Shown: positions 1 to 30,354 of the stretch, piece by piece
Layout of the letters: the number at the start of each line of letters is the position of its first letter
Position numbering within the stretch: the first letter of the stretch is position 1
From: a virus
Strand: one strand, 5' to 3'
DNA: 30,354 nt
Virus record (IMG/VR): IMGVR_UViG_3300030102_007482
Location: 1-30,354 of that record
Translations under genes and position numbers: made by a program
Notes under the pieces: generated by a model
Database searches by the model: none
What the model was told of the DNA's origin: nothing
What the model saw: only the letters and a program-made list of their open reading frames with translations

Positions 1-312
1 CAAATCGACTTGTTAATCCAAGAGGTGCATGGTTACATACAAGGTATCGAAGATATTGCTATTGTAGGTCCTATTATTAAGGAACTGATGGATGTGGGTA
101 TTAAAAATGATGACAACCTTGTTAAACTAGCAACTCTATATCAGAGAATAATGTCTAAGCAAACTATTGATGAAAGTGGTGTTAGTTTGTTGTCTGAAGA
201 AGAAAAAGAACAATTAATGGCTTCTCTCGAAGATGTAGCAGAAGATTTGCAAAAGAAGAAAGACGACATTGTTGATATGTCTGAGATAAGACAAAAGTAT
301 GGTGACTCATAA
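1..312 (+). CDS. 5'-truncated hypothetical phage protein
   Basis: The reading frame is open from the first base of the window, so the true start lies upstream; the TTG at position 10 is only the first in-frame start-like codon. The visible 103 codons encode a mostly helical, acidic C-terminal part (IKELMDVG, then a Glu/Lys-rich stretch and a DIVDMSEIRQKYG end). The stop codon overlaps the next start by one base (TAATG), so it is translationally coupled to the spike gene. I do not recognise the family. Its position just before the spike and baseplate genes suggests a tail or baseplate assembly role, but this is inference from context only. Confidence 0.7.
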   Translation, partial: QIDLLIQEVHGYIQGIEDIAIVGPIIKELMDVGIKNDDNLVKLATLYQRIMSKQTIDESGVSLLSEEEKEQLMASLEDVAEDLQKKKDDIVDMSEIRQKYGDS

Positions 313-1589
313 TGCCTTTAGGTAGAATTTTTGATGATTTAGCAACTAAAGCTATAGAGTTTAATTTAGGAATCGTTAACAAAGTATATCTTAACAATTT
401 TGATTCACCTAAACAAACAGAAGAAAAATCTCACTCGTCTCAAATGATAGACTTAAGACCTTTAAAAACCACTCTACCTACAATAAAAAATAAATTAACG
501 GCAAGACCTTTGTTTAGGGGTATAAGTGATTCGATAACCAAAGGTGATATCGTTTTATTTACACAAATAGCAAAAAAAGTTTATTACATTGGTCCTTTAA
601 ATACTTTTAACAATCCAAATCAATCTTATTCTAATTTTTACGATTCTAAATTAGAAAACAGAGGGCTATATCTTAGAAATGAAGTAGACACTAGTACAGG
701 TCGTGGTGTTGAATATGCCGACAAATCAGTAAAAAAATTACAAAAAAGAAAAAGTAATTTAGATTTATATTCTATCTCATATGAAGCATCAAGACACTCT
801 GATGTTCTGCTTGAGGGTAGACACTCGAATGCAATTAGAATTGGTTCAAGAGATATATTTCCACTAATTAATATAAGTAACAATAATAATAATATAGAGG
901 AGTCATTGAGTCAAGGTTCTTTAATATCGATGTTGTCAAATGGTTCTTTGGAAGAAAATTTTACTCTTAATAGTGGATATAGATTATCTACTGATATATT
1001 AGGTGAAAATGATAATCCCTTGTTTAAGTTAAATCTTGGAAATGACGGTGAACAATCGGAGTTTGATTATAATTATGGTGAATTGGAAGATGGTAACGAA
1101 ACAAAATTTAATCAAATAATTATAACATCAGATAAAATAACATTTGATGCTAGGAGTAGAGAGGGTGATTTTACTGTTTCATCAAACAGAAATATAAACT
1201 TTGGTTCTAAACAAAATTTTACTTTAAACAATCAAGGTTATTCAGTTATTAATTCTGGTAATATTTATTTAGGAGAACCAGCAAAAACTCAAAATCAACC
1301 AATGGTGCTGGGAGAAGAATTAAGAAAAATTTTAGAAATAATGACAAAGATATTAAAAAATGCTCACGCTCTAGTACAAGGAGTTCCAGTACCACTAGTA
1401 GACTCTACTGGCTCACCGTTATTTTCAGCAAGTGGTCTTACAGTTGAAGGAGCTGAAATAAGTATAACAGATGTGTTAGCAGAATTAGAAGAAAGAAGAT
1501 CAACTGAGGATGATGAAGGAAACATTACTTATGGTATTGATGGACCTAGTTTTTTAAGTCATCATCATTTCATAGAAGAAAACAGATAG
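312..1589 (+). CDS. Baseplate central spike protein, gp5-like without lysozyme domain
   Basis: The 425-residue protein has the layout of a contractile-tail spike. An OB-fold-like segment lies at about residues 60-100 (ARPLFRG, KGDIVLF, YYIGPL). A GRHSNAIRIGSR motif near residue 170 resembles the G-R-x-x-N-S-I-R-x-G motif of T4 gp5-type hub and spike proteins. A region of short beta repeats follows at about 270-330 (ITFDARSREGDFTVSS, INFGSKQNFTLNN, YSVINSGNIYLG), as expected for the membrane-piercing beta-helix. I see no lysozyme catalytic segment between the OB fold and the helix, unlike T4 gp5. It lies directly upstream of the gp25 and gp6 homologues, as usual for baseplate operons. The family call is from motifs and context, not from a search. 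Confidence 0.65.
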   Translation: MPLGRIFDDLATKAIEFNLGIVNKVYLNNFDSPKQTEEKSHSSQMIDLRPLKTTLPTIKNKLTARPLFRGISDSITKGDIVLFTQIAKKVYYIGPLNTFNNPNQSYSNFYDSKLENRGLYLRNEVDTSTGRGVEYADKSVKKLQKRKSNLDLYSISYEASRHSDVLLEGRHSNAIRIGSRDIFPLINISNNNNNIEESLSQGSLISMLSNGSLEENFTLNSGYRLSTDILGENDNPLFKLNLGNDGEQSEFDYNYGELEDGNETKFNQIIITSDKITFDARSREGDFTVSSNRNINFGSKQNFTLNNQGYSVINSGNIYLGEPAKTQNQPMVLGEELRKILEIMTKILKNAHALVQGVPVPLVDSTGSPLFSASGLTVEGAEISITDVLAELEERRSTEDDEGNITYGIDGPSFLSHHHFIEENR

Positions 1590-1597
1590 GAGTAAAA

Positions 1598-2026
1598 ATG
1601 AAGGTTAATATATTTAAGAAATTAATAAGAGAAGTAGTAAGAGAAGAGTTAGATTATAAATTTAGTCGACTTGAAAAAAAATTAAATGAAGTGTTAGTTA
1701 ATGGTAATACTAATAGTATAGTAGAAGATAGAGCACCACAACTTAACTCATCTTCAACTAAAAAAACAAACACTCAGTCAAAAGTTCCGACTCCGACATT
1801 ACCACAATCAAATCCTGTATTAACAAAAGATAGTATCTTAAATGATATTCTTGCTGAAACAGCAGCATCTGATGATTGGAAAAAAATAAATGAAGAACCA
1901 CAAGCTCAGTCTGTAACAGATAATACACAAAATTTGCCTGAACATTTAACAGAGGCGTTCACAAAAGATTATTCTCAAGTAATGAAAAAAGTAGAAGAAA
2001 AAGCAAGGTTTAAGAATGGGACTTAG
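1598..2026 (+). CDS. Hypothetical protein with amphipathic N-terminal helix
   Basis: The 142-residue protein has a strong ribosome binding site (AGGAG at 1588-1592, five bases before the ATG). Its first ~35 residues form a charged amphipathic helix (FKKLIREVVREELDYKF, then RLEKKLNEVL), followed by a low-complexity Ser/Thr/Pro/Gln linker (about 50-75) and an acidic helical C-terminus. The N-terminal helix looks suited to docking on a partner or forming a coiled coil. It overlaps the next gene by 11 bases and sits inside the baseplate operon, so a small structural or assembly role is likely. I do not recognise the family. Confidence 0.7.
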   Translation: MKVNIFKKLIREVVREELDYKFSRLEKKLNEVLVNGNTNSIVEDRAPQLNSSSTKKTNTQSKVPTPTLPQSNPVLTKDSILNDILAETAASDDWKKINEEPQAQSVTDNTQNLPEHLTEAFTKDYSQVMKKVEEKARFKNGT

Positions 2027-2366
2027 GACAGACATATATGATGCCTTTGAAAAAAACTTAGGAAAAGAATATCTTGATGCTGATGCTAAAGGTAAGAAAA
2101 AAGTTGAAGATTTAGCTGATGATTTGAGAGATGCGATAGTAAAATGGGTTCAAGCTCAAACATTTACTGTTACTGAATTAGAAATGTCACAGACTCTCAC
2201 GAATGTACAAGGTATTCCAAATGCTGGAGGTCCTGTAACAATACCATTAATACCCATAACCACTGCTGTTAGTGATACTGGTCAAAAACCAAGTAATTTA
2301 AAAGCTGGTGGTAGGATAGAGTCAATGAAAAGTAAAGTACAGTTAAAAAAAGTAACGAAATCATAA
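2016..2366 (+). CDS. Hypothetical baseplate-region protein
   Basis: The 116-residue product begins with a helical, charged segment (about residues 1-45, containing ADDLRDAIVKWVQAQ), followed by a Gly/Pro/Thr-rich segment and a basic C-terminus (SKVQLKKVTKS). It overlaps the upstream gene by 11 bases and lies one base before the gp25-like gene, so it is almost certainly co-translated with the baseplate set. No catalytic motif, signal peptide or membrane segment is visible. It may be a small virion component, but the sequence alone does not show this. Confidence 0.7.
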   Translation: MGLRTDIYDAFEKNLGKEYLDADAKGKKKVEDLADDLRDAIVKWVQAQTFTVTELEMSQTLTNVQGIPNAGGPVTIPLIPITTAVSDTGQKPSNLKAGGRIESMKSKVQLKKVTKS

Positions 2367-2367
2367 A

Positions 2368-2895
2368 ATGCCAATATTAGACAGAAGAAAAGATAGGTTT
2401 GTAGAAGATAGAGATACGAGAGTTTCTGTAGGAATTGATTTTCCTTTTGCTAGAGTTCCTAACGGTGATGGATATTTTCAAACTACAAAAACAACTGTAG
2501 ACGCAATAAAAAATAATATAAAACTTCTTTTAAAAACTAATAAAAGTGAAAGAGTTTTTCAACCAAATTTAGGTATGGGTTTGAAAGAAATATTATTTGA
2601 ACCATTAAATGATGATACAATAATTAAAATTGAAAATGAAATTTTAGATACATTTCAAATATGGTTACCTTTTGTTGAACTAAGAGATATTCAAGTAAAT
2701 AGAGTGGATAGTTCCAATCAAGTAAATGTGAAGATAGATTTTAATTTAAAAAGAGCTCCAAATTATATAGAATCGGTTGAAGTAGATTTAACTACAGGTG
2801 GAACAGGAGTAGCAGAAAGTGGTGGTGCTTCGAGTAGCGGTAATGTAAGTGGTGGCACTGGTGGTCAGTCTGGACCTAGCGCAGGTGGTTATTAA
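2368..2895 (+). CDS. 25: Baseplate wedge subunit, gp25/GPW family, with Gly/Ser tail
   Basis: The central ~100 residues match the GPW/gp25 family: a helix (VDAIKNNIKLLLKTNKSERVF), the typical turn PNLGMGLKEILFEPL, and a C-terminal strand region (RDIQVNRV...VNVKIDFNL). Family members form the wedge piece that connects the baseplate to the sheath and nucleates sheath assembly. T4 gp25 has about 132 residues; this one has 175 because of a C-terminal extension of roughly 35 residues that is almost entirely Gly, Ser and Thr, which is unusual for the family and probably disordered. The gp6-like gene follows after 16 bases, the usual order in T4-like and other contractile systems. Confidence 0.88.
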   Translation: MPILDRRKDRFVEDRDTRVSVGIDFPFARVPNGDGYFQTTKTTVDAIKNNIKLLLKTNKSERVFQPNLGMGLKEILFEPLNDDTIIKIENEILDTFQIWLPFVELRDIQVNRVDSSNQVNVKIDFNLKRAPNYIESVEVDLTTGGTGVAESGGASSSGNVSGGTGGQSGPSAGGY

Positions 2896-2911
2896 TACAT
2901 AGGAGATACTA

Positions 2912-4825
2912 ATGGCATACACAGACAAACAAAAATTAATACCGACAAATATTAATTATACTAGTAAAGATTTTAACACGATAAAAGCTGATTTAATTGA
3001 GTATACTAAATCTTATTTTCCTGATACATACAAGGATTTTAATGAAACATCTCCAGGTATGATGTTGATAGAATTATCAAGTTATGTTGGTGATGTCCTT
3101 TCTTATTACATTGATTATAATTACAAAGAAAATATTTTAGCTACTGCCACAGAAAAAAGAAATATTCGTAGACTTGCAGAGTTTCTTGGTTACAAAACTC
3201 CAAACAAAACACCGTCAGTTGTTAGGTTAAAAGTAGAGACAACAATTAATGCTGGTGATAATGGAGAACCCTTATACGGTGAAGCTCCATCATCTATTGA
3301 TAGTGGACTACAAATTGCTTCAAATATTGACTCTGAGATACTTTTTGAAACAACAAGTGAAATAGATTTCACATCAAGTGGCTCTAATGATCCTAAAATA
3401 AGTTCACCGATTCTTGACGAAAATGGAGAGGCCACTTCTTATGTTTTAACTAGGTATGTGAGAGCTATATCTGGTAAAACAAAAACAAAATCTTTTACAG
3501 TAGAAAGTCCAACAAAATTTTTAGAGTTAGACTTAGGAGAAGATGATTTAATTGAAGTCATAGACTGTGTAGATGCCTCAGGTCAAAAATGGTATGAGGT
3601 TGATTACCTAGCACAAGAAAAAGTATTAAAAGAAACACACTACACCAATGATAATACAAGAGATACTTCTTACAGTCAAGGAGAAGCTAGTGATGATGTT
3701 TCATCCATACCAATACCTTATGTTGCTGAATATGTAAAGACAAATAAAAAGTTTACCACTAAGTTTGATGAAGATACTCAAACATATAAATTTCAGTTTG
3801 GTAATGGATTATTTAGATTTAGTAATTCTGGTTCAAATGTAGATCCCGTAGAACAAGCTGGTGTAACTATAAATGGAACTAATCTTTCTGATATACCAGG
3901 TTCTATAGGTCTTACTGTTGGTAATAATTTAAATTTAGGGGAGACTCCATCAAACACTATTTTAACATTTACTTATCGAGGAGGAGGCGGATCTGGAGCC
4001 AATGTTCAGTCGGGTGAACTTACAACTGTTAATAATAGCCCAAGTGGTGTAGAGTTAACAGTAACAAATGATGAACCAAGTATAGGTGGTACTGATGGAC
4101 AAACAGTAGAGGAGATAAGAAATAATGCCAGTGCTTTTTTTGCTTCTCAACTTCGTTGTGTAACTAAAGAAGATTACACGGCAAGAATACAAAGTTTACC
4201 CACTAAATTTGGTAGTATTGCTAAAGCTTATGTTGAAAGATTAGATGGTGGTACACTTTTTGTTTCCACTCTTTCTTACAATCAAGATAAAAAATTAGTG
4301 CAAACTCCACAACTTATATTACAAAATGTAGCCACTTATTTAAATCAATTTAGAATGATTAACGACATCGTTGATTTTGGATTTACGGCAAATGATACTT
4401 TATTTTCTGGTTACTTTATTAATTTTGGAGTTAGATTTATAGTTTCAGCTGATAGACGATTTAATGCAACTCAAGTTAAATTAAATGTTATTGATGTCAT
4501 AAAAGATTTTTTCAAAGTGGAAAAGATGCAATTTAAACAATCAATTAATATGAATGATTTACAATATAACATTTTAAGTTTAGATGGTGTAATAGGAATA
4601 CAAGAACTTAAGTTATTCCAAGATGGAAATGATGAATATGCCACTGGCAGAAAACTTTACTATTATCAAGGTGATGGTGATATTGTCTCTGATGGAAATA
4701 TAGACTATGGATTTCAATATAATTTTGAAAACGCTTTAGAGAATGGAATATATAGACCATCAGTTACTCCTGCTGTATTTGAATTAAGAAATCCTAATAA
4801 CGACATTTATGGGAAAGTGATATAA
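2912..4825 (+). CDS. 6: Baseplate wedge subunit, gp6/gpJ-like
   Basis: This 637-residue protein carries the hallmark N-terminus of gp6/gpJ-type wedge proteins: NYTSKDFNTIKADLIEY, a conserved SPGMMLIELSSYVGDVLSYYIDY segment (about residues 50-72) and the RNIRRLAEFLGYK helix. The middle contains a Gly-rich turn (TYRGGGGSGANVQSGELT) and the segment EDYTARIQSLPTKFGSIAKAYVE, also typical of the family. Such proteins dimerise and join neighbouring wedges into the baseplate ring. The ribosome binding site is AGGAG at 2901-2905, seven bases before the ATG. The stop overlaps the next start by one base. Family assignment is secure; the exact role is inferred from family knowledge. Confidence 0.88.
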   Translation: MAYTDKQKLIPTNINYTSKDFNTIKADLIEYTKSYFPDTYKDFNETSPGMMLIELSSYVGDVLSYYIDYNYKENILATATEKRNIRRLAEFLGYKTPNKTPSVVRLKVETTINAGDNGEPLYGEAPSSIDSGLQIASNIDSEILFETTSEIDFTSSGSNDPKISSPILDENGEATSYVLTRYVRAISGKTKTKSFTVESPTKFLELDLGEDDLIEVIDCVDASGQKWYEVDYLAQEKVLKETHYTNDNTRDTSYSQGEASDDVSSIPIPYVAEYVKTNKKFTTKFDEDTQTYKFQFGNGLFRFSNSGSNVDPVEQAGVTINGTNLSDIPGSIGLTVGNNLNLGETPSNTILTFTYRGGGGSGANVQSGELTTVNNSPSGVELTVTNDEPSIGGTDGQTVEEIRNNASAFFASQLRCVTKEDYTARIQSLPTKFGSIAKAYVERLDGGTLFVSTLSYNQDKKLVQTPQLILQNVATYLNQFRMINDIVDFGFTANDTLFSGYFINFGVRFIVSADRRFNATQVKLNVIDVIKDFFKVEKMQFKQSINMNDLQYNILSLDGVIGIQELKLFQDGNDEYATGRKLYYYQGDGDIVSDGNIDYGFQYNFENALENGIYRPSVTPAVFELRNPNNDIYGKVI

Positions 4826-5919
4826 TGCATAAATATTTTTTTACAACCAAAGACTCCTTTATCAGTAGTGGTTCAAATCAAATTACGGGTGAAGATTTTA
4901 AAGATAAAAATACAGGACAAGATGAAGTTCTTGAATTAAAAAAAGTATTTTTTGATAGAACATTTCATTATCCAACTCGTGTTTTATTACAGTTTGATAC
5001 TGAAGAAATTGAAACTTATATTAGTTCATCTGTTTTACCAAGTGATTATAAACTAAATTTAAGACTTTATGAAACCGAAGGTACAAGTGGTTTAAGTGAA
5101 GAGTACACAATTGCTGCTTATCCTATAAGTGAATCTTGGAGTGAAGGAGTAGGTAAAGAGGCTGATGTTCCTAAAACAACAGATGGTTGTAGTTGGGAAA
5201 ACAGATCGTTTCCACAAGGCGGAGCTGAAGTCACTTGGGAAGATGCTGGTGGAACTTACATATCAGAAGATGAAGTTACACAATCATTTTCATCCGAATC
5301 ACCTGATATAAATATGGATATAACTTCTGTTGCTAAAAAGTGGTTTAGTGGTGAAAACAATAATTATGGTTTATTAATTAGACTTTCTGGTAGTAGAGAA
5401 ATATCGACTGGTAGTTTTGAAGATTTAAAATTTTTCTCAAGACAAACTAATACGATATACTCACCAAAAATAGAATTAAAATGGGATGACCATCTACCAG
5501 CAACTGGTTCAAATACAGGCAGTTTAACTGAACTAGATGTTAGTGGCAATAGTGAAAATTATCTTTATCCAATACATTTTAGAGAAGCGTATAAAGAAAA
5601 AGAAACTGTTAAGTTTAGGTTTGGCGCTAGAAAGAGATACATACAGAAAAGTTTTTCTACATCAGTTCAAACTGTAAGTGGTAGCTTCATACCACATGGA
5701 AAAGGTGCTTACTCTATCATTGATATGGCAACGAATGAGTCTGTTGTTCCATTTAGTGCTTACACAACAATGAGTTGTGATACAACTTCTAACTATTTTA
5801 AACAAGACCTAAATGCTTTTGAACCTAACCGTGCTTATAAGATACTAATAAAGGTCAATCATAATGATGGTCAGGAGATAATATACGACAACGATTTTGA
5901 ATTTATATTGAGGACTTAA
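4825..5919 (+). CDS. Structural protein with DNRLRE-like domain
   Basis: The 364-residue protein is rich in beta strands and aromatic residues. Residues about 160-215 (MDITSVAKKWFSGENNNYGLLIRL, then FFSRQTNTIYSPKIELKW) resemble the C-terminal signature of DNRLRE-type beta-sandwich domains found in extracellular and phage-tail proteins. The preceding region (FDRTFHYPTRVLLQFD, YTIAAYPISESWSEG) fits the start of the same fold. A second beta-rich domain follows (about 250-364). It begins with an ATG overlapping the gp6-like stop, so it belongs to the baseplate transcript. I infer a peripheral baseplate or fibre-attachment role. Confidence 0.65.
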   Translation: MHKYFFTTKDSFISSGSNQITGEDFKDKNTGQDEVLELKKVFFDRTFHYPTRVLLQFDTEEIETYISSSVLPSDYKLNLRLYETEGTSGLSEEYTIAAYPISESWSEGVGKEADVPKTTDGCSWENRSFPQGGAEVTWEDAGGTYISEDEVTQSFSSESPDINMDITSVAKKWFSGENNNYGLLIRLSGSREISTGSFEDLKFFSRQTNTIYSPKIELKWDDHLPATGSNTGSLTELDVSGNSENYLYPIHFREAYKEKETVKFRFGARKRYIQKSFSTSVQTVSGSFIPHGKGAYSIIDMATNESVVPFSAYTTMSCDTTSNYFKQDLNAFEPNRAYKILIKVNHNDGQEIIYDNDFEFILRT

Positions 5920-5920
5920 T

Positions 5921-7309
5921 ATGTCTTATCATGATAGACAGCAAATAACAACTCCTCAGCAAACTGATAGACCTTTAGATCCTATTGATCCACAACAGAC
6001 TACGACTACACAGACAACTGGTCAACAAACTACGACTACACAAAGAACTGGTCAACAAACTACAAGTGGTCAACAAACCACGACTACACAAAGAACTAGT
6101 CAACAAACAACCACTCAACAAACTTCTAGACAGACTACAACCACTCAACAAAGTGAAACAGAAAGCACAGCTAGTGAACAATTGATGACTACTGAACAGC
6201 AAGATACAGACACCATATTAACTGGTAGAGTTGAAATGACAAGTAGTGATAATAGGGTATGGAGAGTTATTGAGTTTAATAGAAGTGAATTATTAACAGA
6301 GGTTGAAGAGGGTATGGCAGTTACATTGTCTGATGGACGAGGTTTTTTTGTAGATAAAATTTTACAACAAGTTGATTTGTCTAGAGGTTTAGTAACTTTA
6401 GATATAGGAGTTTCTGGTGCCAATTTTGGTGACATACTTAATTTTGAACTAGATGTATTTCAAACAATTGAAAAAGTAAAAGAAGAAGAGGTAGAAGACG
6501 AATTAGAAGATGAAGAAGTAGAAGACGAAGAAGAGGTAGAAGAAGAAGAGGTAAAAGAAGAGGTACTGATAAATCCAATAGTTGAAGTTGGATTGGTTGC
6601 TAATGAAGAGGACAATTGGTATTTTGCTGATCCTAGGTCGGATTATCTTTTACCAAATTTACTTAATCCATATGTAGGTTTATATCATTTACATGAAGAT
6701 GGTACTGCAATGATTAATGAGGGTGTGTTGGGTGTAGTTCATGAGCTAAAGCCAGAAGAAATAATAATTCAAAGTTTAATTTCTCAAACTACTATGGTTC
6801 AAGATGAAAGTGCTAATGTTGTTGAAGAAGTTAGTTATGAAACTATACAAGCAGTTAGGGAAATAGTTAGTGATGTTATTTACAAGAAGTGGTTTGAGAA
6901 TAATACTCTAAGTGATGAACAAATTTTATCAATGCAAACTACAATAAGAGATGGAAAAAAACAAACAGGTCGTAATGAAAACGAACCACTTGTATTTTAT
7001 AAAAAAGACCGAAATACTTTAGAAAATAGAGAAGATTTACAAGGTGAAAATTTTGAACAAATTTGTCAGAATATACATGAAAATTCTATTACTGATATTG
7101 AATCTAAATTCAATCTGGTATTACCAGATGAAATTGATTATTCTAATCCATTCGACTCTCCATTAGAACCTGGAGAATATTTTAAACTACAACAATATGT
7201 AATTAGATATAATAATGATGGTCTTATAATTGATGTTGTTATTGCTGAAGAGGCAATATTATACTATGATGAAGCTCTTATTCAAACACAAGAGTCAGGA
7301 GGTTCTTAA
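5921..7309 (+). CDS. Structural protein with Gln/Thr repeat N-terminus and acidic coiled segment
   Basis: The 462-residue protein has three distinct parts. Residues ~20-75 are Gln/Thr repeats of the type QQTTTTQRTG, encoded by an imperfect 30-base tandem repeat. A compact beta region follows (~100-180, with VEEGMAVTLSDGRGFFVDKILQQ). Next comes a ~30-residue stretch of nearly pure Glu/Asp/Val (~185-215). The C-terminal ~240 residues appear globular. The gene lies one base after its upstream neighbour and overlaps the next start by one base. Low-complexity Gln/Thr linkers are common in flexible surface proteins; a tail-appendage role is inferred. I do not recognise a named family. Confidence 0.65.
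   Translation: MSYHDRQQITTPQQTDRPLDPIDPQQTTTTQTTGQQTTTTQRTGQQTTSGQQTTTTQRTSQQTTTQQTSRQTTTTQQSETESTASEQLMTTEQQDTDTILTGRVEMTSSDNRVWRVIEFNRSELLTEVEEGMAVTLSDGRGFFVDKILQQVDLSRGLVTLDIGVSGANFGDILNFELDVFQTIEKVKEEEVEDELEDEEVEDEEEVEEEEVKEEVLINPIVEVGLVANEEDNWYFADPRSDYLLPNLLNPYVGLYHLHEDGTAMINEGVLGVVHELKPEEIIIQSLISQTTMVQDESANVVEEVSYETIQAVREIVSDVIYKKWFENNTLSDEQILSMQTTIRDGKKQTGRNENEPLVFYKKDRNTLENREDLQGENFEQICQNIHENSITDIESKFNLVLPDEIDYSNPFDSPLEPGEYFKLQQYVIRYNNDGLIIDVVIAEEAILYYDEALIQTQESGGS
6020..6097 (+). repeat. Imperfect 30-base tandem repeat encoding Gln/Thr-rich decapeptides
   Basis: A 30-base unit at 6020-6049 recurs with one change at 6068-6097, with a shortened copy (6050-6067) in between and more diverged copies on either side. 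It encodes (G/S)QQTTTTQRT. Unit gain or loss would keep the frame. Confidence 0.75.
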
Positions 7310-8580
7310 TGTCTGCTGTAGTAAGAGATAGATTTTTCATAAATATTTTAAATCTTAGTCAATTGACGAAACCAAAAACAGGTGTAAAAATAAATCCTGA
7401 AAAAGCTCGTGAGGTATTAGATACTCGTGTATTTGAATTACTACCAAACCAAACAACTCGTCAGGATGAGATAAATGATTTCTTTAGTGACTTCAATGAT
7501 TTAATAGGACCAAAACCTATTTTTGTTGACAATGATGGAAATGATATAGTTGAATCAGCTCAAAACTATGACCAAGATGAACAGTCTCGTATTAGTGCTT
7601 CCCCATCCCTTACTAATGCTTATATAACTAGATTAGATTCTCAGGCAGAACAAGACACTAACAATCAAGGAAAAACTCTTGAGTCAATGAGAAATAAATT
7701 AAATACATATCTTGCTGATGTTGATAATGTTATCGAAACTTTGATTGACCAACGACCTGACTATGAAAATGTATCTGATGGATTTCTTAAAATAAGAAAA
7801 CCAAATCAAGCTATAATATTAAGAAATGAAAATGATGGGTTGTTAGAGTTTCAAAAACAAGTTACGATAGATGGTGTTACAGGACCTTCTTACTTGGTTG
7901 AAGGTTTTACGATAACTATGTGGGTAAGGTTTGTTGGAAAAACACAAGGTGGAACACTTTTTAATTTTGGTAATCCTTTAGATGAAAATGGGGAGGGATT
8001 TAGATTAGAAACAAGAACTAATGTTGATAATGCTAATAATTACAAAAGATGGATTAGATTAACAGTCAGAGAGGGTGATGGGACTTTACGAGACAATCAT
8101 TGGGGTGTAGAAAATAGAGCTAGAAGAACTGTTAATCAAAGTAGTCCTATTGATTTTTATACTAATGATGTAATACATCAACTTTATCCAAACATACCAA
8201 CCGATGATTTAAATGAATGGTATTTTATCTGTGCTACTTATAATCCAAATATCAATGAGTTAAATGTTGATAATGATAGTCCACTGCGAAAGAGTAAAGA
8301 ATATTGGTTAAATCACATAGATTTAAATTATGTAAGTGCTACTAATCCAAGTCAAGAGATTATTGATGAGGCTTCTTTGGTATCAAATAGTGGACTTGGT
8401 GCTAAGTGTAAAGTAGAAATTATTAGTAAATCAGAACTTTTAAGGGCACGAGGTTACAAGATAGGTGATTTAAGTGTCACTACTACAGAGGAAGATGAAA
8501 CAACAACCACCACTTCACCAGATTTACCAGATCCTGAGTTAGAAGAAACGGGTGGGGAAGTATCAACAACACCATCATAA
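7309..8580 (+). CDS. Structural protein with LamG/concanavalin-like domain
   Basis: The 423-residue protein has a helical N-terminal region, then a jelly-roll-like segment at about residues 195-315: GFTITMWVRFVGKTQGGTLFNFG, GFRLETRTN and EWYFICATYNPN are the usual strands of LamG/concanavalin-type lectin domains, which often bind glycans or proteins. The C-terminus ends in a Thr/Glu/Pro-rich tail. It is translationally coupled to the upstream gene (TAATG). A role in host-surface contact from the baseplate periphery is plausible but inferred from the fold. Confidence 0.65.
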   Translation: MSAVVRDRFFINILNLSQLTKPKTGVKINPEKAREVLDTRVFELLPNQTTRQDEINDFFSDFNDLIGPKPIFVDNDGNDIVESAQNYDQDEQSRISASPSLTNAYITRLDSQAEQDTNNQGKTLESMRNKLNTYLADVDNVIETLIDQRPDYENVSDGFLKIRKPNQAIILRNENDGLLEFQKQVTIDGVTGPSYLVEGFTITMWVRFVGKTQGGTLFNFGNPLDENGEGFRLETRTNVDNANNYKRWIRLTVREGDGTLRDNHWGVENRARRTVNQSSPIDFYTNDVIHQLYPNIPTDDLNEWYFICATYNPNINELNVDNDSPLRKSKEYWLNHIDLNYVSATNPSQEIIDEASLVSNSGLGAKCKVEIISKSELLRARGYKIGDLSVTTTEEDETTTTTSPDLPDPELEETGGEVSTTPS

Positions 8581-8587
8581 ATGAACT

Positions 8588-10309
8588 ATGTCAAAATTTA
8601 CTTCCATAGAGGAATTATTCGATACAGCAGAACAGTCTGTAGGACCACCAACTGAGGGTGGTAATGGTAATGAACAACTAAGAGTATTTCAACCCGATAG
8701 GGGAATTGATTTAACTTATAATAATCCTAATTTTATAAATTCTTCATCATTCGAGTTTCCCAACTCAACAAAAGTTACTGAGGAAAGAGACAATCGTCAG
8801 ACTTTAGGAACTGTCACTCTTAATAATAGAGATTATTGGGAAAATTCTAATTTTGATGAAAATATTTTTCAGTCATATATAAAAGGAAAAATAGAGACTA
8901 CTTTGAATGTTAGACCTATTATTGATGATAATGAAGAGGAGATTGTTTTTAATGAAAGTTTTGATGTTTCATCAACTTATAGATATTCAATTGATGCTTT
9001 ACCATTCATAACCGATGTAAACAATGATGACGAAATAATTAGATTAGATAGATATTATGATAAACAAATAAATCCAACTGAATACAATTTAGCAACTGAG
9101 GGTAAAATAAATTACTATCTATATCCAAGAGCTAGTGGTAGAACGCCATCTCATAATATTGAAACTTATGGTTCAAAACAAAAATATACTGGCGGTGGTG
9201 GAAAAAATAGATTTGATTTTTACATATCACAGTCTATTTCTATAGATAGAGAAGATACTGGCTATTATCTTTTTCGTTTAGATTGGGGTGACGGCACTCA
9301 AATAGAACACACAAGTGAATTAAAATTATTAGAGGGCACAACTCTATTAGAACACTTTTATGAAAAACCAGGTTTTTACTCCATAACTGGATTAGTTTGT
9401 GCTATCTATGAAGGTCGTATCATAGGTGGCTACGAAAAGTTTCAAACAAATATTTTATTAAATCCTTCTGAAAATTATGAATTAAAATTATATGACTTTT
9501 CTAATTTTGCCACCATAGGTGGATTAAGTTCAGACTCTTCATTAGTTAAATCGACTGCTAATATAATGGGATTAAATCCACTAACTTTAAATCAAGAAAA
9601 TGAAAGTGCTACGCCAAAACTAGTAGAAAAATTAAATCTATTAGATAGGTTAACAATATTTAATTTTTTAAATAAAATAAATTCAGAATTAAATGACAAT
9701 TTTACATCACTTTTAAATCCATATTCTATTGAGATAAGTGATTCAACTGAGCCACTTATAGATGAAATAATATTTGGGTGTATTGATGTCAATGCTAACA
9801 ACTTTGTAGCAAACGCGAACACAGATGACGGTTCTTGTGATTATAATTTTAACATTGATTTACAAATAGTAGAACAAGGAGAGAATTTAAATTTTTATCC
9901 AAAATTTATCGATGGTGGTCTATCAACAAATGAAAGTGAAACAATAACAAACGATAAGGGTGAACAAATAGTAGTTGAAGGTGAATTTTTTTATGAATTT
10001 GATATTCTAAATGGAGAAAATGTAAATCAGATAAATAGTATAGATTTATTAGGTGATAGTTCCCTTAGACCAAGATTATTTGTAAAGTTTGAAATTCAAG
10101 GACAAGCACCAGAAGATTTAATTGTATTAGATGGTGAGAGTCGTAGTGGATTTAGACTTCAACAAATTATTGTTATTGGTGGTGATGCAGACATGCCAGG
10201 TAGTTTTCAATATGGTTGGTATAGTATAGACATGACTATAGAACCAGGACCAGAAAATTTTGAAGATGGTGATTTATTATTTAAACTTGGAACATCTATT
10301 GACATTTAA
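8588..10309 (+). CDS. Structural protein with PKD-like domain and DDGSC motif
   Basis: The 573-residue protein contains a clear PKD-like signature at about residues 225-275: FRLDWGDGTQIEH, then LEHFYEKPGFYSITGLV. Near residues 397-420 is FGCIDVNANNFVANANTD followed by DGSCDY, matching a short Cys-bounded, Asp-rich motif (GC-x-D-x-x-A-x-N ... DDGSC-x-Y) common in exported proteins of marine Bacteroidota and relatives, and probably calcium-binding. There is no signal peptide, as expected for a virion protein. The C-terminus overlaps the start region of the next gene, and the pair may once have been one longer gene. I infer an appendage or adhesin role. Confidence 0.65.
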   Translation: MSKFTSIEELFDTAEQSVGPPTEGGNGNEQLRVFQPDRGIDLTYNNPNFINSSSFEFPNSTKVTEERDNRQTLGTVTLNNRDYWENSNFDENIFQSYIKGKIETTLNVRPIIDDNEEEIVFNESFDVSSTYRYSIDALPFITDVNNDDEIIRLDRYYDKQINPTEYNLATEGKINYYLYPRASGRTPSHNIETYGSKQKYTGGGGKNRFDFYISQSISIDREDTGYYLFRLDWGDGTQIEHTSELKLLEGTTLLEHFYEKPGFYSITGLVCAIYEGRIIGGYEKFQTNILLNPSENYELKLYDFSNFATIGGLSSDSSLVKSTANIMGLNPLTLNQENESATPKLVEKLNLLDRLTIFNFLNKINSELNDNFTSLLNPYSIEISDSTEPLIDEIIFGCIDVNANNFVANANTDDGSCDYNFNIDLQIVEQGENLNFYPKFIDGGLSTNESETITNDKGEQIVVEGEFFYEFDILNGENVNQINSIDLLGDSSLRPRLFVKFEIQGQAPEDLIVLDGESRSGFRLQQIIVIGGDADMPGSFQYGWYSIDMTIEPGPENFEDGDLLFKLGTSIDI

Positions 10310-10919
10310 AGATACTGCTTTAAATAATGTTGATATAGCAACAACTAAAATTTATAAGGGTGTAAAACCAATGTGGGAACAACTAGGATTTGAAAGTGAT
10401 GATAGTGATGTCCCAAATGAAAAAATTTATTGGAAAAATATAATACCAAATGATTATAATTTTTTTAATTTAAAAGACACTTTGTTGGTAAAGAATGTTG
10501 GTGTTGATGATGAAATTGGAGTATCTAGTGGCATGAAAACTCCAAGGCAATCTTATAATGAAATAGTTATACTTGATAATAGTTTGCAAGAATGGGAAAA
10601 TAATTATCTATATCCTATTTTGCCTAAGTTAGACGAAAATGGAATTTTTGAAAATGATGTTAATGTAGACACATCATATGGTGATGCTACAATGTCACCG
10701 ATAACTGATTTAAATGAAGTGGATGAAAATTTAATATTAGATATTGAATATAACATCCCTTTTGGAACTACCGAAGATATAATTGACAAAACAGAAATAA
10801 ATAAAATAGAATATAATCAAGATTTTCAATTGTCTCTTGATGAAAACCTAAGACTTAAAATTGATACTTTAATAATACCAGATGGTATAGAAACAGAAAA
10901 ATCAGAACAGGCATTTTAA
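10266..10919 (+). CDS. Structural protein fragment or small appendage protein, start uncertain
   Basis: The frame is open from before 10260. The ATG at 10266 would overlap the upstream gene by 44 bases; an alternative ATG at 10371 has an AAGGG site (10356-10360) ten bases before it. I keep the longer form because codons 10310-10370 read like protein (DTALNNVDIATTKIYKGVKP). The product is acidic, rich in Asn/Asp/Ile, with no recognisable domain; its C-terminus ends EQAF, as does the next protein. A +1 frameshift relative to the upstream gene could join the two into a product of about 780 residues. The start confidence is low; the coding confidence is good. Confidence 0.55.
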   Translation: MVIYYLNLEHLLTFKDTALNNVDIATTKIYKGVKPMWEQLGFESDDSDVPNEKIYWKNIIPNDYNFFNLKDTLLVKNVGVDDEIGVSSGMKTPRQSYNEIVILDNSLQEWENNYLYPILPKLDENGIFENDVNVDTSYGDATMSPITDLNEVDENLILDIEYNIPFGTTEDIIDKTEINKIEYNQDFQLSLDENLRLKIDTLIIPDGIETEKSEQAF

Positions 10920-10924
10920 TGGAA
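10905..10924 (+). repeat. 20-base gene-junction repeat, copy 1
   Basis: The 20 bases GAACAGGCATTTTAATGGAA span the stop/start overlap between the 10266 and 10919 genes. They are identical at 13013-13032. Confidence 0.85.
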
Positions 10925-13027
10925 TATTCTAAAAAAGAACAATATCCAAGTTGGTCAACACCAGGTGTTTATCCAGATGGTTCTATAAAAGAACTTGGAT
11001 TGAACAATGATAACTTAGAAGATTTTTCTTTAGGAAATTGGAATTCAATTGTAAAAGACAATAGAGTATTTACATTAGATACTGGTCAAATTCCAACTTC
11101 AGATCCTAGAGGTAGAGATGTTCGTGTTGGGTTTAATGCGGGTATACTTGAAAGACCTAATCCTCTTAGAAGAGTTAGATATAACAGAGAACTGATATCG
11201 GGCACTGCAGGTCAAAGAGGTGCGGAATATGGTGACATCCTAACTGATACTATTACTTTTTCATCCACACAGATAAATGCAAATCCTGATAATATACCCT
11301 CTATTAATTATAGTCAAGATGACCAAGATTCATTAGATGAATTTGTAAGTGGATTAAGACAAGATAGACATATGGAGGTTTGGGGACATTATTATTCAGG
11401 TGCTACCAACCAAAACACATGGGAAAATAGACAATTCAGACAAGAATTAAAAATCGATGTCAATGAGGATTTTCCTAACAATAATAATTTAGCCTATATA
11501 AAAGAAATACAAGAGGACAATCGTTTTAGATTTGAGTTTGATTTTGGAGAAAATAAAGGTTTGATTTATGAAAGAGCATTTGATGAAGGAGAAATAGAAG
11601 AAGCATCTTATGCTGGTAATTTTACACATGAACTTTTTTTTCCAAGAGAACTTAGGTTTAGAAATCCTAGTGAAGGCATTCATGTCATACTAAGTAATGT
11701 ATCATCTGTTCCATTAATAAACGAAGATGGTTTTTGGGAATTGGATATTTTAAATGATGGTTTTACTTCTGAAGCTATAGGTGATGAACCAACCTTTGAT
11801 TTTTTTAGAAGACTAGGAGCTCCAAACTTTGAGTATAATTTCTTTTTTGATGATTCTAGTATTATTAATAATATAAGACCTGATGACGAAATTTTTTTAA
11901 TTGATACCACAACAGTCAATCAAAATGAACTTTTATATTATAACGGTAAAGAAAAATCAGTTGAGTATAACGATACTTCTTATCCTTTAGAAGTTTCATT
12001 TAATGTACAATTATTTAATAATCTTGAATTTCAGAATGAAATATCAAACGAGAATTTACAAGATATATCCAATCTTTTTTATATAGATCCCGAGTTAAGT
12101 GAAGATGATATAGCTGAATTTGTTGGGGATGTAGATTTTGGAATAAATAATTCTTATTTTACCTATCAAGTTATTCAATGGGGCGATGAAAAAAAATTAT
12201 TATCTAATACCGATATACGAGATACATATTTTTTTAACCTTTATGATGTTGAGGAATATCCACAGAGCGATAATTATTTTTTACGAAAATGGTTTGCATC
12301 ACAAAATAGAGAAGCAGTTCCAATACAAGATTCGGTAAGTCATGTTTATAATACGCCCGGAGTCAAGTCTATAAAAATAATTATTTATAGATATGACAAG
12401 AGTAAATCTTTTTTAACACAAACTTACCTTGTAACAAAAAACATAGTTGTAAATGATGGACTTTTACAATCTCAAGATTTTGCTGTATTTGGCGGAACTG
12501 ATTTTAATTTTTTACCTATTGGAGATAATCAAGTAATTATAGGTGGATTTAATAAACAATCAGAATATCATACATCAGTATCTAAAATTGTAAAAGATGA
12601 CAACTTTATTTCAGAGGACTACCTACAGAAAGCTTCATCAAAGGATTATGTAGAAAAAATAAATGATGGGTTTTTAGGAGAAGGACCTGGACAAATTGAT
12701 TTGTCACAAACAAGAATTTTTACAGAACCAAGAGACATATATGATTTTATTGGAGCTGACAAGTTAGAGTGGATAACAAATGGCTTTGATGATTTACCAA
12801 TCAATAGTTTAGCTACCGATATATTTATAGATGATGATAAGTGTGTTGTTGATTTAAATCCAGCAAATTCTGAGTTTCTGATTATACAAAACCAAATGGG
12901 TTTTGAAGAACAAGGAATTTTAGTTGGAGACTATAAAGTTAATCAACCACAAGATGGTAAAATTCAAAGAGATGGTGTGATGAGAACACCTTTGCTAGAA
13001 ACTATAATAGATGAACAGGCATTTTAA
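10919..13027 (+). CDS. Large baseplate/appendage protein with PKD-like segment
   Basis: The 702-residue protein starts at an ATG overlapping the previous stop (TAATG). The middle contains a degenerate PKD-like region (about residues 410-510): YQVIQWGDEKKLL, later VSHVYNTPGVKSIKIIIYRYD, which matches the strand-turn pattern seen in the 8588-10309 protein. Other parts (RDVRVGFNAGILERPNPLRRVRYNR near the N-terminus) are unfamiliar. The C-terminus ends in DEQAF and the gene junction repeats a 20-base sequence also present at its own start. Probably part of the peripheral baseplate or short-fibre assembly; function is inferred from position and the PKD-like segment. Confidence 0.6.
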   Translation: MEYSKKEQYPSWSTPGVYPDGSIKELGLNNDNLEDFSLGNWNSIVKDNRVFTLDTGQIPTSDPRGRDVRVGFNAGILERPNPLRRVRYNRELISGTAGQRGAEYGDILTDTITFSSTQINANPDNIPSINYSQDDQDSLDEFVSGLRQDRHMEVWGHYYSGATNQNTWENRQFRQELKIDVNEDFPNNNNLAYIKEIQEDNRFRFEFDFGENKGLIYERAFDEGEIEEASYAGNFTHELFFPRELRFRNPSEGIHVILSNVSSVPLINEDGFWELDILNDGFTSEAIGDEPTFDFFRRLGAPNFEYNFFFDDSSIINNIRPDDEIFLIDTTTVNQNELLYYNGKEKSVEYNDTSYPLEVSFNVQLFNNLEFQNEISNENLQDISNLFYIDPELSEDDIAEFVGDVDFGINNSYFTYQVIQWGDEKKLLSNTDIRDTYFFNLYDVEEYPQSDNYFLRKWFASQNREAVPIQDSVSHVYNTPGVKSIKIIIYRYDKSKSFLTQTYLVTKNIVVNDGLLQSQDFAVFGGTDFNFLPIGDNQVIIGGFNKQSEYHTSVSKIVKDDNFISEDYLQKASSKDYVEKINDGFLGEGPGQIDLSQTRIFTEPRDIYDFIGADKLEWITNGFDDLPINSLATDIFIDDDKCVVDLNPANSEFLIIQNQMGFEEQGILVGDYKVNQPQDGKIQRDGVMRTPLLETIIDEQAF

Positions 13028-13032
13028 TGGAA
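13013..13032 (+). repeat. 20-base gene-junction repeat, copy 2
   Basis: The same 20 bases span the stop/start overlap between the 10919 and 13027 genes, so the 702-codon gene is flanked by a direct repeat. Confidence 0.85.
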
Positions 13033-16000
13033 ATATTAAGACAATATAATGATGATACTTTAGAATTGATTTCATCGGGTAGTTATGAGTTCACATCATT
13101 TGGTGAAATCTATGTAGATAGTTATTTTGATTTAAAAAAGAATTGGGGTAATGGCACTATATCCAATAGCTCTTATTGGCAAAGCAAAGGTGTAACTGAT
13201 AAAGAAAGTTTTGGTAAAATTCAATATGAATTGGGTGGTCAAAATGAAGGAAGAGGGTTTCCCAAAATAAAAACATCTGTCTTTTCAGATATTGGTTTAT
13301 TTCAAGATTCTACAATATTACAGTTAGAATTAAATGATTTTTACATAAGAGATAATCAAATATTTTTAAAACCAAATGAGTATTTAGATAGAGAAGGTTT
13401 TAGTGAGGACAACTATAATTTACAATTTGATTTTATAACTAGATTTAGAGAAAACAATGAATTATATATTTCTGAAATATCACCTAGTAGAAAAGAAATA
13501 AGGTTAGTTGTTGATACGAATATAAATTCTAATGGATTGGATGATGATTATGTAAATCAACTTTTTGGATTTTTAAATGATGGCGATGAAGATGGAACTT
13601 ATCAATTTAACTCTCACTTAGAATTAACACAAGGTCGTTTAGTTCCAATAAATGGATATGCTCTAGACAGAGTTACCGATAATAAAAATACTTTTATTTT
13701 AAAGTTAAATCAACCTTTGCCTAATGATGTAAGAGAGTTACAGTCAAATTTTCATATATCAAATAAGTTTTTATCATCACAGACTGAAACAATATTTTTC
13801 ATAGATAGAGAAAAACTTGCTATAAGTGGATTAGGTCTAACTATAGATGAAACCTACATTACTGAAAATACATCTGTTAATGATTCTTATGTCAATTATA
13901 ATTCTATAACTGCTTCATATGGAGAAAATATAGTAGAAGAAGTAACTCGTTTACAAAAAGATTTAAATCTTAACATAGATTATGGTAAGTTTGATAATCA
14001 TGTTTTCTTTGGTTCAGCAAAATCAAAGTTAGAAAATTTTAAAAACAAAGTAGTAAAATTAGAAGGACTATATAATCAAATCAGTCAGTCTCTTGCCTTC
14101 ACAAGTAGCTTAAAAGTAGTGGAGAGAAGAAAACACCTATTTGAACAAATAAGAAAGGTTGAAGATGAGTTTACACATTATGAACACTTTATGTATCACG
14201 ATGGTCAAAGTTACTCCACATCATCTGCTCCTGGAATTGGTTCTAACTTAGCTGGAAAAGATTTTTATGGACAAGTCCAATCTGGATTCACACACAACTC
14301 TGAAACAAAACTTCAAGACTTTGATGGTTTTGATAGAGTTTATAAAAAAGGACATGTCGGTCACATACATTTATTTACTGATTTATACAATGTAGAACAA
14401 CCACCTTTTTATAACTCAAATGATTTTTTCTATCTTAGTTTTTTATTAAGAAGTTCTGGTAGTGTTGGATACTCTTTAAATATAAGTGGTAGTGAGGCAA
14501 ATCAATATTATGACACCAATAGTCAAACCAAGTTAGGTAATTATGCTTACAATAATAATAGAAAATTACCTTTTGATGCTTGGAGTGGTTCTGCTATATT
14601 AAATCCAGAAACCACTGGATCAAACTATCAAAGATACATTTTTAAAGCACAACAAAATTATTTTAGACCAAAACAAAATTTTGGTGTACATTCAATTATT
14701 GATGGTGAACAATCTTATATTAAAAATTCAATTGATTGGGAAATTCTTTCTGGTTCAAATGTAATATCAGCTTCAATTAGTGGTAGTGCTGGTAACGGTT
14801 TTGCTTATGGTATGCTTGATGCTACAGGTGATTACACTCCTTACATTTTTCCAACACCTTTTAAAAATGATGGTACTATTAATTCAGAGGAATTTATAAC
14901 TTCTTCTCTGCTTCCACAAGGTGATTTGTTTCCTGTTTTTACTGAAGGTACTTCTCGTAAACAAGCATTTTTTACTGATGTAGTTGTGTCAAAAAATAAT
15001 CCAACTGATATACATCCATTTTCAAAAATTTATAGACCATCTAGTGGTAGTTATGATGGTTCATCAGAATGGAATAGTTGGTATGATTCAATGGAGACTA
15101 TTGCTGAAAATTATGATAATGATAATATTCATTCTTTAATAAATAATTTACCTGAATTTTTAAGAGAGGGTGACGAACACAAAGTTTTTAGAGACTTTGT
15201 AAATATGTTGGGTGAGCAATTTGATTTGTTAAGAAGTTACATAGATAATTATCATAATTTTTATAAGTTGGGATATAAAAATCCAAACTCTATTCCTGAT
15301 AATTTATTACCAATAATAGGTAATTCGTTAGGATTTGATTTACTTAATCCAATAACAGGTAGTATAGAAGATTATTTAGAAGGAACTCGCGGAGATGAAG
15401 TTGGTGACAAAAAAGCTATTAATTCTTTATGGACTAAAATTTTAAATAACATTGTTTATATTTACAAAACAAAAGGAACTGCTGAAGGGCTAAATACTTT
15501 ACTAAATTTATATGGGTATGATACCAATACTTTTAAATTAACTGAATATGGAGGATCTATAGATGAACACAATCCTAGTATCCTTACTAACAATGTTGTT
15601 AATGATTTAGATAATGGTCTAAAAAACACCACAGGTAATGTTTCATTTTTAGAAAGAACAGAGCCATTCAGAAGTCTAAATTTATCATCAGGTTCTAATT
15701 TTCTAGCTTTAGATTGGTGGTCAAATGAAGCAAAACCTAACGGTATAGAATTTATTTTTAGGACAACCAATACAACTAATAATCAAACATTAGTTAGGTC
15801 AAGTGGTTCAAATGATAATTGGGATTTGAGAGTAATACCATCTGGATCTTCTAATACCACTGGTAGTATAGAGTTCAGATTAAATTATAAAGAGCATGCC
15901 GGAGCTGATATAGCTACTAATCATATTTCTATGTCAACAGATTTTATAAATGACATAAATAATTTTAAATACTTTAATGTTCTTCTACAAAGAAATGAAG

Positions 16001-17853
16001 TGACTGCTAGTAACACAGCAGAGGCCACATCAATTACACAATCTTATCACATGTTTGTTGGTAGAAAAGATGGTGATAAAATAAAAGATATACAATTTGT
16101 AAGTATGTCCACACATGATTCTAGTGTTCTCGCATCACATTTATCTGGATCACACATAAACAAAAATTTTATAACAGCATCAGGCATGACTGGTGGTAAT
16201 CTATTATTTGGTGAACAAATAACTGGTTCAGTTGCTGAAATTAGGGCTTGGGATGCTTACATTAGCATGTCTAAATTTAAACAACACATACTAAATTATC
16301 AAAGCGTAGTTGGTGGTACTGCTACAGCAGCAAGAGATAATTTAGTTTATCATTATCCATTAAACGAAAATAAAAATTCAACTGTCATAAAAGACATATC
16401 ATCTCAAAGTAAGATAAAAAGTTTTGATAAAACATTATCATCTCAGCCTAGTTTATCAATAAAAAATAGCGTATCAACAATTAAAAATTTTAGTTTTCAA
16501 GTTAGGGGAACTGATTCTATTAAAAGTGATAAACAATTCAAAATAGGCTCGGATTTGAAAGTTGTTGGGAATTTAAATAATAATATTTCTACACTAAAAC
16601 AACCTGTAAAAGATGGAACAAACATACCTAAAGTACAAATTATTAATAAGGTTGGAAAAACTTATTCTTATGTTGATGCTGTAGATTCAATAATAATAAA
16701 TGCTATGTCAGATTTTGTCTTAGATGATTATTTAGATGATGGTGTTAATGATGGAATTTATAGAGATTTAGTAAATTTAAGAAAAAAACTAGTTACTGAG
16801 AGAGGTGTTTCAGTTGATATACCTAAAAGTTTGTCTACAATAGAAGACCACACAGATGATTCTGGATTCATGGAAAAGTTAGAAGAGGTAATTCCAGCTA
16901 AATCTAAAATTGAATTTTCATATGAAGTTAGAAATGATATTTTACACAGGTCAAAAATAAAAAGAGCTTCTTTACAAACACAATTAAATCCAAACAAGGT
17001 GATGGGTTCTTCTAGTTTATCAGAGCCAACTGTTAGTGTTTTACTTAATCAAAATAAGTACAGTAAAATAATTGATGTTCCAACAGATGAGTTTTCTGTA
17101 TCGGCACTTGCTAATGAAAATTTAAAAGAACAAACTGTAAATGTTCTTAGTGATGTGGGAGTAACTTCTACTGCAAATGAAAAATTTCATGAAAATAACG
17201 CAATACCAATAGACATAGTTGATTTATCTGATTCATTAAATCAAAATGTTTTTAATATTACTTTAAATGATTTTACTAATATATTACTAGGCTCTAAAAA
17301 TGAGTTTTATAAAAATCACGGAAAAGATGAAAATCAAATTTTCTTTAAGTCTTCTAATCAAGGTCAATCCGGTGATTATAATACTTACAGATATGAATCA
17401 AGATTTTTCTTTAGAACAATAGGTGATATAGAAGAATATTTTCCTGTAAGTGGTGCGTACGAAGATAGAGTTGGTAAAAGTGCTAAGCAACCTTTTAATC
17501 ATCACGATAACTTTAGACATTTTGGAAATCGTTATTATGTAGATAGTGGAAGTGGATATACCTATTCATCTTTCTTTGGTAGTGATGATGCTACTGTAGA
17601 TGGTAGGATGGTAGGTAGAACACTTTTCTTTAAATCAGATACGAATGGAAATATAACTTATCCAATTAATCACTATTTCAAGGTTGGTACGAGTAAAGAT
17701 AATTTAACAAATCTTATTTACAAAGGAACACAAAATGATGGTACAAATCCAACATTTTTCGATCCTGAATTAGATACATCACCAACGATTTCAGCTTATA
17801 TAATTAATGTGGGTGGTTCAGATACTACTAAGAAGTTAAAAGTAATAAGGTAA
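13027..17853 (+). CDS. Giant baseplate wedge/appendage protein with P2 gpI-like domain and LamG-like domain
   Basis: The 1608-residue protein is the largest in the window. Residues ~700-830 match the phage tail protein I pattern: LPEFLREGDEHKVFRDFVNML, LLPIIGNSLGFDLLN, then YIYKTKGTAEGLNTLLNLYGYD. The gpI-like fold is the second wedge partner in contractile systems (equivalent to part of T4 gp7), so this is probably the gp7-type wedge. Residues ~905-1110 form a LamG-like module (NGIEFIFRT, SVAEIRAWDAYIS, LVYHYPLNENKN). The N-terminal ~650 residues are beta-rich with a coiled part near 300-380; the C-terminal ~500 residues are unfamiliar. T4 gp7 has about 1030 residues, so this version is enlarged. 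The gpI call is fairly confident, the rest inferred. Confidence 0.72.
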   Translation: MEILRQYNDDTLELISSGSYEFTSFGEIYVDSYFDLKKNWGNGTISNSSYWQSKGVTDKESFGKIQYELGGQNEGRGFPKIKTSVFSDIGLFQDSTILQLELNDFYIRDNQIFLKPNEYLDREGFSEDNYNLQFDFITRFRENNELYISEISPSRKEIRLVVDTNINSNGLDDDYVNQLFGFLNDGDEDGTYQFNSHLELTQGRLVPINGYALDRVTDNKNTFILKLNQPLPNDVRELQSNFHISNKFLSSQTETIFFIDREKLAISGLGLTIDETYITENTSVNDSYVNYNSITASYGENIVEEVTRLQKDLNLNIDYGKFDNHVFFGSAKSKLENFKNKVVKLEGLYNQISQSLAFTSSLKVVERRKHLFEQIRKVEDEFTHYEHFMYHDGQSYSTSSAPGIGSNLAGKDFYGQVQSGFTHNSETKLQDFDGFDRVYKKGHVGHIHLFTDLYNVEQPPFYNSNDFFYLSFLLRSSGSVGYSLNISGSEANQYYDTNSQTKLGNYAYNNNRKLPFDAWSGSAILNPETTGSNYQRYIFKAQQNYFRPKQNFGVHSIIDGEQSYIKNSIDWEILSGSNVISASISGSAGNGFAYGMLDATGDYTPYIFPTPFKNDGTINSEEFITSSLLPQGDLFPVFTEGTSRKQAFFTDVVVSKNNPTDIHPFSKIYRPSSGSYDGSSEWNSWYDSMETIAENYDNDNIHSLINNLPEFLREGDEHKVFRDFVNMLGEQFDLLRSYIDNYHNFYKLGYKNPNSIPDNLLPIIGNSLGFDLLNPITGSIEDYLEGTRGDEVGDKKAINSLWTKILNNIVYIYKTKGTAEGLNTLLNLYGYDTNTFKLTEYGGSIDEHNPSILTNNVVNDLDNGLKNTTGNVSFLERTEPFRSLNLSSGSNFLALDWWSNEAKPNGIEFIFRTTNTTNNQTLVRSSGSNDNWDLRVIPSGSSNTTGSIEFRLNYKEHAGADIATNHISMSTDFINDINNFKYFNVLLQRNEVTASNTAEATSITQSYHMFVGRKDGDKIKDIQFVSMSTHDSSVLASHLSGSHINKNFITASGMTGGNLLFGEQITGSVAEIRAWDAYISMSKFKQHILNYQSVVGGTATAARDNLVYHYPLNENKNSTVIKDISSQSKIKSFDKTLSSQPSLSIKNSVSTIKNFSFQVRGTDSIKSDKQFKIGSDLKVVGNLNNNISTLKQPVKDGTNIPKVQIINKVGKTYSYVDAVDSIIINAMSDFVLDDYLDDGVNDGIYRDLVNLRKKLVTERGVSVDIPKSLSTIEDHTDDSGFMEKLEEVIPAKSKIEFSYEVRNDILHRSKIKRASLQTQLNPNKVMGSSSLSEPTVSVLLNQNKYSKIIDVPTDEFSVSALANENLKEQTVNVLSDVGVTSTANEKFHENNAIPIDIVDLSDSLNQNVFNITLNDFTNILLGSKNEFYKNHGKDENQIFFKSSNQGQSGDYNTYRYESRFFFRTIGDIEEYFPVSGAYEDRVGKSAKQPFNHHDNFRHFGNRYYVDSGSGYTYSSFFGSDDATVDGRMVGRTLFFKSDTNGNITYPINHYFKVGTSKDNLTNLIYKGTQNDGTNPTFFDPELDTSPTISAYIINVGGSDTTKKLKVIR

Positions 17854-17868
17854 AATAAATTTTGGATA

Positions 17869-17876
17869 TATTTATA
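17869..17876. promoter_or_regulatory. TATTTATA motif in the gap before the fibre-like gene
   Basis: TATTTATA is the reverse complement of the T4 late-promoter core TATAAATA. The same octamer lies in other gaps at 20483, 24038 and 27211. Its function is not known, and its orientation is opposite to a sense-strand late promoter. Confidence 0.35.
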
Positions 17877-17908
17877 GTTAGATATAATTTAATACAAGGA
17901 TTACAATT

Positions 17909-18577
17909 ATGGGAATTTTAGATAATGATACTGTAATAGTGGATGCCATCTTAACTAAGTTAGGTCGACAGAAGTTAGCAAATGGACAACCACTAGGCGT
18001 CACACAATATGCTTTTGGAGATACAGGTGTAGACTACACACTTTATAATGCAGACCATCCGTCTGGTTCTAGTGCTTATGGAAGTGCAATAACTAATCTT
18101 CCAATGTTAGAAGCTGTACCTGATGATAATGTTTTTTTAAGGTATAGATTATACGGTGAAGGTGAAAGAAATGTACAAAACTTTTCTTTTATTACTGTAA
18201 CAAGTGGTACTTCAGTTACGATAAGTAAAATTCCTGGTGAAACTGAGAGTAATCCTATTACAATAATTCCAAGAGTTTTTCCAAATGTTAGAGGTGCTGA
18301 GTATACTTTTAAGGTATTAGATATTAGAGGTTTAACTTCTACAGGAATAACACCACGACAAGTGACCATCGGTGGTGGCTTTAGTGCTACTAACTTGCCA
18401 TCATTTGACCATCCTGATCCTGTAATTGCTACAATTACTAATCAAAGTGAATTAATAATAAATGCAAGACCACAGCAGATAACCACACAAAGGTCTATTG
18501 GTGTTGAAATAACAAGAGATGGTTCTGCTCCAGCATTTGTAACCGTAACCATAGAAGCTAATAATACAACAGCGTAG
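17909..18577 (+). CDS. Phage structural protein, fibre/decoration-like
   Basis: The 222-residue product starts MGILDNDTVIVDAILTKLGRQKLA and continues with QYAFGDTGVDYTLYNADHPSGSSAYG, a pattern I recognise from uncharacterised structural proteins in marine tailed phages. The remainder is beta-rich, with an Ig-like C-terminal part (SIGVEITRDGSAPAFVTVTIEAN). The gene follows the first real intergenic gap (55 bases) after the baseplate operon, so it may begin a new transcript. There is no enzyme motif. Virion localisation is inferred. Confidence 0.65.
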   Translation: MGILDNDTVIVDAILTKLGRQKLANGQPLGVTQYAFGDTGVDYTLYNADHPSGSSAYGSAITNLPMLEAVPDDNVFLRYRLYGEGERNVQNFSFITVTSGTSVTISKIPGETESNPITIIPRVFPNVRGAEYTFKVLDIRGLTSTGITPRQVTIGGGFSATNLPSFDHPDPVIATITNQSELIINARPQQITTQRSIGVEITRDGSAPAFVTVTIEANNTTA

Positions 18578-18587
18578 GATTTGAGCC

Positions 18588-19652
18588 ATGATGAAAACAT
18601 TTAATATAGCAGAGGACACTATAACAACACAGATTACTGTGACTAACGGATTTTTTGATGGTGGTCTTGGAACACTTGCTGGTTCCAGCTTCACAACCTC
18701 TTCACTATCTACCACACAAAAATCTTACTACTATAATTTACAACACAATAGTAAAGACATGTTTAGTGTAACTTATGGTCACATTGAAGGTAGTGGTAGT
18801 GCTGAACAATCAACAACTGTAGAGGGAACTACTCAAGCTATTTATAAACAATTTTATAATTTTACAGAAACAAGTGCTGAAAAATTAAGAGATGGAACTG
18901 GTTTTATAATGATTGACGGCACTAACGGTGCCAATGCTGTAAGTCAGTCAGACGTATATATTGTTGCTGCTGAAAGATTACAAATGAAAGATAGATTAAA
19001 TCCTGGCACTTGGACAGTAACTCTCTCTGGTTCTTTGTCTAATGGAGCTGCTCATGCTATATCATTAACTGATGATTCTAAAAATGTAGATGCTGAATCT
19101 GCTCCATTTGGTCCAAGATATCATGTTGTATCTGGTTCTGCTGGAAGTGTTAAAGAAGCATATACTTCTAAAACTTATGGTTTCTTTTATCCTGATGCTG
19201 GTCTAATGGTGCTAAGTGCTAATGCTCTTTCATCAAGTTTACCTGGTGATCCTAATTATGTAACAAGTGGAAGTGGTCATGGGGTTACTAATACTGGTAA
19301 TGGGTTGGCACCAGACCTTAGAATTGCAGATGCGGCTGATAACGCTAACAAGATTAGAACTGCTATACAAAAGGGTTCAATAACAATTCGCTCAGAAGAA
19401 CAACAATACATCTATGATTATTTTTGTAGAGCTAAAGCTAGTGAATATAATCTATCACAAAATATAACTTTTTGGAGTGGTTCGACTTATAAAATAAGAC
19501 ATAGTGATATGGTAACAAATCCACAAACTTTTATTAGTGAAGTGGGATTATATGATAATCAAAATTCTTTATTGGCTGTTGGTAGATTAAGTTCTCCGAT
19601 AAATAAAAACTTTAGTTCTGAAGCAATTGTCAAGGTTCGTTTGACTTACTAA
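18588..19652 (+). CDS. Phage structural protein with C-terminal SEVGLYDNQNSL module
   Basis: The 354-residue protein is Ser/Thr/Gly-rich and beta-rich (YNLQHNSKDMFSVTYGHIEGSG near the N-terminus). Its C-terminus, FISEVGLYDNQNSLLAVGRLSSPI, is closely matched by the end of the next protein and is familiar from tail-associated proteins of marine phages. An alternative ATG lies one codon downstream (18591). It follows the 17909-18577 gene after ten bases. Role as a tail fibre or surface decoration subunit is inferred; no receptor-binding motif is visible. Confidence 0.62.
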   Translation: MMKTFNIAEDTITTQITVTNGFFDGGLGTLAGSSFTTSSLSTTQKSYYYNLQHNSKDMFSVTYGHIEGSGSAEQSTTVEGTTQAIYKQFYNFTETSAEKLRDGTGFIMIDGTNGANAVSQSDVYIVAAERLQMKDRLNPGTWTVTLSGSLSNGAAHAISLTDDSKNVDAESAPFGPRYHVVSGSAGSVKEAYTSKTYGFFYPDAGLMVLSANALSSSLPGDPNYVTSGSGHGVTNTGNGLAPDLRIADAADNANKIRTAIQKGSITIRSEEQQYIYDYFCRAKASEYNLSQNITFWSGSTYKIRHSDMVTNPQTFISEVGLYDNQNSLLAVGRLSSPINKNFSSEAIVKVRLTY

Positions 19653-19661
19653 TGTTATGGA

Positions 19662-20480
19662 ATGTATAAACAATTCACAACTAATAATCAAAACACTTAT
19701 GAGTATAAGTCTAATAAGACTTTTAACCTAACTCAGTCTGATATAACACGACATCAATTTTTATCAGCCTCATCTAATTCTGTATCTAAAAGTTACTACG
19801 ATTTTGCTCGTATAAATTTTTATTTTAGTGGTTCACATATAAATGAAACGGCTTTTAATGAATCATTTACAATAGGAAATGACGGCACTGGTAAAAAAAC
19901 TTTTTTAAATAAATTTTACGAAAGTGGCTCTATTATTTTTATTCCACAATCAAAATTTGATGAGGGCATAAAAAAAGGTAGCTTTGTTTTAAATGATACT
20001 ACAACTGGTGCTAGAATAGTAGACGATAGTAATGGAAATCTTTTTTCTACAAATGCTACTTTTTCACAATCGGTATCTGCTTTATCATCTCAAGACAATT
20101 ATGTTGGCAATATATTTTATGATATAGGAGTGTTTACTATTACTGAAACAGCATCTTTTGATGGAGCAAATGATTATACAGATGTTACCAGTGGTAATTA
20201 TGAGATTAATTATCAAGGAATACATACTATTAACACTTATGAGTGGACTTGTGATACACAACCAAATGAACTTAATAATACAACTAATGTTACTACCTTT
20301 CATAGAAATGGATTAGGTCAATTAAAAGATAATTTGACGGGTAGTGATTTTCCAAATTATATATCAGAAATAGGATTATATGATGACCAAAATAGTTTAA
20401 TTGGTTATGCTAAATTATCAAAACCAATACCAAAAAGTAAAAAATTACCTATGAAGTTCTTATTGAGAATGGATTATTAA
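19662..20480 (+). CDS. Phage structural protein, paralogue of the preceding one in its C-terminus
   Basis: The 272-residue protein ends YISEIGLYDDQNSLIGYAKLSKPIPK, clearly related to the end of the 18588-19652 product. Both proteins also share an early SKSYYDF / QKSYYYN segment followed by short strands and a GSxH/GSG turn, so the two genes look like diverged duplicates. Aromatic and Asn/Thr-rich beta strands dominate. It is the last gene of the structural block before the cargo region. Function inferred as tail fibre or adaptor. Confidence 0.62.
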   Translation: MYKQFTTNNQNTYEYKSNKTFNLTQSDITRHQFLSASSNSVSKSYYDFARINFYFSGSHINETAFNESFTIGNDGTGKKTFLNKFYESGSIIFIPQSKFDEGIKKGSFVLNDTTTGARIVDDSNGNLFSTNATFSQSVSALSSQDNYVGNIFYDIGVFTITETASFDGANDYTDVTSGNYEINYQGIHTINTYEWTCDTQPNELNNTTNVTTFHRNGLGQLKDNLTGSDFPNYISEIGLYDDQNSLIGYAKLSKPIPKSKKLPMKFLLRMDY

Positions 20481-20482
20481 CA

Positions 20483-20490
20483 TATTTATA
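20483..20490. promoter_or_regulatory. TATTTATA motif in the gap before the 20504 gene
   Basis: The same octamer, directly before the AGGAG site. A sense promoter whose -10 is this element would start transcription after the ribosome binding site, so it is probably not a sense promoter for this gene. Confidence 0.3.
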
Positions 20491-20503
20491 TAGGAGAAAT
20501 ATT

Positions 20504-20794
20504 ATGAATACACCCTTAAATAAAATCGTACAATGGCAATTAGATTCAGGTCAACTTGACCATTGGACATCATATCACATAGCAGCTGGTTTATTTATTG
20601 CAAAAATAGCTCAATGGTTGGGAGCAACTGACTTTTGGGCAGTAATGTGGGTAGTTATAATTGGAATTGCATGGGAAATATTTGAATATATCATAGAGGA
20701 TTGGAGAGTCTATGGTAGTAAAAAGAAATGGGCATACAACACGGCAGCTGATATCATAGTAGAGGTTGGTGCTGCATGGTGGATGGTAGCTTAA
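20504..20794 (+). CDS. Small polytopic membrane protein (H...AG / WEIFEY type)
   Basis: The 96-residue product has a strong ribosome binding site (AGGAG at 20492-20496, seven bases before the ATG). Two to three hydrophobic segments are visible (about 24-42, 44-62, 80-95). Conserved-looking polar residues lie in or next to the membrane: DHWTSYHIAAGLFIA, then WEIFEYIIEDW and NTAADIIVEVGAA. This His...Ala-Gly...Glu...Asp pattern resembles VanZ-like or DUF2279-like small membrane proteins. The later gene at 23721 has a similar layout. It could be a holin or an envelope-modifying factor; the sequence does not decide. Confidence 0.65.
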   Translation: MNTPLNKIVQWQLDSGQLDHWTSYHIAAGLFIAKIAQWLGATDFWAVMWVVIIGIAWEIFEYIIEDWRVYGSKKKWAYNTAADIIVEVGAAWWMVA

Positions 20795-20813
20795 AACAAA
20801 TTAGGAGAAACAG

Positions 20814-22112
20814 ATGTTAAAGAAACTATTAATAGGAATAATCCTAACATCATCTTTGTTCGGCGAAAATGAAATATGGAAGTTCTTACAATACTCAACT
20901 GCATATGGTAGTTTTAGTTTAAATGCACCAAGACACCAAGATGATAGATTTGCTATTGTTGGTGGATTATCTTCGGGTATTCTACAAGTAGAAAGAACTG
21001 AAAGAGAATTAGAACCTGATTTTCAAACATCATTTGGACTTCGTAAGATTGGTAGATTTCAATACGAACCAAAGAGAGGTGTGAAGTCTGCTGGTAAAGG
21101 TGGAACTTGGTATGATGGTTCAGAACAGAACTCTAACGAAAGTGCCACATTTGGTCCTGTAAAGGGTTGGGAGTATTTACTAAAATATTCTGAAGGTAGA
21201 CAATGGGGAGACGATTATGTCAATCAAGAATATTGGATACGATATATCGGCGAATGGGCTATGGCTAAAGTTGGTATGACAGAATTAGGTCTTGAAGATA
21301 TTAGTTATGTTCATGGTGATTTAAGAGTACATTGGACACCAGAAATTCTAAATGATAAATTACATCTTAGTATCGGTTTAAAACATAGACAACATCCTGT
21401 TTATGGATTTGATGCCATGGTATTAGACACGACTTGGTATAAAGGTGCATGGTGGCAATTTGCTGAAAAGGCATTTGGTATAGATGATAATATGTGGTAT
21501 GACTCAACTATGATTGACCCGAATTCACCAACTGGTTGGAAAAAAAGAACACTATACGAGGTAGATCCCGAAACAGGTGAAATCAGAGAGGTTGAAGGAG
21601 AAGGACCTTTTTGGAATGGTCGTGGAGAGTATTGGGGACATGATTGGTTGTGGAGAGATGTTGATGGTAGAATATTTGCTTATACTGATAGAGAATACTT
21701 TATATATCACTTTCCTAGAATGTTAGAAAATTACATCGGTGATAAGAAAAAAGAGTTAGGATATCAAGGTGAAACATCAATAGTTTTAGGTGTGGATTGG
21801 TATCACTACTCTGATAGTTGGTGGTTACACTCTTGGGGTAATTGGTTACCATACCATTATGGTCATACTGATTATGCTTACCATAATGCAGCACATTACG
21901 CAACACATTTAGAAGAGGGTGGTGAACCAAGTGAATTTATGTTAATGGAGCCGATGTGGCATAGTTGGAATGATTATGATTTTGGTGCTATATTTGGTGT
22001 AAAAATTAAAGATAATTTAGGTGTGTTTACAGAAGGTCGTTACTTAAATTATTGGGAAAGACCAGCTTATGATATTAAGTTCGGTGTAAATTATCAGTTT
22101 GTAGGATGGTAA
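20814..22112 (+). CDS. Exported, Trp-rich, outer-membrane-like protein
   Basis: A signal peptide is evident (MLKKLLIGIILTSSLFG then ENE). The mature ~415 residues are extraordinarily aromatic: I count about 25 Trp in 432 residues, with clusters such as WYKGAWWQF and WYHYSDSWWLHSWGNW. Alternating strands and the C-terminus FGVNYQFVGW, ending in an aromatic residue, suggest an outer-membrane beta-barrel. No named enzyme family is recognised. The ribosome binding site is AGGAG (20802-20806). The next gene, a lipoprotein, starts two bases after the stop, so the two are probably made together. Tail fibres have no signal peptide, so this is an infection-stage protein acting on the host envelope. 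Confidence 0.65.
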   Translation: MLKKLLIGIILTSSLFGENEIWKFLQYSTAYGSFSLNAPRHQDDRFAIVGGLSSGILQVERTERELEPDFQTSFGLRKIGRFQYEPKRGVKSAGKGGTWYDGSEQNSNESATFGPVKGWEYLLKYSEGRQWGDDYVNQEYWIRYIGEWAMAKVGMTELGLEDISYVHGDLRVHWTPEILNDKLHLSIGLKHRQHPVYGFDAMVLDTTWYKGAWWQFAEKAFGIDDNMWYDSTMIDPNSPTGWKKRTLYEVDPETGEIREVEGEGPFWNGRGEYWGHDWLWRDVDGRIFAYTDREYFIYHFPRMLENYIGDKKKELGYQGETSIVLGVDWYHYSDSWWLHSWGNWLPYHYGHTDYAYHNAAHYATHLEEGGEPSEFMLMEPMWHSWNDYDFGAIFGVKIKDNLGVFTEGRYLNYWERPAYDIKFGVNYQFVGW

Positions 22113-22113
22113 A

Positions 22114-22686
22114 ATGAAAAGATTACTTTTATTATTTTCAATATTATTTGTTACTTGTGAGGATGATAGACTACCTGAACCTCAAGAAAACATTCAAATG
22201 ATTGTAAATGGTGCAGAAATTATTGCACGAGAGTATTACGAAAGTATTACAACATATGGGGCATCAGAGGTACAAGAAGATGGTTCTATAAAAAAAATAT
22301 TTGTGCTTCACTTTCAGAGAGAAGATGGTAGAGTTACACCTGAAAAAGAACATTATGCTTTGATTATGTATGATAATGATGGAGCAGATAATGGACAACC
22401 AATAGATGAGAAACTATACATAGGTGGTGCTGCAGTTGATTCACTTAGACCTGATTTACTCGAAGCCACTAGTGGTAGAATCACATTAGAAATTGTAGGA
22501 CTATCCGATTTCACAGAATTTGCACAAGCAACAATTAGTAAGTATGAAGATGGTAAAGTAGATGGTATAGCTGATGGATACTTCTTCAATCCTTATAGAA
22601 ATGAAATGCAACATGGTGTAATTATTTTTGAGAACTTGGAAGTAGGTTCAGATCCAGAAGCTACATTTTATCAAGGTGTTTATTAG
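22114..22686 (+). CDS. Predicted lipoprotein
   Basis: The 190-residue product starts MKRLLLLFSILFVTCEDD: a short positively charged and hydrophobic signal followed by Cys18, a slightly non-canonical lipobox (F-V-T-C). The mature part begins with an acidic linker (EDDRLPEPQEN) and continues with a beta-rich domain (KKIFVLHFQREDGRV, HYALIMYDNDGADNG, GRITLEIVGLSDFTEFA). I do not recognise a family. It sits between the Trp-rich outer-membrane-like protein and the MshEN-domain protein, and its stop overlaps the next GTG start by one base. Lipoprotein sorting is inferred. Confidence 0.62.
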   Translation: MKRLLLLFSILFVTCEDDRLPEPQENIQMIVNGAEIIAREYYESITTYGASEVQEDGSIKKIFVLHFQREDGRVTPEKEHYALIMYDNDGADNGQPIDEKLYIGGAAVDSLRPDLLEATSGRITLEIVGLSDFTEFAQATISKYEDGKVDGIADGYFFNPYRNEMQHGVIIFENLEVGSDPEATFYQGVY

Positions 22687-23330
22687 TGAACGGTGATATA
22701 AAAATAGGCAAGTTATTGTGTGATGAGGATATCATCACTAAACGACAGTTGAATAAGGCACTACAAGTTCAAGTAAAGGGTGACAAACGCACAATTGGTG
22801 AAATATTAGTTGATTTAGGTTTTTGTGATTTTGATGATATAACCAATGCTCTTTTGGGTTCTGATGAAGATACCAAACATCATGAAGAAAAGACAGAGGA
22901 AATACATCAAGAACCTGTTAAAAAAGAAGAGTCAAAACAAAAACCAAAGAAAAAAAAGCCCGTTGAATTATCAGAAGATAAAGTTATGGGCACAAAGTTT
23001 ACAATGTCTGTTCAAACAATTGTAGCATTAGTTGCTATAATATCATCTGGTGTTGGTGGATACTATATGTTATTACAAGAGATAGAAGAAGCAAAAAACT
23101 TACCAGAACCACCATCTATCGAATCTATATTTGGTGATGAGTATCCATCTAAACCTGATGGACACAACTGGCCTCGTTCTTATGAACAATATAAAACACA
23201 AGTCGGTGGACTACAAAAAGATATGGATGATGTCTATGAATACATTGAAGAATTTGAAGAAAAAATTGAAGAACTCGAAAAACTTGTTTCAAATTTAAGA
23301 GTTGAAGTCGCTAAGAAAAAGGACAAATAG
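22686..23330 (+). CDS. Membrane-anchored protein with GspE/PilB N-terminal (MshEN-like) domain
   Basis: The 214-residue product starts at a GTG inside TAGTG. Residues 6-29 (KIGKLLCDEDIITKRQLNKA then LQVQ) have the exact spacing of the MshEN motif RLGxxLLxxGLLxxxxLxxxLxxQ, with Lys for Arg and Asp for Gly. A second, weaker copy follows at 36-59 (TIGEILVDLGFCDFDDITNA). MshEN domains sit at the N-terminus of type II secretion and type IV pilus ATPases and may bind cyclic di-GMP. Here there is no ATPase; instead come a Lys/Glu linker (60-100), one membrane helix (109-130) and a coiled coil (~170-205). It could dock on host assembly machinery, working with the pilin-like genes downstream. Domain call is good, function inferred. 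Confidence 0.7.
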   Translation: MNGDIKIGKLLCDEDIITKRQLNKALQVQVKGDKRTIGEILVDLGFCDFDDITNALLGSDEDTKHHEEKTEEIHQEPVKKEESKQKPKKKKPVELSEDKVMGTKFTMSVQTIVALVAIISSGVGGYYMLLQEIEEAKNLPEPPSIESIFGDEYPSKPDGHNWPRSYEQYKTQVGGLQKDMDDVYEYIEEFEEKIEELEKLVSNLRVEVAKKKDK

Positions 23331-23339
23331 GAGTTATTT

Positions 23340-23714
23340 ATGAAATACACATTAGGATTGTTATCGTTTCTTTCTGTTACTTTCGGTCAAGTAAATGATA
23401 AAAATTTTAAAGAAACAGTAAATGGTGGTATGGTTGTAGTTGTAGTCTCTGCGGAATGGCAAGAACAAGATTTTGATGAAGACATTTTAAAAGGTGTTAA
23501 AGGATACCAAGATTGTGAGATTGTAAGGATGAAAAGTGAAGATGCTCCAAAAGTGGTGAAAAAATTAAGATTTAGAAATTTTCCATCTGTAGCTTTATTT
23601 TACGATGGTTCTAAAAAAGAAACTTGGAAAGCAGACATGGATGGGGAATTAGATGTAGACAACAAAGACATTAAAAATGCTATAGACGATATTTTAGCAG
23701 AGGATGTATTTTAG
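23340..23714 (+). CDS. Exported thioredoxin-fold protein lacking the CxxC
   Basis: A signal peptide (MKYTLGLLSFLSVTFG, then Q17) precedes a thioredoxin-like domain. Where thioredoxin has A-E-W-C-G-P-C this protein has A38-E-W-Q-E-Q-D44, so both active-site Cys are missing. The cis-Pro loop is preserved (RFRNFPSVALFYDG, P82), as is the Trx-like final helix. Only one Cys (C59) remains, away from the usual site. It is thus probably a binding or scaffold protein, not an oxidoreductase. It has an AGGAG site and sits inside the envelope-protein cluster, between the MshEN-like and small membrane protein genes. Confidence 0.68.
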   Translation: MKYTLGLLSFLSVTFGQVNDKNFKETVNGGMVVVVVSAEWQEQDFDEDILKGVKGYQDCEIVRMKSEDAPKVVKKLRFRNFPSVALFYDGSKKETWKADMDGELDVDNKDIKNAIDDILAEDVF

Positions 23715-23720
23715 GAGAGT

Positions 23721-23990
23721 GTGATGAGTAAATTTAATGATTTTATGTTACAATGGGGTGTGGATAAGTTTTTACATTTTATGGCAGGTGCTGCTGGATT
23801 TGCTATAACAGGATCTTGGATAGTATTAGGTGTACTCGCATTTGGTAAAGAAATATATGATAAATATAATTCATCAAGTGGTTGGAGTAATCCTGATGCT
23901 TTTGCTACTATGTTGGGTGGTGTTGTAGCATTTGTTGGTATTATTTGTTGGAATTTTGTTACAAGTAGATTACCGTTTGTAATTTATTGA
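23721..23990 (+). CDS. Small polytopic membrane protein (DKFLHF...AG type)
   Basis: The 89-residue product (second Met, 23724, also possible) has three hydrophobic segments (about 18-28, 32-44, 62-80) and conserved-looking polar residues: DKFLHFMAGAAGFA, GKEIYDKYN and DAFATMLGGVVAF. This D-K-x-x-H-F...G...K-E-x-x-D...D...T-x-x-G pattern is that of DUF2279/VanZ-like small membrane proteins. The 20504 gene has the same plan. An intrinsic terminator follows 20 bases after the stop, so it ends the cluster that began near 20504. Holin, envelope or immunity functions are all possible. Confidence 0.65.
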   Translation: MMSKFNDFMLQWGVDKFLHFMAGAAGFAITGSWIVLGVLAFGKEIYDKYNSSSGWSNPDAFATMLGGVVAFVGIICWNFVTSRLPFVIY

Positions 23991-24010
23991 TACACAATGT
24001 AACATTTTGA

Positions 24011-24038
24011 AAACCTCACATTCGTGGGGTTTTTTTTT
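24011..24038 (+). terminator. Rho-independent terminator before the pilin-like operon
   Basis: A nine-pair stem (24011-24019 with 24024-24032, one T-G pair) around the four-base loop ATTC runs directly into a run of nine T ending at 24038. It lies 20 bases after the small membrane protein gene and separates it from the pilin-like genes. Confidence 0.8.
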
Positions 24039-24045
24039 ATTTATA
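24038..24045. promoter_or_regulatory. TATTTATA motif following the terminator
   Basis: The same octamer, starting at the last T of the terminator's T run, in the leader of the pilin-like operon. This gap (23991-24181) is otherwise A/T-rich and holds only the terminator and the inverted repeat. Confidence 0.3.
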
Positions 24046-24112
24046 CTCTAAGTTCAACAATATTAATACAAATTAAAAAAATAAAAAAAATTCTAAAAAA
24101 ACAACATTGTGG

Positions 24113-24130
24113 TATAGTTATTGTACTATA
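24113..24130. promoter_or_regulatory. Inverted repeat TATAGT-N6-ACTATA in the leader of the pilin-like operon
   Basis: A perfect six-base inverted repeat (24113-24118 and 24125-24130) lies about 50 bases before the first pilin-like start. It overlaps the best TATA-like elements of the leader (TATAGT, TACTAT), so it may be an operator on the promoter. The matching -35 is weak (TTGTGG at 24107-24112), so promoter placement is uncertain. Confidence 0.4.
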
Positions 24131-24169
24131 TAGGTAAGTACCAACAACGGTATGAAACTTAATTCAATG

Positions 24170-24174
24170 AGGAG
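24170..24174 (+). promoter_or_regulatory. Ribosome binding site deciding the first pilin-like start
   Basis: AGGAG lies seven bases before the ATG at 24182. The upstream in-frame ATG at 24152 has no such site, so 24182 is taken as the start. Confidence 0.75.
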
Positions 24175-24181
24175 AACTGAA

Positions 24182-24820
24182 ATGTTCACAAACTTAATTA
24201 AAAAACTTAAGAGTAACAAAGGTAATTCACTTGCTGAATTTGCTGTTACTACTGCTCTTATGGCTACATTAGCAACTACTGCTGCTCCAAAATTTGGTGC
24301 TGTTGGAAGTGGTGCTAAAGAAAAGAAAACGATGAATAACATCGATAAGATTTTAACTGTAGCTAATAACTACTACAACGCTGCTGTATCTGAAGAAGGA
24401 AAAGGTCGTTTTCCAGGTCAATCTAAGTATGACGCTCAAGTTGGTGGGTATGGTTTACCAGGTGATGTCGATACTGATGAAGCATTAGAAACATATGTAG
24501 AAGATATTCTTGCTGATATTGATTCTTATACTTCTGATAATTCAGACTTCGTATATGTGTTTTCACCAGCAATTGATGATGAAGATGCTCTACAAGGTGA
24601 TTGGATGAGTCTTGAAACATCAGTTGGTTTTGATGTTGATGGTGCCTCTGACTTCAAGAAAAACATGGGTAACAATGGTATATCATCACCCTTTCAGGAT
24701 GGTGCTTACATTTACTTAGTAATACCAGGTAGTGGAAGTGGTTCAACCGCTAAAGCTCCTGCTTTAATCGTAGCTGATGCTGAAAATCCAGCTCAGTTAC
24801 ATAAAACACTCGTACCGTAA
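24182..24820 (+). CDS. Type IV pilin-like protein, divergent N-terminus
   Basis: With the start at 24182 the 212-residue product has a 14-residue basic leader (MFTNLIKKLKSNKG) followed by NSLAEFAVTTALMATLATTAAPKF: a Gly at -1, Glu at +5 and a ~20-residue hydrophobic helix, the prepilin-peptidase site layout, although Phe at +1 is replaced by Asn. The rest contains FPGQSKYDAQVGGYG and a Gly/Ser-rich beta segment. It is the longest of four pilin-like products and the only one without FT[LI][IV]EL, so it may be the major or a specialised subunit. The leader has an inverted repeat and a terminator upstream, suggesting an independent transcript for 24182-26683. Confidence 0.7.
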   Translation: MFTNLIKKLKSNKGNSLAEFAVTTALMATLATTAAPKFGAVGSGAKEKKTMNNIDKILTVANNYYNAAVSEEGKGRFPGQSKYDAQVGGYGLPGDVDTDEALETYVEDILADIDSYTSDNSDFVYVFSPAIDDEDALQGDWMSLETSVGFDVDGASDFKKNMGNNGISSPFQDGAYIYLVIPGSGSGSTAKAPALIVADAENPAQLHKTLVP

Positions 24821-24829
24821 AAGATACGA

Positions 24830-24834
24830 AGGAG
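24830..24834 (+). promoter_or_regulatory. Ribosome binding site deciding the second pilin-like start
   Basis: AGGAG lies seven bases before the ATG at 24842 and only one base before the ATG at 24836, so 24842 (MKNNKGFTL) is the likely start. Confidence 0.7.
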
Positions 24835-24841
24835 AATGACA

Positions 24842-25270
24842 ATGAAGAATAATAAAGGATTTACCCTTATTGAATTAATAATGGTTACAATCATTTTAGG
24901 TATTCTTGCTGCTGTCGCTATTCCTAGATATGCCTCAACTGTTGTTAAGGCTGAGGAAGCTGCAGAAGATGCTGTAATATCTTCTATAAGAGCTGGCTTA
25001 GAAACATATGCCGTAGAACAACTTATGGAAAATGGTCGTAGAAGTTGGCCTGATAATCCTTGGGATGCGTTAGATACAAAGCCCGCTGGATATGATGCCA
25101 ATGATAATGATGATGCTGATACAGATGGTGAGTGGACATATAATACCACTACAAACAAAATCACACATCAGAGAGGTGACAATTCTAGAGTTGGTTGGGA
25201 ATATGATAAAGGAACTCAAACAGGTGATAATGCTGATGTCGGAACTTTAGGTTCTAGAGCTGATCTATAG
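24842..25270 (+). CDS. Type IV pilin / GspG-like pseudopilin
   Basis: The 142-residue product has a textbook prepilin start: MKNNKG then FTLIELIMVTIILGILAAVAIPRY, with Gly at -1, Phe +1, Glu +5 and the hydrophobic helix that anchors the subunit in the membrane before assembly. The globular part contains SWPDNPWDALDTKPAGYDAND and the strand pair EWTYNTTTNKITHQR ... VGWEYD, similar in plan to GspG-type pseudopilins. This is a clear match to the major-pseudopilin family of type II secretion and type IV pili. It follows the divergent pilin after 21 bases and precedes two more. No peptidase, assembly ATPase or secretin is in the window, so it must rely on the host's. Confidence 0.85.
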   Translation: MKNNKGFTLIELIMVTIILGILAAVAIPRYASTVVKAEEAAEDAVISSIRAGLETYAVEQLMENGRRSWPDNPWDALDTKPAGYDANDNDDADTDGEWTYNTTTNKITHQRGDNSRVGWEYDKGTQTGDNADVGTLGSRADL

Positions 25271-25279
25271 GAGTTACTT

Positions 25280-25723
25280 ATGAAAAGCTCTGCCGGATTT
25301 ACTTTGGTTGAGTTGATTGTAACTATAACATTAGTGGGGATTCTCGTTGGTTCGTTAGTCCCCACTTTTAATAGTTTGACAAATCGAACTCAAAGACAAG
25401 TAAATTTATCTAATATGGAGACTATAAAAAATACTTTCATGCAGTATTATTACTTAAACCATATGAAAGGAAACCCACACTTTCCGCAATTGCCAGAAAA
25501 TGGTTTAATGGATTCAACATACAGAGAAATTAATTTAGAGGATGGTAGAACACCAGATAATTTATTTAGTGGTGATTTACCATATAATCAGAACGACAAT
25601 CCATATAATTATTATTGGGATGATGATACAAGCAAATATGGATTTATAACAAAAAGAATTGTAATAAAAGATATAGATCCTGATAGCCCATCTCTAAACG
25701 AATTTGTAGTTGGAGAAATTTAA
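25280..25723 (+). CDS. Type IV pilin-like / minor pseudopilin-like protein
   Basis: The 147-residue product starts MKSSAG then FTLVELIVTITLVGILVGSLVPTF: Gly -1, Phe +1, Glu +5 and the hydrophobic helix, so it carries the prepilin-peptidase site. The rest is unlike the second pilin: a long helix (LTNRTQRQVNLSNMETIKN), PHFPQLPENG, and a Tyr/Asn/Asp-rich region (YNQNDNPYNYYWDDD). It has an AGGAG site (25269-25273, six bases before the ATG). The next start overlaps its stop (TAATG), so the two proteins are probably made in step, as minor pseudopilins are. Confidence 0.8.
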   Translation: MKSSAGFTLVELIVTITLVGILVGSLVPTFNSLTNRTQRQVNLSNMETIKNTFMQYYYLNHMKGNPHFPQLPENGLMDSTYREINLEDGRTPDNLFSGDLPYNQNDNPYNYYWDDDTSKYGFITKRIVIKDIDPDSPSLNEFVVGEI

Positions 25724-26121
25724 TGAATGGTAAAGGATTTACACTTATTGAATTAGTAATAGTAACTCTAATTATTGGTATTATGAGTGTTATGGTTGTT
25801 CCAAGATATGAAAAAAGAATTGAATTAGAAGAACTAAGAGCTGAAAAAAAGTTTACTTATAAAATTTGGGAAGGATTAGAAGATTACGCAAAATATAAAA
25901 AGGAAACAATAGGAGTAGAAAGGTGGCCTGCTCACCCACTATCTGTTTTAGGTCGTACAAGAGGTGTCGTTGTTACTCATGAGTTAGGAATACCTGACCA
26001 AGATAACGAATGGCAATTTGATGGAACTAAACTATATCACAGGAGAATGAATGATGAGATTTGGTATTTCACATATGATTCCACTAATTTTTATTTGTCT
26101 GAACTTCCAACTAAGTTATAG
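25723..26121 (+). CDS. Type IV pilin-like / pseudopilin-like protein
   Basis: The 132-residue product starts MNGKG then FTLIELVIVTLIIGIMSVMVVPRY, a canonical prepilin N-terminus with a five-residue leader and Glu +5. The C-terminal part repeats the plan of the second pilin: ERWPAHPLSVLG, EWQFDGTKLYHRR, then IWYFTYD, so the two are probably paralogues. The gene overlaps the preceding stop by one base, and its own last 71 bases overlap the start of the next gene. It is the last of four pilin-like genes in a row. Confidence 0.82.
   Translation: MNGKGFTLIELVIVTLIIGIMSVMVVPRYEKRIELEELRAEKKFTYKIWEGLEDYAKYKKETIGVERWPAHPLSVLGRTRGVVVTHELGIPDQDNEWQFDGTKLYHRRMNDEIWYFTYDSTNFYLSELPTKL
26041..26045 (+). 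promoter_or_regulatory. Ribosome binding site inside the fourth pilin-like gene
   Basis: AGGAG lies five bases before the ATG at 26051 and eight before the ATG at 26054. It supports a start of the next gene inside the fourth pilin-like gene, in a different frame. Confidence 0.65.
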
Positions 26122-26683
26122 TCAGGTTATACAGACAAGTCAAAATAAACTCTCAAACTTCAGAGGTAAATCTTGTGATGACACAGAGTTCAGAGACGAA
26201 TGGGGTAAACCTAATTGGAAAAATTATGGTCAATGGTTATCAGAATGTGATTCCTTACAAGATGTTTACTATGATTCTTTATTTGCTATAGATAGAGCAA
26301 AACGAGATAGAGAGAAAGCTATTCAAGATAGTTTAGATATGGAAGAAGTTGAAAACATGGATATCGATGCAGTATTTGACATGGATGCTATGTGGGAACA
26401 AGCTGAATGGGAAGAAATACAAGAAATAACAACTGAAGTATATGAAACAGAATACATTACAGCAGTTGCTGGTGTTCGTGGAGCTGAAGCTGAAGATGAA
26501 GCGTTAGCACATTTATACTATAGAAAATCAATGAAAGGAATTTCTATAGAAGATTATAAAAAAGCTTATGGTAAATTAAAGAACACAAGGGATGATTTAT
26601 TTGATAAAAATCCTAATCATCCTAAATTAATTAGAATGGATAAGTTGCTTTTAGATTTAAAAAGTAAAATAAAAAACTCTTGA
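26051..26683 (+). CDS. Secreted helical protein overlapping the pilin-like gene
   Basis: The 210-residue product starts MMRFGISHMIPLIFICLNFQLSYS then Q, a signal peptide with probable cleavage near residue 25. Its two Cys (in KSCDDTEF and LSECDSL) could form a disulphide. The mature protein is strongly helical and acidic (DIDAVFDMDAMWEQAEWEEIQE) with a charged C-terminus (RMDKLLLDLKSKIKNS). It overlaps the upstream pilin-like gene by 71 bases and has a good AGGAG site there. I do not recognise the family. It may be a periplasmic partner of the pilin-like proteins. Confidence 0.68.
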   Translation: MMRFGISHMIPLIFICLNFQLSYSQVIQTSQNKLSNFRGKSCDDTEFRDEWGKPNWKNYGQWLSECDSLQDVYYDSLFAIDRAKRDREKAIQDSLDMEEVENMDIDAVFDMDAMWEQAEWEEIQEITTEVYETEYITAVAGVRGAEAEDEALAHLYYRKSMKGISIEDYKKAYGKLKNTRDDLFDKNPNHPKLIRMDKLLLDLKSKIKNS

Positions 26684-26709
26684 CTTTTATGATTTTTTGT
26701 TGGTATATT
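26680..26709 (+). promoter_or_regulatory. Sigma-70-type promoter
   Basis: TTGACT (26680-26685), an 18-base spacer and TATATT (26704-26709) form a near-consensus sigma-70 promoter, starting within the last codons of the preceding gene. It would drive the 26738 gene. The -35 begins at the last four bases of the 26051-26683 gene. Confidence 0.6.
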
Positions 26710-26737
26710 TTAGTTAAATAAAAAAAGGTTATTGTTA

Positions 26738-27187
26738 ATGATATTAGAAACAGAAAAGATAGAAAGAATAATTATTGGTTTAATTTTTCTTATACTATCA
26801 CTTACATTTATTTTAAGTCCTAAAGATGAGCTCAAACAAGAATTTAAAATTGATGAAAATTCTTTTGAGATTTTTCCCTTAATAGCTTGGAAAACCACTC
26901 ATGAAAAATGGGATGGTGCTTGGGGTGACATTGTGAAAATAAAATATAGAGTTACACGCTCAAATACAAAATTATGGATTTATGATGTTGAAACTGGTGT
27001 GCTTGTGCATGAGCAACCATTTGACAGAGATCCTTGGGATGATGGTAGACACAGAGATTTTACTTATATTTGGAAATTATATAAAACTGAACGAACTAAA
27101 TACATACCATCTGGTCAATATGAAATTGTAGTAGGTGGTAGGTATGAAGGTGGTTTTGGTCAACTCAAAACAAAAATAAATATATAA
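26738..27187 (+). CDS. Membrane-anchored protein with FlgD-Ig-like C-terminus
   Basis: I start at the ATG at 26738, preceded by AAAGG (26724-26728); an upstream TTG (26732) is weaker. The 149-residue product has an N-terminal membrane anchor (ERIIIGLIFLILSLTFIL, about residues 9-27). Its exposed beta domain ends YIWKLYKTERTKYIPSGQYEIVVGG, which resembles the C-terminal repeat of FlgD-Ig-like domains (W-x... P-x-G-x-Y). There is no CTS-like tag. A sigma-70-type promoter lies just upstream. It is the last envelope gene before the tagged cluster. Confidence 0.62.
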   Translation: MILETEKIERIIIGLIFLILSLTFILSPKDELKQEFKIDENSFEIFPLIAWKTTHEKWDGAWGDIVKIKYRVTRSNTKLWIYDVETGVLVHEQPFDRDPWDDGRHRDFTYIWKLYKTERTKYIPSGQYEIVVGGRYEGGFGQLKTKINI

Positions 27188-27210
27188 TTTCACCTTTCCA
27201 TTTTAGTTTA

Positions 27211-27218
27211 TATTTATA
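27211..27218. promoter_or_regulatory. TATTTATA motif before the tagged-gene cluster
   Basis: The same octamer, seven bases before the kinase ATG, inside TATATTTATAAATG, where a near TATAAATA match (TATAAATG) is also on the + strand. There is no clear AGGAG site. Confidence 0.35.
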
Positions 27219-27224
27219 AATGTA

Positions 27225-27971
27225 ATGGTACATTTAAAACAAATACTATTAGAGGGAGTTTTAGATCCTGGTATACTTAAAGCAGTATTTCTTGCTGGAG
27301 GACCTGGTAGTGGTAAAGGTTTTGTTGGAAGTGGATTATTTGGTATTCCAAAAAAAGTAAATGTATCAGCTTATGGTTTAAAACTTGTAAATCAAGATAA
27401 AGAGTTAGTTCGTATGTTAAACAAGTATGGATTTGGAACGGACTTAGATGATATGCCAGAGGAGTTATTTAGACAACTTACAGATCCTGATTATGAAGAT
27501 TATAGTGGATTGAGAGGTAGGGCAAAAGAGCTAACTAGACAGAGACAGAAGTTGTATATGGAAGGTCGTTTGGGAATGATTATAGATGGGACAGGTCATA
27601 AGTTTGATAAGATAAGAAAGAGAAAATTAGAATTAGAAGAAATAGGATATGATTGTTTTATGGTATTTGTCCATACAGATTTAGAAGTAGCACAAAAAAG
27701 AAATATGGAAAGACCAAGAAAACTTAATCCTGAAATTGTAGAAGAGTCTTGGAATGATGTTCAGAAAAATAAAATATACTTTCAAGGTCTTTTTGGAAAT
27801 GCAAATTTTATGATGGTTGATAATTCAAATACCTTAAGTGAAAAACAAGCAACCAAAAAATTTAATATGTTAGTAAAAAAAGGTATTGGTTCATTTATTA
27901 AAAAACCAGTAAAAAATTATCGTGGAAAAAAGTGGGTAGAAAGGCAACTTATTCTTAAAGGTATAAAATGA
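27225..27971 (+). CDS. P-loop kinase (zeta-toxin / AAA_33-like) with capsid-targeting-like N-terminus
   Basis: The 248-residue product contains a Walker A motif GGPGSGKG (residues 25-32, K31) directly after a strand AVFLA. The residue after Lys is Gly, as in adenylate kinases (GKGT), not the usual Ser/Thr. Later IIDGTGHKFDKIRKR and FMVFVHTDLEVAQKRNMERPR fit the Walker B and LID regions of zeta-toxin/kinase-like P-loop proteins. The substrate is unknown. The first ten residues, MVHLKQILLE, are the most divergent copy of the tag shared by the five genes to 29909, with [LI]-x-E at 8-10. It is followed with a four-base overlap by a HAD phosphatase gene, so the two may act on one substrate. Confidence 0.75.
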   Translation: MVHLKQILLEGVLDPGILKAVFLAGGPGSGKGFVGSGLFGIPKKVNVSAYGLKLVNQDKELVRMLNKYGFGTDLDDMPEELFRQLTDPDYEDYSGLRGRAKELTRQRQKLYMEGRLGMIIDGTGHKFDKIRKRKLELEEIGYDCFMVFVHTDLEVAQKRNMERPRKLNPEIVEESWNDVQKNKIYFQGLFGNANFMMVDNSNTLSEKQATKKFNMLVKKGIGSFIKKPVKNYRGKKWVERQLILKGIK

Positions 27972-27997
27972 TTAAGTTGAAAGATTTACTCTTAGAG
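27968..27997 (+). repeat. Tag-coding repeat, copy 1
   Basis: This 30-base block encodes MIKLKDLLLE. Its first 11 bases (ATGATTAAGTT) and the later AGATTTA recur at the same positions in the blocks starting at 28485 and 28900. It overlaps the stop codon of the kinase gene. Confidence 0.7.
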
Positions 27998-28492
27998 AAA
28001 AAACTAAGAGTATTTGATTTTGATGATACATTAGTAAAGTCTAACTCGAAAGTGTATGTAAATAATAGGGGAAAAAGAAAAGCTTTGACACCTGGTCAAT
28101 TTGCTATATACAATAAAAAGTCAGGAGATGAATTTGACTTTTCTGATTTTGATAAAGTAATTGAACCTAAGATGATAAAGGCTATGTTCAGAGTATTTAA
28201 AAATATTTACAAGGCAAGTGGTAGTAGACGATTAACTGTATTGACAGCAAGAGCTGCTTATAAACCTGTTAAAAAATTTTTAAAAGATGTTGGATATGAT
28301 GATGTTTATGTCGTGGCATTAGGAGATAGTAATCCACAGAAGAAAGCTGATTGGATACAAGGTCAGATAGAAAATGGATATGATGATATTTTGTTTCTTG
28401 ATGATTCTCCAAAGAATGTAAGAGTAGTCAAAAAACTAAAACAAAAATATCCAAATATTAAAATGGATGCGAGGGTAGTTAAATATGATTAA
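27968..28492 (+). CDS. HAD-superfamily phosphatase with capsid-targeting-like N-terminus
   Basis: The 174-residue product has all four HAD motifs: I RVFDFDDTLVKS (nucleophile D17, D19), II VLTAR (T93), III K125/K126 in NPQKKADW, and IV FLDDSPKN (D145, D146). There is no large cap domain, so it may act on a macromolecular or nucleic-acid end, as the phosphatase half of T4 polynucleotide kinase does; that comparison is inference. It starts MIKLKDLLLE, the tag copy closest to consensus, followed directly by the catalytic domain (KKLRVFDFDD). It overlaps the kinase gene by ATGA and the next gene by eight bases. Confidence 0.85.
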   Translation: MIKLKDLLLEKKLRVFDFDDTLVKSNSKVYVNNRGKRKALTPGQFAIYNKKSGDEFDFSDFDKVIEPKMIKAMFRVFKNIYKASGSRRLTVLTARAAYKPVKKFLKDVGYDDVYVVALGDSNPQKKADWIQGQIENGYDDILFLDDSPKNVRVVKKLKQKYPNIKMDARVVKYD

Positions 28493-28514
28493 GTTAACAG
28501 ATTTACTAGAACAA
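28485..28514 (+). repeat. Tag-coding repeat, copy 2
   Basis: This block encodes MIKLTDLLEQ, is very similar to copies 1 and 3, and overlaps the HAD gene's stop codon by eight bases. Confidence 0.68.
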
Positions 28515-28907
28515 AAGTTCAAAGAATGTCCACCAGCAACTCAAGACATCGCGATAAATACAAAAAACAGAGATGCTACTGTGAGGGATTACAATTACGG
28601 TCCTTTAAATGTAGATGAGCCAGGTGACTATTGGGAAAAGGTTGCAGAGAAATGGAACACTACAGTAGAGGCAGCAAGAACATCTCTTTGTGCTAATTGT
28701 ACGGCATTTGACATATCACCAAGAATGTTAGAATGTATGCCAGGTGAAACATCAGACGATGAAGGTGTATTGGGTTACTGTTGGATGCATCATTTTAAGT
28801 GTCACTCAGCGAGAGCTTGTCATACATGGGCAAAAGGTGGTCCTATAAAAGACGATAAGATTTCTTACATATGGGGTAAGAAAGCATTTGGGAAAAAAGA
28901 TGATTAA
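28485..28907 (+). CDS. Cys-rich probable metal/Fe-S-binding protein with capsid-targeting-like N-terminus
   Basis: The 140-residue product has seven Cys. Six lie in the core: LCANCTAFD, LECMPG, LGYCWMHHFKCHSARACHTW; the other is in KECPPATQD. The C-A-N-C-x-A-F ... G-Y-C-W-M-x-x-F-K-C pattern recurs in uncharacterised proteins of marine T4-like phages and would suit a Zn or Fe-S site, which I cannot prove. The protein starts MIKLTDLLEQ, with the tag's Glu at residue 9, one position earlier than its neighbours. It overlaps both neighbouring genes by eight bases (ATGATTAA). Confidence 0.7.
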   Translation: MIKLTDLLEQKFKECPPATQDIAINTKNRDATVRDYNYGPLNVDEPGDYWEKVAEKWNTTVEAARTSLCANCTAFDISPRMLECMPGETSDDEGVLGYCWMHHFKCHSARACHTWAKGGPIKDDKISYIWGKKAFGKKDD

Positions 28908-28929
28908 GTTAAAAGATTTATTATTTGAA
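28900..28929 (+). repeat. Tag-coding repeat, copy 3
   Basis: This block encodes MIKLKDLLFE and overlaps the Cys-rich gene's stop codon by eight bases, as copy 2 does with the HAD gene. Confidence 0.68.
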
Positions 28930-29352
28930 ACAGCAGATACTCGTGCTATGCGAGATTCTAAAAAAGGAGCGTCAAAACAATTTCTAAAAGATTTTGATAA
29001 GGCATTTAAAAAAAGGTCTAAAGAATTAGGATATGGTAAATTGAAAAAGATAGTAAAAACTTATGATATTCAAATATCAGCACCAAGAGACTTTGGAAAA
29101 CCAATTGATAGGGCAAAGAGAAAAGGTGTAGAGGTAGATTATCAGGTTGGCGATAGTGTAGTGCCTGGTAGAAAACTATATGAATATCCTTTAGAAGCTT
29201 TTATTAAAGATATGAAAAGGGGATTTAGTGGGTATAAGATAGAAAAGTCAGGTCCAACACATTTTTATTTAATGAAGGATGGAAATACATACCATTTAGC
29301 ATACACACCAGCTATGAATGGTGCTTTTGTAATAGGAAGCTCAAGATTGTGA
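28900..29352 (+). CDS. Hypothetical basic protein with capsid-targeting-like N-terminus
   Basis: I start at the ATG at 28900, not 28888, because it gives MIKLKDLLFE like its neighbours and overlaps the previous stop in the same eight-base way. The 150-residue product has a basic helical first part (SKQFLKDFDKAFKKRSKELGYGKLKK) and a mixed C-terminal domain (GRKLYEYPLEAFIKDMKRGF, HFYLMKDGNTYHLAYTP). No family is recognised. The high Lys content would suit DNA association inside the head, but this is inference. The next start overlaps its stop (GTGA). Confidence 0.68.
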   Translation: MIKLKDLLFETADTRAMRDSKKGASKQFLKDFDKAFKKRSKELGYGKLKKIVKTYDIQISAPRDFGKPIDRAKRKGVEVDYQVGDSVVPGRKLYEYPLEAFIKDMKRGFSGYKIEKSGPTHFYLMKDGNTYHLAYTPAMNGAFVIGSSRL

Positions 29353-29909
29353 TAAAGTTGTTAAATTTAATTACTGAAAAAATTGTCTTGGATGTTAAGG
29401 TTGGCGATGTTATATTAGCTGGTAGATTCAAAAACAAAAAAGTTGTTGTCAAATCCATAGGAAAAGATGAACATGGTATGCCAACAATAAATGGAAAAAA
29501 GGTTGTGAATTTTAGAATATCACCAAAAAACGAAATAAAAGAAAGAGTAGATTTTTATGATACGGCAAAACAGATAGTTAAGAAAGCCGGACTCAAATCA
29601 AAGGTTGTATTTGCTAAAAGAAAAGGAACTAAAGCAGATTACAATGTAGACACAGATACTATTTATATAGAACCAACATCAGATTTCAAAGATTTTTTAG
29701 TTACAGTATTTCACGAAATCGACCACGCTATGGATGCTAAAAAACTTGGTAAGAAAAGATATAAAGACAAATATGAAATGGAGATGAATAAGGCGGTTGA
29801 TAGGGGTGGAGATGCTCATGATGATAATTACTATGAAAAAAAGGCAGAAAGATTTGGTCGTAAGATGGCAAAAGACTATCTAAAGATTAATAGGAAAAAT
29901 ATTTATTAG
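29349..29909 (+). CDS. ImmA-like / M78-type metallopeptidase with capsid-targeting-like N-terminus
   Basis: The 186-residue product starts with a GTG and carries the tag MIKLLNLITE. A small beta-rich domain follows (~15-60: VGDVILAGRFKNKKVVVKSIG, HGMPTINGKKVVNF). The C-terminal domain contains the zinc motif HEIDH (122-126) in VTVFHEIDHAMDA, with a downstream Glu in YEKKAERFGRKMA (E163 or E167) as likely third ligand, the layout of ImmA/M78-type and related gluzincin-like peptidases. The substrate is unknown; it may be a host repressor or immunity protein if it is injected early. It overlaps its neighbours by four bases upstream and one base downstream. Confidence 0.75.
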   Translation: MIKLLNLITEKIVLDVKVGDVILAGRFKNKKVVVKSIGKDEHGMPTINGKKVVNFRISPKNEIKERVDFYDTAKQIVKKAGLKSKVVFAKRKGTKADYNVDTDTIYIEPTSDFKDFLVTVFHEIDHAMDAKKLGKKRYKDKYEMEMNKAVDRGGDAHDDNYYEKKAERFGRKMAKDYLKINRKNIY

Positions 29910-30354
29910 TGAAAAAATTAGGTTTGGATGCCTCGACAACTACAGTAGGATACGCATTTGTTGACGGCTCAGAAGTTATAGATATGGGTTTTATACCCAT
30001 TCAAAAAGAAAAGTCTATCAGAGATAAAGTTGAATTAACAATGGATACTATTACAGATATAGATCCGTTTGACCATGTTGATAAAATTTATATAGAAGAT
30101 AGTCTTTCAGGTTTTATGCGTGGTAGAACATCACAACAGACAATCATTAAACTGGCAAAGTTCAATGCTGTATTGACTTACTGTTTAGAATTTGCATATG
30201 GTGAAATAATAGATGGTATAAATCCTATGACAGCAAGAAAACACCTCTTTGGAAAAGCCAGAGTAAAAGGTGTATCAGCAAAAGATTTTGTAAAAAAAGA
30301 AATAAATTGCTTGTATAATTTAGAAGAATATGTTAAATTAACTAAGACAGGATT
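29909..30354 (+). CDS. RuvC-like resolvase/nuclease, 3'-truncated
   Basis: A GTG inside TAGTG (29909) opens a frame that runs off the window end. The product starts KKLGLDASTTTVGYAFVDGSEV: the first RNase H-like strand with catalytic Asp (GLDAS). Further on are IYIEDSLSGFMRGRTSQQ, the second strand with acidic residue E in IEDSL, and IIKLAKFNAVLTYC, typical of RuvC/YqgF-like Holliday junction resolvases. The last acidic motif is beyond the window. It lacks the MIKL tag of the five preceding genes, so the tag is not a general start feature of this phage. Likely role: DNA branch resolution during replication or packaging. Confidence 0.72.
   Translation, partial: MKKLGLDASTTTVGYAFVDGSEVIDMGFIPIQKEKSIRDKVELTMDTITDIDPFDHVDKIYIEDSLSGFMRGRTSQQTIIKLAKFNAVLTYCLEFAYGEIIDGINPMTARKHLFGKARVKGVSAKDFVKKEINCLYNLEEYVKLTKTG

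Follow-up and report, generated by a model that had tools for sequence, protein, structure and literature searches.

Several phage proteins acting on host pili have been described, among them Tip, Aqs1, PIT4, and the Pf4 inhibitor, for which a limitation of superinfection has been either proposed or shown (PMC11436027, PMC11656802, PMC10714779). The genes considered here would resemble this group as phage genes acting on host pili, but the known products are small inhibitors of PilB, PilS, or PilC and not pilin subunits. Single prepilin-like phage genes, such as PHROG 3433 "pilin" and those of Vibrio phages 033B and GH32, share with the present locus a phage-encoded prepilin-type N-terminus; in each case, however, only one gene is concerned and the similarity is confined to the N-terminal helix. 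A GspG match in Acinetobacter "phage" MD-2021a was set aside, as its flanks carry priA, epsF, and lnt and it looks like bacterial DNA. Comparable in another way are morons and auxiliary genes, with cyanophage psbA as an example, which are virus-carried, host-derived subunits of a host machine with their own promoter and terminator, whereas the present case would concern a surface filament of several subunits, together with a sigma-54 promoter of host type.

Single phage pilin-like genes and pilus inhibitors are therefore already known, while a multigene captured pilin set with the promoter type of its host appears to be new as judged from the open-access literature, where no account of a phage multigene, host-derived pilin operon with a host-type promoter was found. 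The set described below was analysed in a virus record of 30 kb, and "the window" denotes the whole stretch of 30,354 nucleotides.

The Prepilin Genes of the Cassette

Four adjacent open reading frames on the plus strand (24152–26121) encode small products with prepilin N-termini. Their starts were chosen from ribosome-binding sites and alignments, with AGGAG upstream of the starts at 24182, 24842, and 25280, and are the same as in a preliminary description of this DNA, which had claimed four adjacent prepilins, three FT[LI][IV]EL starts (P2, P3, and P4), and a GspG-like C-terminal plan in two products; all of this was borne out. P1 (24182–24820, 212 aa; its frame opens at 24152) is of the Neomarinimicrobiota "SLAEFAVTTAMMATLATTAAPKF" type and is followed by the GspG-like prepilin P2 (24842–25270, 142 aa), the prepilin P3 (25280–25723, 147 aa), and the GspG/GspH-like prepilin P4 (25723–26121, 132 aa), all on the plus strand. 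With the predicted cleavage site marked by a slash, their N-termini read MFTNLIKKLKSNKG/NSLAEF, MKNNKG/FTLIEL, MKSSAG/FTLVEL, and MNGKG/FTLIEL, respectively.

Against the curated cut-offs, P2, P3, and P4 scored 34.6, 28.7, and 25.1 bits with Pfam N_methyl (cut-off 21.2) and 31.8, 22.1, and 24.8 bits with NCBIfam TIGR02532 (cut-off 16.3). P1 gave no match to N_methyl or TIGR02532 in the Pfam and NCBIfam profile searches. It keeps the basic leader, Gly at −1, and Glu at +5 (G24 and E29 are invariant in 22/22 aligned phage copies) and is identified as a prepilin by homology, namely, by its full-length homologues, by these conserved residues, and by the position of the homologues in host pilin operons. 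The W-P-x-x-P ... E/D-W-x-[FY] C-terminal plan is present and conserved in P2 and P4. In comparison with GspG, the major pseudopilin of type II secretion, the N-terminal helix of P2 and P3 and the W-P-x-x-P and E-W-x-Y plan of P2 are alike, but the C-terminal domain is unmatched and the GspG equivalog profile TIGR01710 yielded only 43.7 (P2), 34.0 (P3), and 26.0 (P4) bits versus a cut-off of 88.85.

The dN/dS values between the window and its relatives ranged from 0.09 to 0.41 across P1–P4, so that all four genes are under purifying selection. The AlphaFold model of P2 consists of a single long N-terminal helix (residues 11–66) and then four strands (pLDDT 83.8), which is suggestive of a pilin-like plan; P1 did not fold (pLDDT 35.6). 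The Foldseek search with the P2 model returned nothing significant, the best pilin standing at rank 38 (E 3.2, TM 0.36). The preliminary description had regarded folds unrelated to pilins as decisive against its view; P2 alone could be modelled, and nothing indicates such a fold. Cleavage of P1–P4 by a prepilin peptidase and their assembly into a filament are predicted.

Distribution in Viruses and Downstream Genes

The window encodes gp25-like and gp6-like baseplate wedge proteins, the gp6 being 30–35% identical to that of Microcystis phage Mel-JY01 and of Flavobacterium immuto phages. The search with P2 led to 30 viral contigs of up to 131 kb, where the neighbours are nearly always the same, and the search with P1 led to 185 viral stretches encoding relatives, 80 of which were fetched; the cassette is thus widespread in ocean viruses. 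The T4-type capsid gene gp23 is found on four contigs with the pilin cluster, and its product is about 50% identical to that of Mel-JY01 and Flavobacterium immuto phages. The earlier assignment of the prepilin set to a tailed phage is in agreement with these data, since the window has baseplate genes and dozens of viral contigs of marine origin have the set, some of them with gp23. No match to the P1, 26051, 22686, or 20814 proteins was found in cultured phages.

The architecture was counted in 48 clusters with enough sequence, where S1 designates the protein encoded at 26051. The order P1-P4-S1, in which P1 is followed by one pilin gene only, of the P2/P4 type, was present in 23/48, followed by P1-P2-P3-P4-S1 (12/48), P1-P2-P2-P4-S1 (9/48), P1-P2-P3-S1 (2/48), and P1-P2-P3 alone (2/48). 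Common to these architectures are P1, one or more P2-type pilins, and, nearly always, S1.

S1 (26051–26683, plus strand) is a secreted acidic protein which follows the pilins in most phages, lying downstream of them in 46 of the 48 fully covered clusters. It is conserved in 11 aligned phages with a AGVRGAEAEDEAL block, and the searched host loci yielded no match to it. A different frame inside the end of P4 (26051–26121) encodes its signal peptide, and a similar overlap exists in many phages. The next gene (26732–27187, plus strand) encodes a small membrane-anchored protein, whose homologues adjoin the pilins as cassette members in many phages, the order with the 26051 gene being swapped in some of them.

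Host Operon and Origin of the Genes

The genome scan with P1 yielded 26 contigs of bacteria or archaea, and the titles of 14 name Neomarinimicrobiota or Marinimicrobia. The P1-bearing set includes the single-cell genomes AM-382-M06, AG-390-N21, AG-470-O07, and AH-657-N17, and several vaguely named P1-bearing genomes belong to the same GTDB phylum as Neomarinimicrobiota, in which a strong P1 was detected in about 17 of 245 genomes. P1 contigs labelled Alphaproteobacteria (L034), Balneolaceae (L040), Euryarchaeota (L044), and Crocinitomicaceae (L058) are probably mislabelled or misbinned. A short contig of AG-470-O07 (L039) bears P1 on both strands and resembles an inverted duplication produced by single-cell amplification.

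The host operon contains, in this order, prepilin peptidase, PilB (MshEN and T2SSE), an NtrC-type sigma-54 activator, PilC (T2SSF), one or more P1 genes, P2, P3, and further pseudopilins, to which the operon of AM-382-M06 (L035) adds an AAA ATPase and later components. By its gene content this Candidatus Neomarinimicrobiota (SAR406) operon is type II secretion/type IV pilus-like, and the host pilus or secretion genes that the preliminary description advised to look for were thereby found, with PilD, PilB, and PilC, in the probable host. The pilin genes that come first in the operon, single-cell genomes included, are collinear with phage P1-P2-P3, and this order persists where P1 is divergent and canonical, for example, in L076, whose divergent P1 member has GGFTLAELVVTTAVMGTLAAVAVPRF. 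The window proteins are up to 76% (P2; L046), 50% (P1, full length; L035), and 41% (P3; L035) identical to their host counterparts. The phage cassette and the host operon (L035, L046, L049, and L050) thus share the P1-P2-P3 order, a closely similar P2, and a sigma-54-type promoter before P1, whereas the host operon extends to PilD, PilB, the activator, PilC, and the later pseudopilins, in place of which P4 and the secreted partners stand in the phage. In L037, L044, and L049 P1 is present in arrays, several members of which have a sigma-54-type site to themselves, and L049 also has eight P2-type genes in a row.

In one Neomarinimicrobiota genome bin, a contig of 8.4 kb has a gp23 region of 79–84% nucleotide identity to the pilin-bearing phages L171 and L172. 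On the basis of homology and of single-cell and bin contigs, rather than of an isolate, the phages appear to infect Candidatus Neomarinimicrobiota. The cassette would link many ocean viruses to an uncultured and abundant phylum, and P1 together with P2 could be a marker for assigning viruses to it.

In the P2/P4 tree P4 forms a phage-only clade, the P4 profile finds host P2 genes, and P4 has no one-to-one host orthologue; probably, it is a P2-type duplicate that arose on the phage side. In the same tree phage P2 of L030–L033 groups with one paralogue of MED-G177 (L049; support 99/98), the second P2 of these phages groups with two other MED-G177 paralogues (100/99), and P2 of the window type takes no settled position among the remaining hosts; the starred branches require three or more label changes. 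In the tree of P1, the copy of the host single-cell genome AM-382-M06 falls within a phage group (100/95), although a single phage clade was not rejected (AU p 0.31), and in the P3 tree the phage copies form one clade (97/94). The interleaving of phage and host copies in the P1 and P2 trees suggests repeated capture, the argument for which lies in P2 and in the placement of L035 because of the P1 test and the single P3 clade. According to these trees the genes were probably captured from the host more than once.

Transcription of the Cassette and Assembly Machinery

The preliminary description had placed the leader of the pilin genes behind an intrinsic terminator, and this was confirmed by an 11-pair stem with a 4-base loop and a T run at 24009–24034 (plus strand). 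Terminator-like sites exceed those in shuffled sequences (5 versus 0.7), and this one is predicted to insulate the cassette from the structural genes upstream. Beyond it, at 72 nt before the start of P1, lies a sigma-54-type promoter element, TGGTATAGTTATTGTA (GG-N10-GT; 24110–24125, plus strand). Of 22 phage loci, 20 have the pattern TGGYAYNNNNNTTGYW in the 160 nt that precede P1, versus 0.06 expected from the background and 0.016 from shuffles, a count to be read as post hoc because the element was first recognised by eye in the phage upstream sequences from which the pattern was picked. The better tests are provided by the wider phage set, in which the pattern precedes P1 in 55 of 67 loci and is absent in its exact form from 12, and by the host sites. 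Host P1 genes have the consensus TTGGCAnAnnnTTTGCT at 40 sites, located 30–76 nt upstream where measured, and 36 of 49 pattern matches in the host loci are near P1-type genes. The −12 element of the phages is mostly TTGTA and not TTGCW, and the host sites include TTGTA and TTGTT too.

Of 19 host genomes, 16 have RpoN, which was detected in none of 11 viral records. With the −24/−12 GG-N10-G[C/T] arrangement, the fixed place, and the presence of RpoN and an activator in the host, the element is predicted to be a sigma-54 promoter. Together with the terminator it gives the cassette the make-up of a moron, the activity of both elements being predicted, and the cassette is most likely transcribed independently, under the pilus control of the host.

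Other signals were considered and rejected. The T4 late promoter TATAAATA occurs at 9 sites in the window versus 6.65 expected, and its sole plus-strand copy is at 5307. The sigma-70 scan of 23700–26800 showed no excess over shuffles. As regards a phage-encoded sigma-54 activator, the viral matches are weak AAA ones, a GAFTGA motif was lacking in each of three loci inspected, and the AAA protein of L012 matched no HTH family.

The preliminary description had also supposed reliance on the machinery of the host, which agrees well with the profile searches. No match over the cut-off to prepilin peptidase (Peptidase_A24) or to the pilus ATPase (T2SSE) was obtained in 24 viral records, mostly fragments, while prepilin peptidase is present in 18 of the 22 bacterial genomes with P1 relatives. 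The viral contig of 131 kb has only three N_methyl genes. Weak T2SSE matches were noted in seven phage contigs, and the one examined (L012, 14639–15832) is a MoxR/AAA_5-type ATPase, not PilB; a sub-cut-off A24 match in one viral contig contains stops. Since no phage peptidase or extension ATPase was found, the phage pilins most likely depend on PilD, PilB, and PilC of the host.

Outside the cassette, at a distance of about 1 kb on its upstream side, a gene at 22686–23330 (plus strand) encodes an MshE-related domain of the pilus-ATPase N-domain type, a charged linker, one transmembrane helix, and a coiled coil. It matches NCBIfam NF053729 (MshE-related c-di-GMP motif) with 40.7 bits (cut-off 38) over residues 6–56 only, as a single unit, and the PilF N-domain with E 2e-5; it was aligned by hhalign to the N-terminus of host PilB (86%, E 4.6e-6) and is conserved in ten aligned phages. 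A role with the cassette may be proposed; one at the assembly platform is suggested by the known contacts of the PilB/GspE N-domain (PMC11656802), and binding of c-di-GMP is putative.

Proposed Mechanism and Alternative Explanations

The main reading, for which a probability of about 0.6 is estimated, is that P1–P4 are a captured piece of the host pilin operon, which would be switched on, matured, and polymerised by the host and would re-specify the host filament. It replaces the independent "phage-specified" pseudopilus of the preliminary description, a claim that was given up, as the genes have their counterpart in the Neomarinimicrobiota operon, promoter type included. On the evidence of the sequences, T4-related phages carry the first pilin genes of this operon (P1, P2, and P3) and the P2-type duplicate P4. 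In view of the terminator and the host-like promoter, RpoN and the PilR/NtrC-like activator of the host pilin operon should turn the cassette on. The phage subunits, which would require host PilD and PilB/PilC, may then be matured and co-polymerised into the pilus or pseudopilus of the host, displacing its shaft subunits. At the assembly platform, the MshE-like membrane protein may act as a competitor of host PilB. The presence of host pilin genes with a host-type switch in a phage suggests that viral subunits probably take the place of host ones in the host filament during infection. The more specific proposal, that phage subunits under the host pilus promoter enter and re-specify the filament while the MshE-like protein steers the host motor, that is, substitution and not inhibition, is put forward tentatively.

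The altered filament would no longer be a normal receptor or machine, and superinfection or the loss of progeny to piliated cells may be reduced. Perhaps the changed filament limits superinfection, a benefit proposed because known phages disable pili (PMC11436027, PMC10714779). If true, this would be a route to the takeover of a surface machine different from pilus shut-off by small inhibitors, and with an operon pair from host and phage, takeover of the filament is open to direct test in a surrogate host.

Cyanophages supply the photosystem protein D1 (psbA) to their host, and the phage pilins could in a similar manner sustain the pili or secretion system of the host during infection, so that import, attachment, or secretion continues. 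The strong conservation of P2, the common promoter type, and purifying selection would fit such functional replacement; on the other hand, a whole set of shaft subunits with phage-only secreted partners exceeds what a turnover fix needs, and P1 is only about half identical to its host counterpart at best, so that this maintenance role is considered rather unlikely. Still less probable is that the pilins and the MshE-like protein act as poison or decoy, jamming the platform or feeding a pilin-sensing circuit with no need for a phage-containing filament. Pseudomonas phages do block pili via PilB (Tip, Aqs1) and PilS (PIT4) (PMC11656802, PMC11436027, PMC10714779), and the MshE-type domain at 22686–23330 points in the same direction; small inhibitors would suffice for this purpose, however, in some contigs the MshE-like gene does not adjoin the cassette, and the retention of three or four full-length conserved pilins suggests polymerisation.

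It is very improbable that the pilins belong to the virion or its assembly, as might be thought from the location of the cluster after tail and baseplate genes in the window, since a prepilin leader directs its protein to the inner membrane and the cassette, whose flanks differ from phage to phage, is equipped with a terminator and promoter of its own. A chimeric join of bacterial pilin genes to a phage contig, named in the preliminary description as a threat to its view and suggested by the host relationship of the genes, is refuted in practice by the recurrence of the same cluster on dozens of independent contigs, the longest of 131 kb, on which phage genes and a capsid gene are found, and P4 and the 26051 protein are phage-specific and P3 forms a phage clade.

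Other Genes near the Cassette

The protein encoded at 20814–22112 had no host homologue in 245 genomes, in a search run without a positive control. The gene at 23340–23714, conserved beside the MshE-like gene, encodes a secreted thioredoxin-like protein (Pfam E 0.0023, below the cut-off) with no CxxC pair. Short membrane proteins are encoded at 20504–20794 and 23721–23990, possibly as lysis or envelope genes, and the latter is weakly DUF2279-like (E 0.0069, below the cut-off). Downstream of the cassette in other phages, small secreted proteins (L120, 7387–7722; L134, 7127–7504; L124, 6503–6829) have ends that resemble, by eye, the TonB C-terminal domain.

Follow-up and report, generated by a model that had tools for sequence, protein, structure and literature searches.

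Five consecutive open reading frames of an uncultured marine T4-like virus, at positions 27225–29909 of the 30,354 nt analysed here (the window), open with a common tag of about ten residues. What is the tag for? A preliminary description of the window read it as a T4-like capsid-targeting propeptide ending in a prohead-protease site, placed in front of unrelated domains and missing from the RuvC-like gene that follows. All five starts are present as described, and each ends in [LI]-x-E, at Glu9 in the third and Glu10 in the others (Table 1). The domains are indeed unrelated. Pfam returned Zeta_toxin and AAA_33 for the first protein, a weak HAD match for the second and zero matches for genes 3 and 4. 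For the fifth, MPTase-PolyVal (5e-4; 20.6 bits, cut-off 27.5) and DUF6782 (1.4e-3) both scored below cut-off. A structure model of gene 4 was discarded as unusable because its confidence was too low. The start of the RuvC-like gene bears out the absence of a tag, and its counterparts at this locus in three relatives (G086, G087 and G091) likewise lack one. Four of the five tags sit on overlapping gene junctions.

Table 1. Tags and putative cargo domains in the window. A slash marks the boundary between tag and domain as read.
Feature	Position	Strand	Remarks
Tag 1, MVHLKQILLE/GV, predicted capsid-targeting propeptide	27225..27254	+	Cut expected after codon 10
Cargo 1, zeta-toxin/AAA_33-like P-loop kinase	27255..27971	+	Pfam Zeta_toxin 2e-8, AAA_33 2.9e-7, both above cut-off
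Tag 2, MIKLKDLLLE/KK, predicted propeptide	27968..27997	+	In homologues, leader swapped or absent
Cargo 2, HAD-like phosphatase, FDFDDTLV motif	27998..28492	+	Weak Pfam matches DUF2608/Hydrolase
Tag 3, MIKLTDLLE/QK, predicted propeptide, Glu at position 9	28485..28511	+	Homologues MIRLIDLLEQK, MIKLQDLLEQK
Cargo 3, Cys-rich protein	28512..28907	+	Phage relatives annotated high potential iron-sulfur protein
Tag 4, MIKLKDLLFE/TA, predicted propeptide	28900..28929	+	Site kept in homologues with one-residue insertion
Cargo 4, protein without Pfam match	28930..29352	+	Low-confidence structure model (mean pLDDT 46)
Tag 5, MIKLLNLITE/KI, GTG start, predicted propeptide	29349..29378	+	Untagged homologue of domain in G003
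Cargo 5, zincin-like metallopeptidase behind small N-terminal domain	29379..29909	+	HEIDH = HExxH motif, read from translation
RuvC-like gene, untagged negative control, start MKKLGLDAST	29909..30352	+	Cut by record end

Very probably, this start of ten residues serves as a T4-type capsid-targeting propeptide that an S77 protease cuts off, freeing the cargo in the head, from where it would leave with the DNA. The same reading in the preliminary description is strongly supported by the protease, the crowding of tags among head-core genes, the site at the junction and the match to positions mapped in T4 IPIII. Through Leu at residues 4 and 7, each protein would dock onto the scaffold core as the prohead assembles. 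Cleavage after Glu10, at [LI]-x-E, by the gp21-type S77 protease of the phage would follow. This cut would free the mature protein inside the head, and the mature protein would exit with the DNA at infection. The window cluster would be a cargo cassette, in which the tag stays constant and the content changes between close relatives. We strongly infer targeting and cleavage of the tagged proteins. Injection into the host is plausible, and is the least certain step. Part of the tagged set probably belongs to the head core and is not cargo.

We scored gene starts, predicted with a simple in-house gene finder, against three tag strings using BLOSUM (threshold 22, or 20 around the protease). Among 1500 gene starts from the window and its relatives, 67 (4.5%) scored at least 22. 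The same score was reached by 1 of 6646 internal Met positions and by 1 of 887 gene starts (0.1%) in random viral contigs. Of the 33 window genes, exactly the five consecutive ones reached it; of the 237,336 ways to choose five genes out of 33, only 29 make them neighbours (p about 1e-4). Being rare at internal Met positions and in random contigs, and adjacent in the window, the common tag is not chance. Nor is it a general feature of the phage, an outcome that the preliminary description had named as refuting; it is missing from 28 of the 33 genes in the window, and in whole records of 200–270 kb only two to five genes carry it. In all, 301 tagged genes were found, and all-against-all BLASTP of their mature parts sorts them into about 74 non-homologous clusters. 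Enzyme-like domains among the tagged proteins include kinase, HAD, metallopeptidase, Nudix, HD, PAP2, GGACT and ART-PolyVal-like.

The suggested check for a gp21-like protease succeeded in relatives, including the syntenic G086, and failed in the window itself, a 30-kb fragment in which the search with PF03420 was negative and which contains no protease or capsid genes. Of the 46 records from relatives, 12 encode an S77 protease; the matches exceed the Pfam cut-off by a wide margin, and the His, Ser and Asp positions align with those of T4 gp21. Among tag-bearing records over 40 kb, picked regardless of the HAD gene, 9 of 19 carry S77, compared with 0 of 20 random viral records (Fisher p about 4e-4). 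The match was absent from the other 10, including records of 207 and 167 kb, all of which may be incomplete. The relatives' major capsid protein has the sequence QL[IL]xE/[SA], near FLTE/A of T4. Around the protease of these nine tag-bearing records (14–20 kb stretches; loci of 3.4 kb were too small for the gene finder), 24 of 201 starts scored at least 20, compared with 7 of 887 in random viral contigs. In a simulation with eight larger records, 17 of 29 tags lay near the protease or HAD gene, against 10.1 expected, a significant but modest excess (p = 0.002). This simulation is biased because its records were found via HAD; the count of 24 in 201 is the independent version. G086 carries the same cassette as the window (kinase 99% and metallopeptidase 95% identical), and its contig also encodes terminase, portal and S77 protease. 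The Cys-rich homologue of G091 is found downstream of the S77 protease as part of the head-core cluster, alongside five further tagged genes.

The tagged starts around the protease lie mostly between it and the scaffold or major capsid gene, and they include conserved core families. This arrangement would also be expected if tagged proteins were prohead-core, scaffold-like proteins, as T4 gp67 and gp68, that are targeted, cut, act in assembly and are then lost, undelivered. Moreover, gp21 substrates include T4 core proteins (PMC5694885). We nevertheless consider this explanation unlikely. Like many other tagged proteins, the five from the window are enzymes or resemble them, and such proteins differ among close relatives while their locus stays the same. 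The tagged enzymes also recall the domains of injected polyvalent proteins (PMC5512222). Finally, Agrobacterium phage Atu_ph07 encodes a kinase homologue, the polyprotein AUZ94865, at about CDS 53, within a cluster (CDS 31–76) from which 29 proteins were detected in virions (PMC6102473); the homologue may be among them.

The propeptide reading also draws on the pattern of residue conservation. Across the 74 non-homologous clusters, information content was 1.4–2.8 bits at positions 2–8, 0.6 at position 9 and 2.1 at position 10. Conservation ends sharply beyond Glu10, with at most 0.28 bits from position 11 on. When starts were picked on positions 1–8 alone, Glu was found at position 10 in 54–60%, compared with 2–16% at adjacent positions; we used this positional comparison and dropped an internal-Met control (n = 16, probably with miscalled starts). 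The conserved tag positions 4, 7, 8 and 10 are those mapped in T4 IPIII, where residues 4 and 7 are needed for targeting and residues 8 and 10 for processing (PMC9026906). The gp21 cleavage motif is L/I-x-E (PMC9026906). As a motif, [LI]-x-E is short and common, which counts against the propeptide reading.

Leader and cargo domain are separable, and the site is kept when leaders are swapped. The final 12 residues of the leader contain [LIVMF]-x-E in 22/22 distinct kinase, 40/40 metallopeptidase, 49/50 HAD and 3/3 gene-4 leaders, against a background of 18.5% in internal 12-mers. The pattern is weaker for the Cys-rich family; of its 44 distinct leaders just 30 have the site, and several members have no leader (MLVRIIKGIKKLV/CPP). 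Kinase homologues open with MVKLKDLLTE/G, MSLKKLVEEITKPILQE/G or MIKLKDLIQLDE/G and, in cultured phages, with MKTFAELQE/G (Melnitz) or MIPFILKE/G (HTVC008M). The gene-4 homologues with a one-residue insertion read MIKLKNLLLSE/T and MIKLKDILINE/T. Untagged homologues were found for the cargo 5 domain (G003, 1647–1928, start MPITIDVSIGDTILGGKF) and for the HAD protein (L496, on a Flavobacteriaceae MAG contig, start MKVKKLRVFDFDDTL; Pfam DUF2608 9e-7, above cut-off). Among 50,697 phage records the HAD gene had one weak relative only; hence, no cultured phage with this gene was found.

These patterns bear on whether the start could be a tag for localisation or for binding a partner, without any link to the head, for instance for a membrane or replication compartment, with Glu incidental. 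The tag does resemble a short amphipathic helix, and the largest records have few tags, some of them far from head genes. However, conservation stops abruptly at Glu10, substitute leaders also end in [LIVMF]-x-E, the tag is associated with the S77 protease and head-core operon, and the T4 gp24 start matches it. We regard such a role as highly improbable. Within the tag, the synonymous fraction was 0.42 of same-residue codon pairs, compared with 0.50 expected from the phages' own usage. Codons vary nearly as freely as usage allows, so it is the protein that is conserved and not the DNA. An element acting at the level of DNA or of translation initiation, or a remnant of recently duplicated gene starts, with no peptide role, might account for tags at overlapping junctions and for the opening ATGATTAAGTT common to three of them, but it is barely credible given this codon variation, the 74 unrelated clusters in diverse phages that bear the tag and the protein-level substitutes in cultured phages.

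Packaging, cleavage and injection have been demonstrated for the T4 internal proteins. In T4 IPIII, changing Glu10 to Asp prevents processing while targeting persists. Mullaney and Black are said to have described, in 1996, the capsid-targeting sequence of IPI, IPII and IPIII, MKTYQEFIAE. Like that leader, the tag is N-terminal, has ten residues, ends in [LI]-x-E, is found on otherwise unrelated proteins, is conserved at positions 4, 7, 8 and 10, and occurs in phages with a gp21-family protease (here in relatives). Unlike it, the tag reads MIKLKDLLxE, and whereas T4 has a few small proteins there are about 74 clusters here, which include many predicted enzymes. The T4 capsid-targeting type named in the preliminary description is strongly supported, but the closest T4 sequence is the gp24 propeptide (MAKINELLRE/STTT in the T4 record) and not that of the internal proteins. 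At 19.5, gp24 scored highest of eight T4 head proteins tested. Similarly, tagged head-core proteins here open with MAKLKDLLKE or MAKLKDLVKE; gp24, however, is a capsid vertex protein and not cargo. A second detail of that description differs as well: T4 Alt is cut at ITE-6 and not at residue 10 (PMC5694885). In P1, a short N-terminal sequence likewise directs DarB into the head, and the Dar proteins have no consensus start in common (PMC9024508).

The mechanism is already known from T4; the tag sequence, the breadth of cargo and the leader swapping appear to be new. Our literature search, which did not reach most subscription journals, found no report of the tag sequence, and the literature searched held no virion proteomics or N-terminal mapping for these phages. 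Since it is predicted to load heads and be cut off, and is found on dozens of unrelated proteins in related viruses, the tag can flag candidate injected proteins from their sequences. On balance, we favour a broader proposal for marine and freshwater uncultivated T4-like phages. Here, a near-invariant tag would load a huge, fast-exchanged enzyme repertoire, tag and site would mark dozens of uncharacterised families as injected early, on sequence evidence, and a second, longer leader, EFGKVYSNPFxxAFxPIxE, would play this part in sister clades. Were this so, ten residues would suffice to mark virion cargo in abundant uncultured phages, and dozens of uncharacterised families would become testable candidate early effectors or anti-defence proteins. 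The small set of T4 internal proteins would be a single example of a widespread type of exchangeable cargo system, and phage-based protein delivery would gain a new loading tag.

Tagged proteins also include candidates for MPTase-PolyVal and ART-PolyVal-like domains, recalling polyvalent proteins (Iyer et al. 2017, PMC5512222), which were proposed to be injected alongside phage DNA (PMC5512222). Unlike polyvalent proteins, those described here are mostly single-domain, each with its own short leader, and both Pfam scores are below cut-off. The window metallopeptidase (186 aa) does not combine several disparate domains in one polypeptide. For a tagged family of 300 aa (cluster 1), a candidate ADP-ribosyltransferase (ART), the model (pLDDT 81.5) gave no significant match in PDB and BFVD fold searches; its ART-PolyVal score is below the Pfam cut-off, and its FH and STxT motifs are invariant. 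In one tagged relative (L222, 10136), a Nudix domain is joined to a weak MPTase-PolyVal match.

At 30,354 bases, the window spans an entire IMG/VR virus record, which represents part of a T4-like tail region. It encodes a gp25-type baseplate wedge protein, above cut-off, and a gp6-like protein that matches other phages at 30-35%. The tail region is followed by pilin-like genes and then by five consecutive open reading frames that the preliminary description had credited with a shared ten-residue start, here the tag. All five tags are present as described; the third ends at Glu9 and the fifth gene has a GTG start codon. The RuvC-like gene that follows lacks the tag, as had been said, and begins directly with its own domain. 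When the same start was sought on other genes of the window, only the five mutually adjacent tagged genes reached a score of 22. Within the tail region, four prepilin-like genes stand in a row, three of them opening with a GFTL-type start; the set is kept in two relatives' records (G086 and G087) and partly in a third (G091).

We called genes in the window and in the whole records of 16 relatives and scored each start against three tag strings. A score of at least 22 was obtained for 67 of 1500 gene starts, for 1 of 6646 internal methionines and for 1 of 887 starts in random viral contigs. When IMG/VR was scanned for the pattern MIKLKDLLxE, at least 119 stretches matched. Among the matches listed, 87 in 80 loci, 71 coincide with a called gene start, and by eye most of the other 16 look like starts too. 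With all loci pooled, at least 301 tagged genes fall into at least 74 clusters, between which no homology was detectable downstream of the tag. Aligned with MAFFT, 60 unrelated tagged proteins gave the consensus MIKLKDLLxE, with M1, K3, L4 and E10 each at 90% or more.

Conservation stops at the tag. Averaged over clusters, information ranged from 1.4 to 2.8 bits across positions 2-8, fell to 0.6 at position 9, rose again to 2.1 at position 10 and did not exceed 0.28 further on. Because E10 is part of the tag score, the test was repeated with starts selected on positions 1-8 only; Glu then occupied position 10 in 54-60%, against 2-16% at neighbouring positions. Were the tag a DNA element, its codons should be constrained, but they vary nearly freely (0.42 versus 0.50 expected), which speaks against this explanation. 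A T4-type capsid-targeting propeptide explains the tag best. In T4 IPIII, residues 4 and 7 are needed for targeting and residues 8 and 10 for processing, with gp21 cleaving after L/I-x-E (PMC9026906). All four of these positions are conserved in the tag. According to the T4 record, MKTYQEFIAE opens both ipII and ipIII, and MAKINELLRE|STTT opens gp24; the latter is the nearest to the tag among the eight T4 head proteins tested.

The search for a gp21-like protease found Peptidase_S77 in 12 of 46 relatives' records, with His, Ser and Asp aligning with those of T4 gp21. Some members carry an N-terminal LLIE, like LIE-9 of T4, and the relatives' major capsid proteins have QL[IL]xE|[SA], close to FLTE|A of T4. 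To guard against bias from the HAD query, we took 19 tag-bearing records above 40 kb from among the matches listed in the pattern scan; 9 of the 19 have S77, compared with 0 of 20 random viral records. Around S77 in those nine, 24 of 201 starts score at least 20 (7 of 887 in random contigs), mostly between protease and scaffold/capsid. Tagged genes likewise sit between protease and scaffold/capsid genes in two relatives, G003 and G012. G086 is syntenic with the window (kinase 99% and metallopeptidase 95% identical), and the contig that holds these genes also encodes terminase, portal, S77 protease and a tagged Nudix-like protein. In G091 the homologue of the window's Cys-rich protein is encoded downstream of the S77 protease, accompanied by five other tagged genes. 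The names terminase, portal and Nudix in this comparison are our own reading of the sequences.

We gathered homologues of each window protein and listed their leaders, the stretches ahead of the cargo domain. The leaders preceding the kinase core GVxDPGILKA include MVKLKDLLTE, MSLKKLVEEITKPILQE, MDKLTKYLTEPFLIEE and MIKLKDLIQLDE. Among cultured Kyanoviridae, the core stands behind MKTFAELQE (Melnitz) or MIPFILKE (HTVC008M), and in Agrobacterium phage Atu_ph07 it is an internal domain with EVTE ahead of it. The HAD core KKLRVFDFDDTL follows MIKLKDLLLE, a longer ...VEFGKVYSNPFxNAFxPINE, MIARSLFVE or MPISRTLFME, and the metallopeptidase N-terminal domain follows MIKLLDLISE, MKLTDLLNE, ...SLNEN and others. 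The last 12 leader residues contain [LIVMF]-x-E in 22 of 22 kinase, 49 of 50 HAD and 40 of 40 metallopeptidase distinct leaders, not all of them independent; the background is 18.5% of internal 12-mers. The Cys-rich family is weaker (30 of 44 leaders), and some members have no leader. A HAD homologue from a Flavobacteriaceae MAG contig is untagged and begins MKVKKLRVFDFDDTL, and the metallopeptidase N-terminal domain in G003, likewise untagged, begins MPITIDVSIGDTILGG.

From sequence and context, we infer that a tagged protein would dock on the core and become enclosed in the head, where the S77 protease would cut the tag after Glu. The mature protein would stay in the head and then exit with the DNA; of these steps, delivery has the least support. 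For some tagged proteins, a role as core proteins is likely. The sole experimental pointer is an indirect hint: the Atu_ph07 kinase polyprotein, at about CDS 53 by accession order (the numbering is interrupted at least once), falls within the CDS 31-76 cluster, a group with 29 proteins detected in virions (PMC6102473). This kind of system is already known from T4. In the papers searched, we found neither the tag sequence and its spread over at least about 74 clusters in uncultured phages, nor any mention of swapped leaders or of a second class of leader.

Between the pilin-like region and RuvC, genes differ among the window and relatives G001, G086 and G087 while the tag stays, as expected of an exchangeable cargo cassette. 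Pfam matches over all tagged proteins include NUDIX, HD, PAP2, GGACT, Zeta_toxin/AAA_33 and NT5C; ART-PolyVal and MPTase-PolyVal matched below cut-off. For proteins carrying these last two domains, Iyer et al. proposed injection together with phage DNA (PMC5512222). Relatives of the Cys-rich protein are annotated as high potential iron-sulfur proteins, and one directly adjoins capsid maturation protease genes. A common tagged family, cluster 1 (at least 24 genes, 300 aa), has invariant FH, STxT, GxRW and NE motifs; its confident predicted model had no structural match in PDB or BFVD. Locus L497, phage-like and binned with a Flavobacteriaceae MAG from Lake Baikal, has three tagged genes in a row; HAD and an ART-PolyVal-like protein are among their products, and the locus hints at Bacteroidota hosts. 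Distant HAD relatives lie inside very long open reading frames at loci L499 and L503 (>1100 and >2200 aa), whose contigs were assigned to Bacteroidetes and Flavobacteriaceae bins. L503 also shows HEILH, a zincin-like motif of the sort seen in polyvalent proteins.

A second, longer leader (about EFGKVYSNPFxxAFxPIxE, or GQVVSNPYARAF) is shared by HAD homologues and an unrelated head-core protein (DHEVSMAQ...PAWIQ), which suggests a second capsid-targeting class. At locus L231 both leaders seem to stand in tandem. A third recurrent start, roughly MKITKTQLKEMIREELxxE, is found on several small genes adjoining tagged genes or the protease. One window gene (MKVNIFKKLIREVVREEL) is similar to it and is placed in the tail region.

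Positions of cluster 1 members, leader-bearing genes and neighbouring features in the window, relatives' records (G) and loci (L)
Feature	Record or locus	Position
Prepilin-like genes	window	24152-26121
Gene similar to third start	window	1598
Cluster 1 member	L172	3263-4144
Cluster 1 member	L166	3088-4002
Cluster 1 member	L232	1451-2386
Cluster 1 members	others	
Three consecutive tagged genes	L497	1602-3671
Second leader on HAD	G018	35021
Second leader on HAD	G020	48850
Second leader on HAD	L022-L064	
Second leader on unrelated head-core protein	G036	234529
Second leader on unrelated head-core protein	G044	1706
Second leader on unrelated head-core protein	L065, L070, L071, L073, L076-L079	
Apparent tandem of both leaders	L231	764-1066
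Third start	G013	20390-22166, 2810
Third start	G014	10406-10925
Third start	G018	193541
Third start	G020	154659
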